Assembly: GCF_003994255.1 (NCBI RefSeq)
Contig: NZ_ML133852.1
Location: forward strand, 186,001 to 250,000
Reading direction: 5' to 3'
Origin: Brachybacterium paraconglomeratum
Lineage (GTDB): Bacteria; Actinomycetota; Actinomycetes; Actinomycetales; Dermabacteraceae
DNA: 64,000 bases
The notes beneath the pieces are model-generated. The model searched no databases, was not told the DNA's origin, and saw only the letters and a list, made by a program, of their open reading frames with translations. Made by a program: the position numbers and the translations under genes. Positions within the stretch are counted from its first letter, which is position 1. Each line of letters starts with the position of its first letter. Positions 1-64,000 of the stretch are shown piece after piece.

Positions 1-1
1 G

Positions 2-328
2 GACACCCGCACCGGGGCGTGGGAGCGCACCTACCTCCGCTCGGCGGGGATCGAGCCGTGGGTCCGCTTCGACACCCCCGATCCGCTCCTGCAGGTGCAC
101 CTGGTCCGCTCCGGCCATGCCGCGGCTTTCGTGCCCGGTCTGATCGCCGCCGAGCACCTCGGCGGTACCCGGGTGCTGCGGCTGCCCGGCGACCCCCACC
201 GGGGCCTGTACACCGCGGCGCGCGCGGGGGCGCGCGAGCATCCCTCCCTGCTCGCCTTCCGGGCCGCGCTGCTCGAGGCGGCCGACGCGCTCGGCGACCT
301 CCCCGGACTGGAGAGTCTCGGGTCCTGA
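2..328 (+). CDS. LysR-type regulator, C-terminal fragment
   Basis: The frame is open from the left edge and ends at TGA 326-328, giving about 108 visible codons. The protein looks like the last part of a LysR substrate-binding domain: a stretch reading LVRSGHAAAFVPGL is followed by a short strand, then ARAGAREHPSLLAF and a C-terminal helix, as in the closing segment of many LysR effector domains. The DNA-binding N-terminus lies outside the window. The target genes cannot be judged. Assignment rests on the overall pattern, so the family is likely but not certain. Confidence 0.6.
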   Translation, partial: DTRTGAWERTYLRSAGIEPWVRFDTPDPLLQVHLVRSGHAAAFVPGLIAAEHLGGTRVLRLPGDPHRGLYTAARAGAREHPSLLAFRAALLEAADALGDLPGLESLGS

Positions 329-441
329 GCGTCGGGCGGGAGGCACGCTGCTCGCCGCACCGTCGCCCCGCCGCTCCTCCCTTCGGCGGATACAAACCTG
401 AACGACTTCCGTCATCGTCCTCGGCCGCGTAGACAGGACCC

Positions 442-2697
442 ATGTCGAGCACCCCGGACGACGACGTCACCCGAGATCCTTCCCCGCCCGGCCGCGGGAG
501 CGGCCCCCGATCAGCGGGGCCGATCCTGCTGCTCGTGCTGCTGCTGGCGGTCGTCGGCGGCCTCCTCTCCCGCGGCACCAGCGCACCGCAGCCGGCGACC
601 GCCCCGGACGAGGTGTTCAGCGCCGAGCGCGCCGCCGCGGCCGCCGCTCCGCTGGTGCAGGAGCCGCGCCCGGTGGGGACGGAGGCCAACGCCGCCGCCC
701 ACGACCACCTCGCCGAGCAGCTCGCCGGGGCGGGCTTCGAGGTCACCTCCTCGGAGGTGATCGGCCGACGCGCAGCGGAGGGCGCCGGCTCGGCGGGATA
801 CGTGCGCAACCTCGTCGCGACCCGCCCCGGCAGCGACCCGACGGGCACCCTCGTGCTGGCCACGCACATCGACTCCGTCCCCCACGCGCCCGGCGCCGCG
901 GACGCGGGGGTCGGACTCGCGGTGATCCTCGAGACGGTGCGGGCTCTCGGTCCCGAGGCGCTGCGCAACGACCTGGTGATCCTTCTGGTCGACGGGGAGG
1001 AGACCGGCCTGCTCGGCGCGCAGGCGTACGTCGACGGCGCCGGTGAGGAGCTGCGCGCACCGGTCGTGGTGCTCAACCACGAGGCGCGCGGCATCTCCGG
1101 CAGGCCCCTCGTGGCCCGCACCGCCGGTCCCATGCACGAGACGCTCCCGGCGATGCCCCGTCCCGAGTACGAATCGTTCACCGATGCGCTGTTCGGGGTC
1201 ATCCCCAACGACACCGACTTCACGGTCTACCGCGACGAGGGAGGCTGGTGGGGACTGGACGTCGCCCTGATCGGCGAGGCGTGGGCCTATCACAGCCCTC
1301 AGGACGACGCCGAGCACCTCGACCCCGGCTCGCTCCAGCACTTCGGCGAGCTGACCCTCTCCCTCACGAGGGAGCTCGGCGCGCAGGACCTCGCCGCGCT
1401 CGAGGACGCGGGCGAGGACCGCCCGGTGCAGACGACCATGCCGTGGGGGATGCTCGTGATGCCGCCCTGGCTCGTGCAGGGCCTCGGCCTCGCCGCTCCG
1501 CTCGCCCTCGCGGCGACGGCGGCCGTGCTGCGCCGACGCGGACGGCTCACCCTGCTCGGCACCTCCTTCGGCGCGCTCCTCGCCCTGCTCGCGATCGCCC
1601 TCGCGGGCGCCGCCGGATACGGACTGTGGAGCGCCACCGCGGCCGCGAGCCCCGACATCCTCTCGCAGACGATGAAGGAGCCGGTGGTGGCGCTGCCCTT
1701 CCTCGGCGCGGAGCTGCTCGCCGGCGCCACGGTGATGGCGGCGGCCTGGCTGCTCGGTCGCCTCCTGATAGGTCGGGACGCGCTGCTGGCCGGGACGGGG
1801 ATGCTCGCGCTGCTGCTGATCGCGGCGGTCGCCGTGCTCTCGCCGGCCTTCGCGAGCTCCATGGTGCTCCCGGCCGCTGCGGCGGGCATCGGCATCCTGC
1901 TCGGCACGCTGCTTCCCCCGGTCCCCTCGCTCGTGGTGAGGGCGGCCGCCCTGCTGCCGACGGGATGGCTCGTGGGCACCCAGGTCCATGCGCTCGGCGA
2001 GTTCGGGATCGCCTCCTCGGCCGGAGCGCTCGCCGCGACCACCGCGCTGGCTCTCGCCGCCGCCGCGCCGCTGCTGATCGCGCCGCAGGGGGAGGCCTCG
2101 GGCACCGAGCGGCGGCCGCACCGGCTCCTGATCCCCGTGCTGCCGGCGGTCCTCGCCATCGGCCTCGCGATCGGCGGCATCGCGCTCACCCGCGCCGCGG
2201 GCGAGCCCGTGCAGGAGCGGGTGGTCGCCGCCGTCGACGCGGAGACCGGGCACACGCGCTGGGAGAGCGACGGCGTGACCGAGTGGGGCCGGTCCCTCGA
2301 CGGCATCGAGGGCACCTCGGTGGTCGAGGGGCCGCAGGTCGAGGTGGAGCCCGCAGGGGAGGGGACGACCAGCACACGGATCCGTCTGACCTCGGCGCGG
2401 CCCGGAGCCGAGTTCCGCATGGAGCTCGCGGAGGGAGAGTTCTCCGGGGTCACCGTCGACGGGGAGCCGCTGAGCGACGACGGCTCCGCGGGCGCGCAGG
2501 GCCTGCGCACCCTCCGGATCGTCGGGGTCCCCGCGGGCCACGAGGTCGTGATCGAGGCCGAGGTGCCCGACGGAGCGAGCATGGAGGTGGTCGAGACCGT
2601 CTACTCGCCGGCGCTGGCCGACGGCTGGGTCGCGCCGGGATCCGGGGTCTCCCTGGTGCAGCCGAGAGTGGAGATCTCCCGGACCGTCACCCTGTGA
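442..2697 (+). CDS. Membrane-anchored M28-family zinc peptidase with C-terminal membrane domain
   Basis: This 751-residue protein has one hydrophobic segment at about residues 27-43, then an M28 aminopeptidase-like domain (about 60-320). Metal-site motifs are visible: ATHIDSVPHAPGAADAG around residues 140-156 (H142, D154), the VDGEETG motif with catalytic and metal glutamates near 186-187, and a late HSPQDD motif. From about residue 335 to 590 there are roughly eight hydrophobic segments, then a C-terminal beta-rich, probably extracytoplasmic domain. The family hydrolyses peptides outside the membrane. The ATG follows AGGA, and a TAGACA hexamer at 430-435 could be its -10 box. The natural substrate is unknown. 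Confidence 0.85.
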   Translation: MSSTPDDDVTRDPSPPGRGSGPRSAGPILLLVLLLAVVGGLLSRGTSAPQPATAPDEVFSAERAAAAAAPLVQEPRPVGTEANAAAHDHLAEQLAGAGFEVTSSEVIGRRAAEGAGSAGYVRNLVATRPGSDPTGTLVLATHIDSVPHAPGAADAGVGLAVILETVRALGPEALRNDLVILLVDGEETGLLGAQAYVDGAGEELRAPVVVLNHEARGISGRPLVARTAGPMHETLPAMPRPEYESFTDALFGVIPNDTDFTVYRDEGGWWGLDVALIGEAWAYHSPQDDAEHLDPGSLQHFGELTLSLTRELGAQDLAALEDAGEDRPVQTTMPWGMLVMPPWLVQGLGLAAPLALAATAAVLRRRGRLTLLGTSFGALLALLAIALAGAAGYGLWSATAAASPDILSQTMKEPVVALPFLGAELLAGATVMAAAWLLGRLLIGRDALLAGTGMLALLLIAAVAVLSPAFASSMVLPAAAAGIGILLGTLLPPVPSLVVRAAALLPTGWLVGTQVHALGEFGIASSAGALAATTALALAAAAPLLIAPQGEASGTERRPHRLLIPVLPAVLAIGLAIGGIALTRAAGEPVQERVVAAVDAETGHTRWESDGVTEWGRSLDGIEGTSVVEGPQVEVEPAGEGTTSTRIRLTSARPGAEFRMELAEGEFSGVTVDGEPLSDDGSAGAQGLRTLRIVGVPAGHEVVIEAEVPDGASMEVVETVYSPALADGWVAPGSGVSLVQPRVEISRTVTL

Positions 2698-2701
2698 GCT
2701 G

Positions 2702-2721
2702 ATATCTTGACGTCAAGATAT
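2702..2721. promoter_or_regulatory. Perfect 20-bp palindrome upstream of tam, candidate TamR/MarR operator
   Basis: The sequence atatcttgacgtcaagatat is its own reverse complement over all 20 bases and ends 20 bp before the tam start codon. In Streptomyces coelicolor the MarR-family protein TamR represses tam through a palindrome in the tam promoter, so this is a strong candidate for an equivalent operator. No tamR-like gene is adjacent here; the only MarR gene in the window is 18 kb away and is not an obvious TamR. Confidence 0.7.
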
Positions 2722-2741
2722 ATGTCGAGGGAAGGATCCCG

Positions 2742-3506
2742 ATGGCCCACACCTGGAGCCCCGAGCAGTACCTCCGCTACGGCGACGAGCGCGCCCGGCC
2801 CTTCCTCGACCTCACCGCCCGCCTCGGCGCCGGGTCGCCGCGGCGAGTGGTCGACCTCGGCGCCGGCCCGGGCACGCTGACGCGACTGCTCGCCGAGCGC
2901 TGGCCGGAGGCGGAGGTGCTCGCCGTCGACTCGAGCCCCGAGATGATCGCCCGCGCCGCCGAGATCCCGGGCCTCACCGCCGTGCACGCGGACCTGCGCA
3001 CCTGGGAGCCGCCCGGCGAGGTCGACGTGCTGGTCAGCAACGCCGCGCTGCAGTGGGTCGACGGGCACCTGGAGCTGCTGCCGCGCCTGGCGGGGATGCT
3101 CGCGCCGGGCGGCCGACTCGCGATGCAGGTGCCGGGCAACTTCGAGGAGCCCAGCCACACGATCCGACGCGAGCTCGCCGCCGAGGAGCCCTACGCCCCG
3201 CACGTGCAGGGCATCGCCTCGCCGGCCTCGCACGACGCCGCGACCTACCTGCGGGCGCTGCAGCAGGCGGGCCTCGAGGTGGACGCCTGGGAGACCACCT
3301 ACCTCCATGTCCTCCACGGCCCGGACCCCGTCTTCGACTGGGTCGCCGGCACCGGCGCGCGCCCCACCCTGCAGGCCCTGCCCGAGGACCTCCGGCCGCG
3401 CTTCGAGGAGGAGTTCAAGGCCCGGTTGCGCCGCGCGTATCCGGACGACGGACACGGCGTGGTGCTGCCCTTCCGCCGCGTCTTCGCCGTCGGCCGCCGG
3501 GGCTGA
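2742..3506 (+). CDS. tam: Trans-aconitate 2-methyltransferase
   Basis: The 254-residue protein is a class I SAM-dependent methyltransferase. The SAM-binding motif VVDLGAGPGTLTRLLAERWP is at about residues 36-55, an acidic ribose-binding position follows (AVDSSPEMI, about 67), and VSNAALQWV is the post-I motif typical of Tam. Known Tam enzymes methylate trans-aconitate, an inhibitor of aconitase that forms spontaneously from cis-aconitate. The length matches the family (about 250-260). A GAAGGA-type ribosome binding site precedes the ATG. The palindrome just upstream suggests repression by a TamR-like protein. Confidence 0.88.
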   Translation: MAHTWSPEQYLRYGDERARPFLDLTARLGAGSPRRVVDLGAGPGTLTRLLAERWPEAEVLAVDSSPEMIARAAEIPGLTAVHADLRTWEPPGEVDVLVSNAALQWVDGHLELLPRLAGMLAPGGRLAMQVPGNFEEPSHTIRRELAAEEPYAPHVQGIASPASHDAATYLRALQQAGLEVDAWETTYLHVLHGPDPVFDWVAGTGARPTLQALPEDLRPRFEEEFKARLRRAYPDDGHGVVLPFRRVFAVGRRG

Positions 3507-3584
3507 GAGACGGCCGACGGGCGGGCGCACCGAGCGGCCGGCCGCCGCGCCCGCGACCCCGCCGGCGCGCGGCCACGACCCGGC

Positions 3585-4304
3585 TCAGCGGACCTGCGGG
3601 AAGCCCTTCCTCGCGGCCTCAGCGATCCGGTTCAGCTGCTTGCGGTCCGAGAGCGCGCCGAGCACGCCGCCGAGGCCCGGGATCGCCTTGCCGAACAGGC
3701 GCGCCGAGCGCAGGCCGAAGCGCCGGATGAGCCGACCGCCGACCGCGGAGACCACGGCCGAGTGCGGGGACGCGGGGAGCCTCCCCGCCACGCCGCGGGC
3801 GGCGGCGCCGGCGACAGGGCTCAGGCCGATGTTCCTCAGCACGTCCCCGGACTCCTCGCCGAGCAGCGTCGCGAGCACCCGCACGCGCACCTCCTCGTCG
3901 TCCAGGTCGTAGCCGCGCACGACGGCGATCGCGCCGACCATGCGGGTGGCCTGGATGTAGAACTCCATCACGTTGGTGGGCAGCAGGACCGGCAGGGTCA
4001 CCACGCCCCCGAGCCCGGTGAGGAAGCCGCCGGCGGTGACGCCCCGGCGGTGCCTGCGGACGATCCGGCGCACCGCCTTCTCCGGCCGCTTCCGGGCCCG
4101 GCCGCGCTGCGCCTTCCTCGCGACGTCGGCGGCGGAGGAATAGGCGAGCTTCCCGTCCAGGCCGATGTCGCGGACGGTGTCGATCATGCGCTGCACGGCG
4201 CCGTTCGGGCTCGTCTCCGCCTTCTCGGTGCGGGCCTCGCGCATCGCGTCGCGGGCGGTGCTCTTCGCGGTGTCGTCGCGGCGCAGCATGCCGAAGATCC
4301 CCAT
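3585..4304 (-). CDS. EcsC family protein
   Basis: This 239-residue protein has a charged N-terminus, then a glycine-rich hydrophobic stretch (GGFLTGLGGVVTLPVLLPTN, about residues 92-111) and a following helix with YIQATRMVGAIAVVRGYD, the pattern of the EcsC domain. EcsC proteins are named for the Bacillus ecs ABC transporter locus, but the biochemical role of stand-alone members is not established. It is transcribed away from recO across a 316-bp intergenic region. No signal peptide is visible; peripheral or partial membrane association is likely. Confidence 0.75.
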   Translation of the reverse strand: MGIFGMLRRDDTAKSTARDAMREARTEKAETSPNGAVQRMIDTVRDIGLDGKLAYSSAADVARKAQRGRARKRPEKAVRRIVRRHRRGVTAGGFLTGLGGVVTLPVLLPTNVMEFYIQATRMVGAIAVVRGYDLDDEEVRVRVLATLLGEESGDVLRNIGLSPVAGAAARGVAGRLPASPHSAVVSAVGGRLIRRFGLRSARLFGKAIPGLGGVLGALSDRKQLNRIAEAARKGFPQVR

Positions 4305-4498
4305 GGGCGTCCTCCTGGTCGTCGGTGTCCGGCGGTCGGTGCCGCGCCCGCGGCGGGTGCGGCACGAGGCCCATCATGCCGTGCCGGGACCGCCCGGGTG
4401 CGCCGGCGGACCACGCGGTGGGGGAGTTCGACGGGGACGGATGCGGCGAGGCACGGTCCGGCGGGAGCGTGCTGCGACCCGTCGAGTGCGTCGCAGGG

Positions 4499-4561
4499 CC
4501 CGGCGAGAGCGCGGCGCCGCCCGGTGAGAGCGCCGCACGGCCCGGCGTGAGCGAGGTCCCG
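4499..4561. repeat. 21-bp imperfect tandem repeat, three copies, in the EcsC-recO gap
   Basis: Three adjacent 21-base units begin cccggcgagag, cccggtgagag and cccggcgtgag (4499-4519, 4520-4540, 4541-4561). They lie in the 316-bp gap 4305-4620 between two divergent genes. Nothing else recognisable is in this gap except a TAGTCT hexamer about 10 bp before the recO start that could act as a -10 box. Confidence 0.6.
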
Positions 4562-4620
4562 TCCGCCTCGGCCGTCGCCTCCGCCGATGCGTCGTGCCCG
4601 CGGCGTAGTCTCGGAGCACC

Positions 4621-5355
4621 ATGGCCAGCAAGCTCTACCGTGACGATGCGATCGTCCTGCGCACCCACCCGCTGGGCGAGGCGGACCGCATCATCACGCT
4701 GCTCACGCGGCGGCACGGCAAGGTCCGCGCCGTCGCCAAGGGCGTGCGCCGCACCGGCAGCCGCTTCGGCGCGCGTCTGGAGCCGTTCACGCTGGTCGAC
4801 GTGCAGCTGCATGCCGGGCGGAACCTCCACACCGTCACCCAGGTCGTCACGATCGAGGCCTTCGCCGTCGGCATCACCGCGGACTACTCCCGCTTCGCCG
4901 CCGCCAGCGCCATGCTCGAGACCACCGACCGCCTCACCGACGAGATGGTCGATCCCAACCAGCGCGGATTCCTCATGCTCGTCGGCGCGCTGCGCGCCAT
5001 GGCCGAGGGCCGCATCGCCCCGCCGCTCGTGCTCGACTCCTTCCTGCTGCGCACCCTGGCCGTCTCCGGCTGGGCGCCCGAGCTGCGCGTCTGCGCCTCC
5101 TGCGGGGCCGACGGACCCCACCACGCCTTCGATGTGCGTGCGGGCGGCCTGGTCTGCACACCCTGCCGTCGGCCGGGCGCCATCGCGGTGCGCCAGTCCA
5201 CGATCGAGCACATGATCTTCCTGCTCGCCGGGGACTGGGAGAATGTGACCGACGCGGAGGAGACCGTGCAGCAGGAGGCGGGTCGTCTCATCGCGGACAC
5301 GGTGACCTGGCATCTCGAGCGCTCGGTCCGCTCCCTGCACTACGTCGAACGCTGA
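4621..5355 (+). CDS. recO: DNA repair protein RecO
   Basis: A 244-residue protein with the RecO N-terminal OB-fold (starting [22 protein letters not shown]) and a C-terminal helical domain carrying a four-cysteine zinc site: CASC at about residues 158-161 and CTPC about 20 residues later. RecO works with RecF and RecR to load RecA at single-strand gaps and can anneal single strands. Length is normal. The downstream neighbour uppS, 59 bp away, follows recO in many actinobacteria. Confidence 0.95.
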
Positions 5356-5414
5356 TCCCCATCCCGGGCGGGTCCACCGCCCGCACGATCCCGCACGATC
5401 CAGGAGGACCCCGC

Positions 5415-6233
5415 ATGCCCGGTGCATCCCGTCACGGGTACCAGGAGCCGTTCGCCCATCCCAGCGGCGCACTGCCCCCGCAGCTGCCGCCCCCCACGAT
5501 CCCTCGCCACGTCGCGGTGGTGATGGACGGCAACGGCCGCTGGGCGAACCGTCAGGGCCTGCCCCGCACGGCAGGGCACGAGGCCGGGGAGGCGGCGCTG
5601 CTGGACGTCGTCGCCGGCGCCCTCCAGATCGGTGTGACGCACCTGAGCGCCTACGCCTTCTCCACCGAGAACTGGAAGCGGTCCCCGGAGGAGGTGCGCT
5701 TCCTGATGGGCTTCTCCCGCTCCGTTCTGCGCCGCCAGCGCGACACCCTGGACTCCTGGGGCGTGCGGATCGTGTGGATCGGCCGTGAGCAGCGCCTCTG
5801 GGGCTCGGTGATCCGGGAGCTCAAGGAGGCCGAGGAGCGTACCCGCGACAACACCCGCATGACGCTGTACATGTGCGTGAACTACGGCGGTCGCGCCGAG
5901 ATCGTCGACGCGGTGCGCGAGATCGCCGAGGAGGCGCGGGCAGGGCGGCTCAAGGGCTCCGGGATCAGCGAGAAGACGATCCAGCGCCATCTCGTCGACC
6001 CCGACATGCCCGAGGTGGACCTGTTCCTGCGCACCAGCGGCGAGCAGCGCACCTCCAACTTCCTGCTCTGGCAGGCCGCCTACGCCGAGCTCGTGTTCGT
6101 CCCCGAGCTGTGGCCCGACGTGGACCGCCGCGTGCTGTGGCGGGCGATCACGGAGTACGCGCGGCGCGATCGGCGCTACGGGGGAGCGGTCGACGCCCCC
6201 GATGCGCCGGAGGCTCAGTCCGCAGGGCTCTGA
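5415..6233 (+). CDS. uppS: Isoprenyl transferase (undecaprenyl/polyprenyl diphosphate synthase type)
   Basis: This 272-residue cis-prenyltransferase shows the substrate motif [13 protein letters not shown] (about residues 32-44, catalytic Asp in MDGNGRW), the [12 protein letters not shown] motif (about 77-88) and the C-terminal [19 protein letters not shown] block. The enzyme condenses isopentenyl diphosphate into cis-polyprenyl diphosphates used as lipid carriers for cell wall polymers. A strong AGGAGG-like site precedes the ATG. Its 3' end overlaps the convergent DedA-like gene by 19 bp. Chain length of the product cannot be read from sequence. Confidence 0.93.
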
Positions 6234-6841
6234 GCGACCCGCTCGGCCGCGGCGGCCTTCGCGGGCCGAGCCGGAGCGGCGGCCGACTCCGTCGCAGTCG
6301 GCCGGCCGCCCTCGGCCTCGGGCGAGGCCTCGGTCGCGACCTCGCTCTCGGCGAGGGTCGCGACCAGGGCGGCCCGGGCGCCCGTGCGGCGACGGTGGTG
6401 CAGCACGAGGGCCACCAGCAGCACCAGCAGGGCGAGCACGGCGACAGCGCCGGCGGGGGAGACGAGGAACAGCTCGAACCAGCCCGCCACGGCCACAAGG
6501 CCGACGGTCGCGTAGATGATCGCCCAGGCCAGGCCGCCGACGGCGAGGGCGGGCAGGTAGCGGCGCGCAGGCATGGCGGTCAGGCCCGCGGCGGCGTTCG
6601 CGGCGGTCTGGAAGCCGACGGTCAGGAAGCTCAGCGCCACGACCCAGGCACCCCAGCGGTTGACGAGCTCGGTCGCGCGCTGCACGGAGGTCGACTCCAG
6701 CAGCTTCTTCAACCGGCCGCGGTTCGCGGCCTTCCGCGCCCCGCGGCCGACGAGATAGGTGCCGCCGGCGCGCGCCCAGATCACCACGTACAGGAACGCG
6801 ATCGCCGGCAGCAGCGGCAGCGACTGGACCCAGTCCATCAT
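6215..6841 (-). CDS. DedA/VTT-type membrane protein
   Basis: From the ATG at 6841, which overlaps the zur stop as ATGA, the protein is 208 residues. It has a hydrophobic N-terminus, then a segment reading [20 protein letters not shown] and [22 protein letters not shown] that matches the conserved core of DedA proteins (membrane re-entrant loop and following helix), a last hydrophobic span and a charged Ala/Glu-rich tail. DedA proteins help maintain membrane lipid and proton-motive-force homeostasis, with some acting as lipid transporters. It is shorter at the N-terminus than typical DedA. Coupling to zur suggests co-transcription but no zinc role is shown. Confidence 0.7.
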
Positions 6842-7284
6842 CGCGCGGCCACCTCGGCCTCCGGCTCCTCGGGATCGTCCTCGTCCTCCGAGGGCGCGGC
6901 GGTGCTCGAGTGCTCCTCGCACAGCCCGAAGACCTCGAGGGTGTGGTCCACCTCGGTGAAGCCGTGCTCGCGGGCGATCGCCGTCATGGACGCCTCGAGC
7001 CTCGGGGCGAGGAACTCGACGGTGCGGCCGCACTCGCGGCACACCAGGTGATGGTGGTGGCCGGTGTCCTCGCACTGCCGGTAGAGGGACTCCCCGTCCC
7101 CCGCCACGAGCACGTCCAGACGCCCGGCGCGGGAGAGCGCCTGCAGGTTGCGGTACACGGTGGCGAGGCCGACGGTCTCGCCGTCGGCGCGCATCTGCTC
7201 GTGGATCTGCTGGGCGCTGCGGAAGTCCACCTGCCGGGAGAGCGTCTCCAGGATCGCGGCGCGCTGGCGGGTGTTCCTCTGCAT
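6838..7284 (-). CDS. zur: Fur-family zinc uptake regulator
   Basis: A 148-residue Fur-family repressor: winged helix with TVYRNLQALSRAG at about residues 44-56, then HHHHLVCRECGRTVEF (metal-binding histidines and a CxxC) and a final LCEEHSS. The Zn-type assignment rests on its place beside znuABC and the Zur box at znuA. The start at 7284 (MQRNTRQR) is chosen because Fur/Zur homology begins there; an in-frame upstream start at 7323 would add 13 residues without homology. The C-terminal tail is unusually acidic (EDEDDPEEPEAE). Confidence 0.87.
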   Translation of the reverse strand: MQRNTRQRAAILETLSRQVDFRSAQQIHEQMRADGETVGLATVYRNLQALSRAGRLDVLVAGDGESLYRQCEDTGHHHHLVCRECGRTVEFLAPRLEASMTAIAREHGFTEVDHTLEVFGLCEEHSSTAAPSEDEDDPEEPEAEVAAR

Positions 7285-7309
7285 GCCCTCATTGTCCCCC
7301 ACCTGGTGC

Positions 7310-7353
7310 GGGACCTCCATCACTGGTGGGAGGGACCACCATCACCGGTGAGA
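7310..7353. repeat. 22-bp direct repeat overlapping the znuB 3' end
   Basis: Two 22-base units, gggacctccatcactggtggga and a second copy with five differences (7310-7331 and 7332-7353), lie between zur and znuB; a partial third copy begins at 7354. The central parts, cactggtg and caccggtg, are themselves near-palindromic. The last znuB codons are inside the repeat. It could be a binding site or a simple duplication. Confidence 0.5.
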
Positions 7354-8265
7354 GGGACCACGCGCCGCCACCGGGGCGGCGTCCGCGGCCGTGGGCCCGG
7401 GGCCGCCGGCCGGCCGGCTGCGGCGTGCCGCGAGCAGCGAGCGGACGACGAGCGCGGCCACGTACACCGCGATCGTCAGCAGCACGATCACGCCGCCCGG
7501 CGGCAGGTCGACGTACACCGTGATCAGCAGGCCGCCGACGGCGCAGAGCACCGCGATGACCATGGCGGTGCGCATCGTGCGGGCGAAGCCGACCACCAGA
7601 TGCTGCGCGGCCGCGACCGGCACGATCATCAGCGCCGAGACCATCAGGGCACCGACGATCCGCATCGACAGCGTCACCGTCAGCGCCGCCATGACGGCGA
7701 TGAGGATGTTGACGGTCCGCACCGGCAGCCCCGCGGCGCGGGCGAACTCGTCGTCGGCCGTGACGGCCGCGAGCAGACCGGAGAGCCCCACCCCGATCGC
7801 GAGCACGACCACGGCGAGCACGAGCGCGATCACGGTGTCCAGCCGGGTCACGGTCGAGAGGGAGCCGAAGAGATAGCCCATCAGGTTCTGGGAGGTGCCG
7901 CCGGCGAGCTGGATGATGACCACGCCGCCGGCGATGCCGCCGTAGAAGAGGATCGCCAGCGCCACGTCGCGGCTGGTGTGGCTGATCTCGCGCACGTACT
8001 CGATCAGCACGGCGCCGATCACGGAGGCGGCCAGCGCCCCCGGGATCGCGAGCAGGTCCGCGGGGGTGGCGGCGAGCCAGGCGCCGACCAGCCAGCCGAC
8101 GGCCACGCCCGTCAGCGCGACGTGCCCGAGACCGTCGCCGAGCAGGGAGAGCCGCTTCTGCACCAGATAGGTGCCGACCACCGGGGCGGTGAGCCCGATG
8201 AGCACCGCGATGATCAGCGGATAGCGCAGCAGGTCGGAGGTGAGGATGTCCAGCATCGAGATCAT
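7342..8265 (-). CDS. znuB: Zinc ABC transporter, permease subunit
   Basis: From the ATG at 8265 (ATGA overlap with the upstream ATPase gene) the protein is 307 residues with about eight hydrophobic helices. Family blocks of the ABC-3 metal permeases are visible: QKRLSLLGDGLGHVALTGVAVG near the N-terminus and LSMRIVGALMVSALMIVPVAAA in the C-terminal half. It forms the membrane channel for Zn(II) delivered by ZnuA. A 27-nt longer start at 8292 is possible but would overlap the previous gene more without reason. Confidence 0.92.
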   Translation of the reverse strand: MISMLDILTSDLLRYPLIIAVLIGLTAPVVGTYLVQKRLSLLGDGLGHVALTGVAVGWLVGAWLAATPADLLAIPGALAASVIGAVLIEYVREISHTSRDVALAILFYGGIAGGVVIIQLAGGTSQNLMGYLFGSLSTVTRLDTVIALVLAVVVLAIGVGLSGLLAAVTADDEFARAAGLPVRTVNILIAVMAALTVTLSMRIVGALMVSALMIVPVAAAQHLVVGFARTMRTAMVIAVLCAVGGLLITVYVDLPPGGVIVLLTIAVYVAALVVRSLLAARRSRPAGGPGPTAADAAPVAARGPSHR

Positions 8266-9038
8266 GCGGGGTGGATCTCCTGTCCCAGGCATTCGTCGAG
8301 CGGGGCGGCGTCCTCGGGGTGTCCGTGCCCGGGGTCCAGGTGCGGGCGCTCGCTCACGGGGCCGTCATGGACCATGCGGCCGTGGTCCAGGACCACGGCG
8401 CGGCTGATGTCGTCGGTCAGCGGACCGGTCTCGTGCAGGACCACGAGCAGGGTGGTGCCGCGGGCGGAGAGCTCGCGGAAGAGATCGGCGATCAGCTGCT
8501 GGGTGGGGACGTCCACCCCGGAGAAGGGCTCGTCGAGCACGAGCAGCTCGGGCTCGCGCACCAGGGCCCGGGCGATCATCACGCGTCGGCGCTGGCCTCC
8601 GGACATGCGGGTGATCGGCCGGCCGGCGAGGTCCGCCATCCCGACCGCCTCGAGCGCGGCGTCGACCCGGGGGTCGCGGGCGCTCGGCCACCAGCGGCGG
8701 GCGCTGAGCAGGCCGCTGGCGACGGTCTCCCGCGCGGTCGCGGGGATGGATCCGGTGTCGGCCGACTCCTGGGGGACGTAGCCGAGGCCGTCGTGGGCGC
8801 GGCCCTGGGAGACCGGGCGGCCCAGCAGGTGCGCCGTGCCGCTCTCGAGCGGCAGCACCCCGACCGCGGCGCGCAGCAGGGTCGACTTGCCCGAGCCGTT
8901 CGCGCCGAGCAGCGCGACGAGCTCGCCGCGCTCGATGCTCAGGTCGATGTCGTGCAGGACCCGCTGGCCGGCGCGGGAGACGCTCGCGCCGACGATCTCG
9001 ACGACCGGTCCGTCCCCGGCTCCGTCCCCGGCGCTCAC
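8262..9038 (-). CDS. znuC: Zinc ABC transporter, ATP-binding subunit
   Basis: The GTG at 9038 overlaps the znuA stop (GTGA) and gives 258 residues. Walker A is [12 protein letters not shown] (about residues 42-53), the signature is [10 protein letters not shown], Walker B is [12 protein letters not shown] and the switch histidine is in VVLHE. The C-terminus has His/Asp clusters ([12 protein letters not shown]), common in zinc-system ATPases. It powers ZnuB-mediated uptake at the inner face of the membrane. Confidence 0.92.
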
Positions 9039-10024
9039 GCCCAGCTCTCCGCGAGGGCGGTGCAGTTGCTTCTCATGACGGCAGGGTAGTCCGCCTCCGG
9101 GGACTGCTGGGTCTCGAGGTTGTCCAGCTCGGCGCTGTCGATGCCGAGGTTGTCGGCGAGGGTCTGGGCGACCTTCGGCGAGGCGGTCGCCTCGAAGAAG
9201 ATCGTGGTGACCTCCTCGTCGCGGACCACGGTCTCGAGGGCGAGCAGCCGCTGCGGGGACGGCTCGGTCTCCGGGTCGATCCCGGAGATCCCCACCTGGT
9301 GCAGGTCGTAGCGGTCGGCGAGATAGGTGTAGGCGGCGTGGCTGGTGATGAAGGTGCGTCGCTCGTCGGTCACCTCCTCGAAGGCGGAGGTCAGCTCGGC
9401 GTCGAGCTGCTCGAGCTCCTCGCGCACCGTGGCCGCGGCGGAGGTGAACTCCTCGGCGTGCTCGGGGGAGAGCTCGCCCAGGCGCGCGGCGATCGCGTCG
9501 CCCAGATCCGCCATCCGCAGCGGGTCGTGCCAGAAGTGGGGGTCGTTCGGGCCGTGGTCGTGGCCCTCGTGGGAGTCGCCCTCCTCGGCGTGCTCGGCGT
9601 GCTCCTCCTCGCTCTCCCCGGCGTGCCCCTCCTCTGCGCTGCCGGCATCGGCGGGCAGGAGCGTGATCACGGAGGAGACGTCGAGCACGTTGTCGCCGTC
9701 CTGGGAGGCGATGGCGTCGTCGAGCGCGGTCTGGAAGCCGGGGATCTGCAGCACCAGGTCGGCCTCTTCGACGAGCATGGTCTGCTTCACGGACAGCTCG
9801 AGGCCGTGGGCGTCGGCCCCCGGTGTGGTGAGGTCCGTGAGGGCGACGTGCTCGCCGCCGATCCGTGTGACCAGGAAGCTCAGTGCGTAGGCCGAGGTGA
9901 CGACCGACAGGCCGTCTCCGTCGGCGGCCGTGCCCTCCCCGCAGGCGGCCAGGAGCGCCGCACCGGCGCCGAGGCCGAGGGCGGACAGGAGGGTGCGGCG
10001 GCGAAGGGGAGAGGCATGCGACAT
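9035..10024 (-). CDS. znuA: Zinc ABC transporter, substrate-binding lipoprotein
   Basis: The ATG at 10024 gives a 329-residue cluster A-I metal-binding protein. An Arg-rich n-region and hydrophobic core (about residues 6-25) lead to a lipobox ending LLAAC, so it should be lipid-anchored outside the membrane. A long His/Glu-rich loop (about 130-165, including [17 protein letters not shown]) is typical of ZnuA and captures zinc. TTG 10042 is an alternative start, but it would place the Zur box inside the gene. Confidence 0.92.
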
Positions 10025-10038
10025 GACAATCATTCTCA
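10024..10038. promoter_or_regulatory. Zur box at the znuA start
   Basis: The sequence tgacaatcattctca fits the TGAnAATnATTnTCA pattern known for actinobacterial Zur operators. It directly abuts the znuA start codon and shares its first base, so a bound repressor would cover the translation start region. Repression of znuACB and probably the downstream zur by Zur with bound zinc is inferred. Confidence 0.85.
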
Positions 10039-10174
10039 CCAATGGGTGTGCCGGGGTGCAAGTCGGGAGGCCGTGCGGAGCCGGTGCGCGTGGGGACGCT
10101 CACACGTGAGCGGCGCCCTGGGCCGACGACTATGCTGGGAGCGATCCGATCGCACCGTCACCAGGAGTCTCCCC

Positions 10175-11566
10175 GTGGCCAAGGCCCCCGCCAGCACGCT
10201 GGACAACGTCATCGCTCTCGCCAAGAAGCGCGGCTTCGTGTTCCAGGCCGGTGAGATCTACGGAGGCTCCCGCTCCGCCTGGGACTACGGCCCCCTGGGC
10301 GTGGAGCTCAAGGAGAACATCAAGCGCCAGTGGTGGCGGACCTTCGTCCAGTCCCGCGGGGACATGGTGGGCCTGGACTCCTCGATCATCCTCCCCAAGC
10401 GGGTGTGGGAGGCCTCCGGTCACGTGGCGACCTTCGTCGACCCGCTGGTGGAGTGCCGCAGCTGCCACAACCGCTTCCGCGAGGACCACCTGATCGAGGC
10501 CTTCGAGGCCAAGAAGGGCCGCGCACCCGAGGGCGGCATGGCGGAGATCGCCTGCCCCAACTGCGGCACGCGCGGCGAGTTCACCGAGCCGCAGCAGTTC
10601 TCCGGCCTGGTGAAAACCTACCTCGGCCCCGTCTCCACCGAGGCGGGCCTGCACTTCCTGCGCCCCGAGACCGCGCAGGGCATCTTCGTCAACTTCCTCA
10701 ACGTCGTCACCGCCACCCGGCAGAAGCCGCCCTTCGGCATCGGCCAGATCGGCAAGGCGTTCCGCAACGAGATCACCCCCGGCAACTTCATCTTCCGCAC
10801 CCGCGAGTTCGAGCAGATGGAGATCGAGTACTTCACCCCGCCCGCCGAGGCCGACGAGCACTTCACGGCCTGGGTGGAGGCGTGCTGGAACTGGTTCGTG
10901 GACCTCGGCATCAAGGAGGAGAACCTCCGCCGCTTCGACGTGCCCGAGGACGAGCGCGCCCACTACTCGGCCGGCACCATCGACTTCGAGTACCGCTTCG
11001 GCTTCCAGGGCAGCGAGTGGGGCGAGCTGATGGGCGTCGCCAACCGCACCGACTTCGACCTCAGCAGCCACACCGATGCCTCCGGCACGAAGATGCAGTA
11101 CTTCGACCAGGCCGCGAACGAGCGCTACACGCCCTACGTCATCGAGCCGAGCTTCGGCCTGACCCGCTCGATGATGGCCTTCCTCGTCGACGCCTATCGC
11201 GAGGACGAGGCCCCCAACGCCAAGGGCGGGGTCGACAAGCGCACCGTGCTCGGCCTGGACCCGCGCCTCGCCCCGGTCAAGGCCGCGGTGCTGCCGCTGT
11301 CCAAGAGCGAGGACCTCGTGCCGCGCGCAGAGAAGCTCGCCGAGACCCTGCGCAGGCTCTGGAACGTCGAGATGGACGTGACCCAGGCGATCGGCCGCCG
11401 CTACCGCCGCCAGGACGAGATCGGCACCCCGTTCTGCATCACCGTCGACTTCGAGACCGCCGAGGACCAGGCCGTCACGATCCGCGAGCGCGACACCATG
11501 ACCCAGGAGCGCGTGGCGCTCGACCAGGTCGAGTCCTACCTCGCCGCGCGCCTGATCGGCGCCTGA
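10175..11566 (+). CDS. glyS: Glycine--tRNA ligase (alpha2 type)
   Basis: A 463-residue class II aminoacyl-tRNA synthetase. The start GTG 10175 follows CAGGAG and gives the family N-terminus ([23 protein letters not shown]). Motif 2 region is visible ([21 protein letters not shown], about residues 190-210), a zinc-type cysteine cluster lies at CRSCHNRF and CPNCGTRG, and motif 3 is around [10 protein letters not shown]. It charges tRNA-Gly. The gene is monocistronic, divergent from znuA, and is followed by a strong hairpin. Confidence 0.95.
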
Positions 11567-11583
11567 GCCGCACAGCACGGCCG

Positions 11584-11617
11584 ACGGGGCCGACGGGGAG
11601 ATCCCCGTCGGCCCCGT
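11584..11617 (+). terminator. Perfect 15-bp hairpin after glyS
   Basis: The arms 11584-11598 and 11603-11617 pair perfectly over 15 bp with a 4-base agat loop, 17 bp after the glyS stop. There is no T-run, as is common for high-GC actinobacterial terminators. Confidence 0.8.
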
Positions 11618-11635
11618 CCTCGTCCCGGCGAGCCG

Positions 11636-11683
11636 GCGGGTGTCCGGGACCGCGGGTGTCCATGACCGCGGGTGTCCGGGGCC
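11636..11683. repeat. 16-bp tandem repeat, three copies
   Basis: Units gcgggtgtccgggacc, gcgggtgtccatgacc and gcgggtgtccggggcc occupy 11636-11651, 11652-11667 and 11668-11683, between the glyS terminator and the next gene. Function unknown. Confidence 0.75.
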
Positions 11684-11811
11684 GCGCGGGTCCGAGGCCG
11701 CGGAGCGTCGCCGACGGGCGCGTGGCGACATGAGATGGCTGTATCGCCATGTCGTGCCGCCTCGCGCCCGTCCGTGACACGTCGCGCCGCGGGGATGGCA
11801 GAGTGCTCCGC

Positions 11812-12852
11812 ATGAGCAGCACCTCCGGCCTCGAGCTGTCCGCCGCCTACCACCGGGAGGTGGTGGCGCCGCTGCTGGAGCGCCGGCTGTCGGGTCTCCC
11901 GTACGCCGCGGCGCGGCTGGGCTCGGGATCGGACGTGCTCGGGTTCGACGACGCGCAGTCGCGCGACCACGACTGGGGTCTCCGGCTCACGCTGCTCGTC
12001 GAGGACGGCGCCGCGCAGGAGGTCGACGCGCTCCTCGAGCGGGAGCTGCCGACGCAGTGGCGCGGCCATCCCGTGCGCTTCGCGACGACCTGGGAGCCGG
12101 TGGTACGCCAGCGCGTCGAGGTCGTCTCGGCCGCGGACTTCGCCGCCTCACGGGTGGGGATCGCCCCGCAGCGCCTCGACGGCGCCGCGCCGCTCGACCT
12201 GGTGGACTGGCTGCAGCTGACCGGGCAGGCGGCGCTCGAGGTGACCGCCGGGCCCGTGTTCCACGACGGCACCGGGGCGATCACCGCGATCCGGGAGCGG
12301 CTGCGCACGTACCCGGAGGACGTGCGCAGGTACGCGATCGGCGCGGACTGGACCCGCATCGGCCAGGAGCTCGCCGACGTGGGCCGGGCCGGGCTGCGCG
12401 GCGACGAGGACGGCTCCGCCGTGATCGCCGCGCGACACGTGCGCACCCTGCTCCATCTCGCCCACCTGCTGCACCGGCGCTGGGTGCCCTACGGGAAGTG
12501 GCTCGCCCGCTCGGCGGCCGCGCTGCCGGACGGCGATGCCCTGCGCCGCTCCGTGCTCGCGGTGCTGCGGGCACAGGACTGGCGCACCCGGCAGGGCGCC
12601 CTCGCCGCGCTGGTCGAGCAGATCGCCGCGCTGCAGGGACAGGTCGGCCTGCCCACCCTGGACCCCGCGACCGAGCCCTTCTTCGACCGCCCCCATGTGG
12701 GGCTGCGCGGGCTCCCGGAGCTGCTGGTCGAGGAGATCACCGACCCTGCGGTGCGCGCGCTGCGCCCCGGCATCGGCACCGCCGAGCAGATCAGCGACCA
12801 CGTGAGCGTGCTCGTCGACCCCGTGCTGCGCAGGCGGCTGGTCGGCGGGTGA
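11812..12852 (+). CDS. DUF4037 domain protein (nucleotidyltransferase-like)
   Basis: A 346-residue protein from the ATG at 11812; an upstream in-frame ATG at 11749 would add 21 residues of poor quality. The N-terminal block RLGSGSDVLGFDDAQSRDHDWG (about residues 33-54) resembles the GS-x-D nucleotidyltransferase motif and is the hallmark of DUF4037 proteins, which have an NTase fold followed by a helical domain. Substrate is not known. A 7-bp inverted repeat (cgacatg/catgtcg, about 11727-11755) lies upstream and could be an operator. Confidence 0.75.
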   Translation: MSSTSGLELSAAYHREVVAPLLERRLSGLPYAAARLGSGSDVLGFDDAQSRDHDWGLRLTLLVEDGAAQEVDALLERELPTQWRGHPVRFATTWEPVVRQRVEVVSAADFAASRVGIAPQRLDGAAPLDLVDWLQLTGQAALEVTAGPVFHDGTGAITAIRERLRTYPEDVRRYAIGADWTRIGQELADVGRAGLRGDEDGSAVIAARHVRTLLHLAHLLHRRWVPYGKWLARSAAALPDGDALRRSVLAVLRAQDWRTRQGALAALVEQIAALQGQVGLPTLDPATEPFFDRPHVGLRGLPELLVEEITDPAVRALRPGIGTAEQISDHVSVLVDPVLRRRLVGG

Positions 12853-12910
12853 GCACCCGCTGCCGCGCTCCGCCCGCACCCTCCACCGCGGGGCACCCCG
12901 GCTTCTCCGT

Positions 12911-12955
12911 CCTGCGCTGAACAGTCCTGCGCTGATCAGTCGCGGGCTGATCAGC
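12911..12955. repeat. 15-bp tandem repeat, three copies, in the clpP promoter region
   Basis: Units cctgcgctgaacagt, cctgcgctgatcagt and cgcgggctgatcagc (12911-12925, 12926-12940, 12941-12955) end 50 bp before the first clpP start. The last unit contains the palindrome gctgatcagc. The site could be a multi-operator for the adjacent regulator or a plain minisatellite. Confidence 0.65.
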
Positions 12956-13005
12956 ACGCGGCGGAGAACGACCCGGACGGGACCGCGGCGGCGCAGGCTG
13001 GGGCA

Positions 13006-13671
13006 ATGACCACGCACACCGCCCCACCGCCCCGACTCGACACCTCCGACCCCACCGCCCCGCAGCCCCTCGCCGCCCTCACCGCGACCCGGCTGCTGCA
13101 TCAGCGCGTGCTGATGCTGGACCGAGAGCTCGAGCAGGACAACGGATCGTCGCTGGCCGCCCAGCTGCTCCTGCTCGCGGCCGAGGACCCCGCCGCCGAC
13201 ATCACCCTGCTGATCAACTCGCCCGGCGGGCTGGTCCCGGCGATGCTCGCGATCGGCGATCTGATGGACCTGGTCCCCTGCGACGTGCGCACAGTCGCGC
13301 TCGGCATGGCCTACAGCGCCGGGCAGTACCTCCTCACCCAGGGCACACCCGGCAAGAGGTACGTGCTCCCGCACGGCCAGGTGCTCATGCACCAGGGCTC
13401 GGCCGGGTTCGGCGGCAGCGCCGCCGACATCGAGCTGCAGGCCGAGGACCTGCGCCGCAACCGCGACCTGCTGATCCGCCTCACCGCGGAGCGGACCGGG
13501 CAGAGCGAGGAGCGGATCGCCCGTGACTCCGAGCGCGACCGCATCTGGGACGCCGAGGGCGCCGTGGACTACGGCTTCGCCGACCACGTCGCCGCGGACC
13601 TCGCCGAGATCCTCCCGCTCGGTCCGTCCGGAGCCCGCGGCCGCGCCGCGGGGATCGGGGGCGCACGATGA
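13006..13671 (+). CDS. ClpP-family serine protease subunit, catalytic triad intact
   Basis: This 221-residue ClpP paralogue keeps the triad: Ser104 in GMAYSAGQYLL, His129 in VLMHQ and Asp174 in IARDSERD. The oligomer-core strand LLINSPGG (about residues 68-75) is present. ClpP barrels degrade proteins handed over by Clp ATPases in the cytoplasm. It overlaps the next clpP by 4 nt (ATGA), so the two subunits are made together and probably form one mixed particle. Together with the regulator downstream it resembles the Streptomyces clpP3-clpP4-popR locus rather than the essential clpP1P2 pair. The N-terminus is longer than usual by about 15 residues. Confidence 0.88.
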   Translation: MTTHTAPPPRLDTSDPTAPQPLAALTATRLLHQRVLMLDRELEQDNGSSLAAQLLLLAAEDPAADITLLINSPGGLVPAMLAIGDLMDLVPCDVRTVALGMAYSAGQYLLTQGTPGKRYVLPHGQVLMHQGSAGFGGSAADIELQAEDLRRNRDLLIRLTAERTGQSEERIARDSERDRIWDAEGAVDYGFADHVAADLAEILPLGPSGARGRAAGIGGAR

Positions 13672-14270
13672 GCAGCTACACCATCCCCTCCGTCATGGAG
13701 CGCACCCACACCGGCGCCGAGCGCAGCGCCGACGTGTTCTCCCGCCTGCTCAGCGATCGGATCGTCTACGTCGGCACCCCGATCGACGACGGCGTCGCGA
13801 ACACCGTCATCGCCCAGATCCTGCACCTGGAGAACGAGTCTGCCGACGCACCGATCCACCTCTACCTCAACTCCTCCGGCGGGGACGTGCAGGCGGTGCT
13901 CGCCATCTACGACACGCTCGCCTTCGTGCGCAGCCGGGTGGCGGTCACCTGCATCGGCCAGGTGGTCGCGGCGCCGGTGGTGCTGCTCGCGGCGGGCACG
14001 CCCGGGCTGCGCTGGGTGCTGCCCCACACCCGCGTCGTCCTCCACCCGCTCGAGGCGCAGGGACGCGGCGCGGTGCCGGACCTGATCCTCGCGACCGAGG
14101 AGGTCCAGCGACTGCGCGGAAGCCTCGAGGCCCTGCTCGCCGAGCACTCCGGACAGGACCTGCAGCGGGTGCGGCGGGACCTCGAGCGGGAGCAGGTGCT
14201 GGATGCGGAGGCGACCGTCGCCTACGGCCTCGCCGACGAGGTGCTGCTCAGGCGGCCACGAGCAGAGTGA
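13668..14270 (+). CDS. ClpP paralogue without the catalytic serine
   Basis: The 200-residue protein aligns with ClpP throughout (LYLNSSGGDVQAVLAIYD, then the LLAAGTPGLRWVLPHTRVVLH block). At the nucleophile position it reads GQVVAAPVVLLAAG: Ala101 stands where Ser is expected in GMAAS-type motifs. His126 (VVLH) and Asp171 (RRDLERE) remain. It should therefore be a non-peptidolytic ring subunit that supports the active partner made from the gene before it, as ClpR does in plastids and cyanobacteria. Its 3' end overlaps the convergent regulator by 23 bp. Confidence 0.87.
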   Translation: MSSYTIPSVMERTHTGAERSADVFSRLLSDRIVYVGTPIDDGVANTVIAQILHLENESADAPIHLYLNSSGGDVQAVLAIYDTLAFVRSRVAVTCIGQVVAAPVVLLAAGTPGLRWVLPHTRVVLHPLEAQGRGAVPDLILATEEVQRLRGSLEALLAEHSGQDLQRVRRDLEREQVLDAEATVAYGLADEVLLRRPRAE

Positions 14271-14646
14271 CGCCCGAGCCGTCGCGGGGCTCGGAGGCCG
14301 GGCCGGCGAAGGAGCGGCGATCTCCCTCGGCGGAGGAGCTTCGTCCTCCGGGGGAGGAGCGCAGCTCGAGGACCGGCGCGATGCGCCCGGTCGACGGGGC
14401 GGCGGCGGGCGCACTGTCGGCGGTGCGCAGCAGGAGCAGCGGGAGGTCGACGTCGAGCGCGCCGAGGATCGCGGCGAGCAGCTCCGAGGAGGGGTCCTTG
14501 CGGCCGCGCTCGACATCGGAGAGGTGTTGCATCGACACCCCGGCCGCGCTCGCGACCTCGGCGAGGGTGCGGTGCTGACGGTGCCTCTCGGCCCGCAGCT
14601 CCGCCCCCATCAGCTCCCGCCACAGCGGCTCGAGGTGCGTCTCCAT
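14248..14646 (-). CDS. PopR/ClgR-like XRE-family regulator
   Basis: A 132-residue protein with an XRE helix-turn-helix at about residues 17-75: LRAERHRQHRTLAEVASAAG, then VSMQHLSDVERGRKDPSSELL, the block shared by ClgR and PopR activators of clp genes. After a disordered middle it ends LLVAA. In Streptomyces PopR the two C-terminal alanines are needed for degradation by ClpP1P2, so the same feedback is likely here. It is convergent with the clpP pair. Whether it activates them is inferred from homology and position. Confidence 0.78.
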   Translation of the reverse strand: METHLEPLWRELMGAELRAERHRQHRTLAEVASAAGVSMQHLSDVERGRKDPSSELLAAILGALDVDLPLLLLRTADSAPAAAPSTGRIAPVLELRSSPGGRSSSAEGDRRSFAGPASEPRDGSGVTLLVAA

Positions 14647-14746
14647 GCGGTGAGACTACGGTCGCCCCGCGCCGGCGGGGGAGTTCTCCGCTGTGGGCGG
14701 AAGCGCGCGGTCGGTCCTCGGTGCACGCGGGGCGTGCCGGGGCCGT

Positions 14747-15865
14747 TCAGGGCAGGGCGGCCAGCAGATGCGGCAGCACGTGCTGGGCGAAGGTGCCCAG
14801 GGTGCGGGTGCTGTCCTCGAGCGGTGCGCCGGGCGGCAGCACCAGCGCGATCTCGTCGGCCTCCAGCACCACCGGGTCCGCCAGCAGCGCCTGCGCGACG
14901 GCGACCGGCTCGTCGAGCACGACCGGACCGTAGACCGCCTCGCGTCCGCCGAGCTCGGTGCGGCGGTGCTCGGCGAGCACCCCCGCCTCCGCGGAGCGCT
15001 CGCGCGGGATCAGCGTGGTGAAGCGCTCGAGCTCCGCCTCGTCGAGCACCGGGAGCATCTGCCGGCTGACCATGACCCGGCCCTCCCCGTGCCCGGCCCC
15101 GAGCGACGCCTCGCGATAGGCGCGCAGCGCCTCGAGCTGGAGCTGCGCGAAGGAGCGGCCCGAGCCGTCGTCCGGGGCCATCGTCGCCAGCTGCAGGCCG
15201 AGGCCGAGCCGGCCCGCCAACGCCGCCCGCTCCGGGCTCGCCGCCCCGTAGGCCAGGCGCTCCCGCAGCCCGGGCGCGCGGGGCTGCAGGCGCAGCGGCG
15301 TGCCGGGGTCGACCTCCTCGATGTGCGCGTCCGCCCCCGCGACGATCTCCCCGTCCAGGAAGGAGAGCAGGTCGTGCAGGATCCGGTCCACGTGGTCGCG
15401 ATGGTCTCCGTGCAGGGCCCCGAAGGCGCGGGCGTAGATCGCATCGTGCGCGGAGTAGCCCGGTGCGAGGCCGGCGCGGAGCCTGCCGCCGGTGAGCAGA
15501 TGGGCGGTGGCGAGGTCCTCCGCGAGCCGGCCCGCGTTCTCGAAGCGCAGGGGGATCACCGCGGTGCCCAGCTCGATGCGCTCGGTGTGCTGGGCGAGGG
15601 CGGAGAGGAACAGCAGCGGCGAGGGCAGCGCGTCCTGCAGGTGCCGCACCCGCACGTAGCCCGCGTCGTAGCCGAGCTCCTCCGCGCTGCGGAACAGCGC
15701 GCGGCCCTCGTCCAGGGCGGAGTGGTCCACCTGGGCGACGAAGCCGATGCGGGGCGCGGGGCGGCCCGTCGCGGCACTGGTCGCGGGTGCGCCGTCGTGC
15801 GCGGGTGCGGTGCCGGTCGTCGATGCGGTGCGGGCCGGGGATCGGTCTGCTGCGGATGTGCTCAT
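14747..15865 (-). CDS. LLM-class (luciferase-like) flavin-dependent oxidoreductase
   Basis: The 372-residue protein has a disordered Ala/Thr-rich N-terminus of about 38 residues, then a TIM-barrel of the luciferase-like monooxygenase family: RIGFVAQVDHS at the first strand, ELGYDAGYVRVRHL, ERIELGTAVIPLR and LAEDLATAHLLTGGRLRAGLAPGY. Such enzymes use reduced flavin (FMNH2 or F420H2) to oxidise small organic substrates. Neither the flavin nor the substrate can be settled from sequence. The gene is divergent from dusB across 214 bp. Confidence 0.82.
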   Translation of the reverse strand: MSTSAADRSPARTASTTGTAPAHDGAPATSAATGRPAPRIGFVAQVDHSALDEGRALFRSAEELGYDAGYVRVRHLQDALPSPLLFLSALAQHTERIELGTAVIPLRFENAGRLAEDLATAHLLTGGRLRAGLAPGYSAHDAIYARAFGALHGDHRDHVDRILHDLLSFLDGEIVAGADAHIEEVDPGTPLRLQPRAPGLRERLAYGAASPERAALAGRLGLGLQLATMAPDDGSGRSFAQLQLEALRAYREASLGAGHGEGRVMVSRQMLPVLDEAELERFTTLIPRERSAEAGVLAEHRRTELGGREAVYGPVVLDEPVAVAQALLADPVVLEADEIALVLPPGAPLEDSTRTLGTFAQHVLPHLLAALP

Positions 15866-16079
15866 CGCACGCCTCCTTCGAGCGGGGTCCTCGGCGGCAC
15901 GGTCGTCCGGCGCCGGGGAGTGGTGCCGTCACCTGATTCTCCCCCGTGGGGAGGGCCCGGCGGGGGACCGAGGACCCTCCGCGCCCCTGCCTCCGACGGT
16001 TCCTCCCCGGGCGGACCCGATGCACATCACCTCACGGATCCTCCCGAACGTCCGCCCAGGATGGGACAATCCAGGGACG

Positions 16080-17321
16080 ATGACCCTTCTGACCGACACC
16101 GTGACCGCCGTGACCGCCGCTCCCGCCCCCGCCGACGCCCCGTCGGCCCCAGGACGGGAGCGCATTCGGCGACCTCTCACGATCGGGAGGCTCACCGTGG
16201 ACACCCCGGTGATGCTCGCGCCCATGGCCGGGGTCACCAACATGGCCTTCCGCGTGCTGTGCCGCGAGTTCGGCGCCCTGCACAGCGAGGACGACGGCGG
16301 TCTGTTCCCCACCGAGATGGTCACCACGCGCGCGCTGATCGAGGACCACCGCGAGTCGTGGCGCCTGCTGCGCATGGCCGATCGGGAGCGGCCCCGCTCC
16401 GTCCAGCTGTACGGCGTGGACCCCGCGGTCGTCGCCCGCTCGGTGGAGATGATCCTCGAGCGCGACGGCGCCGACCACATCGACCTGAACTTCGGCTGCC
16501 CCGTCCCCAAGGTGACGCGTCGCGGCGGCGGCGGCGTGCTGCCCTGGAAGGACGAGCTGTTCACCCGCATCCTGCGCGCCGCGGTCGAGGCCGCCGGGGA
16601 CGTGCCGGTGACGCTCAAGACCCGCAAGGGCGTGGACGACGGCCACCTCACCTACCGCGACGCGGGCCTGATCGCCCAGGAGGTCGGCGCCGCCGCGATC
16701 ACCCTCCACGGCCGCACCGTGAAGGAGCAGTACTCCGGCACCGCGGACTGGAGCTCCATCGCGGACCTCAAGCAGACGGTCACCGACATCCCCGTGCTCG
16801 GCAACGGCGACGTGTGGTCCGCGGAGGACGCGCTGCGGATGATGGACGAGACGGGCGCCGATGGCGTCGTCGTCGGCCGCGGCTGCCAGGGACGGCCATG
16901 GCTGTTCGCCGACCTCGCCGCCGGGTTCTCCGGCAGCGCCGAACGGGTCCGGCCCGGCCTCGGCGACGTCGCGCGGATCCTGCGCCGACACGCCGAGCTG
17001 CTCACCGAGTTCTACGAGAGCGAGGACCGGGGCGTGAAGGACCTGCGCAAGCACGTGGCCTGGTACTTCAAGGGCTATCCCGTCGGCGGCGACATGCGGC
17101 GCCGGCTCGCGACCATGGAGTCCCTCGTGGACCTCGACGAGAAGCTCTCCGAGCTCGACCTCACCGCCCCCTACCCGGGCGCCGACGTCGAGGGGCCGCG
17201 CGGCCGCACCGGCCACCCCCGCAACGCCACCGTCCCCGCCGGCTGGATGGACACCCGCGAGCTGTCCGACGAGCACCGGGCCCGCCTCCACGAGGCCGAG
17301 CTCGACATCTCGGGCGGCTGA
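16080..17321 (+). CDS. dusB: tRNA-dihydrouridine synthase
   Basis: A 413-residue FMN enzyme that reduces specific uridines in tRNA. The TIM-barrel start reads VMLAPMAGVTNMAFRVLC (about residues 44-61); the catalytic cysteine is in NFGCPVPKVTRRGGGG (about 138-153). FMN-phosphate contacts are in GNGDVWS and GADGVVVGRGCQGRPWLF. The start ATG 16080 is preceded closely by gggacaat, a plausible -10, so the leader is short; an ATG at 16020 is possible but adds poor sequence. It is the first gene of a dusB-dgt-dnaG operon. Choice of B over other Dus types rests on overall similarity. Confidence 0.9.
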   Translation: MTLLTDTVTAVTAAPAPADAPSAPGRERIRRPLTIGRLTVDTPVMLAPMAGVTNMAFRVLCREFGALHSEDDGGLFPTEMVTTRALIEDHRESWRLLRMADRERPRSVQLYGVDPAVVARSVEMILERDGADHIDLNFGCPVPKVTRRGGGGVLPWKDELFTRILRAAVEAAGDVPVTLKTRKGVDDGHLTYRDAGLIAQEVGAAAITLHGRTVKEQYSGTADWSSIADLKQTVTDIPVLGNGDVWSAEDALRMMDETGADGVVVGRGCQGRPWLFADLAAGFSGSAERVRPGLGDVARILRRHAELLTEFYESEDRGVKDLRKHVAWYFKGYPVGGDMRRRLATMESLVDLDEKLSELDLTAPYPGADVEGPRGRTGHPRNATVPAGWMDTRELSDEHRARLHEAELDISGG

Positions 17322-17324
17322 GCC

Positions 17325-18656
17325 ATGACGACCACCGCCCCTCCCGGCCCCGCCGCGGCCGTCCCGCCCGTCGGCTACTCCGCCCACGACCTCGAGCGCT
17401 GGGTGCCCGAGCCGCCGAAGTCCCAGGCCCGCACGCCCTTCCAGCGGGATCGGGCCCGGGTGCTGCACTCCTCCGCGCTGCGCCGTCTCGGTGCGAAGAC
17501 CCAGGTGCTCGGCGCGGGCGCGAACGACTTCGTCCGCACCCGCCTCACCCACTCCCTCGAGGTCGCGCAGGTGGGACGCGACATCGGCGCCGAGCTCGGC
17601 TGCGACCCCGACGTGGTCGACGCCGCCTGCCTCTCCCACGACCTCGGCCACCCGCCCTTCGGCCACAACGGCGAGAAGGTCCTCGACGACCTCGCGAAGG
17701 ACTTCGGCGGCTTCGAGGGCAACGCCCAGACCCTGCGCCTGCTCACCCGCCTCGAGCCCAAGGTGATCGGACCGGAGCGCCCCCACGGGCTGAACCTCAC
17801 CCGCGCCTGCGTCGACGCTGCGATCAAGTACCCCTGGTCGCGCGGCGAGGGCCCGGACCCGGACTCCCCGAAGTTCGGCACCTACGCCGACGACCACGAC
17901 GTCTACTCCTGGGCGCGCGAGGGCGCCGTGGAGGGACGGAAGTGCTTCGAGGCGCAGGTCATGGACCTCGCCGACGACATCGCCTATTCCGTCCACGACA
18001 TCGAGGACGCGATCACCGGACGCACCCTCGACCTCGGCCGCCTGCGCGACCCGATGGAGCGCTCCGCCGCGCTGTACGTCGTCCAGGACTGGTACATGCC
18101 CCACGAGAGCCTCGACGCGCTGGACGCGGCGCTGACCCGCCTCGAGGCCGAGCCCTCCTGGATGTCCGCCTTCGACGGGTCGATGCGCTCGGCCGCGGCG
18201 CTGAAGGACATGGCCAGCCAGCTCATCGGCCGCTTCACCCGCTCCGCGATCACCGCCACCCGCGCCGAGCACGGGCCCGCGCCCCTGTCCCGCTACGGCG
18301 GCGACGTGATCGTGCCGGAGGGGACCCACGTCGAGATCGCGGTGCTGAAGGGCCTGGCCGCCGCGTACGTGATGTCCTCCGCCTCCCAGCAGCCCGTCTA
18401 CGAGGCGCAGGAGGAGATCATCCGCGACCTCTACTCCCGGCTGTGGCACACCGGCACCCAGCACCTCAGCCCCCTGTTCGCGGAGCTGTGGCAGCAGGCC
18501 GAGGACGACGACGCCCGGCGACGCGTGATCGTCGACCAGATCGCCTCCTACACCGATGTCACCGCGAGGCGCCTGCACGAGGTGCTCTACGACCGCGCCC
18601 TCACGCACGTCACCGCCGCGGACATGCCCCTGCCCGGCCTCGGATCGGAGCTCTGA
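17325..18656 (+). CDS. dgt: Deoxyguanosinetriphosphate triphosphohydrolase-like protein
   Basis: This 443-residue HD-domain protein begins 3 bp after the dusB stop. The metal site is formed by RLTHSLEV (His76) and CLSHDLGHPPFGH (His105-Asp106), with a later DLADDIAYSVHD motif supplying the last aspartate. Family members hydrolyse dNTPs to nucleosides and triphosphate. In actinobacteria the gene commonly sits directly before dnaG, as here. Substrate preference cannot be read from sequence. Confidence 0.92.
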   Translation: MTTTAPPGPAAAVPPVGYSAHDLERWVPEPPKSQARTPFQRDRARVLHSSALRRLGAKTQVLGAGANDFVRTRLTHSLEVAQVGRDIGAELGCDPDVVDAACLSHDLGHPPFGHNGEKVLDDLAKDFGGFEGNAQTLRLLTRLEPKVIGPERPHGLNLTRACVDAAIKYPWSRGEGPDPDSPKFGTYADDHDVYSWAREGAVEGRKCFEAQVMDLADDIAYSVHDIEDAITGRTLDLGRLRDPMERSAALYVVQDWYMPHESLDALDAALTRLEAEPSWMSAFDGSMRSAAALKDMASQLIGRFTRSAITATRAEHGPAPLSRYGGDVIVPEGTHVEIAVLKGLAAAYVMSSASQQPVYEAQEEIIRDLYSRLWHTGTQHLSPLFAELWQQAEDDDARRRVIVDQIASYTDVTARRLHEVLYDRALTHVTAADMPLPGLGSEL

Positions 18657-18660
18657 GCGG

Positions 18661-20634
18661 GTGGCACAGGGACTGATCCGCCGCGCCGACGTGGACCTCG
18701 TGCGCGAGCGCTCCCGCCTGGACGAGGTCGTCTCCGAGCACGTCACGCTGCGCACCGCCGGGATCGGCTCGATGAAGGGGCTGTGCCCCTTCCACGACGA
18801 GAAGACGCCCTCGTTCAACATCCGCCCCCAGCTCGGCCACTGGCACTGCTTCGGCTGCGGCGAGGGCGGGGACGTGATCTCCTTCGTCCAGAAGATCAAC
18901 CACCTCAGCTTCGTCGAGGCGGTCGAGATGCTCGCCGGGCGCTACGGCGTCCAGCTGCACTACGAGGAGGGCGACGGCAAGGGCGGGGACCGGCCCGACT
19001 TCGGGACCCGGCGCCGCCTCCTGGACGCCCACTCGATCGCGGAGGAGTTCTACCGCGAGCAGCTCTCCGCCCCGATCGGCGAGATCGGGCGGCGCTTCCT
19101 CACCGAGCGCGGCTTCGACCAGGCCGCCGCCGAGCACTTCGGCGTCGGCTTCGCGCCCGAGGGCTGGGACTCGCTGACCTCGGTGCTGCGCGGACGGGGC
19201 TTCACCGAGGAGGAGCTCACCGCCAGCGGGCTCGTCTCCCAGGGCCAGCGCGGCGTCTACGACCGCTTCCGCGGGCGCCTCGTGTGGCCGATCCGCGACA
19301 TCACCGGCAAGACCATCGGCTTCGGGGCGCGGCGCCTGCTCGAGTCCGACCAGGGCCCCAAGTACCTCAACACCCCCGAGACCGCGATCTACCACAAGTC
19401 CTCCGTGCTCTACGGCCTCGACCTCGCCCGGAAGGAGATCGCCTCCCAGCACCGCGTGGTGGTCGTCGAGGGCTACACCGACGTGATGGCCGCACACCTG
19501 GCCGGGGTCACCACCGCCGTCGCCTCCTGCGGCACGGCCTTCGGCGCCGAGCACGTGAAGATCGTCCGCCGCGTGATGGGTGACTCGAACCCGTCGGCCG
19601 GGCTGCGGCTGAACACCGACGGGAAGGGCCTGGCCGGGGAGGTCGTCTTCACCTTCGACGGCGACGCCGCCGGGCAGAAGGCGGCGCTGCGCGCCTTCGA
19701 GGAGGACCAGCGCTTCGTCGCCCAGACCTACGTCGCGGTCGAGCCGAACGGCCTGGACCCCTGCGATCTCAGGATCCAGCGCGGCGACGAGGCGGTGCGG
19801 GAGCTGATCGAGACCCGTCGGCCGCTGTTCGAGTTCGCGATCCGCACCGCCATCTCCCAGGTCGACCTCGACACCGTCGAGGGCCAGGTCACCGCGCTGC
19901 GGATGGCCGCGCCGGTCGTGGCGAGGATCCGGGACCGTGCGATGCGGCCCGAGTACGCGCGCCGGCTCGCCGGCTGGCTCGGGATGGAGGAGCGGACCGT
20001 GCTGCGCGCCGTGCACGACGCCGCCCGCACCGAGGGCGGCGGGCACCGCGCCCACGAGATGCCGCCCGAGCGGACGGGGGAGCGGCCCGGTGCCCCGGTG
20101 ATCGAGGACGACGGTGGCGCCCTGCCGATCCCGCGCCTGGCCGACGTGGTCAGCCCCCGCGACCCCGTGGGCCAGGTCGAGACCCAGTCGCTGGCGGTGA
20201 TGCTGCAGGCCCCGCACCTGCTGGACGCGGAGCGTGTGGCCGGCCTGCCGGACGACTCCTTCCACGTCCCTGCCCTGCAGGGGGTGTGGGACGTGATGCT
20301 GGCCGCGGGAACCCTCCTGGACGCCGTGGGCGGGCAGCTGCCCGCCGCGCGCTATCTGGAGCAGGTCCTCGAGATCGCCGGCGAGACGGTGCGGCCGCTC
20401 ATCGTGGAGATCGCGAACCTCGACCTGCCGGCCCGCAGCGAGGAGGCGCTGGGACGGCTCGGCGTCTCGCTCCTGGACCGTCTCAGCGAGCTGTCGATCA
20501 CGCGCGAGTACTCCGTGCTCAAACAGCGCCTCCAGCGCACCGATCCCTCCGACGCGGAGCGCTACCAGCAGATCATGGCGCGTCTGACCGAGGTGCAGAT
20601 CAAGCGTCGGTCGCTGCGGGCACCGTCGGACTGA
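18661..20634 (+). CDS. dnaG: DNA primase
   Basis: From GTG 18661, 4 bp after the dgt stop, the protein has 657 residues. The N-terminal CHC2 zinc finger is complete (Cys42 and His45 in CPFHDEK, Cys63 and Cys66 in CFGCGEGGD). The TOPRIM core follows with VVVVEGYTDVMAAH and the acidic motif FTFDGDAAGQKA. The C-terminal DnaB-helicase interaction domain follows. It synthesises RNA primers at the replication fork. A 17-residue stretch around MGDSNPSAGLRLNTDGKGLAGE lies between the TOPRIM motifs and is common in actinobacterial primases. Confidence 0.95.
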   Translation: MAQGLIRRADVDLVRERSRLDEVVSEHVTLRTAGIGSMKGLCPFHDEKTPSFNIRPQLGHWHCFGCGEGGDVISFVQKINHLSFVEAVEMLAGRYGVQLHYEEGDGKGGDRPDFGTRRRLLDAHSIAEEFYREQLSAPIGEIGRRFLTERGFDQAAAEHFGVGFAPEGWDSLTSVLRGRGFTEEELTASGLVSQGQRGVYDRFRGRLVWPIRDITGKTIGFGARRLLESDQGPKYLNTPETAIYHKSSVLYGLDLARKEIASQHRVVVVEGYTDVMAAHLAGVTTAVASCGTAFGAEHVKIVRRVMGDSNPSAGLRLNTDGKGLAGEVVFTFDGDAAGQKAALRAFEEDQRFVAQTYVAVEPNGLDPCDLRIQRGDEAVRELIETRRPLFEFAIRTAISQVDLDTVEGQVTALRMAAPVVARIRDRAMRPEYARRLAGWLGMEERTVLRAVHDAARTEGGGHRAHEMPPERTGERPGAPVIEDDGGALPIPRLADVVSPRDPVGQVETQSLAVMLQAPHLLDAERVAGLPDDSFHVPALQGVWDVMLAAGTLLDAVGGQLPAARYLEQVLEIAGETVRPLIVEIANLDLPARSEEALGRLGVSLLDRLSELSITREYSVLKQRLQRTDPSDAERYQQIMARLTEVQIKRRSLRAPSD

Positions 20635-20853
20635 CGGCACCGCTCGAGGAGGCGCGTCCGGCCCGGAGTCCGCGCTCGCGTGCCGCCTCGCGGCGCTCGC
20701 GGTCTGTCGCGTCGTCGGGGCCGGCGGTCAGCAGATCGGCGGCGGAGCGCCAGCGCTTGCCGGCCCTGCGCGCCGCGGGGAGGCGGGAGGGCTCTCGGCA
20801 GGGTGTACGGACCGCGCGGACGTCCGACGCCGGCAGGACGCTACGATCCTGGG

Positions 20854-21525
20854 ATGGACCAAGGTGGCGGCGCCCAGGAGTCGCGACGGGCGGGGACCGC
20901 GCATCCGGTCGCGGCCGGCGCAGCGGATGAGGCGCCCTACGCCGACGCGTCGGGCGAGTGGACGGAGAGGCCCGGGGAAGCGGCGAGGGGCGAGCATTCC
21001 GACGGCTACTGGTACCCCGAGCACGACTCCGCGATCGACCTGCTCGCGGCGCTGCGCACCTACCAGGCCGCACACGGCGACATGCGCCGTCGGACGAGCG
21101 CCGGGATGGACATGAACATGACCGATCTGGCCGCGCTGCGCCATGTCATCGCGCACGAGCGGCACGAGGAGCCGCTGACCCCTCTGGGCCTGGCGCGGCT
21201 GCTCAGAATCTCCGGCGCCTCCAGCTCGAAGCTGCTGGACCGTCTCACCGCTTCGGGGCATCTGCAACGGGTCCCGAACCCGGATGATCGCCGCTCGAGC
21301 GTCGTCGTCGCGACTGACCACGGGCACACGCAGGTCCGGGAGCGCCTGGACGGCCTGCACACGCGGATGCAGGAGGCGGCGGAGCAGGTGCCCGAGGAGG
21401 TACGCGGTGAGGTCGCCGCCTTCCTCCGCCGCATCGCGGGGGCGCTCGATGCCGAGAGCACCTCCGACGCGCCGCTCTCCTCGGTCGAGCGGTCATCTCC
21501 GGCCCCAGCCCCACGCAGACGATGA
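20854..21525 (+). CDS. MarR-family transcriptional regulator
   Basis: From ATG 20854 the protein has 223 residues: about 55 disordered residues, a helix (DLLAALRTYQAAHGDMRR), then a MarR winged helix with LGLARLLRISGASSSKLLDRL (about residues 115-135) and the wing VPNPDDRRSSVVVATDHG. A TACGAT hexamer ends 6 bp before the ATG, which fits a leaderless transcript. The N-terminal extension is longer than in most MarR proteins. Ligand and target genes are unknown; it is 18 kb from the tam palindrome, and similarity to TamR is not evident. Confidence 0.8.
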   Translation: MDQGGGAQESRRAGTAHPVAAGAADEAPYADASGEWTERPGEAARGEHSDGYWYPEHDSAIDLLAALRTYQAAHGDMRRRTSAGMDMNMTDLAALRHVIAHERHEEPLTPLGLARLLRISGASSSKLLDRLTASGHLQRVPNPDDRRSSVVVATDHGHTQVRERLDGLHTRMQEAAEQVPEEVRGEVAAFLRRIAGALDAESTSDAPLSSVERSSPAPAPRRR

Positions 21526-21774
21526 CCCCGCCGGTGACGGCGAGGCCTCGGACACCCCTGTCGGGCGCGCCGTGTCACAGCGCCTCCTCCTGCACCCGGG
21601 GCACAGTGCGGCCGCGGCGTCAAAGGGGGCGCTGGGCGTTGCCCGGCATGGCGTGCCGCCGAGCGTGCACCGTGCCGCGGCATTGCTCCACGCGTCCATA
21701 GCTCGGCGAGGTAGCGTGAGAGGAGCCGACGTGATCGGGTGGCCCACCGCCCGCTCCGGAATCGAGGAGTCGCC

Positions 21775-23166
21775 GTGAGGATCGAGACCCGCTACCACCT
21801 CGAGCATCCCCGGGACGAGGTGAACGCCTGGCTGGAACGGCCCGGAGCACTCACACGGCTCACCCCGCCGGGTCTCGCCACGGCCGAGGACGCCGCCGAG
21901 GGCGGCACCAGGCAGGGCCGTCTCGTCGGCGTGCGCCTCGGCCCGACGCTGCTCCCGCAGCCGCTGCGCCCCCGCTGGCTGCTGCGCCACGCCGATGCGA
22001 CGGCGCCCTTCGACTTCGCCGACCAGCAGGTGCGCGGCCCCTGGCGCACCTGGCGGCATGAGCACGCGGTCGAGCAGAGCCGCTCGGGCGCCGCGGTGCA
22101 CGACCGCCTCGAGGTCGAGCTGCCTCGGCGCCTCGAGCGATGGGAGCCCCGTGTCGGGGAGCTGGTGCGGGGCGTGCTCCACTTCCGCGCCCGCCAGCTG
22201 CGCGAGGACCTCGCCTTCCACGCGGCGCGGGCGGGCCGGCGCCCGCTCACCGTGGCGATCGCCGGGTCCTCGGGGCTCATCGGCAGCCAGCTGGCGGCGC
22301 TGCTGCGCACCGGCGGTCACACCGTCCGGCCGCTCGTGCGGCGCGCCGCGGCGGCGCCGGGAGAGATCTCCTGGGACCCACAGGGAGGGCGGCTCGACCC
22401 CGCCGACCTCGAGGGCGTGGACGTCGTGGTCAACCTCGGGGGTCGGTCGATCGCAACGCGATGGACCGCCCCGGCACGGGCGGAGATCCGCGCCTCCCGC
22501 CTCGCGGGGACCACGCTCCTCTCCCGCACCCTCGCCGGTATGGCCGATGGGCCGACGGCCCTCGTGCAGGCCTCCGCCATCGGGTACTACGGGCCGCGCC
22601 GGCCGGGGGAGAAGCTGGTCGAGGACTCCGGCCCGGGGGAGGGGTTCCTCGCCGAGGTGGTGCGCGACTGGGAGGCCGCGACGACCCCGGCGCGCGAGGC
22701 AGGACTGCGGGTGGCGCTGCTCCGCACGGGACTGGTGCTCAGCGACGGCGGCGGATCGCTGCTGCCGCAGCTGCCGCTGTTCCTCGCGGGAGTGGGCGGT
22801 CGGCTCACCGCGCGGGACGCGGCCATCTCCTGGATCTCGCTCGACGACATGGTCCGGGCCTACGCCCACGTGATCCTCTCGAGCACGGCGGCCGGGCCGC
22901 TGAACACGGTCGCGCCGGGAACGGTCACCGCCGGCGAGTTCGCCAGGGCCCTCGGGCGGGTGCTGCACCGGCCCGCCCTGCTGCCCGTCCCCGCCGCCGG
23001 ACCTGCGCTCCTGCTCGGCTGCGCCGGGGCCGACGAGCTGATCCGCACCGACCAGGACGTCTCGGACGACCGGCTGCGCAGGAGCGGCTTCGAGCCTGCT
23101 CACCCCGAGCTCGAGCACGCGCTGAGACACCTGCTGCGGCAGATGCCCGCCGAGGGGGAGGAGTAG
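21775..23166 (+). CDS. TIGR01777-family epimerase with N-terminal SRPBCC domain
   Basis: GTG 21775 follows GAGGAG and yields 463 residues. Residues 1-150 look like an SRPBCC (START-like) ligand-binding domain with RPRWLLRHADATAPFDFADQ. Then an extended-SDR fold begins at VAIAGSSGLIGSQLAALL (NAD(P)-binding GxxGxxG) and includes ASAIGYYG, the YxxxK-region equivalent of TIGR01777 proteins, and a C-terminal DUF1731-like part. Substrate unknown; the fused architecture is common in actinobacteria. The stop codon overlaps the 3' end of the convergent tRNA gene by 3 nt. Confidence 0.85.
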   Translation: MRIETRYHLEHPRDEVNAWLERPGALTRLTPPGLATAEDAAEGGTRQGRLVGVRLGPTLLPQPLRPRWLLRHADATAPFDFADQQVRGPWRTWRHEHAVEQSRSGAAVHDRLEVELPRRLERWEPRVGELVRGVLHFRARQLREDLAFHAARAGRRPLTVAIAGSSGLIGSQLAALLRTGGHTVRPLVRRAAAAPGEISWDPQGGRLDPADLEGVDVVVNLGGRSIATRWTAPARAEIRASRLAGTTLLSRTLAGMADGPTALVQASAIGYYGPRRPGEKLVEDSGPGEGFLAEVVRDWEAATTPAREAGLRVALLRTGLVLSDGGGSLLPQLPLFLAGVGGRLTARDAAISWISLDDMVRAYAHVILSSTAAGPLNTVAPGTVTAGEFARALGRVLHRPALLPVPAAGPALLLGCAGADELIRTDQDVSDDRLRRSGFEPAHPELEHALRHLLRQMPAEGEE

Positions 23167-23237
23167 CCCAGGCGGGGCTTGAACCCGCGACCGACGGATT
23201 ATGAGTCCGCTGCTCTGACCGGCTGAGCTACTGGGCC
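23164..23237 (-). tRNA. tRNA-Met (CAU), elongator type
   Basis: The reverse complement folds as a 74-nt tRNA: acceptor GGCCCAG with CTGGGCT (final pair G-U), D arm, anticodon arm GCGGA-CTCATAA-TCCGT, T arm GCGGG-TTCAAGC-CCCGC and discriminator A. The anticodon is CAU. The paired first position and the anticodon stem argue against initiator tRNA; an Ile tRNA with modified C34 cannot be fully excluded. CCA is not encoded. Confidence 0.93.
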
Positions 23238-23547
23238 GTGGCCCCTCGAGAGGGCCCGGACGAATCTACCACGCACGGCCGCATGACCTGGTTCGACGCC
23301 GCGCCACGGGCCCCGCGGGCACTCCGACTCAGACGGGCTGGCGGGTCGCGGCGGCGCCACCCGCCTCCTCGAGGTGCTCCGGAGGAATGGCGACCTCCTC
23401 GATCCGGGAGCGGCGGTCCGGGCGATGACGCGTCAGCATCCACGACGGGACCCGGCGCGGACGCGTAACCTTCGTCATAGTGGCCGGTCGTGAGGGGGTT
23501 CCGGGATGCGAGCCCGGCCCCGATCCTGCTACAGTCGTCCAGGTCGA

Positions 23548-23619
23548 TCCCGCATAGCTCAACGGCAGAGCATTCGACTGTTAATCGAAGGGTTGTTGGT
23601 TCGAATCCAACTGCGGGAG
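23548..23619 (+). tRNA. tRNA-Asn (GUU)
   Basis: A 72-nt cloverleaf: acceptor TCCCGCA with TGCGGGA, anticodon loop CTGTTAA (anticodon GUU), T arm TTGG-TTCGAAT-CCAA and discriminator G. CCA is not encoded. A strong terminator follows. Confidence 0.95.
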
Positions 23620-23626
23620 CCCCTGC

Positions 23627-23664
23627 GACTCAGCCCCGGCCTCGTCCGGGGCTGAGTCATTTCT
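23627..23664 (+). terminator. Terminator after tRNA-Asn
   Basis: Arms 23627-23639 and 23646-23658 form a perfect 13-bp GC-rich stem with a 6-base loop, followed by atttct. This is one of the few hairpins in the window with T residues after the stem. Confidence 0.85.
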
Positions 23665-23691
23665 CCTCCGGCCCCCTGAAGGAGCATGCCG

Positions 23692-24162
23692 ATGCCCTCC
23701 CTGCCCGATGACCGCTTCCCGCTCCCGGAGGACTTCGGTCCCGGCAGCGTGTGGGCGGACCGCACCGGCCACCGCACCCTCGTCGGCCGGACCCAGCGCG
23801 GCGTCGAGATCCCGATCGGCCACGGCGAGGGCGAGGCGAGCCCCGGCGAGCTGCTCAAGCTCGCCTTGATCGGCTGCGCCGGGATGAGCAGCGACGTGAA
23901 CCTCGCCCGCCGCCTCGGCGAGGACTTCGAGGCTCGGCTGTGGGCCCACGGCACCTCCGACGAGGCCGAGAACCGCTACCTGTCGATCGCCGAGGAGGTG
24001 CAGCTCCCGCTCGAGGGGCTCACCGCGCAGGAGATCGCCACGGTCGTGAAGGTCTTCGACCGGGCCGTCGCCGCGGGCTGCACCGTCGAGCGCAGTGTCG
24101 TCCCCGGCGTCGAGGTCACCCACCGGGTACTCGGCGCGGAGCCGGGGGAGGAGCAGGCGTGA
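23692..24162 (+). CDS. OsmC-family protein
   Basis: This 156-residue protein has the OsmC/Ohr layout: an N-terminal beta region, then ASPGELLKLALIGCAGMSSDVNLARRLG with a conserved cysteine (about residue 61), and a C-terminal part with VFDRAVAAGCTVERS that includes the second cysteine of the peroxidatic pair. Family members reduce organic hydroperoxides. ATG 23692 lies 8 nt after AAGGAG; the ATG at 23686 is too close to it. The gene overlaps def (GTGA). Confidence 0.83.
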   Translation: MPSLPDDRFPLPEDFGPGSVWADRTGHRTLVGRTQRGVEIPIGHGEGEASPGELLKLALIGCAGMSSDVNLARRLGEDFEARLWAHGTSDEAENRYLSIAEEVQLPLEGLTAQEIATVVKVFDRAVAAGCTVERSVVPGVEVTHRVLGAEPGEEQA

Positions 24163-24650
24163 CCGTCCGTCCCATCCGAGTCGTCGGCGACCCCGTCCTG
24201 CGCACCCCCTGCGACCCGATCCGCACGGTCACCGACGGCACCCGCACCCTCGTGCGGGACCTGCTCGACACCGTGGACGACCCCGCCCGCGCGGGCGTGG
24301 CCGCGAACCAGATCGGCATCGGCCAGCGCGCCTTCTCCTGGCACCTGGTCGAGACCGGTGAGCTCGGGTACATCCTCAACCCCGTCATCGTCGAGCTCTC
24401 CGAGGAGCTGCAGCACGACGACGAGGGCTGCCTCTCCGTGCCCGGGCTCTTCTTCCCGCGCACCCGCTCCGCCTTTGCCCGCTGCGTGGGCACGGACCTC
24501 GAGGGCGAGGAGATCGAGCTGGCCGGCGAAGGGCTCATCGCCCGCCTCATCCAGCACGAGGTCGGCCACCTCGACGGGGAGCTCTACATCGACGGCCTCG
24601 AACGCTCCGTGAAGAAGCGCGCGTTGCGCCAGATCAGGGAGACCCTTTAA
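24159..24650 (+). CDS. def: Peptide deformylase
   Basis: A 163-residue enzyme that removes the N-formyl group from new proteins. The three family motifs are visible: GVAANQIG (about residues 46-53), EGCLSVPG with metal Cys91, and QHEVGHLDG with His133, Glu134 and His137. The position usually filled by Asp in HExxDH-type variants is Gly here, outside the metal ligands. Translation is coupled to osmC through a GTGA overlap. Confidence 0.93.
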   Translation: MTVRPIRVVGDPVLRTPCDPIRTVTDGTRTLVRDLLDTVDDPARAGVAANQIGIGQRAFSWHLVETGELGYILNPVIVELSEELQHDDEGCLSVPGLFFPRTRSAFARCVGTDLEGEEIELAGEGLIARLIQHEVGHLDGELYIDGLERSVKKRALRQIRETL

Positions 24651-24739
24651 GCTCGTCTCGGACAGACACGCGCTGCCATCGGTTCCGTCCATGGTTTCGA
24701 TTCGTTGGGGAAGACGCATCGGACACCGGAAGGAACGAG

Positions 24740-25231
24740 ATGACTCAGGGCGTTCTGTACATCCACTCGGCCCCGCGCGCCCTCACGCCCCACATCGAAT
24801 GGGCGGCCAGCGGGGTCCTCGGCATGCCCGCACGCATCCGCTGGGAGGACCAGCCCGTCGGCCGCGGCCTGCAGCGGGCCGAGATGACCTGGCGCGGCCG
24901 TGAGGACACCGGCGCACGCCTGGTCAGCGCGCTGCGCGGCATGCACGAGGTGCGCTTCGAGGTGACCCAGGAGGCGACCGCCGCCGTCGACGGCGCCCGA
25001 TGGAGCTGCACGCCCGAGCTCGGCATCCACCACGCCGCGACCGACCACGCCGGCAACATCGTGCTCACCGAGGACCACGTGCGCGGCTGCATGGAGCGCG
25101 CCGGCTCCGACCCGCGCGCCCTCCCGCGCGAGCTCGGCATCGCGCTCGGCGCGCCGTGGGATGAGGAGCTGGAGATCTACCGCCACGCCGGCGAGGGCGT
25201 GCCGATGCGCTGGCTGCACCGCGTCAGCTGA
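24740..25231 (+). CDS. DUF3145 protein
   Basis: A 163-residue protein starting MTQGVLYIHSAPRALTPHIE, the typical beginning of the actinobacterial DUF3145 family, with SCTPELGIHHAATDHAGNI in the middle. No signal peptide or membrane span. Function is not known; the family is widespread and conserved in Actinobacteria, which suggests a core role. An AAGGA site precedes the ATG. It is convergent with fabF and shares a terminator. Confidence 0.87.
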   Translation: MTQGVLYIHSAPRALTPHIEWAASGVLGMPARIRWEDQPVGRGLQRAEMTWRGREDTGARLVSALRGMHEVRFEVTQEATAAVDGARWSCTPELGIHHAATDHAGNIVLTEDHVRGCMERAGSDPRALPRELGIALGAPWDEELEIYRHAGEGVPMRWLHRVS

Positions 25232-25266
25232 GCGCGCGTCGGCCGCGGCCGCACGACCCTCCGATG

Positions 25267-25310
25267 CGCGAAGGGCGCCCGTTCCCCGAGGGGAGCGGGC
25301 GCCCTTCGCG
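25267..25310. terminator. Bidirectional terminator between DUF3145 gene and fabF
   Basis: Perfect 15-bp arms at 25267-25281 and 25296-25310 (cgcgaagggcgcccg and its complement) enclose a 14-nt loop that can itself pair. It lies between convergent genes and can serve both. Confidence 0.85.
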
Positions 25311-25332
25311 AGCGCTGCGGCAGGGGTGCCGG

Positions 25333-26574
25333 TCAGGCCGTGGTGACCACCAGCGCGATGTCGTGGCCGCCGAAGCCGAAGGCGTTGTTGAGCACCGCGA
25401 GATCCCCCTCGGGGAGCTGCGCCGGGGCGCCGTTCGCGATCGCCATCGGGGTCTCGGGGTCGAGGTCCTCGATGTTGATCGTCGGCGGGACGGTGCGATG
25501 GTGCGCGGCGAGGACCGAGAACAGGGTCTCGAGCGCGCCCGCGCCGCCGAGCAGGTGCCCGGTCATCGACTTCGTCGAGGTGACGACGATCTGGTCGGTC
25601 ACGCCGTCCAGCGCGTCGGAGACCGCGCGCAGCTCGCCGATGTCGCCCAGCGGGGTGGAGGTGCCGTGGGCGTTGAGGTGCTTGATGTCCTTGGCGGCGA
25701 GGCCGGCGTCTTGGACCGCCTCGCGCACCGCGGCCGCCTGCCCCTCGGGGTTCGGGGCCGAGATGTGGTGGGCGTCGGAGGCCATGCCGCGGCCGGCGGC
25801 GTAGCCGTAGACGCGGGCGCCGCGCGCCTTCGCGTGCTCCTCGCTCTCGAGCACCAGGATCGCCGCGCCCTCGCCGAGCACGAAGCCGTCGCGGTCCACG
25901 TCGTAGGGGCGCGAGGCGTGCTCGGGATCGTCGACGCGCGTGGACAGGGCCCGGATGTTCGCGAAGGCCGCGATGGTCATCGGGTGGATGGACGCCTCGG
26001 TGCCCCCGACGACGACCACGTCGGCCCGGCCGTCGCGGATCATGCCCATGCCCAGCGCCACGGCCTCCGAGCCGGAGGCGCAGGCGGAGACGGGGGTGTG
26101 GGCGCCGGCGCGGGCACCGAGCTCCATGGAGATGTTCGCGGCGGAGGAGTTCGCCATCAGCATCGGCACGGTGAAGGGGTTGACGCGGCGGGCGCCGCGC
26201 TCGCGCACGACGTCCCACTGGTCCAGCGTCGTCCAGATGCCGCCGATGCCCGTGCCGACGACCACGCCGAGGCGGGTCGGGTCGACGTCGGGAGCGCCCG
26301 CATCGGCCCATGCCTCGCGGGCGGCGACCATCGCGTACTGGCCGGAGGGGTCGAGCTTCTTCGACTCGGGACGGCTCAGGGAGTCCAGCGCCCCGGGCAC
26401 CAGACGGCAGGCGAAGTCGACGGAGAGCCCGTAGGACTCCTTCCAGTCGTTCTCGAGGGTGCGGGCCGCGGAGGTCCCGGCCAGGGCCGCCTCCCACGTC
26501 GAGGCGACATCCGCGCCCAGCGGGTTGACGGTGCCGAGGCCGGTGACGGCGACTCGGGAACGGGAAGCGGACAT
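25333..26574 (-). CDS. fabF: Beta-ketoacyl-ACP synthase II
   Basis: The 413-residue condensing enzyme elongates acyl-ACP with malonyl-ACP. The Cys-His-His triad is complete: Cys165 in VSACASGSEA, His303 in NAHGTSTPLGD and His340 in SMTGHLLGGAG. It is the last gene of the minus-strand fabD-fabH-acpP-fabF set, 73 bp after acpP. In actinobacteria lacking FabB this enzyme carries chain elongation. Confidence 0.95.
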   Translation of the reverse strand: MSASRSRVAVTGLGTVNPLGADVASTWEAALAGTSAARTLENDWKESYGLSVDFACRLVPGALDSLSRPESKKLDPSGQYAMVAAREAWADAGAPDVDPTRLGVVVGTGIGGIWTTLDQWDVVRERGARRVNPFTVPMLMANSSAANISMELGARAGAHTPVSACASGSEAVALGMGMIRDGRADVVVVGGTEASIHPMTIAAFANIRALSTRVDDPEHASRPYDVDRDGFVLGEGAAILVLESEEHAKARGARVYGYAAGRGMASDAHHISAPNPEGQAAAVREAVQDAGLAAKDIKHLNAHGTSTPLGDIGELRAVSDALDGVTDQIVVTSTKSMTGHLLGGAGALETLFSVLAAHHRTVPPTINIEDLDPETPMAIANGAPAQLPEGDLAVLNNAFGFGGHDIALVVTTA

Positions 26575-26647
26575 GCGGACCTCCGGGTCGGGGCAGACGG
26601 GGAACGGCGACGCCCGGGACGAACCCGTCCCGGGCGTCAGGCGGGGC

Positions 26648-26896
26648 TCAGTTCTGGGCGCCCGCGATGTACTTGACGGCGTCGCCGACGGTGGCGAGGT
26701 TCTTGACCTCTTCGTCGGGGATGCGCACGTCGAACTTCTCCTCCGCGTTCACGACGATGGTCATCATCGAGATGGAGTCGATGTCGAGGTCGTCGGTGAA
26801 GGACTTCTCGAGCTTCACGTCCTCGGTGGCGACACCGGTCTCCTCGTTGACGATCTCGGCGAGGCCCTCGAGGATCTCGTTCTCGGTGTGTGCCAT
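26648..26896 (-). CDS. acpP: Acyl carrier protein
   Basis: An 82-residue acidic protein. The phosphopantetheine site is Ser41 in DDLDIDSISMM (the usual DSL reads DSI). An AAGGAG site precedes the ATG. It carries growing fatty acyl chains. It is separated from fabH by 146 bp, in which a TAGTCT hexamer could be a promoter element, so acpP-fabF may also be transcribed on its own. Confidence 0.95.
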   Translation of the reverse strand: MAHTENEILEGLAEIVNEETGVATEDVKLEKSFTDDLDIDSISMMTIVVNAEEKFDVRIPDEEVKNLATVGDAVKYIAGAQN

Positions 26897-27042
26897 GGGT
26901 GCTCCTTAGGGATGTTCGGATTGTGTGGCGGGGACAGACTACCCGGGACGCTGTGCTGTTCCGGTCAGGCCGAACGATGTTACTTCCCGGTCGTGATGCG
27001 GGTGACAGTCGTCCGGGCGGTGCCCGGCGGCCCGGGCGGGGC

Positions 27043-28044
27043 TCAGGGCAGGACCAGCACCTGGCCGGCGTAGGCGAGCCCGGCGCCGAAGCCGAACTGC
27101 ACCAGCACGTCGCCGCTCTTCGCAGCGCCCTCCTCGAGCAGGCGGTGGGTGGCCAGCGGGATCGACGCGGCGGAGGTGTTGCCCGTCTCGGCGATGTCGC
27201 GGCCGATCACCACGTCCTCCGGCAGCTTCAGCTGCTTGGCGAGCTCGTCGATGATGCGCATGTTCGCCTGGTGGGGGACGAACACGTCCACGTCCTCGAT
27301 GCCGATGCCGGAGAGCTCGAGCATCTCGCGGATCTTCTTCGCGGTGTGCCAGACGGCCCAGCGGAACACCGTGCGGCCGTCCTGCTCGAGGGTGGGCCAT
27401 TCGGCCTTCCCGTCACGGAAGTCGATCGACGAGCCGGTCATGCGGATCGTGTCCCAGTGGTCGCCGTCGCTGCCCCAGACCGTCGGACCGATGCGCGGGG
27501 CGTCGGACGGGCCGACGACCGCGGCGCCGGCCCCGTCCCCGAGCAGGAACGAGATCGAGCGGTCGGTGGGGGAGACGAAGTCCGAGAGCTTCTCCGCACC
27601 GATCACCAGCACGTTCCGGGCGGCGCCCGAGCGGATCAGGGAGTCGGCCTGCCCGATGCCGTAGGCGAAGCCGGCGCAGGCCGCGGAGATGTCGTAGGCG
27701 ATGACGTCGGGCCGGCCCAGCTCGCCCGCCAGCAGCGTCGCGAGCGACGGGGTCGGGTAGGGGAAGGAGATCGTCGAGACGATGATCGCGTCGAGGGTCT
27801 CCAGCGCGATGCCGGAGCGCTCGATCGCCTCCTTCGCCGCGGTGAGGGAGAGGTCCTTGACGCCGACCTCGGCGCTCGCGCGGGTGCGGGTGACGATGCC
27901 GGTGCGCTGGCGGATCCACTCGTCGGAGGAGTCGATCGGGCCGACGAGGTCGTCGTTGGGGACGACCAGGTCGCCGCGGGCCGCGCCGTAGGCGAGGATC
28001 TGCGAGCCGGGGACCGTCCTCGGGGCGGTGAGGGTGATCGCCAT
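27043..28044 (-). CDS. fabH: Beta-ketoacyl-ACP synthase III
   Basis: This 333-residue enzyme starts fatty acid synthesis by condensing a short acyl-CoA with malonyl-ACP. The Cys-His-Asn triad is present: Cys123 in AACAGFAYG, His258 in VPHQANMR and Asn289 in GNTSAAS. Only 1 nt separates it from the fabD stop, and its ribosome binding site (GGAGG) lies within the end of fabD. Actinobacterial FabH often prefers branched primers, but this cannot be read here. Confidence 0.95.
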   Translation of the reverse strand: MAITLTAPRTVPGSQILAYGAARGDLVVPNDDLVGPIDSSDEWIRQRTGIVTRTRASAEVGVKDLSLTAAKEAIERSGIALETLDAIIVSTISFPYPTPSLATLLAGELGRPDVIAYDISAACAGFAYGIGQADSLIRSGAARNVLVIGAEKLSDFVSPTDRSISFLLGDGAGAAVVGPSDAPRIGPTVWGSDGDHWDTIRMTGSSIDFRDGKAEWPTLEQDGRTVFRWAVWHTAKKIREMLELSGIGIEDVDVFVPHQANMRIIDELAKQLKLPEDVVIGRDIAETGNTSAASIPLATHRLLEEGAAKSGDVLVQFGFGAGLAYAGQVLVLP

Positions 28045-28045
28045 G

Positions 28046-28993
28046 TCAGGCCTCCTGGTCGGACGGCGCGAGACCGGCGTGCTCGCGCACCAGGGCGCGG
28101 GCGGCCTCGAGATCGTCGGGTGTGTTGAGGTTCGCCAGCGCGATCCCCTTCAGCTCGCGCTTCGCGAGCCCGGTGAGCGTGCCCGCGGGGGCGACCTCGA
28201 TCATCGCGGTCACGCCGCGGTCGCGGAAGGTCGCCATGCAGGCCTCCCAGTCCACGGGCGAGGCGACCTGGGTGACGATCGCGTCGAGGTACAGCGCGCC
28301 CGAGGTGACGACCTCGCCGCCGGCGTTGGAGACCAGCGGGAGGGTCGGGTCGGCGGGGGAGAGCGTCGGCGCGAAGGCGGCGAGCTCCTCGCGGGCGGCG
28401 GCCATGTACGGCGTGTGGAAGGCCCCGGCGACCTGCAGCGGGATGACGCGGGCCTTCGCCGGGCCGTCCTCTCCGAGCGCGGCGATCTTCTCGGCGCTGC
28501 CGGCGGCGACGACCTGGGCGGCGGAGTTGATGTTCGCAGGGTGGAGTCCGTGGCGCTCGATCGCGGCGAGCACGTCCTCGCGGGTGCCGCCGACGACGGC
28601 CGCCATCGAGGTGGGCTCGGCCGCGGCGGCGGTGGCCATGGCGCGCGAGCGCACCGCGACCAGACGCATCGCGTCCTCGTCGGAGAGCACCCCGCCGAGC
28701 GCCGCGGCGGTCAGCTCGCCGACGCTGTGGCCGGCGAGCACGTCGGCCGCGGGGAGGTCCTCCTCGGAGCGCAGCTGGGACGCGGCGACGATGCCCGCGG
28801 CGACCAGCAGCGGCTGGGCGACCGCGGTGTCGCGGATCGTGTCGGCGTCGGACTCGGTGCCGTGGCGCAGCAGGTCGATGCGGGCCGGCTCGGAGAGCGA
28901 GCCCAGCAGCTCCTCGACGCCCGGCAGCTCGCGCCAGGGGGTCAGGAAGCCGGGCTTCTGCGCCCCTTGGCCGGGGCAGACGATCGCGAGCAC
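28046..28993 (-). CDS. fabD: Malonyl-CoA-ACP transacylase
   Basis: A 315-residue transacylase with GHSVGE (nucleophile Ser90) and GAFHT (His193). The N-terminus MLAIVCPGQGAQKPGFL is typical. It makes malonyl-ACP for FabH and FabF. First gene of the fab set; a terminator separates it from aceE upstream, so a promoter is expected in 28994-29063. No FasR-like activator is adjacent, unlike in streptomycetes. Confidence 0.95.
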   Translation of the reverse strand: MLAIVCPGQGAQKPGFLTPWRELPGVEELLGSLSEPARIDLLRHGTESDADTIRDTAVAQPLLVAAGIVAASQLRSEEDLPAADVLAGHSVGELTAAALGGVLSDEDAMRLVAVRSRAMATAAAAEPTSMAAVVGGTREDVLAAIERHGLHPANINSAAQVVAAGSAEKIAALGEDGPAKARVIPLQVAGAFHTPYMAAAREELAAFAPTLSPADPTLPLVSNAGGEVVTSGALYLDAIVTQVASPVDWEACMATFRDRGVTAMIEVAPAGTLTGLAKRELKGIALANLNTPDDLEAARALVREHAGLAPSDQEA

Positions 28994-29063
28994 AGGTACC
29001 TCCAGGGGAGTGAGGGACGGCCCGCTCGTGGGACGAGACGGGCCGCGGAGAGGGGGAGAGCGG

Positions 29064-29102
29064 CCGTCGGGCCGCCCCTCGCACGGAGGAGCGGCCCGAC
29101 GG
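29064..29102 (-). terminator. Terminator between aceE and fabD
   Basis: Arms 29064-29075 and 29091-29102 (ccgtcgggccgc and its complement) form a perfect 12-bp stem just after the aceE stop in the direction of transcription. Confidence 0.75.
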
Positions 29103-29108
29103 GGGTGA

Positions 29109-31856
29109 TCAGGACTCGCCGCCGAACGAGCCGGACTCGCCGGCGTTCACGTTCGTCAGGTCGTACTTGTCGATGGCCTGGCGGACGACCGAGGGGTCGA
29201 CCTTGCCGTCGCGGGCGAGCATCTGCAGCGTCTTGACGACCATCGAGTGGGCGTCGATCTTCAGATGGCGGCGGGCGGCCGGGCGGGTGTCGGAGAAGCC
29301 CCAGCCGTCGGCGCCGAGCACGCCGTAGCGGCCCGGGATCCACTCGCGGATCATGTCCGGGACCATGAAGTCGTAGTCCGAGGTGGCCACGAACGGGCCC
29401 TCGACGCCCTCGAGGCGCTGCGAGATCCACGGGGTGCGCGGGGACTCGGGGTTCAGGAGGTTGTGCTTCTCGGCCTCCTGGGCCTCCTTGCGCAGCTCCG
29501 TCCACGAGGTCACCGACCACACGCTGGCGCGCACGCCCCAGTCCTGCTCGAGCAGCTCGCGGGCGTGCTTGGCCCACGGGACGCCCACGCCGGAGGCGAG
29601 CAGCTGCGCGACCGGGCCGTCGCCCTCGGGCGCCTGGTCGAGGAGATACATGCCCTTGAGCAGGCCCTCCACGTCCAGGTCCTCGGGCTCGGCCGGCTGC
29701 ACCATCGGCTCGTTGTAGACGGTGATGTAGTAGAAGACCTCCTGCAGGCGGTCGTCCTCGCCGTACATGCGCTTCAGACCGTCGCGGATGATGTGCCCGA
29801 GCTCGTAGCCGTAGGTCGGGTCGTAGATCACCGCGCCGGGGTTGGTCGAGGCGAGGACGGGGGAGTGGCCGTCCATGTGCTGGAGGCCCTCGCCCGCGAG
29901 CGTCGTCTTGCCGGCGGTCGCGCCGATGACGAAGCCCTTGGCCATCTGGTCGCCGGCGGCCCAGAAGAAGTCGCCGGTGCGCTGGAACCCGAACATCGAG
30001 TAGAAGATGTAGAACGGGATCATCGGGTAGTCGTGCGTGGCGTACGAGGTGCCCGCCGCGGTGAAGGCCGCGGTCGAGGAGATCTCGTTGATGCCCATGT
30101 GCTTGATCTGGCCGGAGGTCGACTCCTTGTAGGCCAGCAGCAGGTCACGGTCCACCGAGAGGTAGTTCTGCCCGTCCGGGTTGTAGATCTTCGCCGTCGG
30201 GAACAGCGAGTCCATGCCGAAGGTGCGGGCCTCGTCGGGCACGATCGGGACCCAGCGCTTGCCGGTCTCCTTGTCGCGCATGAGGTCCTTGAGCAGGCGC
30301 ACGAGCGCCATCGTCGAGGCGATCTCCTGCTTGCCGGAGCCGCGCCGGACGACCTCGTAGGCCTTGTCGCCCGGCAGCTCGAGCGCCTTGTGCTCGGTGC
30401 TGCGGGAGGGGACCGGGCCGCCGAGCGCCTCGCGGTGCTGCTTGAGGTACTGCATGACCGGGGAGTCGTCGCCCGGCAGGTAGAACGGCGCGTCGTAGAC
30501 GCTGCCGGACTCGAGCTGCTCGTCGGAGATCGGGATGCGCAGGGTGTCGCGCAGCGCCTTGAGGTCCTCGATCGTGAACTTCTTCATCTGGTGGGTCGCG
30601 TTGCGACCGGCGAAGTTCGAGCCCAGGCGGTAGCCCTTGATGGTGTGGGCGAGGATGACGGTCGGCTTGCCGTTCTTCAGCGTCATCGCCTGCTGGAAGG
30701 CGGCGTAGATCTTCTTGGCGTCGTGGCCGCCGCGGTTGAGCTTCCACCAGATGTCGTCGTCGGAGAGGTCCTCGACGAGCGCCTTCGTGCGCGGGTCGCG
30801 GCCGAAGAAGTTGTCGCGGATGAACGCGCCGTTCTCCGCGCGGTAGGTCTGGTAGTCGCCGTCCGGGGTCGCGTTCATCAGGTCGATGAGCGCGCCGTCG
30901 GTGGACTCCTGGAGCAGCGGGTCCCAGCCCGAGCCCCAGATCACCTTGACGACGTTCCAGCCCGCACCGCGGAACTGGCTCTCGAGCTCCTGGATGATCT
31001 TGCCGTTGCCGCGGACCGGGCCGTCCAGGCGCTGCAGGTTGCAGTTGATGACGAAGGTGAGGTTGTCCAGGTGCTCCTTCGCGGCGATGTGGAGCGCGCC
31101 GCGGGACTCGACCTCGTCCATCTCGCCGTCGCCGAGGAACGCCCAGGTGTGCTGCTCGGAGGTGTCCTTGAGGCCGCGGTTGTGCAGGTAGCGGTCGAAG
31201 GAGGCCTGCTCGATCGCGTTGACCGGGCCGATGCCCATGGAGACCGTCGGGAACTCCCAGAAGTCCTGCATCGCCCGCGGGTGCGGGTAGGAGGGCATGC
31301 CGTGCTCGGAGGAGACCTCCTGGCGGAAGCCGTCGAGGTCCTCCTGGCCGAGGCGGCCCATCGCGAAGGCGCGGGCGTAGATGCCGGGGGAGGCATGTCC
31401 CTGGAAGAAGACGTGGTCGCCGCCGCCGGGGTGGCTGCGCCCGCGGAAGAAGTGGTTGAAGCCCACCTCGTACATCGTGGCGATGGAGGCGTAGGAGGAG
31501 AGGTGCCCGCCGACGGAGACGCCGGGGCGCTGGGCGCGATGGACGACCATCGCCGCGTTCCAGCGGTTGATGTTGCGCAGCTCCTTCTCGAGCTCGACGT
31601 CACCGGGGTACTCGGGCTGCTGATCCGCGGGGATCGTGTTCACGTAGTCCGTGGTGAGCGAGTCCGGCAGGTGCAGGTCCTCGTCACGAGCGTGCTGGAT
31701 CAGGCTCTGCATCACCTCGGAGGCGCGGTCGACGCCGCGGTGCTCGACGAGTCCGTCGAACGAGTCGAGCCACTCCCGGGTCTCCTCCGGGTCCGGATCC
31801 TGCGCGTGGCTCGGCAGGTTGATGCCGATGGGACGAGGGGTCTCGTGCGAAGTCAC
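29109..31856 (-). CDS. aceE: Pyruvate dehydrogenase E1 component, homodimeric type
   Basis: The 915-residue thiamine-diphosphate enzyme shows the GDGEMDE motif region ([16 protein letters not shown], about residues 260-275) and the N-terminal blocks [22 protein letters not shown] and [20 protein letters not shown] of AceE. It decarboxylates pyruvate and passes the acetyl group to the lipoyl E2 subunit. The start is GTG 31856 behind AGAAGG. It stands alone here, without aceF or lpd, which is normal for actinobacteria. Confidence 0.96.
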
Positions 31857-32071
31857 ACTGTCCTTCTCTCTACCGGAGTCGATGGACCGGCCGCGGGAGC
31901 TGAAGAACGCCGGTGGGCCCGGCTCCTGTCGGCCTCGGTTCCGTCCAGACTACCGTCGTGCGACGCGCCGAGGACCTTCACAGACCCTCCTCATCTGTGA
32001 CGCTCGGGACATTGCCGCCTGCACCGGGACCGACGTCCTGCGCCGGGAATGCAGGAGAGTGCGCCGTGGCA

Positions 32072-32077
32072 TAGAAT
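32072..32077 (+). promoter_or_regulatory. Putative -10 box for the DUF3052 gene in the 307-bp aceE gap
   Basis: TAGAAT at 32072-32077, preceded by a TG-like extension (ggca), is the best -10 in the gap 31857-32163, about 87 bp before the start. A TAGTCT on the minus strand near 31950 may serve aceE. No other structure is evident in this gap. Confidence 0.4.
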
Positions 32078-32163
32078 CGGCGCGCGCAGCACTCGCGGTG
32101 GGCCCGTGCGGGTCGATCGGAATGCTGCGCTCGCACTGACACCACGTCCTGAGGAGTTCTTTC

Positions 32164-32583
32164 TTGTCACCGTCGGCCGACGCCCCCACGCCCAGCGCCA
32201 TCGCCGAGGCGCTGAACCTCACCACGGGTCAGATCGTGCAGGAGATCGGCTACGACGACGACGTGGACCACGATCTCCGCGACGCGATCGAGGACCTGAT
32301 CGGTGAGGAGATGGAGGACGAGGACACCCAGGAGATCGTCGACGCCGTGGTGCTGTGGTGGCGCGACGATGACGGCGACCTCACCGACGCCCTCGTCGAC
32401 ACGCTGCGCAACATCGAGGCGGGCGCCCCTGTGTGGCTCCTCACGCCGAAGGCCGGCCGGCCCGGGCATGTCGCCCCGGGCGAGGTGCAGGAGAGCGCCG
32501 AGATCGCGGGCCTGCGTGTGATGAGCTCGCTGTCGCTGGCCGCCGACTGGACCGGCACCCGCCTGGCCAGCCGCACCAACTGA
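32164..32583 (+). CDS. DUF3052 protein
   Basis: A 139-residue acidic protein that begins at TTG 32164 behind GAGGAG. It matches the actinobacterial DUF3052 family: LNLTTGQIVQEIGYDDDVD at the N-terminus, then VVLWWRDDDGDLTDALVDTL and WLLTPKAGRPGHVAPGEVQE. The function is not known. A neighbouring aceE gene on the opposite strand is a common arrangement in actinobacteria. Confidence 0.87.
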   Translation: MSPSADAPTPSAIAEALNLTTGQIVQEIGYDDDVDHDLRDAIEDLIGEEMEDEDTQEIVDAVVLWWRDDDGDLTDALVDTLRNIEAGAPVWLLTPKAGRPGHVAPGEVQESAEIAGLRVMSSLSLAADWTGTRLASRTN

Positions 32584-32594
32584 CCGCCACCACC

Positions 32595-32687
32595 GACGGG
32601 GCACCCCGTCACGGCGGGGACACCCCGCGCTGACGGGGCAGTCCCCGTTCCGGCGGGGTCGCTCCGCTTCGACGGGGGAGACCCCGT
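32595..32687. repeat. Array of five small GC hairpins between DUF3052 gene and tRNA-Val
   Basis: Short stems follow each other about every 19 nt: 32595-32610 (gacggggcaccccgtc), 32614-32628, 32633-32648, a weaker one at about 32654-32668, and 32672-32687 (acgggggagaccccgt). The first may act as terminator; the repetition is unusual. Confidence 0.6.
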
Positions 32688-32690
32688 TCC

Positions 32691-32764
32691 GGGTCGTTAG
32701 CTCAGCTGGTCAGAGCGTCTGGTTTACACCCAGAAGGTCGGGGGTTCGAGCCCCTCACGACCCA
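32691..32764 (+). tRNA. tRNA-Val (UAC)
   Basis: A 74-nt cloverleaf: acceptor GGGTCGT with ACGACCC, anticodon loop TTTACAC (anticodon UAC), T arm GGGGG-TTCGAGC-CCCTC-like stem and discriminator A. CCA is not encoded. Confidence 0.95.
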
Positions 32765-32773
32765 CCCAAAGAG

Positions 32774-32814
32774 AGGCCCCTGACCTGCACTGACAGTGCT
32801 GGGTCGGGGGCTTT
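32774..32814 (+). terminator. Hairpin after tRNA-Val
   Basis: An imperfect stem pairs aggcccctgacc with gggtcgggggcttt around an inner gcactgacagtgc hairpin and ends in ttt. It starts 10 nt after the tRNA. Confidence 0.65.
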
Positions 32815-32915
32815 GGCACGGAGTGGAGCACAGTCCGAGCACGACTCCCGCGACCCTTGTGGCCGTGCTGAGCCCCGGCGCACACGCCCCGTCGTCGCCG
32901 CCCGGCCGTCCCTGC

Positions 32916-32976
32916 ACCGAGTGGCGTACTCCGACCGGTACTCCTCAGCAATACCGGTCGAAACACGCCACTCGGT
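32916..32976. repeat. 61-bp nested palindromic element
   Basis: Two nested perfect inverted repeats: outer arms accgagtggcgt (32916-32927) and acgccactcggt (32965-32976), inner arms cgaccggta (32932-32940) and taccggtcg (32952-32960), with an 11-nt loop. It lies in the 271-bp non-coding stretch between tRNA-Val and the next gene. Too long and nested for a simple terminator; it could be a palindromic mobile element or a structured RNA. Confidence 0.7.
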
Positions 32977-33035
32977 CTGCGTCCGCTTCCGTCGCGGGGC
33001 CGACGCGGGCGGCCGGCGCGCGAAGGGCCGCAGCC

Positions 33036-35123
<2,088 letters not shown>

Positions 35124-35127
<4 letters not shown>

Positions 35128-36005
35128 GCGCCATGAGCGCCCGGACCCCGGCGACCTCCGAGACCACCGTGACCGTCGGCGACGTCGTCGGCGTGCTCGA
35201 GGCCGCCTATCCGCTCGCCTGGGCGGAGGACTGGGACCGCGCTGGCCTCGTCCTCGGGGAGCGGGAGGCGCCGGTCTCCCGCGTGCTTCTGGCCGTGGAC
35301 CCGACGCTCGCGGTCGCCCGCGAGGCGGTCGCCTCCGGCGCCGAGCTGCTGATCACCCACCATCCGCTGCTGCTGCGCGGGGCGAGCTTCCTGCCTGCCG
35401 ACGACGGGAAGGGCGCGGTGGTCACCGACCTGCTGCGCGCCGGGACGGCGCTGTGGTGCGGGCACACCAACGTGGACCGCTCCACCCGCGGCACCGTCGG
35501 CGCCTGGCTGCGGGCGCTCGACCTGCAGGACCCCCGCCCGCTGCTGCCCGGTGACGAGGGGGAGGAGGCCGGTCACGGCTCCACCCGCTTCGGGCTCGGC
35601 GCCGTCGGCGAGCCGGCGACGCCCACCACCGTCGGCGGCCTCGCCGAGCAGATCACGGCCCTGGTCCCCGCGACCGCGCGCGGGATCCTGCACACGGGCG
35701 AGGCGGAGCGTCCCGTGCGCACCGTCGCCGTCTGCCCCGGGGCGGGCGACTCCTTCCTGGAGGCCGCCACGCGCAGCGGTGCCGACGTGTACATCACCTC
35801 CGACCTGCGCCACCACCCGGCGCTCGAGCACCTCGAGTCCGCGGCGGACCCCGCCGCCGTGCCGGCGCTGATCGACGTGCCGCACGCCGCGAGCGAGGCG
35901 CTGTGGCTCCCGCTCGCCCGCGAGCTGCTCACGGAGGCGCTGCCGAGCCTCGACGTGCAGATCACCGCGCAGGTCACCGACCCGTGGGGCGGCCGGGCCA
36001 GCTGA
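35124..36005 (+). CDS. Nif3-like dinuclear metal centre protein
   Basis: From ATG 35124 (ATGA overlap with sufU) the protein has 293 residues. Metal ligands of the Nif3/YbgI fold are visible in LLITHHPLLLRG (about residues 73-84) and in the C-terminal VYITSDLRHHPALE; the middle strand AVCPGAGDSFLEAA is diagnostic. Bacterial members are ring-shaped hexamers and some are reported as GTP cyclohydrolase I type 2, but the role here is unclear. Coupling to sufSU suggests a link with iron-sulfur metabolism. Confidence 0.88.
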
Positions 36006-36006
36006 A

Positions 36007-36043
36007 CCCGGTCGGGTAGGCCGAGCCCGGTCGGGTAGGCCGA
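36007..36043. repeat. 19-bp direct repeat, two copies, after the Nif3 gene
   Basis: The unit cccggtcgggtaggccga occurs at 36007-36024 and 36026-36043 with one base between. It sits in the 126-bp gap between convergent genes. Confidence 0.75.
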
Positions 36044-36131
36044 ACGCGACGGGGCCGCCCGAGAGCCGGGGCCGCGGCGCTCTGCCGGACCCGTGGACGC
36101 GGCCGGGCGGACCACGCCCGTCGAGGCGGCG

Positions 36132-36932
36132 TCAGTCGACCCGGTCGACCACGACGAGCCTGTCCCCGTCCAGCTCGACGCCGAGCCGGGAGCTGCCGCG
36201 CCCCGAGATCCCGGCGAGGCCCTCGCCGACGACGTCGACCAGCTCCTCCGCCGTGGCGGGCGCGGCCTCAGCCGCCAGCAGGACACGGGTCACCAGGCCC
36301 CGGTAGCGCTTCGCGTCATGGGAGATGACCTTGCGGACCCCGCCGCTCTCCTGCACCGGCGCGACCTCCAGCACCCGCACCCCGTCCCCGCTGCGCATCG
36401 CCATCATCGAGCGGTAGGAGCCCGAACGGCAGTCGACCACCAGCGGCGAGGACCCCGCGGCCTCCTCCTCGCGCAGCTGTGCGGCGATCGGCGTCAGCCG
36501 CGGCGCCCACCAGGAACCCGCCTTCCCCAGCCGCGAGAGCTGCGAGGAGGCGGAGAGACGGTAGGCGGGGATCCGGTCCCACCCGGCGTCGACCAGGCCC
36601 AGCAGGGCGCTCTGGACCAGCACGCGACGGTCGCCGGGGATCTCCGCGCCCGGCTCGAGCTGGTCGTAGAGCACCCCCGAGTACACGCCGAGCGGCGCGG
36701 CGGCGGGCTCCTGCTCGAGATGCAGCATGCGCCCGACGAGCTCGGGGGAGGAGGCCGGGACCCCCAGCCGGGAGGCGGCGTCGGACCCCGCGGCGGTGCG
36801 GTGCGCGGCTCGCAGCATCGTCCCGCGCGCCTCCCGCAGCGCCGGCAGCGCGAGCTCGTCGAGGTCGAGCGGACGATGCCCGACCTCGTTGGGCCGGGTC
36901 TTCGTCTCCGAGGGCGGCAGCAGGATCAGCAT
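36132..36932 (-). CDS. yaaA: YaaA-family peroxide stress protein
   Basis: From ATG 36932 (after CGGAG) the protein has 266 residues. It starts MLILLPPSETKTRP, the YaaA/UPF0246 signature, and has LVVDCRSGSYRSMM and VISHDAKRYRGLVTR in the C-terminal half. In E. coli YaaA lowers free iron during peroxide stress and binds DNA. Divergent from rnpB. Confidence 0.9.
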   Translation of the reverse strand: MLILLPPSETKTRPNEVGHRPLDLDELALPALREARGTMLRAAHRTAAGSDAASRLGVPASSPELVGRMLHLEQEPAAAPLGVYSGVLYDQLEPGAEIPGDRRVLVQSALLGLVDAGWDRIPAYRLSASSQLSRLGKAGSWWAPRLTPIAAQLREEEAAGSSPLVVDCRSGSYRSMMAMRSGDGVRVLEVAPVQESGGVRKVISHDAKRYRGLVTRVLLAAEAAPATAEELVDVVGEGLAGISGRGSSRLGVELDGDRLVVVDRVD

Positions 36933-37049
36933 CAGAACATTCTCCGAGGTGGCAGGGCAGGGTCGAGGGAGGACGCCGCGAGAGCTTCGGCACGTCGGCG
37001 CGGGAGCCTGCTCACGGGGCAGGGGGAGGTGCAGGTGGGAGCGTAGACT

Positions 37050-37425
37050 GCCGGGCGGACCAGTCGGCCGGGCAGCCGCGTCCCCGCGGCTTGCGCCGCG
37101 GGGCCGAGGAAAGTCCGGGCTCCATCCGGCACGGTGGTGGGTAACGCCCACCCGGAGTGATCCGCGGGACAGTGCCACAGAGAGCAGACCGCCGCCGCGC
37201 CCTCGGGCGGGGCGGTAAGGGTGAAAGGGTGGTGTAAGAGACCACCGCGGTCTCGGTGACGAGACCGGCACGGTAAACCCCACCGGGAGCAAGGTCAGAC
37301 AGGGAACGCATGAGGGCGCCGGCCCGAGTTCCCGGGTAGACCGCTGGAGGTCGTCGGCAACGGCGACCCGAGAGGGATGGCTGCCGATCACAGAACCCGG
37401 CTTACAGGCCGGCTGGTCCGCCCCG
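37050..37425 (+). ncRNA. rnpB: RNase P RNA component (class A)
   Basis: About 375 nt with the conserved regions of RNase P RNA: gaggaaagtccgggctcc near the 5' side, cacagagagcagaccgcc, gggtgaaagggtggtg with agagaccacc, and at the 3' end agaacccggcttacaggcc. The terminal helix P1 pairs gggcggaccag (37053-37063) with ctggtccgccc (37413-37423). A TAGACT hexamer at 37044-37049 is very close to the 5' end and may be the -10 box, making the exact 5' end uncertain by a few bases. Confidence 0.95.
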
Positions 37426-37440
37426 CGGGGCAACCCCGCG
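37424..37440 (+). terminator. Hairpin after rnpB
   Basis: cgcgggg (37424-37430) and ccccgcg (37434-37440) form a 7-bp stem with a 3-nt loop immediately after the RNA. Confidence 0.55.
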
Positions 37441-37498
37441 CGGGTCGCGCCCGACGGGCGCGGCGCCCGAGGGGAGCGCTCGCGACGGAATCCCCCGG

Positions 37499-37549
37499 CC
37501 GACGCGGCACTCCGGTCGACGGGGCACTCCGGCCGCGGGAAGGCCCCGG
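37499..37549. repeat. 17-bp tandem repeat, three copies, between rnpB and ppgK
   Basis: Units ccgacgcggcactccgg, tcgacggggcactccgg and ccgcgggaaggccccgg (37499-37515, 37516-37532, 37533-37549) are imperfect copies. A partial fourth begins ccgacgg. Confidence 0.55.
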
Positions 37550-37558
37550 CCGACGGGC

Positions 37559-38359
37559 TCAGCTGCCGGCGTGGTGCTTGTCGTCCTTCTTCTTGCCCTT
37601 CCGCAGGGCCTTCTCCTCGCGATGGGCGAGCACCGCCGCGCCGATGATCCCGGCCTCGTTGCGCAGCTCGGCCGGCACGATCTCGGCCTCGAGGTCCAGC
37701 AGCGGCAGGAACTTCTGGTGCTTCTTCGAGACGCCGCCGCCGACGATGATGCGGGTGGGGCTGAAGAGGAACTCGATGTGGGAGAAGTACTCCTGGAGGC
37801 GACCGGCCCAGGTCTCCCAGTCCAGGTCCTCGCGCTCCTTGACGGAGGAGGCCATGTACTTCTCCGCGCTCTCCCCGTGCAGGAGCACGTGGCCGAGCTC
37901 GGTGTTGGGCACCAGGCGGCCGTCGACGAAGGTCGCGCTGCCCACGCCGGTGCCGAGGGTGAACACCTGCACCACGCCGGAGCTCTTCCGGCCCGCGCCG
38001 AACTCCATCTCGGCGATGCCAGCGGCGTCGGCGTCGTTGACCACGAACACGTCGTGGCCGGTGCGCTCGGTGAACAGGGCGTCCACGTCGGTGCCGACCC
38101 AGGACCTGTCCACGTTCGCGGCGGTCTTCGCCACGCCCTCCTGTATCACGGCCGGGAAGGTGACGCCGACGGGCATGTCCTCGGGGATGTCGAAGGAGCC
38201 GAGGAGCTCGGCGACGGTGTCCGCCACGGCCTCGGGGGTCGAGGGCTGCGGGGTCGGGATCCGCACCCGGTCGGCGGCGAGCTCGCCCTTGCCGAGGTGG
38301 ACGGGCGCTCCCTTGATGCCGCTGCCGCCGATGTCGATCCCGAAGGCCTTCTTGCTCAT
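37559..38359 (-). CDS. ppgK: Polyphosphate glucokinase
   Basis: A 266-residue ROK-family kinase from ATG 38359. Phosphate motif [11 protein letters not shown] is at about residues 7-17, the polyphosphate-glucokinase motif [13 protein letters not shown] at about 36-48, catalytic [11 protein letters not shown] follows, and [14 protein letters not shown] closes the active site. It phosphorylates glucose with polyphosphate (and often ATP), a typical actinobacterial feature. A Lys-rich tail ([12 protein letters not shown]) ends the protein. Confidence 0.93.
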
Positions 38360-38547
38360 CGTCTCTCCCTGGTCGTGCGGTGCGGGAAAGCCCCGCCCGG
38401 TGCCGGGGCACCGCCCTCGGCGCCCTCTCTCGGGCGCCCACGATACCCGGGCTGCGCAGGCACGCGACGGGGACGTCCGAGGACGGCCCCGCACGGCCGC
38501 CGGACCCCCGCGGCGGTCGGTCCGCGGGGTCCGGGAACGGACCGGTC

Positions 38548-39435
38548 TCAGACGACGGTGAGGAGCTCAGGGCCCGCGTCGGTGATGAGCATGGTGTGCT
38601 CGAACTGGGCCGAGTAGGAGCCGTCGCGGGTGACGACCGTCCAGCCGTCGTCCCACTGGTCCCAGGCCTGCGAGCCGAGCGTCACCATCGGCTCGATGGT
38701 GAAGGTCATGTTCTCCTCGATGACGTCGTCGAACATCGGCGCGGAGTCGTAGTGGGGGATGACCAGCCCGTTGTGGAAGCCCTCGGCGACGCCGTGGCCG
38801 GTGTAGTCGCGCACCGACTCCATGCCGTGGCGGGAGACGAACTTCTCGATGACGCGGCCGATCACGTTGACCTCGCGGCCGGGTCGAGCCGCCTTGATCC
38901 CGCGCAGCATCGCGTCGTGGGCGACCTCGACCAGCTCCTGGGCGCGCGGGGCGACGTCGCCGACGAGGAAGGTCGCGTTGCAGTCGCCGTGGACGCCGTG
39001 CAGGAAGGCGGTGACGTCGACGTTGAGGATGTCCCCGGACTGCATCACGGTCGAGTCGGGGATGCCGTGGCAGATGACCTCGTTCAGGCTCGTGCAGCAG
39101 GACTTCTCGAAGCCGAGATAGCCGAGCGTGGAGGGGTAGGCGCCGTTCTCGAGCAGCACGTCGTGGACCACCGCGTCGATGTGGTCGGTGGTGACGCCGG
39201 GCTGCGCGGCCTCGCCGGCGGCCTGGAGGGCGAGCGCTGCGACGCGGGACGCCTCGCGCACGCGGGCGATCACGTCGGCGCTCTGCACGAACGGACCCGT
39301 GTCCGAGACCGCCTCGTCCTTGCCCACGTACTCGGGGCGCTCGATGCTCGCGGGCACGGGCCGACGGGGGCTGAGGGTTCCGGGCACCAGCAGCGCGCGC
39401 CCCTCGGGACGGATCCAATCCTGCTCTACAGTCAT
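38548..39435 (-). CDS. map: Type I methionine aminopeptidase
   Basis: From ATG 39435 the protein has 295 residues. The five metal ligands are in [15 protein letters not shown] (two Asp), [11 protein letters not shown] (His), FTIEPM (Glu) and QFEHTMLIT (Glu). The CHGIP motif is present. An N-terminal extension of about 40 residues precedes the catalytic domain, as in other actinobacterial type 1c enzymes. It removes the initiator Met after deformylation. Divergent from the SPOR-like gene with only 37 bp between start codons. Confidence 0.94.
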
Positions 39436-39472
39436 GTCCACCAGTCTCTCACCGACAGCGAAGGAGACCGAC

Positions 39473-39658
39473 GTGACCGAGGGCACGCAGTACTACTACA
39501 ACCTGAGCACCGGCGCGGTCGAGGAGGGGGCGCAGTCCCCGGCCACCGAGCGGATGGGCCCCTACGCCACGCGCGAGGAGGCCGAGCGCGCGCTGAGCAT
39601 CGCCGCGAAGCGCAACCAGGAGTGGGAGCAGGACGACGAGGAGTGGGAGGAGGGTTGA
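39473..39658 (+). CDS. Small SPOR-like protein
   Basis: GTG 39473, six nt after AAGGAG (39461-39466), gives 61 residues: VTEGTQYYYNLSTGAVEEG, then RMGPYATREEAERALSIAAKRN and an acidic tail (WEQDDEEWEEG). The YYYNLxTGxVE/RMGPYxTxEEA pattern is known from small actinobacterial proteins annotated as SPOR-domain-like. Function unknown. An ATG at 39434 would overlap the map promoter and is less likely. Confidence 0.75.
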   Translation: MTEGTQYYYNLSTGAVEEGAQSPATERMGPYATREEAERALSIAAKRNQEWEQDDEEWEEG

Positions 39659-39735
39659 GCCCTCGTCCACGCGGGCTGACCGCTCCCGCGTGAGGGCCGG
39701 CCGTTCCCGCGCGGGCGGCCGGCCCGTCGGTCCCG

Positions 39736-40566
39736 TCAGTCGAAGGAGTGCTCGGCCCCCGGGTAGCTGCGCTCCTCGACCTCGGTGCGATAGGCGGTCG
39801 CGGCGCCGAGCAGCTCGCCGCGCAGGTCCGCGAAGGCCTTGACGAACTTCCCCCGGAAGCCGGACAGGCCCGCCATGTCCTGCCACACGAGCACCTGGCC
39901 GTCGCAGCCGGCCCCGGCGCCGATCCCGATCGTGGGCACCCGCAGTGCGGCGGTGACCTCGGCGGCGACGCGGGCCGGCACGAGCTCGAGCACCATCGCG
40001 CTGACCCCGGCCTCCTGGATCGCGAGCGCGTCGGCGAGCATCTCCTTCGCCGCCTGCTCGTCGCGGCCCTGGACCCGGTGCCCGGAGTGGGCGTTGACGG
40101 ACTGGGGCGTGAAGCCGAGGTGCCCGATCACGGGGATGCCCGCGGCGACGAGCGCCTCGATCTGGGGGACGACCTCGGCGCCGCCCTCGAGCTTGACCGC
40201 CTCGGCGCCCGCGCGCACCAGCTCGATGCCGTGCAGCACCGCATCCCGCGGCCCGGTCTCGTAGGTGCCGAAGGCGAGGTCGGCGACGATCAGCGGGCGG
40301 GTGACGCTGCGGGCGACGGCCGCGGTGAACACGAGCATGTCCGCATGCGTGGTCGAGGTGGTCGAGGAGTGGCCGAGCACGGTGGTGCCCACGGAGTCGC
40401 CGATCAGCAGGGTCTCGATCCCGGCCTCCTCGAAGACGCGGGCGGAGAACTGGTCGTAGGCGGTCAGCATCGCGAAGGGGCGGCCCTGCTCCTTGGCCTG
40501 CTGGAGGTGGCGCAGCCGGAGCTTCGCCGGAGCGGCAGGGACGGCGGCGGGGGACTGAGTGCTCAC
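39736..40566 (-). CDS. panB: 3-methyl-2-oxobutanoate hydroxymethyltransferase
   Basis: GTG 40566 gives 276 residues. TIM-barrel motifs: MLTAYDQFSARVFEEAGIETLLIGDSVG split over two strands, VARSVTRPLIVADLAFGTY, AEAVKLEGGAEV, and GHLGFTPQSVNAHSG with metal and catalytic residues. The enzyme makes ketopantoate for pantothenate and CoA synthesis. Single gene here; panC and panD are not adjacent. Confidence 0.94.
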   Translation of the reverse strand: MSTQSPAAVPAAPAKLRLRHLQQAKEQGRPFAMLTAYDQFSARVFEEAGIETLLIGDSVGTTVLGHSSTTSTTHADMLVFTAAVARSVTRPLIVADLAFGTYETGPRDAVLHGIELVRAGAEAVKLEGGAEVVPQIEALVAAGIPVIGHLGFTPQSVNAHSGHRVQGRDEQAAKEMLADALAIQEAGVSAMVLELVPARVAAEVTAALRVPTIGIGAGAGCDGQVLVWQDMAGLSGFRGKFVKAFADLRGELLGAATAYRTEVEERSYPGAEHSFD

Positions 40567-40722
40567 AGCGGGCTCCTGGACGGGGACGGGGATCCGGCGC
40601 TCCAGCCTAGCGCCGTCCGCGTCGCCCCGGGGCGACCGGTTCCCGCCGGTCAGGTGCGGTGCGGGCCCCGCATGTGCCACCCTTGGAGCGTCGTGCGCAG
40701 ACGTCGCCGAGAAGAGGTCACC

Positions 40723-41250
40723 ATGGAACCGCATCCCCTGCGCGGCCCCGTCCGTCGGATCGCCGCCTGTGCCTCCGCCCTCGCACTCGCGCTCGGCGCC
40801 GCTGCCTGCACTGGCGGGGACGACGAGCAGCCCGCCCCGGAGACCCCCAGCGCGTCGCCGAGCTCCTCGGCCGACGCCGCCCCGGAGGCGAGCGACGGCG
40901 GCGAGGTCACCGAGCCGGACCTCGCCGCGGCGACCGACCGCTTCCTCGGCTTCCTCGGTGTGATCGACGATCAGGACTGGGAGGCCGCGTGCGGCTACGT
41001 GCTCGACCCGGGCACCGCCGCCGCCCCCGAGGGTGAGCGCCTGCAGCAGTGCGCCGACGGGGCGCGGGGCGCCATGGCGGACTACGAGGAGATGCTGGAG
41101 CCGGGCGTGTTCGACCAGCTGGACGCCTCGATGGTCCAGGCCGAGCCCGCCGACGACGGCACCATCTCGCTGAGCCTGCTCGAGCAGCCCGTGGAGGTCC
41201 CGATGACCCGCGGCGACGACGGGCAGTGGTACCTCTCGATCCCGTTCTGA
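40723..41250 (+). CDS. Secreted lipoprotein, first of two tandem paralogues
   Basis: A 175-residue protein: signal peptide (about residues 9-28) with lipobox ending GAAAC, a Pro/Ser/Ala-rich spacer, then a small folded domain (about 65-175) with ATDRFLGFLGVIDDQDWEAAC and a terminal DDGQWYLSIPF. The domain resembles small secreted actinobacterial domains of the DUF4878/NTF2-like kind, but I cannot assign it firmly. The next gene encodes a diverged copy. Confidence 0.7.
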   Translation: MEPHPLRGPVRRIAACASALALALGAAACTGGDDEQPAPETPSASPSSSADAAPEASDGGEVTEPDLAAATDRFLGFLGVIDDQDWEAACGYVLDPGTAAAPEGERLQQCADGARGAMADYEEMLEPGVFDQLDASMVQAEPADDGTISLSLLEQPVEVPMTRGDDGQWYLSIPF

Positions 41251-41371
41251 TCCCTGCCCCGCTGGCTGCGGTCACGGAGATGGGGAGTTCTCCCCAGCGA
41301 CAGCGGCGCCCTTCCCGTGTCACTCCTCTCTGGTCAAGGGAATGGCCCCGACATCGAGGGAGGACAGGACC

Positions 41372-42059
41372 ATGAACTCGATCATGCGCAGGACCGTCAG
41401 GGGAACGGCCACCGGGCTGGGCGCCCTCGCGCTCATCGCAGGGGCGTCGGCCTGCGGCGCGATCGGTGATCTCACAGGCGGAGGCGAGGGAGGCGACGAC
41501 CCCTCGGCCGAGCAGCCCGCCCCGGAGGGCGAGGAGTCCGAGGGCGGGGAGTCCGAGGGCGGGGAGTCCGAGGGCGGGGAGTCCGAGGGCAGCGAGTCCG
41601 AGGGCGCCGGGAGCGAGGGCGCCGAGGGTTCCGAGAGCGAGGGCTCCGAGGGTGAGTCCGAGTCGACCGAGGGCGATGACGCCGCCGGGGGGGTCCGACG
41701 GCGAGCCCGTCTCCGAGGAGGACCTCACCGCCGCGGGGGACCGGGCCTTCGAGTTCGTCAAGGCCGCCGCCACCGGGGACGCCGAGACCGCGTGCTCGCT
41801 GGCCATGGACCCCACCACCGGAAGCGGCATGTCCGGTTCGAACCTGGAGTCCTGGGTCGCGGGCTTCGAGGAGAGCGCAGAGGAGGCGGGCACGGAGTTC
41901 GATCCGTCGGTCGCCGATGCCCTCGACCGCTCGATGGTGGAGACCAGCGACAACGGCGACGGGACGGTGGCCGTCAGCTTCATGGGCGAGGATGCGGGCA
42001 TCTCGATGGTGCAGGGCGAGGACGGCAAGTGGTACGTCGATTCCGCCGGGCTGATCTGA
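41372..42059 (+). pseudogene. Second tandem lipoprotein, frame broken at a G7 run
   Basis: ATG 41372 starts a lipoprotein signal peptide (lipobox GASAC), followed by a Ser-Glu-Gly repeat spacer ending DDAAGG. At the run of seven G (41687-41693) the reading frame must change by one base to continue into GEPVSEEDLTAAGDRAFEF and the domain ending DGKWYVDSAGLI, which matches the paralogue just upstream. With six G the product would be 228 residues. As written, the frame runs on to 42172 in unrelated sequence. It could be a mutation, a sequencing artefact or a phase-variable switch; the downstream domain otherwise looks intact. Confidence 0.8.
41534..41608. repeat. 15-bp in-frame tandem repeat, five copies
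   Basis: Units gagtccgagggcggg (three exact copies from 41534), then gagtccgagggcagc and gagtccgagggcgcc encode Glu-Ser-Glu-Gly-Gly/Ser/Ala in the spacer of the second lipoprotein. The unit length keeps the frame, so copy number can vary without harm. Confidence 0.9.
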
Positions 42060-42186
42060 GCAGTTCGGATCCGCGTCCAGCGACGCGCCCGCCATGCGCC
42101 CCGGCCTCCGCAGGAGACCGGGGCGCATCCCGTCCGGGGGAGCCCGGAGCCCGCACCGCGCCGGGGACCTGAGGCAGACTTACCCC

Positions 42187-43524
42187 ATGGGACATCTCCA
42201 TGACGACGTCATCCGCACCGTCTCCGACAAGGACGTGCGGTTCATCCGGCTGTGGTTCAGCGACATCGCGGGGACGCTGAAGTCGATCGCGATCTCGCCG
42301 GCGGACCTCGAGATCGCCTTCACCGAGGGCATCGGCATCGACGGCTCCACGATCGAGGGCCTCACCCGCAGCTACGAGTCCGACATGATCCTGCGCCCGG
42401 ACCCCGCGACCTTCGAGCTGCTGGCCTGGCGCGGCGAGACCAACGCGACCGGCCGCATGATGTGCGACGTCCTCACCCCCGACGGCGAGCCCGCGGCCTC
42501 CGATCCGCGCCGCGTGCTGAAGGATGCCCTCGCCCGCGCGGAGGAGAAGGGGCTGGAGTTCTACACCCATCCCGAGATCGAGTTCTACCTCTTCGAGCAG
42601 CCCTACGAGGAGGGGTCCCCGCTGCGGCCGGTGGACCAGGCCGGCTACTTCGACCACGTCCACCGCGGCCAGGGCCAGGACTTCCGCCGCTCCGCCATCC
42701 AGCACCTGGAGGCGATGAACATCCAGGTCGAGTTCTCCCATCACGAGAACGGTCCGGGTCAGAACGAGATCGACCTGCGCTACGCCGACGCGCTCACCAC
42801 GGCCGACAACATCGTCACCCTTCGCACCGTGGTCAAGGAGGTGGCGCTGTCGATGGGGCAGGTCGCCTCGTTCATGCCCAAGCCGATGATCGACCAGCCC
42901 GGATCCGGCATGCACACCCACCTCTCCCTCTTCCAGGGCGGGAAGAACGCCTTCCACGAGCCGGGCGCCGAGTACGGCCTCTCCCGCACCGGTCGCCAGT
43001 TCATCGCCGGGCTGCTGCGCCACGCCCCGGAGTACGTGGCGGTGACGAACCAGTGGGTGAACTCCTACAAGCGGCTCTGGGGCGCGCAGGAGGCGCCGAG
43101 CTACATCTGCTGGGGCCACAACAATCGCTCCGCGCTGGTGCGCGTCCCCTTCCACAAGCCCACCAAGACCACCTCCTCCCGGGTCGAGTTCCGGGGACTG
43201 GACTCCTCGGCGAATCCCTATCTCGCCTTCGCGGTGCTGCTCGCGGCCGGGATGGCCGGGGTCGAGGGCGGCTACGAGCTGCCCGAGGGCGCGGAGGACG
43301 CGGTCTGGGAGCTCACCGAGCGGGAGCGCCGCGCGATGGGCATCGAGCCGCTGCCCACCGACCTGTTCCGCGCCCTGGAGGTCTTCGAGGGCTCCGAGCT
43401 GATGGCGGACACGCTCGGCGAGCAGGTCTTCGAGTACTTCCTCCGCGACAAGCGCGAGGAGTGGCACCGCTATCGCGAACAGGTGACCGACCACGAGCTC
43501 CGCTCGACCTTCAGCCGTGTCTGA
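42187..43524 (+). CDS. glnA2: Glutamine synthetase, GlnA2 type
   Basis: A 445-residue type I glutamine synthetase from ATG 42187. Visible motifs: metal ligands in THPEIEFYLF and GQNEIDLRYADAL, the ATP/metal block GSGMHTHLSLF, and VRVPFHKPTKTTSSRVEFRGLDSSANPYLAF with substrate and phosphate arginines. It makes glutamine from glutamate and ammonium. The length and pairing with glnE match GlnA2 of mycobacteria and relatives. The adenylylation loop of GlnA1 enzymes is not evident; the symbol is assigned by context. Confidence 0.9.
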   Translation: MGHLHDDVIRTVSDKDVRFIRLWFSDIAGTLKSIAISPADLEIAFTEGIGIDGSTIEGLTRSYESDMILRPDPATFELLAWRGETNATGRMMCDVLTPDGEPAASDPRRVLKDALARAEEKGLEFYTHPEIEFYLFEQPYEEGSPLRPVDQAGYFDHVHRGQGQDFRRSAIQHLEAMNIQVEFSHHENGPGQNEIDLRYADALTTADNIVTLRTVVKEVALSMGQVASFMPKPMIDQPGSGMHTHLSLFQGGKNAFHEPGAEYGLSRTGRQFIAGLLRHAPEYVAVTNQWVNSYKRLWGAQEAPSYICWGHNNRSALVRVPFHKPTKTTSSRVEFRGLDSSANPYLAFAVLLAAGMAGVEGGYELPEGAEDAVWELTERERRAMGIEPLPTDLFRALEVFEGSELMADTLGEQVFEYFLRDKREEWHRYREQVTDHELRSTFSRV

Positions 43525-46500
43525 CGGGGACGCCATGGACGCCGCGACACCGCCCGAGGAGCACGGCTCCCCGGAGCAGGAAGCACCGACCGCACCGACT
43601 GCGCCGTCGTCCGAGCCCGCACCGCCCGAGCAGCCCGCTGCGGGCGAGGAACCGGCGACCACCACCGGTGCCCTCGCCCGGCTCGGCTTCAGCCGCACCG
43701 ACCGCGTCAGCCGCTTCCTCTCCGAACCGGCGCTGCGAGGTCTCGGCGACGGGGCCGCGGAGGCCCTCGGCGCGACGGCCGACGGGGACGACGCCGTCCT
43801 CGGCCTGCTGCGCCTGGCGGAGTCCGCCCGGGAGGCCGGACAGGACGCCCTGCTCGAGGAGTTCCTCGCCGGGGTGGGCACCGCCGGCACCCCGGGGCAC
43901 CGGCTGATCCGCCTGCTCGGCGTCTCGGTCGCGCTCGGCGACGTGCTCGCCCGCCACCCCGGGCGCCTGGGGCTCCTGCGCGAGGGGGACGACGAGCTCG
44001 CGGTCCCCGCCGCCGCGGTGCGCGAGGCGCTGCTCGAGGCCGTCGGCGCCGATGCGTCGGCCGAGGTGCCCGTGGCGGGCTCCGGCGGCCGCGAGGAGAG
44101 GGATGCGCTGCGCGCCGCCTACCACCTTCGCCTGGCCCAGATCGCCGCGGCCGACGCCGTCGCCGTCGACCCCGCCGCCCTCCAGCCCCGCGTCTCCGTC
44201 GCGATCAGCGACCTCGCCGACGCCGCCCTCGAGGCGGCCTCCGCGATCGCCCGCGCCACCGTGGAGGGGCACGAGCAGGTGCGCTGGTCCGTGATCGCGA
44301 TGGGCAAGACCGGCGCGCGGGAGCTCAACTACATCTCCGACGTCGACGTCATGCACGTCGTCGCCCCCGCGCACGAGGGGTGCGAGGAGGAGGACGTGAT
44401 CACGATCGGGGCCGCGCTGGCGAGGGAGCTCGCCCGCGCCTGCTCCGAGCGCACCGCCGAGGGATCGCTGTGGCAGGTGGACGCGAACCTGCGCCCGGAG
44501 GGCAAGGACGGCCCGCTGGTGCGCACCCTGGACTCCTATCGCCGCTACTACACCGAATGGGCGAAGTCCTGGGAGTTCCAGGCGCTGCTGAAGGCCCGCG
44601 CCGCCGCCGGCGACCGTGAGCTCGGCGCCGCCTACGAGGAGATGGTCGCACCGTGGGTGTGGCAGGCCTCGACCCGCGAGGGCTTCGTCGAGGACACCCG
44701 GGCGATGCGCCGACGCGTCGTCGCGCACATCCCGCGCGCCGAGGTGGACCGCAACATCAAGCTCGGCCCCGGCGGGCTGCGGGACGTCGAGTTCACCGTC
44801 CAGCTGCTGCAGATGGTGCACGGCCGCGCCGACGAGCAGCTCCAGGGCCGCTCGACCCTCGACTCCCTCGCCCGGCTCGGCGAGGGCGGCTACATCTCCC
44901 GCACCCATGTCGCCGAGATGGATGAGGCCTACCGCTTCCTGCGCTGCGTCGAGCACCGCCTCCAGCTGCACCGCCTGCGCCGCACCCAGGTGCTGCCCAC
45001 CGCCGCCTCGGACCTGCGCCGCCTCTCCCGCAGCCTGGGCCTGAGCACCGACGAGTTCGCGAAGCGCTACCAGCGCACCCGGCGACGCGTCCGCCAGCTG
45101 CACGAGGAGATCTTCTACCGGCCGCTGCTGCTGACCGCCTCGCAGCTGTCCGACGGGGAGATCGCGCTGAGCGCCGAGGACGCGCAGGCGCGCCTGGCCG
45201 CGATCGGCTACCGCGACCCCGGCCGGGCGCTCGCGCACATCTCCTCCCTCACCGAGGGGATCTCCCGCCGCGCCAGGATCCAGCGCCAGCTGCTCCCGGC
45301 GATGCTCGAATGGTTCGCCGACGGGATCGATCCGGACCTGGGCCTGCTCGCCTTCCGCCGCCTCTCCGACGAGATCGGCTCCGCCCACTGGTACATGGGG
45401 CTGCTGCGCGACTCGGGGCTCGCTGCGAAGCGCCTGACCAGGGTGCTGGCCGCGAGCAGGTACGTCGGCGAGGAGCTTGAGCGGATCCCGGAGGCGGTGC
45501 GCTGGTTGGCCCGCGACGAGCAGCTGCGCCCCCTGTCCCGCGACGTGCTGGGCCGGGAGTTTCTCGCCGTCATCACCCGCGTGGACACCGTCGAGGAGGC
45601 GCGGGACGTGCTGCGCCGCACCCGAAGCCGCGAGCTGCTGCGGATCGCGCTCGCCCATCTCACGGACGTCGCCTCCGCCGCGGAGGTCGCCTGTGCCCTC
45701 ACCGACCTCGCCGAGGCGGTGCTCGAGGCCGGGCTGCTGGTCGCCTATCACGTCGTGGCCCGCGAGCGGAAGGTCGTCGGCGAGGAGGCCGAGCCGCTGG
45801 ACGGCGTCGACGAGGTCGACGAGACCACCGCTCAGGAGCTGCGCGAGCGACGCTCGGATCCTGCGCGGGCGCTCGGCGTGGAACTGGCGATCATCGCCCA
45901 GGGCAGCTTCGGCGCTCGGGAGATGGGCTACTCCTCCGACGCGGACGTGCAGTTCATCGCCGTGGACCGAGGCGCCGGCAGCGACACCGTCGAGATCACG
46001 AACGCCGTCGCCACCCAGATCCAGAAGATCCTCAACGCCCCCGTCGCCCGCTCCGACATGAAGGTCAGCGCCGATCTGCGCCCCGAGGGGAAGGTCGGCC
46101 CGCTCACCCGCACCGCCGAGTCCTGGATCGACTACCTCCGCCGGGACGCCGAGACCTGGGAGAAGCAGGCGCTGCTGCGGGCCCGCGTGGTCGTCTCCTC
46201 CGAGGCCCTCGGCGAGCGGCTGACCGAGGAGATGGACCGCCACCGCTATCCCGGAGGGGGGCTGGAGGAGCAGGACCGTCGGGCGATCACGCGCATGAAG
46301 GCACGGGTGGAGTCCGAGCGTCTGCCCCGCAACGCCGACCCCTCCCGCCATCTCAAGCTCGGACGCGGCGGGATGACCGACGTCGAATGGTGCACGCAGC
46401 TGCTCGCCCTCGAGCACGGCCACGAGGTCGAGGGCCTGCGCACCACCTCGACCCTCGCCCAGCTCGAGGCCGCGGCCGCCGCCGAGCTGCTCGAGGGACG

Positions 46501-46738
46501 CGAGGCCGAGGAGCTGCGGGCCGCCTGGACGCTCGCCTGGCAGCTGCGGCGCGGGCTGTTCCTGTGGAAGGGGCGCGAGGGGGAGGTGCTCCCCAGCGAT
46601 CGGAACGACCTGCGGGCCCTGGCCCTGCTGATCGACGGCGAGGACGCGACCGCGGCGGAGCTCGAGGACCGCTACCTCAAGGTCACCCGCCGCTCCCGCA
46701 CCCTCGCCGAGCAGATCATCTTCGGCGAGGACGGCTGA
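43517..46738 (+). CDS. glnE: Bifunctional glutamine synthetase adenylyltransferase/deadenylase
   Basis: The 1073-residue protein carries two nucleotidyltransferase domains: GARELNYISDVDVMHVV at about residues 270-286 (N-terminal, deadenylase side) and FGAREMGYSSDADVQFI at about 795-811 (C-terminal). Each is followed by a helical domain with GPGGLRDVEFTVQLLQ and GRGGMTDVEWCTQLLA. It controls glutamine synthetase by AMP addition and removal. Start GTG 43517 overlaps the glnA2 stop by 8 nt; ATG 43535 is an alternative. The first about 60 residues are Pro/Glu/Ala-rich and disordered. Confidence 0.94.
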   Translation: MSDGDAMDAATPPEEHGSPEQEAPTAPTAPSSEPAPPEQPAAGEEPATTTGALARLGFSRTDRVSRFLSEPALRGLGDGAAEALGATADGDDAVLGLLRLAESAREAGQDALLEEFLAGVGTAGTPGHRLIRLLGVSVALGDVLARHPGRLGLLREGDDELAVPAAAVREALLEAVGADASAEVPVAGSGGREERDALRAAYHLRLAQIAAADAVAVDPAALQPRVSVAISDLADAALEAASAIARATVEGHEQVRWSVIAMGKTGARELNYISDVDVMHVVAPAHEGCEEEDVITIGAALARELARACSERTAEGSLWQVDANLRPEGKDGPLVRTLDSYRRYYTEWAKSWEFQALLKARAAAGDRELGAAYEEMVAPWVWQASTREGFVEDTRAMRRRVVAHIPRAEVDRNIKLGPGGLRDVEFTVQLLQMVHGRADEQLQGRSTLDSLARLGEGGYISRTHVAEMDEAYRFLRCVEHRLQLHRLRRTQVLPTAASDLRRLSRSLGLSTDEFAKRYQRTRRRVRQLHEEIFYRPLLLTASQLSDGEIALSAEDAQARLAAIGYRDPGRALAHISSLTEGISRRARIQRQLLPAMLEWFADGIDPDLGLLAFRRLSDEIGSAHWYMGLLRDSGLAAKRLTRVLAASRYVGEELERIPEAVRWLARDEQLRPLSRDVLGREFLAVITRVDTVEEARDVLRRTRSRELLRIALAHLTDVASAAEVACALTDLAEAVLEAGLLVAYHVVARERKVVGEEAEPLDGVDEVDETTAQELRERRSDPARALGVELAIIAQGSFGAREMGYSSDADVQFIAVDRGAGSDTVEITNAVATQIQKILNAPVARSDMKVSADLRPEGKVGPLTRTAESWIDYLRRDAETWEKQALLRARVVVSSEALGERLTEEMDRHRYPGGGLEEQDRRAITRMKARVESERLPRNADPSRHLKLGRGGMTDVEWCTQLLALEHGHEVEGLRTTSTLAQLEAAAAAELLEGREAEELRAAWTLAWQLRRGLFLWKGREGEVLPSDRNDLRALALLIDGEDATAAELEDRYLKVTRRSRTLAEQIIFGEDG

Positions 46739-46876
46739 GCCGACCCGCCGACGTGAGACGCGCCCGCCCCCGGCGCGTCGGCCCCTCCCGGACAGGCCTG
46801 GGGCGGCCGAGCGCGTACCGTGGGAGGCTGTCCGCCCGCGTCGCCCCGCGCGACCCCCGCACCCCTCCGAGGACCG

Positions 46877-47794
46877 ATGACCACCCCCTCCCTGAGCGCA
46901 GACACTCCGCGCGGCCGCATGTACCGCCTCGAGCCCGAGGGCCCGCTGATGTACCCCTCGATCACCACCGTGACGGGGATGCGCGCCAAGGACTTCCTGC
47001 AGGGCTGGTACGCGACCATGGCCTCGAAGCGGGCGCTGGACATGTACGCCTGGCTCGAGCGGAACCCCGACCGCGCCGCGTCGGAGATCTCCCGCGTCAC
47101 CCGCGACCGCTGGGGCACCCAGAAGAAGATCGCCGCCGCCGCTTCGGAGCACACCGCCGCCGCCTCGGACTTCGGCACCCTGGTCCACTCCGCCTGCGAG
47201 GACTGGGGCACCAGCGGCACACGGCCCGACGCCGACCACATCGGCGGGATCATCGAGCGGATGCGCACCGGCTCCGGCGCCTTCGCGACGGAGAAGGACC
47301 TCCGCGGCCTCGTCGCCCGTGCCGAGGTGCGACTGGACGGCTACGGCCGCTTCCTGGACGACTTCCAGCCCGAGTTCGTGGAGGTCGAGCAGACGGTCGT
47401 GAACCACTCCGTCGGCTACGCCGGCACCACCGATGCGATCGTGAGGATCGGGAACACGCTGCTCAGCGCCGACATCAAGACCTCGAAGAAGGTGCGCGGC
47501 GACTACGCGCTGCAGGGGGTGGCCGTGTGCCGTGCCGAGCTGCTGCTCGACGACGACGGCTCCACCCGCGAGATGCCGGAGCTGACCGGAGCGTTCATCA
47601 TCCATCTCCCCGAGGCGGGCGGCTACCAGGCCGTGCCGCTGAGGACGGGGGAGGAGGAGTTCGAGGTGTTCCGGGCGCTGCGCGCGGCATGGTCCTTCGA
47701 GCCCGACGAGTGCGCGCTCGAGCCCGCCGCCGACCCCAAGGGCCTCGTGCTCTCGCTGCTGCGCACCAAGGGCGGGCTCGACGCCCTGGGCTGA
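46877..47794 (+). CDS. Stand-alone PD-(D/E)XK nuclease-like protein
   Basis: From ATG 46877 (after GAGGA) the protein has 305 residues. It shows RecB-type nuclease motifs in order: GTLVHSACEDWG (His104), VEVEQTV (Glu169/171), YAGTTDAIV (Asp186), SADIKTSKK (Asp199, Lys201) and YALQGVAVC (Gln213). This arrangement is found in RecB/AddB-like, Cas4 and phage exonuclease proteins. It has no helicase or Cas neighbours. Its DNA substrate and role are unknown. Confidence 0.72.
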   Translation: MTTPSLSADTPRGRMYRLEPEGPLMYPSITTVTGMRAKDFLQGWYATMASKRALDMYAWLERNPDRAASEISRVTRDRWGTQKKIAAAASEHTAAASDFGTLVHSACEDWGTSGTRPDADHIGGIIERMRTGSGAFATEKDLRGLVARAEVRLDGYGRFLDDFQPEFVEVEQTVVNHSVGYAGTTDAIVRIGNTLLSADIKTSKKVRGDYALQGVAVCRAELLLDDDGSTREMPELTGAFIIHLPEAGGYQAVPLRTGEEEFEVFRALRAAWSFEPDECALEPAADPKGLVLSLLRTKGGLDALG

Positions 47795-47817
47795 GCACTT
47801 CACGCCCTCCGACTCCG

Positions 47818-47844
47818 CGCGCCGGTCCCTTCGGGGCCGGCGCG
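47818..47844 (+). terminator. Hairpin after the nuclease gene
   Basis: Arms 47818-47829 and 47833-47844 pair over 12 bp with one G-T pair and a 3-nt loop (ttc), followed by ttcgcat. Confidence 0.7.
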
Positions 47845-47872
47845 TTCGCATCTCCGGGCGAAGAGCCCCTAG

Positions 47873-47922
47873 CCCTGCATTGAACACACGTATAGGGTGT
47901 TGAACGTCAGTTCAATGCAGGG
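47873..47922. promoter_or_regulatory. Nested inverted repeats upstream of the TetR gene, probable operator
   Basis: Perfect 13-bp arms ccctgcattgaac (47873-47885) and gttcaatgcaggg (47910-47922) are separated by 24 bp. Inside lies a second palindrome, ttgaacgtcagttcaa (47900-47915), and a TATAGG hexamer (47891-47896) that may be the -10 box. The structure fits autorepression by the TetR protein encoded 45 bp downstream. Confidence 0.75.
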
Positions 47923-47967
47923 TCCGCGCGCTCCCGCGGGGCGGGCCCGATGCCCGAGGAGAGCCGC

Positions 47968-48660
47968 ATGGCCGAGCCCGCCCCCGCCGACGAGCGGATC
48001 CTCCAGGCCGCGATGCGACGCTTCGCCGTCGACGGCCTGGGCGCCCCGCTGCGCGCCGTCGCACAGGACGCCGGGGTCAGCGCGGGCCTGATCATCCACC
48101 ACTTCGGCTCGCGCGAGAAGCTCCTCGAGGCCTGCGACCGGCGCGCCCTCGAGGTCACCCGGCAGCAGAAGAGGGCGGCGGTGACCGGCGGCGTCGGCAC
48201 GATGCTCGCCCAGCTCGCCGCCGTGGAGCAGTACGCGCCCGAGACGGGCTACGTGCTGCGCCGCCTCCAGGCCGGCGGCCCGCTCGCCGAGCGCCTGATC
48301 GAGGACTTCATCGCCAATGCGAGGGACTACTACGAGGAGGGGGAGCGGGCAGGGGTGCTCAGCCCCAGCCGCGACCCCGAGGCGCGCGTGCGGGTGCTCG
48401 CGCACATGGCGCTCGGCTCCCTCGTGCTGCAGATGCCGGGCCAGGGGGCGCCGATGGACCTGGAGGACCTCCCGCGGTGGATGCGCGAGTACACCGACTC
48501 GCTGACCCTGCCCCTGCTCGAGCTCTACACCACCCCGCTGCTCACCGACGCGAGCCTGCTGGACGCCTATCTCGCCGCACAGGGCGACGCGGACACCGCG
48601 GCCGACGAGGGCGCGCACACCACCGACTCCACCTCACCGACCGACGGGAGCCCGACATGA
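47968..48660 (+). CDS. TetR-family regulator of the ABC exporter
   Basis: ATG 47968 follows GAGGAG and gives 230 residues. The TetR helix-turn-helix is at about residues 6-50 (DERILQAAMRRFAVDGLGAPLRAVAQDAG, then SAGLIIHHFGSREKLLEAC). The C-terminal ligand domain is unspecific. It overlaps the ABC ATPase gene by 4 nt (ATGA), so regulator and exporter form one transcript, with the operator upstream. The inducer is probably a compound exported by the transporter. Confidence 0.88.
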   Translation: MAEPAPADERILQAAMRRFAVDGLGAPLRAVAQDAGVSAGLIIHHFGSREKLLEACDRRALEVTRQQKRAAVTGGVGTMLAQLAAVEQYAPETGYVLRRLQAGGPLAERLIEDFIANARDYYEEGERAGVLSPSRDPEARVRVLAHMALGSLVLQMPGQGAPMDLEDLPRWMREYTDSLTLPLLELYTTPLLTDASLLDAYLAAQGDADTAADEGAHTTDSTSPTDGSPT

Positions 48661-49580
48661 CCAGCCCGGAACCTGCAGTCCACGTCCGCGACCTCACCAA
48701 GACCTTCGGCGCCACGAGGGCGCTGGACGGCTTCGACCTCACCGTGCCCCACGGCGAGGTGACCGGCTTCCTCGGCCCCAACGGCGCGGGCAAGTCCACC
48801 ACCATCCGCGTGCTGCTGGGTCTCCTGCGGGCGAGCTCCGGGACGGCCCGCGTCCTGGGCAGGGACCCCTGGAGGGACGCGGTCGCGATCCACCACCGCC
48901 TCGCCTACGTCCCCGGCGACACGAACCTCTGGCCGGGCCTGACCGGCGGCGAGGCGATTGACGTGCTCACCCGCGGCGAGAGCGGGGAGCGCCATCGCCG
49001 CCGACGCGAGGAGCTGATCGAGCGCTTCGAGCTCGACCCCGCCAAGCGTGCCCGCACCTACTCCAAGGGCAACCGCCAGAAGGTCGCGCTCGTCGCCGCG
49101 CTCTCCCGCGACGTGGACCTCTACATCATGGACGAGCCGACCTCCGGCCTCGATCCGCTGATGGAGGCGATCTTCACCGACGAGGTCGCCCGCCTGCGAG
49201 CCGACGGCCGCACCGTGCTGCTCTCCAGCCACATCCTCGCCGAGGTCGAGAAGCTCTGCGACACCGTCACCATCATCCGCGCCGGGAAAGCCGTGGAGTC
49301 CGGCACCCTGGCCGAGCTGCGCCACCTCACCCGCTCCACCGTCGCCGCGACGACCGACGCCGATCCTGCGCCGCTCACGCGGCTCGACGGTGTCCACGAC
49401 CTCGTCGCCGAGAACGGCCGGCTCCGCTTCGACGTCGACGACCGGGCGCTGCACGACGTGCTCCCCGTGCTCACCGCCCTCGGCGTCACCGGGCTCACGA
49501 TCACCCCGCCCTCCCTCGAGGACCTCTTCCTGCGCCACTACGGGGACGAGCTCGAGCCTGTGACCGAGGACGCGTCATGA
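48657..49580 (+). CDS. ABC transporter ATP-binding protein, drug-exporter type
   Basis: A 307-residue ATPase: Walker A FLGPNGAGKSTTIR (about residues 39-52), signature-like YSKGNRQKVALVAAL, Walker B LYIMDEPTSGLDPLME and the switch motif SSHILAEVEK. A regulatory C-terminal domain of about 90 residues follows, as in DrrA-like exporters. It overlaps the permease gene by 4 nt. Confidence 0.9.
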   Translation: MTSPEPAVHVRDLTKTFGATRALDGFDLTVPHGEVTGFLGPNGAGKSTTIRVLLGLLRASSGTARVLGRDPWRDAVAIHHRLAYVPGDTNLWPGLTGGEAIDVLTRGESGERHRRRREELIERFELDPAKRARTYSKGNRQKVALVAALSRDVDLYIMDEPTSGLDPLMEAIFTDEVARLRADGRTVLLSSHILAEVEKLCDTVTIIRAGKAVESGTLAELRHLTRSTVAATTDADPAPLTRLDGVHDLVAENGRLRFDVDDRALHDVLPVLTALGVTGLTITPPSLEDLFLRHYGDELEPVTEDAS

Positions 49581-51223
49581 CCGCCGCGACCGCCGCCCCC
49601 ACCCATCGCAGGCAGCGCCGCGCGGTCGGCCCGCTCACCGGGCTGCGCTCCCTGCTCCGCCTCCACCTCCGCCTCGCCCGGCGAGGCATCCTGATCTGGA
49701 CCCTGGCCGTGCTCGTGCTCGTGCCCGCTTCGATCTACGCGATGGAGGACGTCTACCCCGATCAGGCCGCGCTCGACGCCCGCGCGACGCTGCTGGACAA
49801 CCCCTCGGCCGTGATGATGACCGGCCCGTTCTTCGCCGCCGACCACTACACCTTCTGGGCCATGGTCGCCAACGAGCTGCTGCTCTACCTGCTCGTCCCG
49901 GCCGCGATCATGTCGATCCTGCTCACCGCCCGCCTCACCCGCGGCGAGGAGGAGTCCGGACGGCTCGAGCTGCTGCGCTCCCTGCCCACCGGCCGCCTCG
50001 CCCCGTCGGTCTCCGCCCTGCTGGTGGTGGCGCTGGCGAACCTCGCCCTCGGCGCCGCGGTGGCCTCCGGGATGCTGATCGGCGGGGGAGGGGCGTCGGA
50101 CTCGCTGGCGCTCGGGCTCGCGACCGCCCTGACAGGACTGGTCTTCGGCGCGGTCACCGCGGTCACCGCCCAGCTCACCGAGCACGCCGGCACCGCCTCC
50201 GGCACGGCGCTGGGGATCCTGGCGCTCTCCTTCATGGTGCGCGGCATCGGCGACGTGATCGAACGCGACGGCTCGTGGCTGTCCTGGTTCTCGCCGCTCG
50301 CCTGGGCGCAGCAGACGCGCGCCTTCGTGGACCTGCGCTGGTGGCCCCTGCTCGTCTCCCTCGCCGCCGTCGCCGTGCTGCTGGTGATCGCCGGCCGGCT
50401 CTCGCACCGCCGTGACCTGGGGGCCGGTCTCCGCCCTGCCGCCGCCGGACGCGCCGCCGCTTCGGCCGCGCTGCTCGCCCCCGGCGGCCTCACCCGGCGG
50501 CTGGTCGGCGGGACCCATCTGGCCTGGGGCATCGGACTGTTCCTCTTCGCGCTCGCCTTCGGCTCCCTCGCCAGCTCGCTCACCGACTTCGCGGAGAACC
50601 TCCCGGACCTGGCCGGCATGGCCCCGATCCGGCTCGACGACCTCACCGGCTCGTTCTCCGCCTTCGTGCTGATGATGCTCGCGATCGGCCCGGTCGCCCT
50701 CGCCGTCTCCGGGATGCTCCGGATGCGCACCGAGGAGACCGCGGGACGCCTCGCCGGCGTGCTCGTCGCCGGCACCTCCCGGGCGCGCCTGGCCGGACAG
50801 TGGTTCCTGGTCGTGCTCCTGGGCACCGCCGCGATGCAGGTGCTGCTCGGCCTCGGCGTCGGGATCGGCGTATGGAGCGCGACCGAGGACACGGCCTGGA
50901 TCGGCGAGATGACCCTCGCGGCACTCACCTATCTCCCCGCCGTCGCGCTGTATGCGGCGATCGCGCTCGCCCTCTACGGGCTCGGGTCCCGCCTCGCCCC
51001 TCTCGCCTGGCTGCTCGTGGTGTACACCGCGCTGGTGACCTTCCTCGGTCAGATGCTGGGCCTGCCGGACTGGGCCATGGACCTCTCGCCCCTGCAGCAC
51101 ATCGCCCTCGTGCCCTCCGAGGATCTCGAGGTGATGCCGCTCGTCGTGATGGGCGTCACCGCCACGGCGCTGGCCCTGCTCGGGCTCGCTCTGCTGCGCC
51201 GCCGGGACCTCGCCGCCGGCTGA
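49577..51223 (+). CDS. ABC exporter membrane protein, two fused permease halves
   Basis: A 548-residue protein with about 12 hydrophobic helices in two repeats of six (about residues 38-275 and 310-545). It resembles antibiotic-exporter permeases of actinobacteria that pair with one DrrA-like ATPase. Both halves carry a cytoplasmic TRGEEESGRLELLRSLPTGR / RTEETAGRLAGVLVAGTSR motif. Substrate unknown. The last about 41 residues reappear as a separate diverged fragment at 59206-59331. Confidence 0.87.
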   Translation: MTAATAAPTHRRQRRAVGPLTGLRSLLRLHLRLARRGILIWTLAVLVLVPASIYAMEDVYPDQAALDARATLLDNPSAVMMTGPFFAADHYTFWAMVANELLLYLLVPAAIMSILLTARLTRGEEESGRLELLRSLPTGRLAPSVSALLVVALANLALGAAVASGMLIGGGGASDSLALGLATALTGLVFGAVTAVTAQLTEHAGTASGTALGILALSFMVRGIGDVIERDGSWLSWFSPLAWAQQTRAFVDLRWWPLLVSLAAVAVLLVIAGRLSHRRDLGAGLRPAAAGRAAASAALLAPGGLTRRLVGGTHLAWGIGLFLFALAFGSLASSLTDFAENLPDLAGMAPIRLDDLTGSFSAFVLMMLAIGPVALAVSGMLRMRTEETAGRLAGVLVAGTSRARLAGQWFLVVLLGTAAMQVLLGLGVGIGVWSATEDTAWIGEMTLAALTYLPAVALYAAIALALYGLGSRLAPLAWLLVVYTALVTFLGQMLGLPDWAMDLSPLQHIALVPSEDLEVMPLVVMGVTATALALLGLALLRRRDLAAG

Positions 51224-51319
51224 GGGCCGGTGGTCGCCGGGGTGGCGGCGCCTGCTCCGGGCGAGGAGACTCGGGGGCGAGCCCCGCGACGGCGCGGAGG
51301 CCGACGAGAGGAGCCGACC

Positions 51320-51661
51320 ATGGCGAAATACCTGATCTCCTTCCCCAGCAGCGCGATGAACCTGTCCGACGAGGAGCTCGCCGCCGCGTCCGAGGACTCC
51401 CATGCCGTGCTCCGCGAGACGAAGGCCGCCGGGGTGTGGGTCTTCGGCGGGGGCATCGACGAGTCCGTGCCCCCGGTGATGGTCACCGGCAGCGGCAGTG
51501 TGCTGGAGACCACCTACGAGCAGACCCGCCGCATCGAGGGCGGGTACTCCGTGCTCGACGTCGCCACCCGTGAGGAGGCCCTGGAATGGGCACGCCGGAT
51601 CGCCTTCGCGTGCCGCTGCGCCCAGGAGGTGCGGGTGTTCGGGGACGACCCGGAGAGCTGA
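51320..51661 (+). CDS. YCII-related protein
   Basis: ATG 51320 (after GAGGAG) gives 113 residues with a ferredoxin-like fold of the YCII/DGPF type: KYLISFPSSAMNLSDEEL, AAGVWVFGGGIDES, GGYSVLDVATREEALEWARRIAF. Family members are of unknown biochemical role; many sit next to ECF sigma factors, which is not the case here. Confidence 0.8.
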   Translation: MAKYLISFPSSAMNLSDEELAAASEDSHAVLRETKAAGVWVFGGGIDESVPPVMVTGSGSVLETTYEQTRRIEGGYSVLDVATREEALEWARRIAFACRCAQEVRVFGDDPES

Positions 51662-51715
51662 GCCGGGGGAGCGGGTCCGGCCACCCAAAACTGTCATGAG
51701 CAGGAGTGCAGGTAG

Positions 51716-52787
51716 ACGACAAGTGACGGCCCGCGCTCCCTCGCCGTCGGCCGCAGCGGCACGATCACCGTCACCCAGGCGTTCGCCGGGATCGTGACCC
51801 AGGTCGACCGACGGGGCGAGCAGAGCCTCCGCTACCAGGTCCCCGATCCTGCCGGCGGAGGGATCTCCGGCGCCGTCGACGGCCGTCACGGCGCCACCTA
51901 CCACCTCGAGATCTCTGTCGGGGCGACCGGTCCCGAGAGCCACGTGATCCGCGTCGACCGCGACGGCAACCGCACCGTCGTCAGCGAGGACCTCTGGGTC
52001 CACGAGGCGGAGGACAACCCCGGCGGCGGGCAGACGTACGGTTTCAAGGGACTGGACGACCAGTGCGCCGCCGCGGTCACCGCCGTCGAGGAGGCGGCCC
52101 CGCCCGGCCCCGAGGGCGGCCCGATCCTGCTGAACGAGTACCCCGGCATCATCGAGTCCAACGCCTATCAGCTCACCGTCGACCGCGGCACCGCCTATGT
52201 CGCCGATGCGGCGGCCAACGCGATCCTCGCCGTCGACCTGCGCACCGGCGAGATCTCCACGCTCGCCGTCATCCCCGGGAGCGCCGTGACCTTCACCGAG
52301 GAGCACAGGGCGTTCGCCGATGGCATGCTCGGGGGTGCCACACTGCCGGACTGCGTGGTCGGCGCGTCGTACACGCCCGAGCCCGCCCCGACCGATGTCG
52401 AGATCGGGAAGGACGGCAGGCTCTACGTCTCCACGCTGCAGGGCGCTCTCGGCGAGGCCTTCCCGCTCAGCACGGTCTATCGGGTCAGCCCCCGCTCCGG
52501 ACACACCCGGGCGATCGCCGACCGCGGCATGCAGGGGACGACGGGCCTTGCCATGGCCCCGCACGGCGACATCCTCGTCGCCGAGATGTTCGGCGACGAG
52601 ATCTCCACGATCTCGCCCGGCCGTTCGAGGGCACGCACCCTCTTCGAGGCCGCCTCGCCGGCCGACGTGGACGGCCGACGTGGAGCTCGAGCGCGGCACC
52701 GTCTACGCCACCACCGGCGTGTTCGGCGAGGGCGGAGCCCCCGGAGACGGCGCCGTCGTCTCGTACCAGTACCGCTCCGGCCGCTGA
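51716..52787 (+). pseudogene. ScyD/ScyE-like beta-propeller protein, 5' truncated and frameshifted
   Basis: An open frame begins directly after TAG 51713-51715 without a good start codon (first GTG 51794) and without signal peptide, yet the sequence already reads SLAVGRSGTITVTQAF, a propeller strand. Later blades include NAYQLTVDRGTAYVADAAAN and PTDVEIGKDGRLYVSTLQG. At 52672 the frame changes because of an exact 13-bp tandem duplication; removing it joins ASPADV to ELERGTVYATTGVFGEGG and the end at 52787. Both defects indicate a decayed gene for a secreted SMP-30/NHL-like protein. The 45 bp before the frame are visibly AT-richer and may be a deletion scar. Confidence 0.75.
52659..52684. repeat. 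13-bp tandem duplication that breaks the beta-propeller gene
   Basis: cggccgacgtgga occurs at 52659-52671 and again at 52672-52684 without a gap. Deleting one copy restores a continuous reading frame through the end of the gene. Confidence 0.92.
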
Positions 52788-52801
52788 GACCGCGCGGAGC
52801 A

Positions 52802-52845
52802 CCGACGCGGAGACCCCCGTCCCGCCGGTCGGCGGGACGGGGGTC
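52802..52845. repeat. 44-bp direct repeat with terminator hairpin, copy 1
   Basis: The 44 bases match 57270-57313 at 42 positions in the same orientation. Within it 52812-52826 and 52831-52845 form a perfect 15-bp stem with a ggtc loop. It lies between the decayed propeller gene and the 3' end of the minus-strand kinase operon and can terminate both. Confidence 0.85.
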
Positions 52846-52919
52846 CCGTGCTGTGCAGCAGCGGCGACGGCGCGGCGGCCGGATCGTCAGGGAACAGACG
52901 AGAACAGCTGTATCTCGAC

Positions 52920-53936
52920 CTACAGTGTTTGCATTGCGTGATCGGTCTCCGAGGCGGTCGGCGAGGTCGCCGGCCCGTGACGGGTCACGGCGATCGCCGC
53001 GGCCACCCCCGCCCGCCGTGCCGCGTCCTCGAGCGGCTCCCCGGCGGCGAGCCGGGCGCAGAGCACCCCGGTGTGCGCGTCCCCCGCACCGTTGGTGTCC
53101 ACCGCGGTCACGGGGAGGGGCGGGAGCACGATCGGCTCCCTGCCGGGGTGGGCGAGCACGGCGCCGCGTGCACCGGCGCGCAGGAGTACCACCGCTCCGG
53201 CGAGGGCGCACAGCCGGGATGCGAGGGCGAGGAGGTCGCCGTCGGGGGAGGCGTCGGTGACGTCGGAGCCGGCCGGTGCCGCCACTGTCCTCGCCGGGGA
53301 TCCCTCGGCGCTCCCCTCGAGGCGGTCCACGAGCAGTCGGGCCTCGCGCTCGTTCGTCGTCCAGACGTCCGCCCGGGCGAGCAGGGCGTGCACGGACTCC
53401 AGGTCGACCTCGCCGATCACCGGCGAGGGATCCACGACCACCTGCACGCCGCCCTCCAGGCCCGGCAGCCATCGCAGGAGGGACCCGCGGTTCACGGGAT
53501 GCACGAGCGAGTAGCCGGAGACGCACACGACGTCGCCGGGGACGGGCGCGCCCGCGAGGAGCTGCGCGAGCGGGGTCTCGGCCTCCGCGCCGCGGGTGGA
53601 GACGAAGGTCCGCTCGGCGGAGTCGTCGACCAGGGCGACGCTGAAGCCCGTGTCCTGCTGCGGATCCGGGGCGGCGAGGACGCGCACGCCCTCCTCTGCC
53701 AGCGCCGCCCGGACCAAGTCCCCGAAAAGGCCGGTGCCGTGGCTGCCCAGGTAGACCACCTCGGCGCCGTCCCGTGCGGCGGCGGCCATCGTGTTCACTC
53801 CGCCGCCTGCGACCAGCCGGTGCGCGGCGGCGAAGACGTCGCCCCCGGGCTCGGGCATCCCCGGGATGCGCAGCACGACGTCCACGACGGCCTGCCCGGC
53901 ATGCAGCACCCGCCCGGACCTGACCGGCGCGGTCAT
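52920..53936 (-). CDS. PfkB-family carbohydrate/nucleoside kinase, YegV-like
   Basis: A 338-residue ribokinase-fold protein, last gene of the GntR operon; its ATG at 53936 overlaps the permease stop (ATGA). Motifs: GGGVNTMAAAARDGAEV near the N-terminus and VDTNGAGDAHTGVLCARLAAG with the catalytic aspartate at about 283. PfkB enzymes phosphorylate sugars or nucleosides. The substrate is inferred from context to be the pentose or nucleoside released by the hydrolase of the same operon. E. coli YegV is the positional counterpart. Confidence 0.85.
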   Translation of the reverse strand: MTAPVRSGRVLHAGQAVVDVVLRIPGMPEPGGDVFAAAHRLVAGGGVNTMAAAARDGAEVVYLGSHGTGLFGDLVRAALAEEGVRVLAAPDPQQDTGFSVALVDDSAERTFVSTRGAEAETPLAQLLAGAPVPGDVVCVSGYSLVHPVNRGSLLRWLPGLEGGVQVVVDPSPVIGEVDLESVHALLARADVWTTNEREARLLVDRLEGSAEGSPARTVAAPAGSDVTDASPDGDLLALASRLCALAGAVVLLRAGARGAVLAHPGREPIVLPPLPVTAVDTNGAGDAHTGVLCARLAAGEPLEDAARRAGVAAAIAVTRHGPATSPTASETDHAMQTL

Positions 53937-55405
53937 CGCCTGGAGCCGATCGAGCGCAGGCCGATCACGGCGTAGAGGACGGCAGCGATGGTGAGGGAGA
54001 GCAGCCAGGCCATGCCGTTGCGCCCGATCCAGGTATCGAACAGAGGTCCCGTGTACCAGGGCGTCTGCCCCGGGGTGATCTGCATGAACAGCGCTGCGAC
54101 GACGATCGCGATCAGCCAGGGCACCACGGCCGCCCAGCGCACGCCGCCTGTGTAGAAGTAGCCGCTGCCCGGGGAGAGGTCCAGCAGCGCGTCCGGGTCG
54201 TACGCCCGTCGGCGCAGCATGTCCACCAGGAAGATCCCGACCCAGGCGGAGATCGGCACGGCCAGCAGCGAGATGAAGGTGATGAACGGTCCGTAGAAGC
54301 CGTCGGCCACCAGGAGGAACAGCAGCGACGCGGTGGTGGTGACCACGACGTCGACGAGCACGGCGTGGACACGCTTCACCCGCAGCCCGAGGGTGAGGGT
54401 GGTGAGGCCGGCGGAGTACACGGAGAGATGGTTGGAGAGCAGCAGGCCCACGAAGGAGACGACCAGATAGGCGACGGCGACGGGGAGCGGGAGCATGTCG
54501 CGGATGGAGTCCAGCGGGTTCGCGGACGCGGCGACCCCGGAGTCCGAGGCGCCGAGCATCGCGCCCATGGAGATCATCACGACCAGTGGGATGCCGGCTC
54601 CCGCAGAGGCGGAGGCGACCAGGGACGCGGCCGAGACGCGCGGGGACTGGTAGCGGGCCATGTCCGCGCCGGAGTTCGCCCAGCCGATGCCGGTGCCGGC
54701 CGCGATCGTGCCGATGCCGGTCAGGACCGCGGCGGTGGTGCCGTGGGGGAGCGCCATCACGGCGGCCCAGTCCACGTTGACGACGAGGAAGGCGAGGATG
54801 GCGAGGTTCGCCGCGCCGAAGATCCAGGTCGACCACTTCTGGACCACGAGGATCGCCGCATGCCCCATGCCCGAGACGGCGACGGTGAACGCGACGAACA
54901 CTGCGACGCCGAGCACCGCGATCAGCGGCGCCGACTTCGCGTCGCCGCCGGTCCCGGCGAGCAGGGAGACGATCGTGACCAGGGCGAGCGCCGCGGTCGA
55001 GGTGTTGACGGTCTCCCAGCCCAGGCGCGAGAGGAGCGCGACGAGGGTGGGTCCGGCGTTGCCGCGGGTGCCGAAGATCGCGCGAGAGAGGGTGAGGCTC
55101 GGCGCGCCGCCGCGGCGCCCGGCGATGGAGATCAGGCCGACGATCGCGAAGGAGCCGAACGCGCCGAGCACGGCGACCAGGATCGACTGGCCGACCGACA
55201 GTCCGAGCGCGATGAGGCTGACCCCGAGGGGGAGTCCGAGCACGGAGATGTTGGCGGCGAACCAGACCCAGAAGAGCTCCAGGGGGCTCCCGGTGCGCTC
55301 GTGCTCGGCGACGGGTTCGATTCCCCGCTGCTCGAGGGCGCCCAGCGCCCCCTGCTCGCTCGGGAGTGCGGCGGCGGTCTCGCCGCCATGGGCTGTGGTC
55401 GACAT
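53933..55405 (-). CDS. NCS1-type purine/cytosine permease-like transporter
   Basis: A 490-residue protein with about 12 transmembrane helices from ATG 55405 (after GAGGAG). The NCS1 pattern is visible: LFWVWFAANISVLGLPLGVSL in the first helix, SRAIFGTRGNAGPTLVALLSRLGWETVN in helices 2-3 and GWANSGADMARYQSP in the middle loop. Family members import nucleobases, nucleosides, hydantoins or thiamine precursors with H+ or Na+. In E. coli yegTUVW this place is taken by an MFS nucleoside transporter. Confidence 0.85.
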   Translation of the reverse strand: MSTTAHGGETAAALPSEQGALGALEQRGIEPVAEHERTGSPLELFWVWFAANISVLGLPLGVSLIALGLSVGQSILVAVLGAFGSFAIVGLISIAGRRGGAPSLTLSRAIFGTRGNAGPTLVALLSRLGWETVNTSTAALALVTIVSLLAGTGGDAKSAPLIAVLGVAVFVAFTVAVSGMGHAAILVVQKWSTWIFGAANLAILAFLVVNVDWAAVMALPHGTTAAVLTGIGTIAAGTGIGWANSGADMARYQSPRVSAASLVASASAGAGIPLVVMISMGAMLGASDSGVAASANPLDSIRDMLPLPVAVAYLVVSFVGLLLSNHLSVYSAGLTTLTLGLRVKRVHAVLVDVVVTTTASLLFLLVADGFYGPFITFISLLAVPISAWVGIFLVDMLRRRAYDPDALLDLSPGSGYFYTGGVRWAAVVPWLIAIVVAALFMQITPGQTPWYTGPLFDTWIGRNGMAWLLSLTIAAVLYAVIGLRSIGSRR

Positions 55406-55446
55406 CGATGTCTCCTCGAGGGATGGGCGTGCTCGGAGGGGCGGGG

Positions 55447-56463
55447 TCAGAGGGCGGCGCGGCGGCGCAGAGCGAGCAGCTGCGCGGCCAGGGGAGCGAG
55501 ATCGAGCCCGTTCACCTCGCGCACCTGCGCGGTCATGGCGGGCGGGAAGGCGTCCGCGCCGTGCAGCGCGCCGAGCACGGCCCCGGCCATGGCCGCGACG
55601 GTGTCGGTGTCCCCGCCGAGCGAGGCGGCGGTGCACAGCGCGTCGAGGGGGTCGTCCTGTCCGAGGTCGACCAGGAGCAGCGCCGCGACGACGGACTCCT
55701 GGGACTGGACGGAGGTGCCCACGACGTCCCGCAGGAACTCGTCCCGGGCGGCAGGGCCGAGGGCGCGCAGCGGCGTCCGGAAGGCACGGACGCGGGTAGG
55801 GATCGAGGCACCGGCGATCCAGCTCCCGCGCGAGGCGCCCCGAGCGGCCAGGCCGAGCGCCGCCTCAAGCGCTGCGTCGGTGTCCGCTCCCTCGAGCGCC
55901 GCGGAGACGGCGCCGGCGATCGCGGCGGCCCCGGAGATCCCGAGCCCGGTCAGGTGGGTCACCTGGCTGGCCTCCACCACCGCGTCCAGCAGCGCGTCAC
56001 CCGGGGCGACGGCGATGCCGACGGGGGCGATGCGCATCGCCGCGCCGTTGGTGGTGCCGTGGCGTCCGGTCTCCTCGACCGGGACGCCGGCCTGCAGCTT
56101 CTCCAGCGCCGCCTTGGTCGAGGGGCCGAGCAGATCGCGGGATCCCCGAGCGATCATGTCCTGCTCCCAGGCGATGAGCGCGGCGGCGAGGTCGTGAGGG
56201 TCCACGTGGCCGTCGCCGTCCAGGAGGAGCTGGGCGAGGAGCAGAGCCTGCTCGGTGTCGTCCGTGATGGAACCGGCCGGCATGGCCGGGGCGATCGGCT
56301 GGTCGTCGGCCGCGTCGAGGAGGCTGTCGACCCGCCCGTACAGGGCGGCGATCCTCTGGTGGGGGAGGGACTGGGTGGGCATCCCGAGCGCGTCGCCGAG
56401 GGCGAGGCCGAGCAGGGACCCGTGCGCCCGGTCCTGTGCGGTGAGGGCAGGGGAGGTGGTCAT
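55447..56463 (-). CDS. ADP-ribosylglycohydrolase-family protein, YegU-like
   Basis: A 338-residue ARH/DraG-fold protein starting with ATG 56463 (ATGA overlap with the regulator). The binuclear metal motifs are complete: LGLALGDALGMPTQ (about residues 18-31), GSITDDTEQALLLAQ (about 64-78) and SLGGDTDTVAAMAGAVLGA (about 290-308). Known relatives cleave N-glycosidic bonds to ADP-ribose or ribose. With a nucleobase-type permease and a PfkB kinase in the same operon, hydrolysis of an imported N-glycoside is more likely than protein de-ADP-ribosylation. Confidence 0.85.
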   Translation of the reverse strand: MTTSPALTAQDRAHGSLLGLALGDALGMPTQSLPHQRIAALYGRVDSLLDAADDQPIAPAMPAGSITDDTEQALLLAQLLLDGDGHVDPHDLAAALIAWEQDMIARGSRDLLGPSTKAALEKLQAGVPVEETGRHGTTNGAAMRIAPVGIAVAPGDALLDAVVEASQVTHLTGLGISGAAAIAGAVSAALEGADTDAALEAALGLAARGASRGSWIAGASIPTRVRAFRTPLRALGPAARDEFLRDVVGTSVQSQESVVAALLLVDLGQDDPLDALCTAASLGGDTDTVAAMAGAVLGALHGADAFPPAMTAQVREVNGLDLAPLAAQLLALRRRAAL

Positions 56464-57200
56464 GCATCGTCTCCGAACGTGAGGGCGAGGGTGAAGTGAG
56501 CGGGGTCCAGCAGCGAGACGACGTGCTCGACGAAGCGGCCGTCGGCCGTCCACGACGTGCGGGAGGTGCGCAGGAACGGGCTGCCGACGGCGCGATCGAG
56601 GATCGAGGCCTCTCGCGCGTCCAGCGCATGGACGTCGGCGCGCTGGGTGCCGCGCGCGGGGGCGAGGCCCGCGCGGGCGAGCGTGGCGGAGAGGGAGTCC
56701 TCGACCAGTCCGGTGGTCGGCAGCTCGGCGAGCAGTCCGGCGGCGGGGACCGTCGCGCACTCGAAGGAGATCCGCTGCGAGTCCCCGTCGGCCGTGACGA
56801 GGGTGCGCACGCGGCGGATCGCGACCGCTCGATGGAGATCGACCTCCTCCGGCAGGAGGGGAACGTCCTCGCGGATGACATGGTCGATCGAGAGGATCCG
56901 GGCGCTGACGTCGCTGCCCGTCTCGGCGAGGGACTGCGTCCAGCCCTGCTGCTGATCGAGGCGGTGCCCGTCGAAGATCACGAAGGAGCCCCGTCCGGAT
57001 TCGGTCGCGATCAGCCGTTGATGCTGGAGATCCGCGAGCGCCTGGCGGACCGTGGTCCGGGAGACGCCGAACTCCTCGGCCAGCCGCAGCTCGCCCTCGA
57101 GGCGATCGCCGAGCTCGTACTCACCGTCGTGGATGCGCCGGGACAGCGTCTCGACGATCATGCGGCGCTTGCCGCGGGCAACCGGTATGGACATGTACAT
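56460..57200 (-). CDS. GntR-family regulator with UTRA domain (HutC group), YegW-like
   Basis: A 246-residue repressor. The winged helix is at about residues 12-75 (IVETLSRRIHDGEYELGDRLEGELRLAEEFGVSRTTVRQAL split by a turn), followed by a UTRA effector domain (ILSIDHVIREDV to the end). HutC-group regulators sense small metabolites. It is the first gene of its operon. Start codons at 57200 and 57194 both lie within a pair of ATGTACAT palindromes, so it probably represses its own operon; the leader is very short or absent. Confidence 0.88.
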   Translation of the reverse strand: MYMSIPVARGKRRMIVETLSRRIHDGEYELGDRLEGELRLAEEFGVSRTTVRQALADLQHQRLIATESGRGSFVIFDGHRLDQQQGWTQSLAETGSDVSARILSIDHVIREDVPLLPEEVDLHRAVAIRRVRTLVTADGDSQRISFECATVPAAGLLAELPTTGLVEDSLSATLARAGLAPARGTQRADVHALDAREASILDRAVGSPFLRTSRTSWTADGRFVEHVVSLLDPAHFTLALTFGDDA

Positions 57201-57210
57201 ACATGTACAT
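57191..57210. promoter_or_regulatory. Tandem ATGTACAT palindromes at the GntR start, probable operator
   Basis: acatgtacat is repeated exactly at 57191-57200 and 57201-57210; each contains the 8-bp palindrome ATGTACAT. The element covers both candidate start codons of the GntR gene. Confidence 0.7.
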
Positions 57211-57269
57211 CATGCCGGGGTCGGACACGAGTGCGTGTCGGGATCCGAACGGCGGGGGCGCGCCGGGAG

Positions 57270-57313
57270 CCGACGCGGAGACCCCCGCCTCGCCGGTCGG
57301 CGGGACGGGGGTC
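57270..57313. repeat. 44-bp direct repeat with terminator-like hairpin, copy 2
   Basis: Matches 52802-52845 at 42 of 44 positions in the same orientation, with the two changes inside the left hairpin arm. It lies upstream of the GntR promoter, so here it does not follow a visible gene on the plus strand and its role as terminator is doubtful. The rest of 57211-57417 holds no recognisable feature. Confidence 0.85.
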
Positions 57314-57417
57314 TCTGCTGCGCGAGCGCTGTCGGCTCAGATGTCGTAGTACAGCTGATAGAGCCTGTGACCTGCATTTATGTGTAGTCGTGCATCTGCC
57401 GTGCAATAGCGCCTTGG

Positions 57418-57945
57418 GTGAGCGAGAGCGGCTCGAGCAGCGCACGAACTCCCTCTGCCGCTGGTGCTTTCATCGTCTGTGAGTCTATCGGCGCTCACGT
57501 AGACTCCGAGCATGGCTTGGACTGGACGCGCGATGAAGTGATCCTCGCTTGTGATCTCGTGAGCCGGAACGAGTGGCGTGAGCTCAACCGGAAGTCACCG
57601 GCGCTCGAAGAACTGTCGGACCTGTTGAGGGCCGCGGACATCCACCCCAGGGCAGGGAGACCGGACAACTTCCGGTCTTTGGGCAGCGTGCGCAGGAAGG
57701 TCGCAGACATCGCTTCCCAGCACCCGTCGTACAGCGGGAAGCCTACTCGCGGCGGATCCCACGACAAGCCAGTGCTCCTGGAGTTCATTGCGAACACCTC
57801 ACAGATGCAGGCTGAGGCTGCGAGCATCCGTGAGGGGCTCAGGAGCAACGGGAGGATGCTTCCGATCGAGCTGGACGTCGATCATGGGGTACTCGAAGCC
57901 GACGAGGGCCAGGAGCTCTTCGTGCAGCACTTGCGACGGGACTGA
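57418..57945 (+). pseudogene. Truncated McrA/HNH-type restriction protein, N-terminal domain only
   Basis: About 175 codons. Residues 33-140 read DWTRDEVILACDLVSRNEW, then a FRSLGSVRRKVADIASQHPSYSGKPTRGG-type block and VLLEFIANTSQMQAEAASIR, the N-terminal domain found in many actinobacterial HNH endonucleases of McrA type. The HNH part is missing. The stop TGA 57943-57945 is formed by the end of the IS3 element, so the gene was cut by insertion. The start is uncertain (GTG 57418 or TTG 57520; an ATG at 57512 is out of frame). Confidence 0.7.
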
Positions 57946-58007
57946 TGCGCGTATAGGTGTCACATGATCTGTGGCGCTGTGGAGCGTTGCAGGGAAGGAT
58001 GTGGACC

Positions 58008-58316
58008 ATGCCCGCTCCCTATCCCCAGGAGTTCCGTGACGACGTCGTGCGTGTCGCGAGGAACCGTGAACCTGGCCAGAAGCTCGCGGTGATCGCGAAG
58101 GACTTCGGCATCTCCGAATCCTGTCTGACGAACTGGATGCGCCAGGCCGATGTCGAGGACGGTGCCCGGCCCGGGACCACCCGCGAGGAGTCCTCCGAGC
58201 TGCGGGATCTGCGTCGCCGGAACCGGCTGCTGGAGCAGGAGAACGAGGTCCTGCGCCGCGCGGCCGCCTACCTGTCGCAGGCGAATCTGCCGGGAGAATC
58301 CTCTACCCGCTCGTGA
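58008..58316 (+). CDS. IS3-family transposase OrfA
   Basis: A 102-residue protein from ATG 58008: MPAPYPQEFRDDVVRVA and an HTH_Tnp_1 domain (LAVIAKDFGISESCLTNWMRQA), then a leucine-zipper-like helix (ELRDLRRRNRLLEQENEVLRRA). It binds the IS ends. It overlaps orfB as GTGA, and orfB is in the -1 frame, allowing the usual fusion by ribosomal frameshifting. Confidence 0.9.
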   Translation: MPAPYPQEFRDDVVRVARNREPGQKLAVIAKDFGISESCLTNWMRQADVEDGARPGTTREESSELRDLRRRNRLLEQENEVLRRAAAYLSQANLPGESSTRS

Positions 58317-59173
58317 GCGAGCTCGCCGCTGACGGGATCCCCGTCGCGGTGTCCCTGCGGGTCCTGAAGCTCTCCCGCCAGCCCTACTATCGCTGGCGGA
58401 AACAGCAGGTCACCCCGTCGGAACTGGTCGAGGCGTATCGGGCGAACGCCCTGTTCGACGCCCACCGTGACGATCCCGAGTTCGGTTACCGGTTCCTCGC
58501 CGGCGAAGCGGAAGCGGCTGGCCAGCTCATGTGTGAGAGGACCGCGTGGCGGATCTGCCGGGACAACCGGTGGTGGTCCGTGTTCGGGAAGAAGCGGGGG
58601 AAGAACGGGAAACGGCCGGGCCCGCCGGTCCACGACGACCTCGTGCAGCGAGATTTCACGGCCGATGACGTCAACGAACTGCGGCTGACCGATATCACCG
58701 AGCACCGGACCGATGAGGGGAAGCTCTACCTCTGCGCGATCAAGGACGTGTTCTCCGGCCGGATCGTGGGCTACTCGATCAGCGACCGGATGAAGGCACG
58801 TCTCGCGGTGAACGCCCTGGACAACGCAGTATCTCGTCGTAGCGATGCCGCCGGATGCATCGTGCACTCGGACCGCGGGAGCCAGTTCCGGTCACGGAAG
58901 TTCGTGCACGCACTGAACCGGTATCGCCTCATCGTGTCAATGGGGAAAGTCGGTGCTGCCGGGGACAATGCCGCAATGGAGTCCTTCTTCGCTCTGCTGC
59001 AGAAAAACGTCCTGGACCGCAAGAGGTGGCGGACCCGAGAAGAGCTGCGCATCGCTATCATCACCTGGATCGAACGCACCTACCACCGTCGTCGCCGACA
59101 GGCTCGTCTGGGCCGATTGACCCCCATCGAGTACGAGACCATCATGGACCCGACCGTCAGCCTGGCGGCCTAA
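58313..59173 (+). CDS. IS3-family transposase OrfB (DDE catalytic subunit)
   Basis: A 286-residue integrase-core protein. The DDE residues are in RLTDITEHR (first Asp), VHSDRGSQFRS (second Asp) and DNAAMESFFALLQKN (Glu). In the -1 frame upstream of the GTG the sequence reads ILYPLVSELAADGIP, the normal OrfAB junction, so the product is probably made as a frameshift fusion. All catalytic residues are intact and the copy may be active. Confidence 0.92.
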   Translation: MSELAADGIPVAVSLRVLKLSRQPYYRWRKQQVTPSELVEAYRANALFDAHRDDPEFGYRFLAGEAEAAGQLMCERTAWRICRDNRWWSVFGKKRGKNGKRPGPPVHDDLVQRDFTADDVNELRLTDITEHRTDEGKLYLCAIKDVFSGRIVGYSISDRMKARLAVNALDNAVSRRSDAAGCIVHSDRGSQFRSRKFVHALNRYRLIVSMGKVGAAGDNAAMESFFALLQKNVLDRKRWRTREELRIAIITWIERTYHRRRRQARLGRLTPIEYETIMDPTVSLAA

Positions 59174-59205
59174 CCGCAGCTGTCACCTGTTCGCGCATCA
59201 GTCCC

Positions 59206-59331
59206 CACGTCGCTCTGGTGCCGTCGGAGGACGTCGAGGTGGTGCCGTTGTTGGTGATGGGTGCCCTGGCCGTAGTGCTCGCCATCACGGGGCTCCTCCT
59301 GCTGCGGCGACGCGACCTGGCTGCAGGGTGA
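59206..59331 (+). pseudogene. C-terminal remnant of an ABC exporter permease
   Basis: Forty-one codons reading HVALVPSEDVEVVPLLVMG and LLLLRRRDLAAG align without gaps to the C-terminus of the permease at 49577-51223 (about 70% identical by eye). The rest of the gene is absent. The fragment begins right at the IS end, so an IS-linked deletion removed the upstream part. Confidence 0.85.
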
Positions 59332-59460
59332 AGAGCTCCGCCTTGGCGACGCCGACCCTCCGTGCGGAATCGATCGGGCCGTCACCTACTGTGGACCGAC
59401 ATCGATGTTCGGAGAAGGGATCAGCGTGGTGACCGAAGGCATTCCCCGGGCCAGGTGCCG

Positions 59461-61302
59461 ATGAACACACATTCACTCCGCACTGTCCTGGGGGCACTTG
59501 CCGATGGGAGAGATGTCGATGCGAGTGCTCTGCAATGGCTGCGCAGCGAGTCGCCGGAGCTGTCACCGCTCGTGGATCAGGTCGTAGATCGAGTCACAAG
59601 ACTGCGCCGCCGTGATTTGCAGTTCGCGGCCGTCGTGGCGCTGACGCACGATCTGGTCGCGCGACGGGACGGAGCTCTGCTGGACAGCATCGTTGGGAGG
59701 GCACACGAACTCTTGGGCTCGGACGTCACCTATATCTCGGTCTATGACAAAGATGCCGAGACCTTCAAAGTGTGTGCCGTGCAGGGTGAGACGAATCCGG
59801 ATTTTCGGGGAATGATCGTGCCCCCTGGCGTCGGCATCGCGTCGCGTGTAGTGCAGAAAATGGGCCCGGTGTGGGTCGACGACTATCCGAAATCTTTCGA
59901 CCTGCCCCACGACTGCGAGATCGACCGGATCGTCGGTTCCGAGCGGATCTCCTCGATCCTCGGCGTTCCTCTCCTGGTGGAAAGTGAGGTCCTGGGCGTT
60001 CTCTTCGTCGCCGATCGCCGCTCCCGTCAGTACAGTCCCGAGGAGATCAGCCTCGCGAGCTCATTCGCGGACCACGCGGCGATCGTGATCGAACAGGACA
60101 GGCTCGTCGAAGATCTCCATTCCGCGTCGTTGCTGGCGGAGCGGGAGCGACGCCGCGCCGAGATCAGCGCGGCCGAGGTGTCCCAGGGCGCTGCACTGCA
60201 CGAGCAGCTCATCTCCTTGGTGGCCTCCGGTGCGAATCCGCCGACGATCGCTGCGGCGCTCGAAGATAGCCTCGGCCGCCGGATCGCTGTGATCGACGCG
60301 GACTTCACGGTGCTCGCCGGCCCGGACGATCTGGTTCCTGCGGATGAGGGTCTCCTCGCCCCTCTTCGAGGCGCTTTCGACAAGGGCAGTTCCGTGGTGC
60401 TCGACGAGGGTCCGGCAGAGCTGATCGCGCCGATCGTGGCGCAGCAGACGCCAGTTGCGGCGGTGCTCGTTGAACACGGCCGGGCCCCTCTCACTCGTGC
60501 CGAACGCCGATCGGTGGAGCGCTCGGGCGTGGCTTTTGCCCTGGTGTGGATGCAGCGCCGAGCCAGCGATCTGGCTGAGGAGAGGATTCGAGGGGAGCTC
60601 GTCAAGGAACTCGTCGATGCCCATGGCGATCAGCAACAGGTTCTCGAACGGGTCAGGGTGAGGGGCCTGAACCCGGCACGTCCTTGGCGGGTTGCCCATT
60701 TCTTGGTGGATCCCGTGGGTACGGAGCGGATCCTGCGCTCCCTGCGATCTGAGAAGAAGTTCCTTGCCGCCTCCAACGGGGGACGGGTATGGGCTTTCAC
60801 TCCAGAGCCGGGGCTCGTCGAGCGGATCGAACGCGCCGCGCGAGCGGCGAACATCGGCGAGCTGTTGATCGTCGAACAGGAGGCCTCAACGCTCGGAGCA
60901 TTGCTTGACGAACTCGACTCCATCCGGGGTGCGCGGGACTTCGTGTCCGCAATGGGGCAGACCTCCGGCGTGGTACGCGCCGACGCGTTCGCGCCCTACG
61001 CCGTCCTCTTCGACGGCCGTGGAGAGCGCGCAGAAGTCTTCGTCGAGTCGACGCTCCGTCCGCTCCTCGAATGGGATGCCAAGCGGGGCACTGAACTCTT
61101 CACCACTCTGATGGCCTCGCTCGACGAGCAGGGTTCCATCACCGCCATTGCCCGACGGTTGGCGGTGCATCCGAACACGGTGCGACAGCGCCTTGAGCGC
61201 ATCGGCGGGCTGCTTCCCGTCGAGTGGCACGAACCAGATGCTCGGTTCCGGCTCGAGATGGCCGCACGCATGGAAGCCGCCCGGAGGTCGATCCATACAT
61301 AG
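59461..61302 (+). CDS. GAF-PucR-type transcriptional regulator of the mevalonate operon
   Basis: From ATG 59461 the protein has 613 residues. A GAF domain spans about residues 55-215 (DVTYISVYDKDAETFKVCAV, VPPGVGIASRVVQKMGPVWVDDY), a short coiled coil follows (LLAERERRRAEISAAE), and the C-terminus has the PucR helix-turn-helix ITAIARRLAVHPNTVRQRLERIGGLL (about 563-588). Such proteins usually activate a nearby catabolic operon in response to its substrate. A perfect palindrome acatcgatgt (59399-59408) and a TACTGT hexamer upstream may belong to its promoter. Codon use is less GC-rich at third positions than in the first 50 kb. Confidence 0.85.
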   Translation: MNTHSLRTVLGALADGRDVDASALQWLRSESPELSPLVDQVVDRVTRLRRRDLQFAAVVALTHDLVARRDGALLDSIVGRAHELLGSDVTYISVYDKDAETFKVCAVQGETNPDFRGMIVPPGVGIASRVVQKMGPVWVDDYPKSFDLPHDCEIDRIVGSERISSILGVPLLVESEVLGVLFVADRRSRQYSPEEISLASSFADHAAIVIEQDRLVEDLHSASLLAERERRRAEISAAEVSQGAALHEQLISLVASGANPPTIAAALEDSLGRRIAVIDADFTVLAGPDDLVPADEGLLAPLRGAFDKGSSVVLDEGPAELIAPIVAQQTPVAAVLVEHGRAPLTRAERRSVERSGVAFALVWMQRRASDLAEERIRGELVKELVDAHGDQQQVLERVRVRGLNPARPWRVAHFLVDPVGTERILRSLRSEKKFLAASNGGRVWAFTPEPGLVERIERAARAANIGELLIVEQEASTLGALLDELDSIRGARDFVSAMGQTSGVVRADAFAPYAVLFDGRGERAEVFVESTLRPLLEWDAKRGTELFTTLMASLDEQGSITAIARRLAVHPNTVRQRLERIGGLLPVEWHEPDARFRLEMAARMEAARRSIHT

Positions 61303-61398
61303 TTGCTCATGGATCTATGGCCACTGTCTCTATGTTGCTTCCTCGGTGCTCTTGTTTGAATGGGTCGGCTTGCACTGGAGCAACCGACAAGGAGCACT

Positions 61399-62667
61399 GT
61401 GGCTACGACATCCCGCTTGAGCGGACTTCGCAATGACGAGCCTGCCGAAAGGCTTGAGAAGGTGCGGGCTCAGGTTCCCGCGCTGTCCGGGCACCTGGAT
61501 GCGATCCGCTCCGGCGGGCTCGATATGGACCGCGCCGATCGGATGGTCGAGCACGTGGTCGGGCAGATCGGCATCCCGCTCGGCGTCGCCACCAACTTCA
61601 TCGTGAACGGTCGTGAGGTGCTGGTGCCGATGGCTACTGAGGAGCCCTCGGTCATCGCGGCTGCGAGCAATATTGCTCGGATGACACGTGATACCGGTGG
61701 ATTCTTCACCTCCTCGACCCTGCCGCTCATGCAGGCTCAGATCCAGCTGCTCGACGTACTGGATCCATATGGCGCGAAACTGCGGATCAAGGAGCATGAG
61801 CAGCGGATCCTCGAACTCGCGAACGCGCAGGACCCGCGTCTGATCGAGATCGGGGGAGGTGCACGCGAGCTCATCGTCCGCGTGATCGAGGGCAAGCGAC
61901 GCACTCACGTGGTCGTCCACCTGGTGGTGCACGTCGGAGACGCCATGGGTGCCAACGCGGTCAATACGATGGCGGAGGCAGTGGCTCCTGGGCTCTCAGA
62001 GCTGTCGGGGGGTCGCTCACTGCTGAGGATCCTCACGAACAAGGCCGACCTCCGCCTGAGCCGCGCGCGGTGCGTGATCCCCGCCGCGGTGATCGGCGGC
62101 AAGCAAGTCGTCGAAGACATGGTGGCCGCCGTCGATTTCGCGATCGACGACCCCTACCGCGCCGCGACGCACAACAAGGGCATCATGAACGGAATTTCGT
62201 CGGTGGTGCTGGCCACAGGGAACGACACCCGGGCGGTCGAGGCTGGTGCGCATAGCCATGCGGTACGAGGCGGCCAGTACTCGTCGCTGTCGAACTTCGA
62301 CCTCGACGCCGAGGGGAACCTCTCCGCCACGCTCGAGCTCCCGATACCGGTCGGTCTGGTGGGCGGCGCGACCCGCACCCACCCGACCGCCCAAGCCGCC
62401 GTGACGATGTCCGAGGTCGACTCCGCACAGCAGCTCGCCGAGCTCACCACCGCCGTGGGTCTTGCGCAGAACATCGCGGCTGTGCGCGCGCTCGCGGCCG
62501 AAGGCATCCAGCAGGGGCACATGGCATTGCATGCGCGTAATGTCGCGGCTTCCGCAGGGGCGACCGCCGACGAGATCGATGCGGTCTCGAGCGCGATGGT
62601 CTCCGAGGGTGCAGTGCGGGTCGACGTCGCTGAGCGCCTGCTCGCTGAAGGGCGAGCGCAGCGATGA
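61399..62667 (+). CDS. mvaA: Class II hydroxymethylglutaryl-CoA reductase (degradative type)
   Basis: GTG 61399 follows AAGGAG and gives 422 residues, close to the 428 of the Pseudomonas mevalonii enzyme. Active-site blocks are intact: VPMATEEPSVIAAAS (Glu81/82), DPYRAATHNKGIMNG (Lys260), LATGNDTRAVEAGAHSHA (Asp276) and QQGHMALHARN (catalytic His). DAMGANAVNTMAEAVAP is also diagnostic. The reaction interconverts mevalonate and HMG-CoA. Pairing with HMG-CoA lyase favours the oxidative, catabolic direction. The 96-bp gap 61303-61398 is AT-richer and probably holds the promoter controlled by the PucR protein. Confidence 0.93.
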   Translation: MATTSRLSGLRNDEPAERLEKVRAQVPALSGHLDAIRSGGLDMDRADRMVEHVVGQIGIPLGVATNFIVNGREVLVPMATEEPSVIAAASNIARMTRDTGGFFTSSTLPLMQAQIQLLDVLDPYGAKLRIKEHEQRILELANAQDPRLIEIGGGARELIVRVIEGKRRTHVVVHLVVHVGDAMGANAVNTMAEAVAPGLSELSGGRSLLRILTNKADLRLSRARCVIPAAVIGGKQVVEDMVAAVDFAIDDPYRAATHNKGIMNGISSVVLATGNDTRAVEAGAHSHAVRGGQYSSLSNFDLDAEGNLSATLELPIPVGLVGGATRTHPTAQAAVTMSEVDSAQQLAELTTAVGLAQNIAAVRALAAEGIQQGHMALHARNVAASAGATADEIDAVSSAMVSEGAVRVDVAERLLAEGRAQR

Positions 62668-63626
62668 GCGCAGCGATGAGCGCCCTCGAGCTCGGCCTTC
62701 CGGCGCCAGCGCCCGAAGCAGGATTGCCGCAGCAGGTGACGATCTGGGAGATGGCTCCCCGAGACGGTCTGCAGGCGGAAGCTCAGCAGATATCAGTGGA
62801 CACGAAGATCGACCTGGTGCGACGACTCGCCGCCGCGGGGATGCCAGTGATCGAAGCGGGAAGCTTCGTTCGGCCGGACCGCGTTCCGCCGATGGCGGGG
62901 AGCGAGGACGTGCTGCTCGGGGTGCGCGATGTGGCGGCTCGTACGCCCGTGCTGGTCCCGAACGCAAAGGGCTTCGAACGTGCAGTTGCGGCCGGTGCGC
63001 AGGAGATCGCAGTCTTCCTGAGCGTGACCGAGTCCTTCTCGTCTGCGAACCTCTCAGTCGACCGCGGCACAGCAGAGGCCCGAGCTATGGAGGTGGTGCG
63101 CGAAGCGCGAGCGACAGGGCTGCCGGTGCGCGGATACCTGTCAATGGTGTTCGGAGACCCGTGGGAGGGCCCGGTCGCCACCGGAGAGGTGGTTCGACTC
63201 GCCTCCGAGATGGTCGAGTGGGGCGTCGACGAACTCTCCCTTGGCGACACGATCGGCGTGGCCACGCCCGGACTGGTGAAGGAGACCCTCGCCGCGCTCA
63301 CCGCAGCCGGCATCCCAATCGACATGCTCGGTCTCCACATGCATGACACCTATGGACAGGCTCTCGCAAACGTCTACGCGGGGCTCCAGAGCGGCGTGAG
63401 GATCTTCGACGCCTCGGTCGCAGGCGTCGGCGGATGCCCCTTCGCGAAGTCAGCGACCGGGAATCTCGCCACTGAGGACCTGGTCTGGATGCTCAACGGC
63501 CTCGGGATCAAGACGGGCATTGACCTGACCGCGCTGCTCCAGATATCGCCCTGGCTCTCATCTGCCCTGGATAGGCCCATCACATCCAGGGTCGCGATCG
63601 CATTCCTGGGAGAGGACGCCAAGTGA
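62664..63626 (+). CDS. mvaB: Hydroxymethylglutaryl-CoA lyase
   Basis: A 320-residue HMGL-fold enzyme, translationally coupled to mvaA (ATGA). It has VTIWEMAPRDGLQAEAQQ with catalytic Arg-Asp (Arg33, Asp34), metal histidines in LGLHMHDTYGQALAN, and the signature VAGVGGCPFAKSATGNLATED with the catalytic cysteine. It splits HMG-CoA into acetyl-CoA and acetoacetate, the second step of mevalonate degradation. Related lyases with other acyl-CoA substrates exist, but the pairing with mvaA supports HMG-CoA. Confidence 0.9.
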   Translation: MSAAMSALELGLPAPAPEAGLPQQVTIWEMAPRDGLQAEAQQISVDTKIDLVRRLAAAGMPVIEAGSFVRPDRVPPMAGSEDVLLGVRDVAARTPVLVPNAKGFERAVAAGAQEIAVFLSVTESFSSANLSVDRGTAEARAMEVVREARATGLPVRGYLSMVFGDPWEGPVATGEVVRLASEMVEWGVDELSLGDTIGVATPGLVKETLAALTAAGIPIDMLGLHMHDTYGQALANVYAGLQSGVRIFDASVAGVGGCPFAKSATGNLATEDLVWMLNGLGIKTGIDLTALLQISPWLSSALDRPITSRVAIAFLGEDAK

Positions 63627-64000
63627 CCCAGCAATCACAGTCAGACCCAGAGAAGGACACCTATTTGGAGGTCTGGGGAGACACCGTCTCGTCCGAGCAC
63701 CTGCTCTGTTCGGTTCTCCTGGGTGTCGGGTTCGCGACGACGGTGTTCCTCACCGCGCAGTGGCTGCTGGCGGAGAGCGGCATTGATCCGGCGATGGTCG
63801 GGTCGTACTCGCTGCTGATCGGACTCGCTGCCTGCGTGACGGTCGCCGTGGTCTGCGCTCGCCTCTTCAAGCCCAAGCGGGACCTCCTCGAGACCGACAC
63901 CGGTGCTAACTCACGGGAGACGGCGATGGACTCCATGGAGGCCGAGATCGGTCCGATCGGCGACCCAGACGAGTTCCCGGCAGCCGTGCTGGAAGAAGTC
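63623..64000 (+). CDS. Membrane protein, 5' part, cut by the window edge
   Basis: GTG 63623 overlaps the mvaB stop (GTGA), and 126 codons are visible without a stop. The start VTQQSQSDPEKDTYLEVWGD is followed by two hydrophobic segments (about residues 29-50 and 60-82), then an acidic tail. I do not recognise the family. Coupling to mvaB suggests a role in transport or membrane handling of the operon's substrate, perhaps as a small subunit of an importer encoded further right. Confidence 0.55.
   Translation, partial: MTQQSQSDPEKDTYLEVWGDTVSSEHLLCSVLLGVGFATTVFLTAQWLLAESGIDPAMVGSYSLLIGLAACVTVAVVCARLFKPKRDLLETDTGANSRETAMDSMEAEIGPIGDPDEFPAAVLEEV

Follow-up and report, generated by a model that had tools for sequence, protein, structure and literature searches.

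Brachybacterium paraconglomeratum encodes, apart from its housekeeping ClpP pair, a clpP3-clpP4 operon whose first product has a complete catalytic triad and whose second product lacks two of the three residues. We consider it probable that this operon specifies a spare ClpP core under PopR control whose two subunits share out the work, ClpP3 cutting and ClpP4 docking. With somewhat less assurance, we favour the view that PopR-controlled spare cores were repeatedly split across Actinobacteria, one ring being left only to cut and the other only to dock or gate. To the same degree we lean towards the existence of a half-dead Clp protease outside cyanobacteria, produced by many separate mutations and present also in Streptomyces, where the ClpP4 of Streptomyces fungicidicus lacks the catalytic histidine.

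The window, i.e., the whole stretch of 64,000 nucleotides that we analysed, contains two of the four ClpPs of this 3.78-Mb genome (30 contigs). The other two form the housekeeping pair on contig 1, and the window therefore holds a two-clpP operon beside a separate housekeeping pair, as is typical of PopR-type systems. A gene for a DUF4037 protein (11749-12852) lies upstream, and the operator array comes next. The locus has the following features:

12906-12965, + strand: operator array of four abutting 15-bp dyads, read as degenerate PopR boxes
13006-13671, + strand: clpP3, 221 amino acids, catalytic subunit with the triad Ser104/His129/Asp178
13668-14270, + strand: clpP4, 200 amino acids, predicted non-catalytic subunit with Ala101/His126/Glu175, keeping the docking tyrosine and the axial loop
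14248-14646, - strand: popR-like regulator, 132 amino acids, XRE helix-turn-helix protein, convergent to the operon
14251-14256, - strand: codons of the terminal Ala-Ala of the regulator, a candidate ClpXP degron

The two clpP genes overlap by 4 bp (ATGA), and the 3' end of the regulator gene shares 23 bp with clpP4. Both proteins match the Pfam CLP_protease profile (E-values of 1.3e-52 for ClpP3 and 2.4e-53 for ClpP4).

Alignment with E. coli ClpP, whose triad is Ser97, His122 and Asp171, placed the catalytic positions as follows:

13315-13317, + strand: codon AGC of the catalytic Ser104 of ClpP3, from the alignment
13390-13392, + strand: codon of the catalytic His129 of ClpP3, from the alignment
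13537-13539, + strand: codon of the catalytic Asp178 of ClpP3, from the alignment
13968-13970, + strand: codon GCG of Ala101 of ClpP4, at the nucleophile position, from the alignment and codon variation
14043-14045, + strand: codon CAC of the retained His126 of ClpP4, from the alignment
14190-14192, + strand: codon GAG of Glu175 of ClpP4, at the position of the catalytic Asp, from the alignment and codon variation

ClpP3 has the Ser-His-Asp triad of peptidase family S14; ClpP4 does not. The sequence-only reading had named Ser104, His129 and Asp174 in ClpP3. The serine and the histidine stand, but the counterpart of E. coli Asp171 is Asp178. In ClpP4 it correctly saw Ala101 in place of the nucleophile and a retained histidine, but it also took the aspartate to be kept. 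Asp171 of ClpP4 pairs with E. coli Asp167, hence four residues off the catalytic position, where ClpP4 has Glu175; HMMER alignments to solved ClpPs confirmed this register. With Ala101 and Glu175 together, ClpP4 is left without two triad residues. A different serine acting as nucleophile was excluded, as the loop reads GQVVAAPVV. The idea of a half-inactive mixed particle survives in that the sequences predict one catalytic and one non-catalytic ClpP, and we would refine it to one ring that cuts and another that docks.

We searched 35 other genomes of the genus and found ClpP4 in 18 of them, at 76–92% identity; it was not found in the other 17, some of which are incomplete. Ala101 and Glu175 are kept in all 19 Brachybacterium ClpP4s, two of which also have Arg for His. 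The codons for these residues vary (GCC in ten and GCG in nine for Ala101, GAG in 13 and GAA in six for Glu175), so the conservation of both amino acids is not due to chance. The loop of the window ClpP3 is GMAYSAG (13303-13323), with a Tyr before the catalytic Ser and an Ala in place of the Met that follows it in E. coli (AASMG). This Tyr-Ser-Ala variant was found in many accessory ClpP3s and may correspond to an altered substrate pocket.

We searched 394 genomes, sampled evenly across the class, with a ClpP4 profile and fetched the loci scoring above approximately 284.7 bits. The profile is led by the Brachybacterium ClpP4, and a choice of loci by score may favour dead ClpP4s. This class sample gave 107 ClpP4 loci from 15 families and 38 genera. 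The triad was broken in 72 of them, in 11 of the 15 families and in 24 genera, and 48 lacked the serine. Together with genus, order, plasmid and named loci, the dataset comprised 201 distinct ClpP4s. Because these additional loci had been ordered by their similarity to the Brachybacterium ClpP4, the class sample is the fairer figure. Exact duplicates were dropped before counting, together with four loci treated as housekeeping: L077, L126 and L130, where the ClpP4-like match stands beside ClpP1, and L142, which ClpP2 matched better.

Among the 201 distinct ClpP4s the triad was intact in 60 and broken, in 22 combinations, in 141. The serine was lost in 109 and retained in 92; 25 lost the histidine with the serine kept, and seven lost the aspartate alone. 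By analogy with Listeria ClpP1, these last seven may be active. Since 60 ClpP4s are intact, a dead site is permitted but not required by the system. Of 200 distinct ClpP3s, 199 had a full triad, and the remaining one had a broken reading frame. In this locus of another Brachybacterium genome (L019, 2088-3038, genome G029) clpP3 is split in two frames, by a frameshift or a sequencing error, and encodes the sole ClpP3 of the 200 without a readable Asp. Among the housekeeping controls the triad was intact in all 54 ClpP2s and in 52 of 55 ClpP1s; in the other three (L163, L166 and L172) Glu replaces the catalytic Asp. Where both pairs could be read in one genome (24 cases), 19 ClpP4s but no ClpP2 had a broken triad.

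The lost residues differ between taxa. The named Nocardia loci all have Ser to Ala in ClpP4 (21/21). Those of Nocardioides comprise 14 intact ClpP4s, six with His to Asp, and four with Ser to Gly and His to Gln; in Cellulomonas, Ala, Gly and Ser each occur once. In S. fungicidicus (L035, a plasmid record) the catalytic His is replaced by Gly. The 16 loci of family f37 all show this replacement too, one together with Asp to Glu, and by this likeness f37 may be Streptomycetaceae. Family f35 was the main source of intact ClpP4s in the class sample (24 of 34). Pairs of clpP3 and clpP4 were found on plasmid-labelled records of Streptomyces, Tsukamurella, Prescottella and Embleya (L035, L036, L037 and L038). 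Seventeen stretches were fetched in a phylum-wide search: 13 had one ClpP, nearest to ClpP2, and four had ClpP3, ClpP4 and PopR. Three of these four, all from family f80, outside the class (L296, L297 and L299), have, by eye, an Ala at the Asp position of ClpP4, and their regulators end in Ala-Ala.

To follow the losses along the phylogeny, we built a tree of 76 of the 201 ClpP4s and nine ClpP2s, from which the triad columns were removed. It implied at least eight changes between intact and broken triads (nine on a quicker tree), a minimum that holds wherever the root is placed. All nine ClpP2s fell together in a single clade, but the rooting script did not confirm them as outgroup, and we therefore did not rely on the 11–14 irreversible losses computed on the rooted tree. 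Residues changed 14, 10 and 13 times at the Ser, His and Asp positions, respectively, in this set of 85 sequences. A few reversions to the intact state are possible, as some intact sequences lie inside groups of broken ones. A second tree took 14 rows per kind of ClpP; there the ClpP3s were together on one side of a branch, and so were the ClpP4s. By score, ClpP3 was nearer to ClpP1 in 200 of 200 cases and ClpP4 nearer to ClpP2 in 201 of 201, from which we infer a doubling of the whole clpP1-clpP2 operon.

The median dN/dS of Brachybacterium clpP4 was 0.25 over the 19 genomes. The corresponding values were 0.31 (clpP3), 0.50 (regulator) and 0.10 (housekeeping clpP2, five sequences). By this measure purifying selection is acting on clpP4, and its dead form is maintained, though less tightly than ClpP2; on the same value we rejected the reading of clpP4 as a pseudogene. 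The ClpP4 frames are open across the domain, and three Brachybacterium matches just stop a few residues sooner. The AlphaFold model of ClpP4 has the whole ClpP fold (pLDDT 88.3), and its best Foldseek match is a chain of Mycobacterium tuberculosis ClpP1P2 (4u0g_B). The ClpP3 model (pLDDT 80.7) is uninformative on the N-terminus because the other alignment rows were cut there.

The features associated with ATPase docking show the mirror image of the triad. In Streptomyces hawaiiensis three pocket residues have been tested for this function: changes in ClpP2 stop degradation, whereas changes in ClpP1 do not (PMC9765437). We compared the matching positions, 60, 62 and 82 in E. coli numbering. They are Thr, Leu and Leu in the window ClpP3, and His, Tyr and Phe in ClpP4. 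Tyr62 is present in all 201 ClpP4s and in 51 of 55 housekeeping ClpP1s, but in only 71 of 200 ClpP3s (Trp in 72, Leu in 35). Position 82 is Phe or Tyr in 177 of 201 ClpP4s (His in 24), compared with Phe in 20 of 200 ClpP3s (Leu in 148). Leu114 occurs in all 201 ClpP4s, and within the accessory pair the axial loop motif is conserved in ClpP4 only. The ClpP3 pocket is degraded rather than erased, as position 62 is aromatic or His in 147 of 200 sequences. It may retain some use, because Y76S alone in S. hawaiiensis ClpP1 reduced ClpC1-driven activity (PMC9765437). Phe82 of ClpP3 was found in 19 of the 60 loci with an intact ClpP4 and in one of the 140 with a broken one, an association that may be partly due to shared ancestry. 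The loss is thus complementary, catalysis being kept by ClpP3 and the docking features by ClpP4, and suggests that one ring cuts while the other docks.

Among solved structures, ClgR is the best match of the XRE regulator (5woq, 6e-15), so a ClgR-paralogous neighbour accompanies the operon. This agrees with the earlier assignment to ClgR/PopR, although its score of 73.3 bits is below the cut-off of the NCBIfam ClgR family (NF041677, 170 bits). A better ClgR candidate lies on contig 1 (C1:363300); it scores 110.9 bits, also below 170, and ends in Gly-Ala-Ser. The Val-Ala-Ala end read from the sequence proved right, the C-terminus being Leu-Leu-Val-Ala-Ala; the last two alanines of PopR have a role described in Streptomyces (PMC9775585). 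Among the 186 loci holding a regulator it was always convergent, and it ended in Ala-Ala in 173, compared with approximately 2% expected from the 15% of Ala in the linker. We excluded that this ending is a side effect of the 23-bp overlap with clpP4, since it is present in 153 of 165 non-overlapping regulators. The regulator was absent from the stretch read in 15 of the 201 loci, five of which are cut by contig ends. In the other ten, six from Nocardia (L220, L231, L248, L253, L257 and L258) and four from family f36 (L125, L128, L136 and L140), there was no PopR gene within 2–3 kb downstream of clpP4. These ten all have a Ser-to-Ala ClpP4, and their regulator may lie elsewhere.

A degenerate form of the PopR box, TCNGY-N5-GCNGA, stands four times in a row before clpP3 as a candidate binding site:

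12906-12965, + strand: dyads TCCGTCCTGCGCTGA, ACAGTCCTGCGCTGA, TCAGTCGCGGGCTGA and TCAGCACGCGGCGGA, the best pair being at 12936-12965

Allowing at most one mismatch, the window has four matches (0.05 expected). Across the 3.78-Mb genome, the site before clpP3 is the sole perfect match of the doubled unit; a reversed control had no match at one mismatch. Four other sites match the doubled unit with one mismatch (C1:368983, C7:16364, C9:47638 and C12:60535) and may be further targets or chance. The class-wide motif TCTGC-N5-GCAGA is the core of the S. lividans PopR box, which consists of two abutting units (PMC9775585). It occurs unaltered before clpP3 in 83 of 200 loci; allowing one mismatch raises this to 153, whereas 20 single-base shuffles matched 1.7 loci on average and four at most. 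The motif is degenerate in Brachybacterium, where six of 20 upstream regions are within one mismatch of it and the window has two mismatches. The operon, the convergent regulator, the degenerate array and the Ala-Ala end together support the initial identification of a PopR-type locus.

These elements can be combined in a model. In Streptomyces, PopR is reported to be removed by ClpP1P2 and to build up once ClpP1P2 fails, which leads to production of ClpP3P4 (PMC9765437, PMC12607617). In Brachybacterium, ClpP1P2 with an ATPase would likewise normally destroy PopR through its Ala-Ala end. Were ClpP1P2 blocked or overloaded, PopR would survive, bind its boxes and turn on clpP3-clpP4. A ClpP3 heptamer would then stack on a ClpP4 heptamer, and a Clp ATPase would dock on the ClpP4 face and pass the substrate to the sites of ClpP3, half of the 14 sites being inert by design. 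We infer this division of labour from the mirror loss and from S. hawaiiensis, where the ATPases bind the ClpP2 face only and ClpP1 paired with a ClpP2 whose Ser is changed to Ala is still fully active (PMC9765437). The active site of ClpP4 could be lost because the ClpP2-like ancestral ring hardly used it.

On why many bacteria have two different ClpP rings, the spare pair seems to amount to a repeated evolutionary experiment. As its docking subunit lost the active site and its cutting subunit lost the dock, the question becomes testable in single proteins. The data also offer a possible reason for the ADEP insensitivity of ClpP3P4 (PMC12607617), in that its predicted cutting ring is without much of the pocket, and suggest an inert ClpP4 in at least some Streptomyces, whose clpP3P4 has been called a second peptidase (PMC7142297). 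In the open-access literature covered, we found no statement that an actinobacterial ClpP4 lacks catalytic residues; the primary PopR papers (Viala 2000 and 2002) and Gominet 2011 may contain one. The kind of system is known. What we did not meet in that literature is an active site lost recurrently from one subunit, matched by docking residues lost from the other.

Other arrangements of the two subunits could produce a similar locus. ClpP3 and ClpP4 might alternate within each heptamer, ClpP4 serving as a spacer or scaffold, as in the ClpP3/R rings of Synechococcus with three ClpP3 and four ClpR (PMC4673316); sequence does not fix ring composition. We regard such mixed rings as unlikely: in M. 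tuberculosis, which belongs to the same phylum, ClpP1P2 is built from a ClpP1 ring and a ClpP2 ring (PMC4673316), in S. hawaiiensis only the ClpP2 face of ClpP1P2 takes up ATPases (PMC9765437), and alternation explains less clearly why docking features and triad are split between the subunits. ClpP4 might instead enter the housekeeping ClpP1P2 as a poison subunit, reducing or redirecting its activity. A ClpP that is catalytically dead but still docks could substitute for ClpP2, and ClpP-ADEP of S. hawaiiensis pairs with ClpP2 and interferes with ClpP1 (PMC12607617). Yet, clpP3 adjoins clpP4 in 200 of 201 loci (at the exception, L110, the contig ends), 128 of the 176 loci with an assigned start show a 4-bp overlap between the two genes, and the ClpP3 triad is nearly always intact (199/200). 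S. lividans is moreover viable with either clpP1P2 or clpP3P4 (PMC9765437), and this role for ClpP4 appears quite improbable.

Least credible is the decay of clpP4 by drift in a little-used spare. The many forms of triad loss and a constraint weaker than that of clpP2 would fit it, but the dN/dS of clpP4 (0.25) is below that of clpP3 (0.31), which weakens this reading, Tyr62 and Leu114 are invariant in 201 sequences, the frames are open, and the fold is predicted intact. Escape from antibiotics is compatible with the division of labour that we prefer: a ring without serine cannot be acylated, and it may have been selected because the spare core then survives ClpP-directed antibiotics. In line with this, ClpP3P4 is insensitive to ADEP (PMC12607617), and beta-lactones kill S. 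coelicolor lacking clpP3 and clpP4 (PMC9775585). The degraded ClpP3 pocket would also fit the ADEP insensitivity. The serine is however present in ClpP3 and in 92 of 201 ClpP4s, and there is in our view only a small chance that antibiotics drove the loss.

The clpP3-clpP4/PopR system of S. lividans resembles the Brachybacterium locus in its two-ClpP operon, its ClgR-paralogous activator, the tandem 15-bp PopR boxes and the Ala-Ala end (PMC9765437, PMC9775585). It differs in that the Brachybacterium ClpP4 lacks Ser and Asp, and the S. fungicidicus one has Gly for His. The Streptomyces literature treats ClpP3P4 as a backup or second peptidase, and the missing residues go unmentioned in the parts covered. 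The housekeeping ClpP1P2 of Streptomyces and mycobacteria is also a two-subunit core, and that of S. hawaiiensis has a catalytic ring and a ring for ATPase docking (PMC9765437), but unlike in the accessory pair the triads are kept (ClpP2 54/54, ClpP1 52/55). Listeria, too, combines two ClpPs, and the catalytic Asp of its ClpP1 is changed (Asn172), yet this ClpP1 is active once paired with ClpP2 (PMC9765437, PMC4673316). The Brachybacterium ClpP4 shares with the ClpR of cyanobacteria and plastids the state of a ClpP homologue without a working triad, encoded together with an active ClpP. ClpP4s are however nearer by score to actinobacterial ClpP2 than to ClpP1 (201/201), and, in trees of ClpPs alone, their triad was lost in many separate ways.
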